From the NCBI GenBank assembly GCA_947456995.1, contig CANGVB010000029.1, positions 1-13,750 on the forward strand: DNA of 13,750 nt, read 5' to 3'. A model generated the notes under the pieces. The model did not search any database. It had not been told where the DNA came from and worked only from the letters and a program-made list of their open reading frames with translations. Origin of the DNA: Bryobacteraceae bacterium. Its GTDB lineage: Bacteria; Acidobacteriota; Terriglobia; Bryobacterales; Bryobacteraceae. Shown here in pieces: positions 1-13,750 of this stretch. The position numbers were made by a program, and so were the translations under genes. Positions within the stretch are counted from its first letter, which is position 1. Each line of letters begins with the position of its first letter.

Positions 1-122
1 AGATGACCAGCATCCTCGATCGCACCTCAAAAGGCCCAACAGGATCCCGCATCGAAACCTACAAGCTCAAGGAGTCCACCGCCATGCGCCACCACGTCCA
101 CACCGACGGCGAACTGGCCTAG
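1..122 (+). CDS. 3' end of an unrecognised plus-strand gene (partial)
   Basis: Codons starting at position 3 stay open to a TAG at 120..122. The codons are strongly coding-like: most third positions are C or G. The visible 39 residues are hydrophilic and end in RHHVHTDGELA. An ATG occurs at 3..5, but it is more likely an internal methionine of a gene that begins left of the window, because no upstream sequence is visible to show a ribosome binding site. I do not recognise the family from so short a tail. It is the only plus-strand gene seen, and it converges on the cyclase gene, with the two stop codons sharing bases 120..121. Confidence 0.6.
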   Translation, partial: MTSILDRTSKGPTGSRIETYKLKESTAMRHHVHTDGELA

Positions 123-757
123 GCTGGTCTTCGAAGTACCACTCTTGCGGGCGCCCCATCGGCGCCCGCAATCTTGAGTGGAAGGCAAATCAGTTCGTAT
201 TCCCCCGGCTCAACCTCACTCAGTTCCAACCCTTCAATCACCGCAATCCCCGCCCCCAGAATCGTCACATGCGTCTCAACCGTATCGTGATAGAAGCCAC
301 CAATCGACAGGTAGTCCACCCCCACCGTCTTCACGCCACACTCCACCAGATACTTCGCCCCTTCATCAGCGATATAGACAAAGTCCTTGTCAAAATCAGG
401 CTTCGCCCACGACTCTCTCGTGTTCTTCGTCTTGAAGATCAGACGCTCTCCGCGCTGGGGCTTTAACGTCTCAAGCTCCGCTCGGCGGATCGCCACCGGA
501 TCTTGAATCTCAACCACCCGCGCCGGCCCGATCATCGCATCCAAAGGAGTCTGATCAATCCCGGCCCCATCGTTGATGAAGTGCCGAGGAGCATCCATGT
601 GCGTCGCCGTATGAGCGCTCATATGGAGCTTGGTCACGTTGCACATATCGCCGCGATCCATCTCAGCCACCTGAATCAAACTTGGAGCTGCATCCCCGGG
701 CCAGCAAACCATCCCGTCCTTCAAAGGCACGCTCACATCCCAATAACGCCAGTTCAT
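119..757 (-). CDS. Cyclase family protein, arylformamidase (kynurenine formamidase)-like
   Basis: A 212-residue protein of the metal-dependent cyclase/arylformamidase family, whose best-known members hydrolyse N-formylkynurenine in tryptophan breakdown. The family signature HTATHMDAPRHF lies at residues 49-60, with His49, His53 and Asp55 as the expected metal ligands. The C-terminal half has the usual GVDYLSIGG (146-154), a conserved His163 and the IEGLEL block around Glu175. The length is normal for the family. The frame is open further upstream to a GTG near 916, but I chose the ATG at 757. It begins the conserved MNWRYWDVSVPL segment, has a purine-rich AAGGGGAG just upstream (760..767), and forms an ATGA overlap with the stop of the preceding gene, a sign of translational coupling. 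The substrate is not proven: related cyclases act on other amides and esters. Confidence 0.88.
   Translation of the reverse strand: MNWRYWDVSVPLKDGMVCWPGDAAPSLIQVAEMDRGDMCNVTKLHMSAHTATHMDAPRHFINDGAGIDQTPLDAMIGPARVVEIQDPVAIRRAELETLKPQRGERLIFKTKNTRESWAKPDFDKDFVYIADEGAKYLVECGVKTVGVDYLSIGGFYHDTVETHVTILGAGIAVIEGLELSEVEPGEYELICLPLKIAGADGAPARVVLRRPA
145..171. other. Perfect GC-rich inverted repeat at the end of the cyclase gene
   Basis: Arms 145..155 (TTGCGGGCGCC) and 161..171 are an exact 11-bp inverted repeat with a 5-base loop. An outer CCACTC/GAGTGG pair is interrupted by four bases on one side. It lies inside the last codons of the cyclase gene (the IAGADGAPA segment) and 22 bases past the stop of the converging plus-strand gene. 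It could slow or end transcription from the plus-strand gene, but no T-run follows on either side, and the repeat may simply reflect Gly/Ala codons. Confidence 0.4.
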
Positions 758-999
758 GACTCCCCTTCTCCCTTCTTGATCCGCCGCTTCACCAGAAAAC
801 CCGTACGGTTCGGTAGCTCTCTCCAAATCAGCAGCCAGGTCCCCAGCAAACTGATCATCGTGGATACCCCGCCAACCAGCAGATAGTCGATAGGCTTCAG
901 AGGCCTCGGCATCCACTGCAACATCACAAGAGCAGAGAGGCCAAACAGCACCAGATCCAGAAGCACCAAAGCAATGATTCGAGAGCTACTCAATTCCAT
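754..999 (-). CDS. Small two-span inner-membrane protein, unknown function
   Basis: An 81-residue protein with two clear hydrophobic segments at about residues 9-30 and 37-59, joined by a short loop containing PRPLKP. It ends in a strongly basic cytoplasmic-type tail (KRRIKKGEGES). No family is recognised. It starts 6 bases after the stop of the flavoprotein reductase gene, and its TGA overlaps the ATG of the cyclase gene by 4 bases, so it sits inside a translated operon, which supports its being real. No strong Shine-Dalgarno precedes it (only a GAGAAG-like stretch within the end of the upstream gene), so its translation probably depends on coupling. Confidence 0.75.
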   Translation of the reverse strand: MELSSSRIIALVLLDLVLFGLSALVMLQWMPRPLKPIDYLLVGGVSTMISLLGTWLLIWRELPNRTGFLVKRRIKKGEGES

Positions 1000-1005
1000 G
1001 GCTGA

Positions 1006-1710
1006 CTAGTCATACTTCTCAACAATAATCTGCTTCCGGTCAAACCCGCGCAGCTTCAGCTCTTCGCGGATGCTTTCCACCATTTCCTTCAGCCCGCAGA
1101 CATAGACATCGACATCGGTCCGATCGCCTAAGACTTCCCACAGTAGAGGCTGCACTCGTCCCGTCCGTCCTTGCCAGCCTTCTGCAGGCCGCGTTACTGT
1201 CGGCACAAATGTGAAGTTCTCGTGCCGTCCTGAGAGTGCCTCAAAGTCGCCACGAAACATAAGACCTTCCGCATATCGCGCCCCAAAGATGAGAGTCGCC
1301 TTTGCGCCAGTCTCAAGATATCCAGCCTGCGACAACATCGGTCGAAAGGGAACAACACCTGTACCGGTAGCCACAAAGATGGCCTCGCGCTCCTTCGATT
1401 TCAAAGTGAAGGCGCCAACAGGCCCCTTCGTTGGAACCGTATCCCCTAGCTTGAGCGAGAACAGATATGGCGTAAACAGCCCGTCCTCTACCTTGTTCAA
1501 ACAAATCTCAAATCGATTGGCTTCAGGCAAAGAAGCAAGTGAATAAGCCCGTGTCACCTTCTTCTCGTTCACCATCTCGGTCATCGAGACCCACTGCCCG
1601 GGAACAAACTCGAAGCTCTCAACATCAGGCACTTCAAACCGAAAGTGCCGGATCCCTGGCCCCACGTCAAAGGTCTCAATCAGCTTTGCGTTTCTCTCAA
1701 CTAGAGCCAT
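1006..1710 (-). CDS. Ferredoxin/flavodoxin-NADP reductase-like FAD flavoprotein
   Basis: A 234-residue oxidoreductase of the ferredoxin-NADP reductase superfamily, which passes electrons between NAD(P)H and ferredoxin or flavodoxin through FAD. The FAD domain has RAYSLAS at residues 54-60 (the RxYSxxS flavin motif) and GPVGAF at 96-101. The nucleotide domain has ATGTGVVPFRPM from 114, FGAR at 142-145 and YVCGLKEM at 203-210. It ends in EKYD, with an aromatic near the C-terminus as in bacterial Fpr-type enzymes. No iron-sulfur domain is attached. An AAGGAGG-type ribosome site lies upstream of the ATG, inside the CbiX gene, and the two genes overlap by 10 bases (1701..1710). NADH versus NADPH preference and the redox partner cannot be told from sequence alone. 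The nearby sirohydrochlorin chelatase hints at siroheme-based sulfite or nitrite reduction (inference). Confidence 0.88.
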   Translation of the reverse strand: MALVERNAKLIETFDVGPGIRHFRFEVPDVESFEFVPGQWVSMTEMVNEKKVTRAYSLASLPEANRFEICLNKVEDGLFTPYLFSLKLGDTVPTKGPVGAFTLKSKEREAIFVATGTGVVPFRPMLSQAGYLETGAKATLIFGARYAEGLMFRGDFEALSGRHENFTFVPTVTRPAEGWQGRTGRVQPLLWEVLGDRTDVDVYVCGLKEMVESIREELKLRGFDRKQIIVEKYD

Positions 1711-2078
1711 TTCTCAACCCCCTCCTTCGCCCGATCCCGCAGAATCGCACCTAAGCCAGGATGCCCATCGAGAGGAGGCGTCACTTCAATCGCCAGGTCT
1801 TTTCGCTCAGCCCGGATCTTCTCGATCAAGTCCGGCAAATCTCTCTTGAGGTGCAGCCCCACGGTCAGAAAGTATGGAACGACAAGAATCCGTTCCGCCC
1901 CTTTGGCCAACAAGTCCTCCACCGCCCCAGGCAGGTCAGGCTTGCCCCCATCAAGGAAACAGGTTGCCACCAACGGAAAGGCGCTGTCTTCAGAAATCAC
2001 CCGCGCCACCACCCTTACTGCTTCGTTCGCGCTTTCTACACTTGAGCCGTGCGCGAATACGACTACTCCGGTTGCCAT
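1701..2078 (-). CDS. cbiX: Sirohydrochlorin chelatase, short CbiX type
   Basis: A 125-residue single-domain member of the CbiX/SirB chelatase family, which inserts cobalt or iron into sirohydrochlorin for cobalamin or siroheme synthesis. The N-terminus VVVFAHGSS carries the metal-site His10. A second family His is at residue 76 in VPYFLTVGLHLKRDLP, and the LDGHPGLG segment at 103-110 is also conserved. The length fits the short form, which works as a dimer, unlike the two-domain CbiX/CbiK proteins of about 250-300 residues. The ATG at 2078 lies 16 bases inside the end of the zinc-ribbon gene and has only a weak GGGAAT ribosome site, suggesting coupled translation. Its own end overlaps the reductase gene by 10 bases. 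Cobalt versus iron use cannot be decided; no cobalamin or siroheme genes are visible nearby. Confidence 0.88.
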   Translation of the reverse strand: MATGVVVFAHGSSVESANEAVRVVARVISEDSAFPLVATCFLDGGKPDLPGAVEDLLAKGAERILVVPYFLTVGLHLKRDLPDLIEKIRAERKDLAIEVTPPLDGHPGLGAILRDRAKEGVEKWL

Positions 2079-2707
2079 ATTCCCATTGTCGCGGGATTTG
2101 CCGGCATTGGGGGAGGAATAAAATGCCTTAGTGCATCGAGGAAACTCCGGCCACGCCTCCGGTTGTTATTCAACTGAAGCTCCATCCGCTGCAGGAAGAT
2201 CAGCACGCCCAGCACATGTGAATCCAGAATCGCCGCATATCCAGCCTGAGCTTCAATCCGTTGTCGAAATTCAGCCACCCTCAACTGCACCTGTTCATGT
2301 AAAGCAGCGGCAATCGGATTCTTAGGCTTGCCTTCAAAGATAAGCCCGCTACCTAGCGTCCTGTAGGTCTGTACAAGGCTCTCGAGTGTCTCGCGAGTAT
2401 CATTATCCACCAGGCCTTCGAGCTTATCCCCAGCCTCTGCAATGGCGGCTGCCACAACCAGGACAAGAGGCTCGTGATCGCGCAGGAACTCTTCCTTAAC
2501 GATGATTTCCGGATGAGGAATCTCTTCCTGCTTCAGCTCACGCAACCTCTCACGGTCGCGGCTCTGATTCAGGAATTCACAATTATACGGACAGGCAATG
2601 GTCTCTTCGCGCTCTTCGCCGCAACACTGCGGACAGATACTTTTGCCCAATGCAGGGCAAAGCCGCTTCGCTCGACGAGTCCCGCAAATCGCGCATGTCT
2701 CTGGCAT
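2063..2707 (-). CDS. Conserved-looking zinc-ribbon protein of unknown function
   Basis: A 214-residue soluble protein. Its first 45 residues are rich in cysteine: CxxC at 5-8, Cys17, CPQCC at 25-29, and Cys39 and Cys43. That is enough ligands for one or two structural zinc sites. The rest is mainly helical and charged, with a segment around residues 48-75 rich in Arg, Glu and Lys and a C-terminal region with PPPMPANP near the end. I do not recognise a named family. It has no signal peptide or membrane span, so it is expected in the cytoplasm. It begins 9 bases after the stop of the outer-membrane barrel gene with a modest GGAA ribosome site, and overlaps the cbiX start by 16 bases. It could be a nucleic-acid-binding or metal-handling protein, but nothing in the sequence settles this. 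Confidence 0.8.
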   Translation of the reverse strand: MPETCAICGTRRAKRLCPALGKSICPQCCGEEREETIACPYNCEFLNQSRDRERLRELKQEEIPHPEIIVKEEFLRDHEPLVLVVAAAIAEAGDKLEGLVDNDTRETLESLVQTYRTLGSGLIFEGKPKNPIAAALHEQVQLRVAEFRQRIEAQAGYAAILDSHVLGVLIFLQRMELQLNNNRRRGRSFLDALRHFIPPPMPANPATMGIWQPE

Positions 2708-2716
2708 CTGTTCCGA

Positions 2717-3373
2717 TTAGAACAGAACCGAGACGCCAACCAGTGCCACAAAGTTGTGGAACCAGCCGTTGAGCTTCGCGCCAGGAGCAGCAGTGATCAC
2801 CTTGTCTGGAACAGGTGAAATATAGTCACGGAATTCACCGCGGAAGGAGAGTCGCTTGGAAGCCATGAACTTGATGCCGCCACCAAGGGAAACAACGGGG
2901 ACCCACTGTGTCGTCTTGGTTAAGAAGGCAAAATTGTTCAAAGGCTGCACAGCAACTTCTCTGCCAGTTCCTTCATATCCCCTGAATCCAGCTCCAGCTG
3001 CGAGAAAAGGCCGAATCTTCGCGCCGCGTGGGGCGGCATGGATGAGGAAGTCATAGTGGATCGTCTGTGAACGGCCACCAAAGGCATAGTCCCGGCCGCC
3101 TGATGAGAGCTTCAGGTCATTCTGCTGGAACATGTAGCGGATTTCGCCGCCAATGTACTGATGCATGTCGTTCCCGAGCCAAGCGGTTGCACCCCAGCCG
3201 TTTTTGAAGCCGGCTGAAGCCTTTGCACTGGCTACTGTTACGTCCTTGGCGGTGTAGAAGGTGCCGGCAGCGCCAGCTCCAAATTCCCAACGCTGGGCCA
3301 TGCCAGGGATGCTCACCAAAAGGCCAGTGGCCAGAATCAAGCCCGTGCGGGCAAGCTTAGAGAGATCAAGCAT
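2717..3373 (-). CDS. Small outer-membrane beta-barrel protein, exported
   Basis: A 218-residue exported protein. Residues 1-27 are a typical signal peptide (basic LSKLART start, hydrophobic core, GMAQ at the end). The mature part shows alternating polar and hydrophobic strands rich in Gly, Tyr and Phe, such as EIRYMFQQND, IRPFLAAGAGFRGYEG and RLSFRGEFRDY. It ends in GVSVLF, a terminal phenylalanine strand typical of proteins assembled by the Bam complex. This fits the general outer-membrane beta-barrel/OmpA-like barrel group; size and pattern suggest an eight-stranded barrel, but no specific family or ligand is recognised. A strong AAGGAG ribosome site (3381..3386) sits 7 bases before the ATG. 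It lies 54 bases downstream of the large secreted protein gene, with an AT-rich hairpin between them, so it may have partly independent expression. Confidence 0.8.
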   Translation of the reverse strand: MLDLSKLARTGLILATGLLVSIPGMAQRWEFGAGAAGTFYTAKDVTVASAKASAGFKNGWGATAWLGNDMHQYIGGEIRYMFQQNDLKLSSGGRDYAFGGRSQTIHYDFLIHAAPRGAKIRPFLAAGAGFRGYEGTGREVAVQPLNNFAFLTKTTQWVPVVSLGGGIKFMASKRLSFRGEFRDYISPVPDKVITAAPGAKLNGWFHNFVALVGVSVLF

Positions 3374-3396
3374 TCGTAAGCTCCTTCTGCAAAGAA

Positions 3397-3421
3397 TATA
3401 GTGAGAACAATTCTTACTATA
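3397..3421. other. AT-rich inverted repeat between secreted protein and barrel gene
   Basis: Arms at 3397..3407 and 3411..3421 can form an 11-bp stem with a single G-T mismatch and a 3-base loop. It sits 6 bases past the stop of the 1,027-residue protein gene and before the ribosome site of the barrel gene. The stem is weak in GC, and only a short T-rich stretch (ATATTCTTT on the minus strand) follows it. It could be a leaky terminator, an RNA stability element or an operator; the sequence does not decide. Confidence 0.4.
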
Positions 3422-3427
3422 AATGTT

Positions 3428-6400
3428 TTAGTCAATCACTCGCAGATTGATCGTCGTAACCGAACCGCCCTGCGAGATGGTGAGCGGAATGCTAAAGCCG
3501 GTTGGTACCCAGCGCAAGATCTGTGCATTGATCTGGTAGACCCCAACTTCGCCAGGAGTCAACCCAGCGTAAGTCACCGGGATCTCAACCCCGCCAAGAG
3601 AAACAACAGGTGCAACCAGCGAGCTGGCCAACGGGTCTGATGGAGCACTCAAGCCTGCCTCAACAGCAGGATTGGTCTTACCCATCCCAGTCAGATAGAT
3701 CACGATGTTGTCGTTGCGCTTCACAGGATTGGAGTTGGTGGCGAGAAGGCCATTGCGTCCATTTACGATGGTTGCAACCGGTGTATCGATCCCTTCAATC
3801 AAGGTGCGGAAGATACTCGGCGCAGTGGGTGCGACCGACAGGTTAAAGTTGTCACTCACACCGCCCGGAGTGCGCAGGATCAGCGTCGTGCTGCCAGCGA
3901 TCTCGAACGGGATCTGAGCATTGATTTCTCGTCCGCTGACAAAGATCAACGGAATCGGGAGGCCATTGACCGTGATGCAGCTTTCACCCAGTGCCGTCGG
4001 GAGAGGGCGCTCACGTGAGGCCTGATTGATCGGGCTGAGATCGTTGCCTTCAATTTTGACCAGGCTGCCTGGAGCGATTGAAGTTGAACCATCTGCAAGA
4101 TTTGTCACTCGCGTAATCCTTGGTGTAGCGACGGCAGCATCATAGGTCCAGGGGAGGACAGTGAAGCCGGATACAGTGAGGACTACGATTGAGTTCCTTG
4201 AGTAGAGAGGGGCAACTGTGCGAATAAAGGGCTGAGTGACGGCATTGGCTGGTACTGGTGACTCAACGATCCGGGTGCCAATCTGCGCTGACCCTGTAGG
4301 GAAAGAAATGCGCTGGATTGTCCCCGGGCCATCTGGACTACCCGAAGTGGTGCGGAACCCGATGTTGTCGACAAAAGCGAAGCCGTAATTCGGCTGCGAA
4401 TCAGGAGCGAGTCGACGGATAGGCACCAGAGAACCGTTTAACAGGAAGTTGCCAACGACAAACTGATCGAAGCTCGAGGCGGCATAGGATCCACCAAGAG
4501 TAGTTACATCTTTACGCGCGGCGACGAAGGAGTTTGAATTCCCGTCAAACAACAGCGTCGTGCCGTCTTTGGATGCACCCATGATCTTGGCTCCATTGGG
4601 GGAAGCAATCAGGACGGTATCGATATTGATGTTGTTTTCGAAAACGTCCAGGGTTGCAAGCTCGGTAGCCCTACCGGAGCTGAAATCGACTCTCGAGATC
4701 TTGTGCTGAGGACCCGCGACGCGACTGGCGACCAGAGTGGCTCCTGCTGCACTGGCGATACTGCGCGGATAGTGCCCCTGTGGCATCGCAATCGAAGGCT
4801 GCTGTTGCAGATTATCGAGTGAATAAACGTAGATGACCTGGGCATTGTCGCTGCCGATCAAGAGGTTGCGTCGATCGAAGCTGATGGCGAGCTGGGTCGG
4901 TGTGTTGCCGGTGCGCAGAGTTGCAATTTGCTGGTAGCTCGAACCATCGAATACGAGTACGCTGTTGTTGTCCTGACGGATCACAAAGAAACGATTGCGA
5001 GACGGGTCGGCAAGAATGTCGACCAGGGTGCCGGGAACATTGATGCTGGTGCCGCGCTGGTCAGGCTCTTTCGAATTGATCAGCAGGCGGATGCTCGAAG
5101 AGTTGAGAACGGATCCTTCAGAATTGATGTTGATCGTGCGCACCGCAGTACCACGAGTGTTGCTGAAAGTGAGCGGGTCAACCGAAACCGTGATCACCGC
5201 CGGAGTTACCCCGCTGAGGCTAGAAACTGTGACACCGGCAGGGATATTGGAAAGAGTAAAGTCTGTGTTCTGGCCGCTGGAATCGGTCACCACGAATTGT
5301 TGTACCGCAATGCGGCGATCACAGAAATTGCCACGGAAAACAAGGTCGGGAACATTGGAGACCACTTTTCGCTGGCGATGCAGGTCGCCAACCGGGAGAA
5401 TCATGACGCCGCTTTCGCTGCTTGCGTATACAGTGTTGCCATCGGCACTCAGGACTGCCTTGCCTGAAAGATTTTCAGGCAGCTTGATACGCTCGCGAAC
5501 CGTGAGGTTGTCGACATCGAGTACTTGAAGGATCTTGGCCTGGTCGATGCCTGCGACACCGGCAGGAGGTGTTGTGCCACCGGTAGTAGTTGTTGTGGCA
5601 GGGGTTTGCTCATTCATTTGGGCATAGATGAGTCCGCGTGCAGAATCGATGACGTGACCGCCGATGTTGAGTACTCCGCTCACGTTCGGGAACTGGCTCG
5701 TCATGATGAAGTTTTCATTGAACATGGCCCAGCCAATCAATACGTTGGTGCCGTTTGCGTTGGTGCTGAGCGTACGGGGCCCGAAAGGTGGGGAAGCCAC
5801 CCAATAGCCACTGAGTAGTGACTGACCGACATCATAGCGATAGACAAAGACATTGGCATCAGCAGCAGAAGCCTGCAGGACACCGAAAATTCGTGTGCCA
5901 TCCCTGGTGGCCGAGCTCGAGCTGGCTACGACGTTCTGGGGATAGTTGTTGACCGGAACGGGCAGCGTCTTCAGCACAAGGTCGGTAATCGACTGCAGTG
6001 TGCGAGTGGTGCCGGTAATGGGGTCAAAAATCAGGAATGCATTTGAGGTACCGACCAGTGCGAGGCCGTCGGAGCCGAAGGCGACGCTCAGTGGGGTGGC
6101 CGTCAGCGAAAACGTCTGTCGCTGATTGGATTCCAGATTGATCAGCGTGAGGGCATTGCGGGGCTGATTGGGAGTGGCGAAATTGCCAAAATGGGCAATC
6201 AGCAACCAGCGACGGTCTGGCGAAATCGCCAGGGCGCCAGGCTGCGGTGCCACATTGAATGAGGTTTGAATCACGCCAGTCTCAAGCGACATGACTTCAA
6301 TCCGGTTGCCAGTGAAGTTGGCGATGTAGAGAACACCACGCCCTTCGTCCAGCACCAAATCAGCAGCCTGCCCGCCAATGATGATGGGCCTGCCGAAAGT

Positions 6401-6511
6401 AGCAGCGGATGCGTTGCCCGCAAAGGGACCAACCAGGAGCGCCAGCGTCAGCAACGCGCCAGTCCAAGTAAATATCTTGTTTGCCATTTTCATGCCCAAA
6501 ATGCCTTTCAT
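3428..6511 (-). CDS. Large secreted beta-propeller protein with Solibacter-type C-terminal domain
   Basis: A 1,027-residue exported protein. Residues 1-36 form a signal peptide ending in GNASA. Residues about 40-375 contain repeated strands of the YVTN/WD-like propeller type (LYIANFTGNRIEVMSLETG, LAISPDRRWLLIAHFG), interrupted by a low-complexity TPATTTTTGGTTPPAG loop near 303-317. Residues about 385-480 resemble an Ig-like beta module. A second propeller-like stretch follows from about 490 (FFVIRQDNNSVLVFDG, LAISFDRRNLLIG). The last ~230 residues, from about 799, match the C-terminal domain abundant in Solibacter (TIGR03437 type), including ALGESCITVNGLPIPL, INAQIPFEI, IYLTGMGKTNP and VYQINAQI. 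The function of that domain is unknown; it probably acts at the cell surface or outside the cell. GGAGGG (6519..6524) lies 7 bases before the chosen ATG. The gene follows the Tad operon and the small ORF; a Tad link is inference only. Confidence 0.85.
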   Translation of the reverse strand: MKGILGMKMANKIFTWTGALLTLALLVGPFAGNASAATFGRPIIIGGQAADLVLDEGRGVLYIANFTGNRIEVMSLETGVIQTSFNVAPQPGALAISPDRRWLLIAHFGNFATPNQPRNALTLINLESNQRQTFSLTATPLSVAFGSDGLALVGTSNAFLIFDPITGTTRTLQSITDLVLKTLPVPVNNYPQNVVASSSSATRDGTRIFGVLQASAADANVFVYRYDVGQSLLSGYWVASPPFGPRTLSTNANGTNVLIGWAMFNENFIMTSQFPNVSGVLNIGGHVIDSARGLIYAQMNEQTPATTTTTGGTTPPAGVAGIDQAKILQVLDVDNLTVRERIKLPENLSGKAVLSADGNTVYASSESGVMILPVGDLHRQRKVVSNVPDLVFRGNFCDRRIAVQQFVVTDSSGQNTDFTLSNIPAGVTVSSLSGVTPAVITVSVDPLTFSNTRGTAVRTININSEGSVLNSSSIRLLINSKEPDQRGTSINVPGTLVDILADPSRNRFFVIRQDNNSVLVFDGSSYQQIATLRTGNTPTQLAISFDRRNLLIGSDNAQVIYVYSLDNLQQQPSIAMPQGHYPRSIASAAGATLVASRVAGPQHKISRVDFSSGRATELATLDVFENNINIDTVLIASPNGAKIMGASKDGTTLLFDGNSNSFVAARKDVTTLGGSYAASSFDQFVVGNFLLNGSLVPIRRLAPDSQPNYGFAFVDNIGFRTTSGSPDGPGTIQRISFPTGSAQIGTRIVESPVPANAVTQPFIRTVAPLYSRNSIVVLTVSGFTVLPWTYDAAVATPRITRVTNLADGSTSIAPGSLVKIEGNDLSPINQASRERPLPTALGESCITVNGLPIPLIFVSGREINAQIPFEIAGSTTLILRTPGGVSDNFNLSVAPTAPSIFRTLIEGIDTPVATIVNGRNGLLATNSNPVKRNDNIVIYLTGMGKTNPAVEAGLSAPSDPLASSLVAPVVSLGGVEIPVTYAGLTPGEVGVYQINAQILRWVPTGFSIPLTISQGGSVTTINLRVID

Positions 6512-6518
6512 AACTCAA

Positions 6519-6524
6519 CCCTCC
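6519..6524 (-). promoter_or_regulatory. Ribosome binding site of the large secreted protein
   Basis: GGAGGG on the minus strand, 7 bases before the ATG at 6509..6511. It favours this ATG over the two other in-frame ATGs at codons 7 and 9. Confidence 0.7.
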
Positions 6525-6553
6525 GTAACCAAACCAAGTAAATCTGTGCTGGC

Positions 6554-6589
6554 GGGGTGTGTGTCAGTCCCTCTCCGGGCACACACCCC
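6554..6589. other. GC-rich inverted repeat downstream of the small ORF
   Basis: A perfect 10-bp stem, arms 6554..6563 (GGGGTGTGTG) and 6580..6589, with a 16-base loop that itself holds a CCC/GGG pairing (6569..6571 with 6577..6579). It lies 24 bases past the small ORF stop and 42 bases before the start of the secreted protein gene on the minus strand. No T-run follows on the minus strand, so it is not a textbook intrinsic terminator. It may still act as an end-protecting or attenuating structure separating the Tad transcript from the secreted protein gene. Confidence 0.5.
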
Positions 6590-6613
6590 AACTAGCGAAT
6601 TCCGACAACGAGA

Positions 6614-6709
6614 CTACTCTTCAACGTTCTTCTTGCGGCGCAGCACAATCAAACCAAGCAGGCTGACTGCGAGCACAACGCAGACGATTCTAAACATTTC
6701 TCCGTCCAT
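6614..6709 (-). CDS. 31-residue single-span membrane peptide (small ORF)
   Basis: An ATG at 6707..6709 opens 31 codons ending in TAG at 6614..6616. The ribosome site is nearly ideal: GGAAAGGAG with AAGGAG at 6718..6723, 8 bases before the ATG. The peptide has a short acidic start (MDGE), a hydrophobic stretch at about residues 8-23 (IVCVVLAVSLLGLIVL), then RRKK and an acidic end (NVEE). This layout predicts one membrane helix with its C-terminus in the cytoplasm. It is too short and lacks the Gly and Glu pattern for a Flp pilin. It sits 93 bases after tadC and before the large secreted protein. No family is recognised. Usual gene callers would miss it because of its length. Confidence 0.65.
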   Translation of the reverse strand: MDGEMFRIVCVVLAVSLLGLIVLRRKKNVEE

Positions 6710-6717
6710 ATTGAGTT

Positions 6718-6723
6718 CTCCTT
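6718..6723 (-). promoter_or_regulatory. Strong Shine-Dalgarno of the small ORF
   Basis: AAGGAG on the minus strand, 8 bases before the small ORF ATG. It is the main reason for accepting that short gene. Confidence 0.65.
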
Positions 6724-6802
6724 TCCAGTTGCGATTCTTAATCCTGCGACCTGTAGTCGTCTTTACTTATTACTTCGGTAGAATGCCCGTAAAACTTCAG
6801 GC

Positions 6803-7726
6803 CTACATGTTGTTCATCATTGGTCCAAGTTCGCGTACGATCTTAACGGCCATGGGCCCAACCGTGACGAGAAACAAGGAAGGCAAAATACAGAAAAAGA
6901 TAGGGAAGATCAGCTTTACGCCAAGCTTGGCGGCCTTCTCCTCAGCCACCTGGCGTGCATGGACCCGCATGAAATCGGCGTGCTGGCGCAGGCTCTGGGC
7001 GACGCCAGTGCCAAAGCGGTCGGCCTGGATGAGCACAGCTACAAGTTTTTTCAAGTCATCCACGCTGGTGCGCTCGGCGAGGTTGCGAAGGGCCTCGACG
7101 CGGCGTTTGCCCGCCTTGAGCTCCAGGTTGACCAGCATGAATTCTTCGCAAATTTCAGGGTGCGCATGCTCCAGTTCTTTTGATACCTGAAGGATGGCCT
7201 GATCGAGACCAAGACCACTCTCGACGCAAACGACAAGCAAGTCTAGACCATTGGCCAAGCCACGCTGAATTTCTTTCTGGCGGCGTTTGCTCAGGATGTT
7301 GACATATTCGTTTGGACCAAAGAAGCCGGCCGCCACTGCAGCAAGCACTGCGACAAACTTGTTACTTGCGTCGGCTGGGGAGCCGGCCACAAGCAGACTC
7401 ATTACCACAGGCACAACGACACCGAAAAATACTTTGGAACCGTAGAAAATCTTTAGCGCATTGGGCCCGCGAAGGCCTGCCTTGATCAGGCGGCGCTGCA
7501 TGATCGAGACGTCTTTGGGCGAAGCAGGAAGAACGTCGCCAAGTTTCTGGACTAACTCGTGAAAAACCAGGCTCGGATGCTTGGGGGCCGTATCCGGGAT
7601 GTCCATTGCGACGCCGGTTACGCGTTCGATCGCTTCTTTGGGCTGGACCCACATCCTCATGCCGACAACAGAGACGGCAATGGCGACGAGAATAAAAATG
7701 GCGAAAGCCGTGAGAATCATGATCAT
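6803..7726 (-). CDS. tadC: TadC, inner-membrane platform protein of the Tad pilus
   Basis: A 307-residue polytopic protein of the type II secretion F (GspF-like) family. In Tad systems TadB and TadC form the inner-membrane platform on which the CpaF motor drives pilin assembly. Hydrophobic spans are seen at about residues 3-23, 98-115, 123-137 and 271-297. The F-domain core is at about 150-260, with the typical NGLDLLVVCVESGLGLDQAI and the IQADRFGTGVAQSLRQHADFMR segment. The start is at an ATG 12 bases after the tadB stop, preceded by GAGGTG; a second ATG two codons on is possible. The short gap and the order tadB-tadC are typical. It is the last recognised Tad gene on this transcript. Confidence 0.9.
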   Translation of the reverse strand: MIMILTAFAIFILVAIAVSVVGMRMWVQPKEAIERVTGVAMDIPDTAPKHPSLVFHELVQKLGDVLPASPKDVSIMQRRLIKAGLRGPNALKIFYGSKVFFGVVVPVVMSLLVAGSPADASNKFVAVLAAVAAGFFGPNEYVNILSKRRQKEIQRGLANGLDLLVVCVESGLGLDQAILQVSKELEHAHPEICEEFMLVNLELKAGKRRVEALRNLAERTSVDDLKKLVAVLIQADRFGTGVAQSLRQHADFMRVHARQVAEEKAAKLGVKLIFPIFFCILPSLFLVTVGPMAVKIVRELGPMMNNM

Positions 7727-7738
7727 AAGAGCACCTCG

Positions 7739-8716
7739 TTAAACTTCGATCTTTACGATCTGCTGCATTACCCAATAACCAATCAGCTGGAGACCAACTC
7801 CTCCTGCTGCCATGTAGTTGCCAATTTCGTCATTGAAGAAGAAGAGAATGTAGTCTCTATTGGTAAAGAACATGAGGACGGCAACAACAATCGGAATGCT
7901 GCTCAGTGCCGTGCCTGTCATCTTGCCGTGAGCTGAAATCGTTTTGATTTTGCCTCGCAATTTGAAGCGCTCGCGGATGATGTAAGCAAGTTTGTCGAGA
8001 ATTTCAGCGAGATTACCGCCGGTTCGTTTTTGCAGGATGACGGCAGAGACGAAAAATTGAACATCGAGAAGCGGAACTCGCTTGGCCAACTTCTCAAGGG
8101 CGACATCGAGCGGAAGCCCGAGGTTGTGTTCTTCAAAAGCCCGTTTAAATTCGCTGGCCAGCGGCTCCTGAAATTCACGGTGGATCATCTCAAGCGACAC
8201 AGAGAAGGCATGCCCAGCTCGCATTGAGCGGGAAACGAATTCGAGCGAATCCGGGAAGAGCTCTTCGAAGCGGTGGATGCGGGAGTTGCGCTTTCGGATC
8301 ACGAAAAGAAGGGGCATCAAGCCACACAAAGCAGCCGGGATCAGACCGAGAATCCTAAACTTTGGGGGAAGGAAGAAATGCACGGCCAGATAGCCGATCA
8401 GGAAGCCGCCGAGACAGGCGTGCACCAGACGGGCGACGCGCCATTTCAGACCTGATTGCTCAAGTAGCGTTTTCAGCCTGGGCTGGAGATCGAATCTCTT
8501 GAGGACACGAAGTGCAAACTTGCCGGTTTGCAAATCTTCGGTTTCAATCAGCGCAGGACCGCGGGTCTTGGCTTTGACTTTAGCTTTGGTTTCTTTGCCA
8601 GCCAAGCGCGATTTGATCTTGTCGACATCCTGGCTCTTGAGGACGTTGGTAACCAAATACCAGACCACCATGGAGCCAACCCACACGGCGATCGCGATCA
8701 TGATGAAAAAGCCCAT
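7739..8716 (-). CDS. tadB: TadB, inner-membrane platform protein of the Tad pilus
   Basis: A 325-residue type II secretion F-family protein, partner of TadC in the pilus assembly platform. It has an N-terminal membrane span (about 3-23), a charged Lys-rich linker (about 32-52), a hairpin of two spans (about 98-117 and 122-140), the F domain (about 150-262) with FPDSLEFVSRSMRAGHAFSVSLEMI and QKRTGGNLAEILDKLA, and two C-terminal spans (about 268-285 and 303-321). The sizes and order fit TadB. The ribosome site is AGAGGAAAT before the ATG at 8716. The gene begins 32 bases after the TAG that ends the displaced CpaF tail, but 203 bases after the premature TAA, so the cpaF nonsense codon could reduce its expression by polarity. 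Confidence 0.9.
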   Translation of the reverse strand: MGFFIMIAIAVWVGSMVVWYLVTNVLKSQDVDKIKSRLAGKETKAKVKAKTRGPALIETEDLQTGKFALRVLKRFDLQPRLKTLLEQSGLKWRVARLVHACLGGFLIGYLAVHFFLPPKFRILGLIPAALCGLMPLLFVIRKRNSRIHRFEELFPDSLEFVSRSMRAGHAFSVSLEMIHREFQEPLASEFKRAFEEHNLGLPLDVALEKLAKRVPLLDVQFFVSAVILQKRTGGNLAEILDKLAYIIRERFKLRGKIKTISAHGKMTGTALSSIPIVVAVLMFFTNRDYILFFFNDEIGNYMAAGGVGLQLIGYWVMQQIVKIEV

Positions 8717-8748
8717 AGTGATTTCCTCTGCTTCCTTTGCCTGACAGC

Positions 8749-8919
8749 CTAGACTTCTTCAACTTCGTCAAAAAGATCCGGACGAAGCCGAATGCCGGCC
8801 GAGAGAAGCTTTTCGTAGAACTTGGGACGAATGCCTGTGGCGGCAAAGCGGCCGAGTACTTTGCCTTCGGGGGAAAGACCACGCTTTTCAAAGACGAAGA
8901 TGTCTTGAATGGTGATGAT
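8749..8919 (-). pseudogene. cpaF: Stranded C-terminal part of CpaF after an in-frame stop
   Basis: Directly after the TAA at 8920..8922, and in the same frame, 56 codons run to a TAG at 8749..8751. They encode the usual CpaF end: ITIQDIFVFEKRG just after the stop, then GRFAATGIRPKFYEKL and a terminal DEVEEV. Family members normally read GMEG, then Glu or Asp, then an ITxQDIF-like block, so a GAA or GAG codon changed to TAA explains the break. No ATG or GTG start is placed to express this tail alone, though a GGAAGG lies just before the stop. The tail shows no further damage, so the break is recent, an error in the sequence, or tolerated. Confidence 0.85.
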
Positions 8920-10110
8920 TTAGCCTTCCATGCCGGTAACTTCAGTAATCGAGGTGACGCGGCGGGAGCCGTCGCTCAGACGGGCGGCCTGGACAAAAAG
9001 ATTGACGGCGCTTGAGATCTGCTGGCGCACGCTTTCGAGTTTCATGTTCGAATTGGCAAGGCTCACCATGACCTCAAGACGGGAGACAGCGTCGCGCGGG
9101 GTGTTGGCGTGGACGGTGGTCAAACTGCCGTCGTGACCCGTGTTCATCGCCTGTAACATGTCGAGGGCTTCTTCGCCGCGGACTTCGCCGACGACGATAC
9201 GATCGGGACGCATACGCAAGCTGTTGACGAGGAGTTCGCGCTGGCGGATGGCACCGTGACCTTCGAGGTTGGCGGGCCGGGTTTCAAGGCGCGCCACGTG
9301 TGGCTGCTTGAGCTGGAGTTCGGCAGCGTCTTCGATGGTGACGATACGCTCTTTCGGATTGATGAAGAAGCTGAGGGCGTTGAGCAGTGTCGTCTTACCG
9401 GCACCGGTGCCGCCGGCGATGATGATGTTGAGTTTGGCTTTGACGGCGGCTTCGAGAAGTTCCATCATGCCTTTGGTCATGGCCTTGCGATCGACCAGAT
9501 CGGGGGGCATGAGTTTGTCGGCAGAGAAACGGCGGATCGAAAGGAGCGGGCCGTCGACGGCGAGCGGGGGAATGATGGCGTTGACGCGGCTTCCGTCGAG
9601 GAGACGGGCGTCGACCATTGGGTTGGATTCGTCAATTCGGCGACCGACCTGGCTGACGATTTTGTCGATGATGCGCAGCAAGTGCTGGTCGTCACGGAAG
9701 GTGACGTTGGTGAGCTCAAGCTGGCCCCTGCGCTCTACGTAGACCTGCTTGTGAGTGTTGACCAGAATATCGGAGATCGTAGCGTCCTGAAGCATGGCTT
9801 CGAGCGGGCCGAGGCCGAAGACTTCATCGAGTACTTCGTCGCAGATTTGCTGCTTTTCAAGAGCGCTCAGCAGCGTGGGCTCGGCATCGATCAAAGCGAT
9901 CAGGGCCTGGCGGACTTCTCCACGAACGCGCTGGTTATCAATCGTGGCGAGGGCCTCAAGATTGATCTTGTCGAGGAGCTTGCGGTGGAGGGTGAACTTG
10001 AGTTCCTGATATTCAGGCTTCAGTTGGACCTTGGGCTTGCCGGCATTTTTGAGCAGGCGTTGCTCCCAACTCAGTTGTGTTTTTGATCCGCTATCTAATG
10101 GGCTAATCAT
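8920..10110 (-). CDS. cpaF: CpaF/TadA secretion motor ATPase, truncated by premature TAA
   Basis: The hexameric VirB11/PilT-type ATPase that powers Tad pilus assembly at the cytoplasmic face. The 396 visible residues include the N-terminal domain (about 30-200), Walker A GGTGAGKT at 233-240, the Asp box IEDAAELQL at 259-267, Walker B region RIVVGEVRG at 304-312 and the His box [11 protein letters not shown] at 326-336. Reading ends at GMEG with an in-frame TAA; the expected remaining 56 residues follow in frame (8749..8919), giving a full length of 453 residues, normal for the family. The ATPase core is complete but the conserved C-terminal segment is cut off, so function is doubtful unless the stop is an error. 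The ATG at 10110 has only a weak purine-rich site; it lies 37 bases after cpaE. Confidence 0.9.
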
Positions 10111-10147
10111 GGTTCAGATTCTTTCGCTCGGTATCTTCCGGGTTGGT

Positions 10148-11362
10148 TCAGGTTTGAGACAAAGCGGGACGGGCCGCCTCAAGCATGTTCATCGACTTCT
10201 TTTTTTCGGCTTCGATGCTGCCCGAAATCTTCTTGGACAGCCCTTCGACGGCTTTACCCAATTCGCAATCTGAGCCAAGGGGCTGGCCCAGGGTCACGAC
10301 ACGGTGGAGCGAGAAGTAATCGTTCGGGAACATGGCATCTACGGGGGAGTTGAATATCTTTTCAAGGTCTGCCAGACCAATTCCGTCGCGCTTGTTGACG
10401 CGATTGACCAGGAGCTTGTAGCGGTCTTTGGTGAGACCGAGCTGGCTAAGCATGTTGATCGCCTTGCGGGCCAGATGCAGGCTGGGCAACTCGCCGGTTG
10501 AAACCAGGTACATGTAGTCGGCCTCGGTAAGCATGAGAAGACTGGGCCGGTAAAAAACAGCCGGGAGATCGACTACGATCCAGTCATAAAGCATGCGGGC
10601 ATATTGGAGAACGGCGTGGAGCCTGTCGCTGGGAACTTCAGCCGAAACTGGAGAATCCGGAGCCGGAAGGATATCGATGCCACCGCTGTGGGCGATCATC
10701 GAACTCCAGATGGCCGGATTCAGCCGGTTGGCATGTTCGATCGCATCCAGCATGGAGTATGCATGATTGAGCTTGAGGTAAAAGCCAATGGTGCCGCCCA
10801 TCAGATCGAGATCCAGCAGGAGGACGCGGCGACCAGTCATTTTCTTTAGCGTGAAAGCGGTCTGAGCACTAAGAGTAGAAGCTCCCGAACCGGGCTTAGA
10901 GCTGGCAAAGGCGATTACCTTGCCAAGTTCACGCTCTGTGCTCTGTTCTGGTTCTTTGACGCGGCGCAACCGGTCTGCGGCTTCAAGTTGTGCATTCTGC
11001 TCGAATGGAGCGTAAAGGAAATCACTTGCACCGAGACGAAGCGATCGCAACAAAGCGTCGGAATCATTTTGGCTGTGAATACCGATGACACTTGCCGACG
11101 GGGCAACCTGAGAAATCATCTGAATCAACTCACAGGCTGCGTCGATGTTGCTGGCTAAATCGAGGAGGACAACGTCGGGTTGAACCTGACGCAGGCGAAT
11201 CTCAAGGGTCTGACGAGGCGGATACCCCTTGAGATCAGCCATGATCTGGAAGGCGCGAGATTGCTCCACGGAACGAGTGAATACAGAAGCCAGGTCGCGA
11301 TCCTGACAAATCAGGATGGCGGTGAGCTCTGCTCCAATCGAACCAAATGAGGCTGAATTCAT
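10148..11362 (-). CDS. cpaE: CpaE/TadZ, MinD-like pilus localisation ATPase
   Basis: A 404-residue cytoplasmic protein that in Tad systems positions the pilus machine at the cell pole. Residues about 13-130 form a degenerate receiver-like domain; it keeps an Asp68 in VVLLDLA but lacks a clear full acidic pocket. Residues about 147-380 form a ParA/MinD-type ATPase. The deviant Walker A reads KPGSGAST (156-163): the leading signature Lys is present, but the usual Lys before Ser/Thr is Ala, as in other TadZ/CpaE proteins. LLLDLDL (181-187) gives the second motif and WIVVDLPA (261-268) Walker B. The C-terminal end is Lys-rich. AAAGG lies upstream of the ATG. The gene is 41 bases after cpaC and 37 before cpaF. 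Confidence 0.9.
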   Translation of the reverse strand: MNSASFGSIGAELTAILICQDRDLASVFTRSVEQSRAFQIMADLKGYPPRQTLEIRLRQVQPDVVLLDLASNIDAACELIQMISQVAPSASVIGIHSQNDSDALLRSLRLGASDFLYAPFEQNAQLEAADRLRRVKEPEQSTERELGKVIAFASSKPGSGASTLSAQTAFTLKKMTGRRVLLLDLDLMGGTIGFYLKLNHAYSMLDAIEHANRLNPAIWSSMIAHSGGIDILPAPDSPVSAEVPSDRLHAVLQYARMLYDWIVVDLPAVFYRPSLLMLTEADYMYLVSTGELPSLHLARKAINMLSQLGLTKDRYKLLVNRVNKRDGIGLADLEKIFNSPVDAMFPNDYFSLHRVVTLGQPLGSDCELGKAVEGLSKKISGSIEAEKKKSMNMLEAARPALSQT

Positions 11363-11403
11363 GATCGTGTGCCTTTGGAAAGCGTGGCGCTGTGGGCGAC
11401 AGG

Positions 11404-13104
11404 CTAGTTTCCGCCCCCACCAGCTACTGTTTGTTCAGGTATGGCGCTGAGGCCACTATTGGCTGTGGGCGGGATCAGACGAGCCACCGGGGCAGGAACA
11501 GGGACTACTGGCGCTGGATCAGCAGGGATGACCGGGGCTGAAGGAGCAACGAGGGGTGTGCTGCCTGACGGTGAGGCGGTGTCGGTGGAAGAAGGCGCTA
11601 GATTTGCGGCCGGTACAGTGGCTACAGGTGCATTTGCGGCCGGTACATTTGCTGCAGAGGACTTCTTGCCGCTCTTCCAGAAGAGGAAGGGATTCTTTGC
11701 ATCCGTATCGGCCTTGTCGACCTTCTTCGGAGCTTCGATGGAAGAAGTTTGGCGAACCGGATCGGCCACCTTTTTGGGGGCCTTGAAGGGCTGGAGCCAT
11801 TCTTTCGGGAATTCGGGGATGGGAAGCTTGTCATCCGGGTTATACGGCTTCACAATTTCGGGGGTGACGATGACGATCAACTCAGTTTTGGTTTTGCGCT
11901 CGAGACGGCTCTTGAACAGAGCGCCAAGAATGGGGATATTCGACAGGCCAGGGAGCTTGGACATCTGGTCGGTGACGCGATCATCCATGAGGCCGGCGAT
12001 CATGAAGCTCTGGCCCTCTTTGAGTTCTACGTTGGTCTCCATACGACGGGTGGCAAGAGCGGGAATCGTGAAGCCGGACAGGGACACAGCGTTGGAGAGG
12101 TCGATGGTCGAAACTTCTGGCTTAACGTACATCTTGATGGTGCCGTTGGGGGTGATGGTTGGATTGAAATTCAAACGAATTCCGTACTCGCGAAACTGGA
12201 TTGTGACAGCGCCGGCATTGCCGCCACCCTGGAGAATCGGTACCGGGAACTCACCACCGGCAAGGAAGCTGGCTTCTTTGCCATTGAGGGTAGTCAGGTT
12301 GGGCTCAGCAAGGATTTGGAGAACGTCCTGAGTCTGGAGGGCACGAATGGCAGCACCGAGGTTGAGGTCTGGACGGAAGGCAAAGATATTGAGCGCGTCT
12401 GCGATCGTAAACGTGGACGCAGCATTGGGAATGTTCGGGCTAGTCCCCCGGACCGTTGGGAGAGTGGGCGGGGTGTACTGGTTGGTTGAAACGCCACCAA
12501 TCGTACCAGCAGCACCGCTACTGAAGAGATTGACACCGAGCTGCATTCCGGCGTTTCGATTGAGTTCGGCAAATTTGACACGGAGGATGATTTGTTGTTC
12601 AACCGGGGCAGCAGAAATCTGGAGATTGGTGACGACGGTTTTGGCCAGGGGAGTGGCAATGGCGACCGCGCGATCTGCTACATCCTTGCTTGAGACTTTG
12701 CCGACCAATGTGATCGAATCGCGGCCACTCTGGATGCGGATGTCCTCGGTGGGGAAAGTCTCGCTGAGAAGCTTGCGGATGGGCTCGACGTTATGTTCAA
12801 CAGTGATGTTGTACATGGTGCGCGCACCAGTCTTGGCCCAGACCACAACAGTGGCCGAGCCGTGGCCCTTGCCGTGGAGAAGGAACTCTTTTGCTGTGGC
12901 AGGGACAGCATCGACTACCTCAGGACTGGAGGTCGAGATGCGGCCAATTTCGACGGGATAGTCGATTACGAGGCTCTTTCCGATGGTCATGCTGAGGTCG
13001 ACGACATTCATCGACTGAGCAGCCAGAGGCATCGGAGCCGGAAGGACCATGAGGCCAGCCAGGGCAAATGCCAGGAGCTTTTGGGGATTACTGAGATAAG
13101 ACAT
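11404..13104 (-). CDS. cpaC: CpaC/RcpA, outer-membrane secretin of the Tad pilus
   Basis: A 566-residue exported secretin that forms the outer-membrane channel for the pilus. It has a signal peptide (about 1-30, ending PLAAQS), an N-terminal pilus-type domain (about 32-102), a BON-like domain (about 103-165, with SITLVGKVSSKDVADRAV) and a secretin core (about 245-418). The core has LQILAEPNLTTLNGKEASFLAGGEFPVPI (split here only by reading), GIRLNFNPTI, VELKEGQSFMIAGL and the final PGLSNIPILGALF and ELIVIVTPEIV blocks. A long tail of about 146 residues rich in Ala, Pro and Val follows. I chose the ATG at 13104, which has GAGGA 8 bases upstream (13113..13117); an ATG at 13125 and a TTG at 13137 in frame have no such site. 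The next gene, cpaE, starts 41 bases on. Confidence 0.9.
   Translation of the reverse strand: MSYLSNPQKLLAFALAGLMVLPAPMPLAAQSMNVVDLSMTIGKSLVIDYPVEIGRISTSSPEVVDAVPATAKEFLLHGKGHGSATVVVWAKTGARTMYNITVEHNVEPIRKLLSETFPTEDIRIQSGRDSITLVGKVSSKDVADRAVAIATPLAKTVVTNLQISAAPVEQQIILRVKFAELNRNAGMQLGVNLFSSGAAGTIGGVSTNQYTPPTLPTVRGTSPNIPNAASTFTIADALNIFAFRPDLNLGAAIRALQTQDVLQILAEPNLTTLNGKEASFLAGGEFPVPILQGGGNAGAVTIQFREYGIRLNFNPTITPNGTIKMYVKPEVSTIDLSNAVSLSGFTIPALATRRMETNVELKEGQSFMIAGLMDDRVTDQMSKLPGLSNIPILGALFKSRLERKTKTELIVIVTPEIVKPYNPDDKLPIPEFPKEWLQPFKAPKKVADPVRQTSSIEAPKKVDKADTDAKNPFLFWKSGKKSSAANVPAANAPVATVPAANLAPSSTDTASPSGSTPLVAPSAPVIPADPAPVVPVPAPVARLIPPTANSGLSAIPEQTVAGGGGN
11602..11647. repeat. 30-base-period repeat in the cpaC tail
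   Basis: The 16-base word ATTTGCGGCCGGTACA occurs at 11602..11617 and again at 11632..11647, a period of exactly 30 bases or ten codons. In the protein it gives two copies of VPAAN in the Ala/Pro-rich tail (about residues 487-501). It points to a tandem duplication within a low-complexity linker and a possible site of length variation between strains. Confidence 0.7.
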
Positions 13105-13112
13105 TCTTGAGT

Positions 13113-13117
13113 TCCTC
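13113..13117 (-). promoter_or_regulatory. Ribosome binding site that decides the cpaC start
   Basis: GAGGA on the minus strand, 8 bases before the ATG at 13102..13104. The two longer in-frame starts (ATG at 13125, TTG at 13137) lack a comparable site, and the shorter form also gives a cleaner signal peptide. Confidence 0.65.
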
Positions 13118-13159
13118 GGTTTCATCAGAGCCGTCAAAATAGAGCTTTACGGGAAAGCC

Positions 13160-13750
13160 TTAGGGAATAGCGACCGGAGCAGGGGGTGCTGAGCCGCTGC
13201 CTGGCTTCATGCCGACCGTCTCAACACTACGAGCATTGCCACGGATCACAACGATCTGCTCGGGTACGGGAGGCAGAACCGGAGCCGGAGGGGGAGTTGC
13301 AGCAACAACCACCGGGGGAGGAGTGGGCCGAATCCGGCGGCGGGGAGCAACGCCGTCGTCGCCCATCGCATCATTGGAATTATTGTTGCCACCAGGCATA
13401 CGTGGGCCAGCCCCGCGCTTACCGTAAAGGGACTGAGTGGTGACACCGCTTGTTTTCTGGACATCGTTATCGCTGCCATTGCGGAGGATGAGCTGAATGC
13501 GGCCTTCCGAGCCGGCGAGAATAATGACCTCAGCCTGTTCAGGGGTAACGAGCAAGGTGACAGTGGGAGCATTGATTGCAGCACCGCGAGCGTCAGGGGC
13601 CATGGTCTGGCCAGCGCTGAGAACGGTAATGTTCTGGAGGACGGTGGTGGTGAGAGTTTCGGTGCCTGCCGGAGGACGGCCGGTGACGGTAACGTCAACG
13701 CGCATACCAGGGAGGACGAAGCCGGCGACGCCGACGACATCGTTAACGCG
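13160..13750 (-). CDS. cpaB: CpaB/RcpC, Tad pilus periplasmic assembly protein (partial, N-terminus outside)
   Basis: The C-terminal 196 residues of CpaB, a periplasmic Tad component with an SAF domain that works with the CpaC secretin. The frame stays open to the right edge, so the N-terminus is missing. The first visible residues, RVNDVVGVAGFVLPGMRVDV, are the characteristic CpaB block; a methionine at 13703..13705 is therefore internal, not the start. The region with NITVLSAG and VTLLVTPEQAEVIILAGSEGRIQLILR is also typical. After about 100 visible residues the protein becomes a flexible tail rich in Gly, Asn and Pro (GGNNNSNDAMGDDG, RPTPPP, PAPVLPPVPEQ). It ends 55 bases before cpaC, and the two genes are very likely co-transcribed. 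Confidence 0.88.
   Translation of the reverse strand, partial: RVNDVVGVAGFVLPGMRVDVTVTGRPPAGTETLTTTVLQNITVLSAGQTMAPDARGAAINAPTVTLLVTPEQAEVIILAGSEGRIQLILRNGSDNDVQKTSGVTTQSLYGKRGAGPRMPGGNNNSNDAMGDDGVAPRRRIRPTPPPVVVAATPPPAPVLPPVPEQIVVIRGNARSVETVGMKPGSGSAPPAPVAIP

Follow-up and report, generated by a model that had tools for sequence, protein, structure and literature searches.

A private in-frame TAA in an otherwise intact cpaF of a Bryobacteraceae bacterium: most likely a recent inactivation or a single-base error

The Tad locus and the interrupted cpaF

The window analysed here is a whole contig (C29) of 13,750 nucleotides from a Bryobacteraceae bacterium (genome G000; contig CANGVB010000029.1 of assembly GCA_947456995.1), on which the Tad genes cpaB, the secretin gene, cpaE, cpaF, tadB and tadC all lie on the minus strand (Table 1). 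The frame of cpaF (10110..8749, minus strand), read from the ATG at 10110 to the TAG at 8751..8749, contains a single internal stop, an in-frame TAA at 8922..8920 that occupies codon 397 of 453 in the minus-strand context ATG GAA GGC TAA ATC ATC ACC. Beyond the TAA, 56 open codons encode the normal C-terminus of the CpaF family and run into the TAG, which is followed by a 32-base gap and the tadB start at 8716. The earlier note on this DNA, made from the sequence alone, had placed a TAA directly after GMEG in cpaF and described the 56 same-frame codons behind it as a normal C-terminus ending 32 bases before tadB; its coordinates proved exact, and alignments with seven of seven congeners bore out its description of the tail.

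Table 1. Features of the Tad locus in the window
Feature	Coordinates	Strand	Basis
cpaF body of 396 codons, carrying the P-loop, Walker B, His box and Arg finger residues	8923..10110	-	Pfam T2SSE 1e-57; 99.7% identity to G003 counterpart
In-frame TAA, codon 397, private to G000	8920..8922	-	Not in 7/7 congeners nor in the 149 other family matches listed
Conserved CpaF C-terminus beyond the TAA, 56 open codons without in-frame ATG, GTG or TTG	8752..8919	-	Codon comparison; model of P0003
TAG, same place as the congeners' cpaF stops	8749..8751	-	Codon comparison
tadB, intact	7739..8716	-	Pfam T2SSF; full-length match in 7/7 congeners
tadC, intact	6803..7726	-	Pfam T2SSF; full-length or near full-length match in 7/7 congeners
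cpaE (ParA-like ATPase), intact	10148..11362	-	Pfam and congener alignment
Secretin (CpaC/RcpA type), intact	11404..13137	-	Pfam and congener alignment
cpaB/rcpC, cut by the contig edge	13160..13750	-	Pfam RcpC and congener alignment

The read-through protein, translated across the TAA, matched PF00437 (T2SSE) over residues 100–373 with 195.9 bits against a cut-off of 24.9, as does a CpaF/TadA (PilT/VirB11-like secretion) ATPase, and its gene is preceded by cpaB, the secretin gene and cpaE and followed by tadB and tadC, which is the Tad neighbourhood of CpaF/TadA. Residues 33–440 align with the Tad-pilus motor ATPase CpaF/TadA of Caulobacter crescentus (9e24, 8rjf, 8rkd; E 5.4e-130), and the motif residues coincide: the P-loop lysine, Walker B glutamate, His box, Arg finger and adenine-contacting arginine (K239, E309, H334, R299 and R383) align with Caulobacter K287, E357, H382, R347 and R431, and all five are invariant in 40 sequences. 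The roles of these residues in CpaF are taken from passages of Caulobacter structure work, including PMC11300603. In contrast to the Caulobacter protein, of which chain 9e24_A has 501 residues, the present frame stops at the position of residue 445, a counterpart obtained from the offset in the alignment with the structure. The translated product thus lacks the complete C-terminal domain (stop at 397/453), and the DNA for the remainder is present.

The other Tad genes, which the earlier note had also considered intact, do have open frames that align with those of the congeners over most or all of their length, the secretin alignment being rich in gaps. A decaying Tad locus was ruled out, since these neighbours align with the congeners and the locus carries no excess of private changes. 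Elsewhere in the window, a protein of 1027 aa that weakly matches a Pfam beta-propeller family (3428..6511, minus strand) is encoded downstream of tadC in seven of seven congeners, the counterparts in G001 and G006 being partial, at a contig end. A cyclase gene (119..916, minus strand) overlaps a small ORF at 754..999; its listed start is probably too far upstream, and four of the five matched relatives have stops in this frame around codons 36–54.

Distribution of the stop and constraint on the tail

When the read-through protein was searched against 61 genomes, cpaF was found without the stop in all seven congeners at 96–100% identity. The stop is thus private to G000 among the eight genomes of the genus, a disruption confined to one lineage with intact close relatives, as in a young pseudogene, and codon 397 is the sole cpaF residue at which G000 differs from all seven congeners. 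In the wider family search, 200 of 237 genomes had a match at E 1e-150 or better, and among the at least 150 matches listed (150 is a hand count of rows, and more matches exist) the only internal stop was the window's own, the other 149 being free of one. The best matches among named genomes were Bryobacterales and Acidobacteria assemblies, and none of the best 80 of 586 candidate named loci had a stop across the aligned stretch. None of these relatives ends its CpaF at GMEG, and a family-wide stop at this position was ruled out. At codon 397, these 80 loci carried Asp (42), Glu (23), Asn (9), Gln (3) and Ser, Ala and Arg (one each), whereas 25 relatives, a count that leaves out the loci of G027, G044, G049 and G053, carried Glu in 21 cases and Asp in four, which is consistent with the earlier suggestion of a single base change from a GAA codon.

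In a large protein collection, the 396-residue form occurred once among the best 120 of 8000 scored proteins, on one 13750-base contig, and the other 119 had at least 429 residues. Among five sequences of the best 120 that were inspected, P0003 has an identical 396-residue body with an intact tail and is present on seven contigs. Internal stops were also seen in five distant matches of the 61-genome search, at 34–39% identity (one each in G015, G022 and G007, and two in G050). Furthermore, a CpaF paralogue in G053, a genome from another family of the same order, carries a TAA at query position 415, beyond which a short stretch is still homologous before the sequence diverges (L165, 1210..2385, plus strand). 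It is perhaps a naturally shorter or a decaying CpaF, and because of its position and degenerate remainder this TAA is not the same event as the stop in G000.

The tail aligns to its end (residue 453) with the CpaF of all seven congeners, from which its 56 codons differ by 14–35 synonymous changes and by no nonsynonymous change in six genomes or one in G004; the 396 codons of the body differ by 102–187 synonymous and 1–19 nonsynonymous changes. The full alignment and the almost exclusively synonymous differences indicate that the tail is coding sequence and not a chance open frame. It has no amino acid difference from the two nearest congeners, G003 and G006, so that the seven tail sites at which these two agree and G000 departs from them are all synonymous changes. 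Under neutrality, about 22 nonsynonymous changes would be expected in the tail on the G000 branch and none was observed; a rough Poisson bound thus leaves no more than about 14% of the private branch unconstrained. The stop is thus either very young or not real, in line with the earlier proposal that the loss, if real, was recent.

The earlier note had offered four options for the TAA, namely recent loss of function, base error, phase-like variation and stop readthrough, and only the first two survive. Phase variation found no support in any tract or repeat at the site: no direct or inverted repeats of at least 10 bases were found within 8820–9020, and no homopolymer of at least four bases lies 30 bases or less from the stop. 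Nor is the tail likely to be translated separately, as its frame contains none of the common start codons ATG, GTG and TTG, though ATC and ATT codons are present.

Readthrough or recoding of the TAA, by which some full-length motor would still be made, accords with the coding constraint that has acted on the tail up to now, and the open, conserved frame beyond the stop resembles that of programmed readthrough systems. However, a stop conserved across species, as in such systems, is lacking in the 149 other family matches listed and in the best 80 named loci, and it is absent from every relative examined. In folding, the RNA that follows the stop had only a weak advantage over shuffled sequences (z -1.89, with 11 of 200 shuffles as good), which is no clear structural signal, and no stop-codon anticodon was found among 29 tRNAs, though a suppressor tRNA may be missing from a genome that is 79% complete. 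TAA is moreover an ordinary stop in G000: in 247 kb it closes 96 of the 342 long coding-like segments, and tadB, the propeller gene and also the barrel gene end with it; its use in tadB and the barrel gene had already been pointed out in arguing that a different genetic code is unlikely. Together with the lack of any other internal stop judged genuine in 82 compared genes, the frequency of TAA as a gene end and the tRNA set give no support to a different genetic code or a suppressor tRNA. Readthrough is thus very unlikely. The more specific scenario in which partial, lineage-specific recoding yields a mixture of short and full-length CpaF that sets the number of working motors, with the tail kept under selection, deserves equally little credence. 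One private nonsense change, real or erroneous and without recoding, very probably accounts for the TAA.

Predicted consequence for the motor

P0003, a homologue with its tail intact, was modelled with AlphaFold2 to judge the effect of truncation (mean pLDDT 83, with 88–96 in the blocks of the tail). In this model, the stop falls in the turn between the strands 383–395 and 398–412, the first of which begins with R383, the counterpart of the Caulobacter R431 that holds the adenine base according to a passage of PMC11300603. Strands 398–412 and 418–424, the helix 432–437 and a three-residue strand 450–452 are lost with the tail. In Caulobacter CpaF, Loop 26 lies between strands 14 and 15 and, according to the same paper, makes contact with the neighbouring subunit in the closed state; its counterpart is part of the lost hairpin. 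Since the ATPase domain would lose its final helix along with two long beta strands, the truncated motor is probably inactive. In Caulobacter, deletion of cpaF or a change of the Walker B glutamate blocks infection by the Tad-dependent phage phiCbK, as described in part of PMC11300603. The truncations described in the parts of the CpaF structure papers considered here (PMC12019362 and PMC11300603) are N-terminal, with no C-terminal one among them.

The stop might instead be tolerated, the pilus being kept at work by the truncated CpaF itself or by an intact orphan CpaF paralogue. The checked catalytic motif residues all precede the stop, and contig C300 of G000 encodes a further CpaF-type ATPase, which is intact and has 462 aa (L003, 1273..2661, minus strand); five congeners also have candidate counterparts, matched at 54–56% identity to the query. 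However, the tail that would have to be dispensable is conserved, with glycines 420, 426 and 439 invariant in 40 aligned sequences, and the two long strands and helix removed are modelled at a pLDDT of about 88–96. The paralogue, for its part, is 55% identical, and by eye no tadB- or tadC-like ORF stands beside it within 3849 bases. Tolerance of the stop is accordingly improbable. The genes that flank the paralogue on C300 appear, by eye, to encode a galactose-1-phosphate uridylyltransferase and a hydrolase.

Considering the model and the Caulobacter structures, we propose the following scenario for the case in which the TAA is real. A young nonsense substitution would have arisen at cpaF codon 397 in the sampled bacterium, and translation would stop after the strand bearing the adenine-contacting arginine. 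Without the two beta strands and the last helix, the hexameric motor would probably fail to fold or to cycle properly, and the Tad pilus would then be neither extended nor retracted.

Assembly quality and origin of the stop

The G000 assembly is a fragmented draft of 4.0 Mb in 634 contigs and is 79% complete, and for this reason a one-base consensus error is plausible. Across 2075 gap-free columns of six Tad genes, G000 has one private amino acid, compared with three each in G003 and G006 and 26–99 in five more distant congeners; codon 397 was left out of this tally because the other genomes are not identical there. Genes of G003 were also compared with G000 DNA where the fetched stretches overlap, which covered 82 of 705 predicted genes (90 kb). 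Five of the 82 were flagged: cpaF, two genes with stops in the first 22 codons, one 85-aa ORF and one apparent frameshift. In the reverse direction, three of the 79 genes compared, out of 416, were flagged, all within the first 15 codons. The five flags with stops in the first 22 codons were read as over-long start choices, the 85-aa ORF (65% identity, three stops) as spurious, and the apparent frameshift, in L045, as lying upstream of the presumed real start of its gene. We thus judged cpaF to be the sole gene of the 82 with a genuine internal stop.

A coding-potential scan with a sensitivity of 31% gave five hits in 531 kb of G000, among which the sequence downstream of the cpaF stop scored highest, and five hits in 818 kb of G003. 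A looser scan of three sets gave 31, 17 and 22 hits, in many of which a start codon closely follows the stop, the pattern expected where neighbouring genes share a frame, and in some of which none does. The locus without excess private changes and the lack of a second stop judged genuine in 82 genes indicate that the assembly is not error-rich, and in the compared part neither these data nor the coding-potential scan gave a sign of general error. An error rate of one wrong base per ten to hundred thousand, however, would hardly be visible here and would yet be sufficient to create this stop.

A one-base error in the reads or consensus of the draft, or a minority variant chosen by the assembler, with an intact cpaF in the living population, is accordingly a serious possibility, rated somewhat below even. 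The fragmented and incomplete assembly argues for it, as do the occurrence of the 396-residue form once in the best 120 proteins against seven contigs for a protein that joins this body to an intact tail, and the strong purifying selection on a tail without decay. The Tad locus without excess private changes and the absence of a second stop judged genuine in the 82 compared genes argue against it, though a low error rate would have escaped notice. A very recent, real nonsense mutation inactivating cpaF has about an even chance, and is consistent with the privacy of the stop, the undecayed tail, the intact neighbours and the locus without excess private changes; against this, an error would be just as compatible with the total lack of decay and with the intact identical-body protein on seven contigs. 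The clean surrounding sequence inclines us slightly towards a real and young loss of function. The gene resembles a young nonsense-type pseudogene of an environmental bacterium in its single in-frame stop, the absence of further visible damage and its intact neighbours, and differs in lacking any decay and in that the base is possibly an assembly error.

A literature search for cpaF with a premature stop returned papers that appear to concern Chlamydia or Listeria. The CPAF of these papers is presumably a different protein from CpaF.

The cpaF stop is thus most likely an ordinary recent inactivation or a single-base error and not a new way of reading genes, and neither outcome alters existing knowledge of CpaF. 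If the base is an error, the case indicates that one-base stops in draft assemblies need read support before pseudogenes are called. If it is real, the case would add to the examples of natural populations in which one mutation has shut down a Tad pilus, and pilus-dependent phage attack may perhaps have been the selective setting here.
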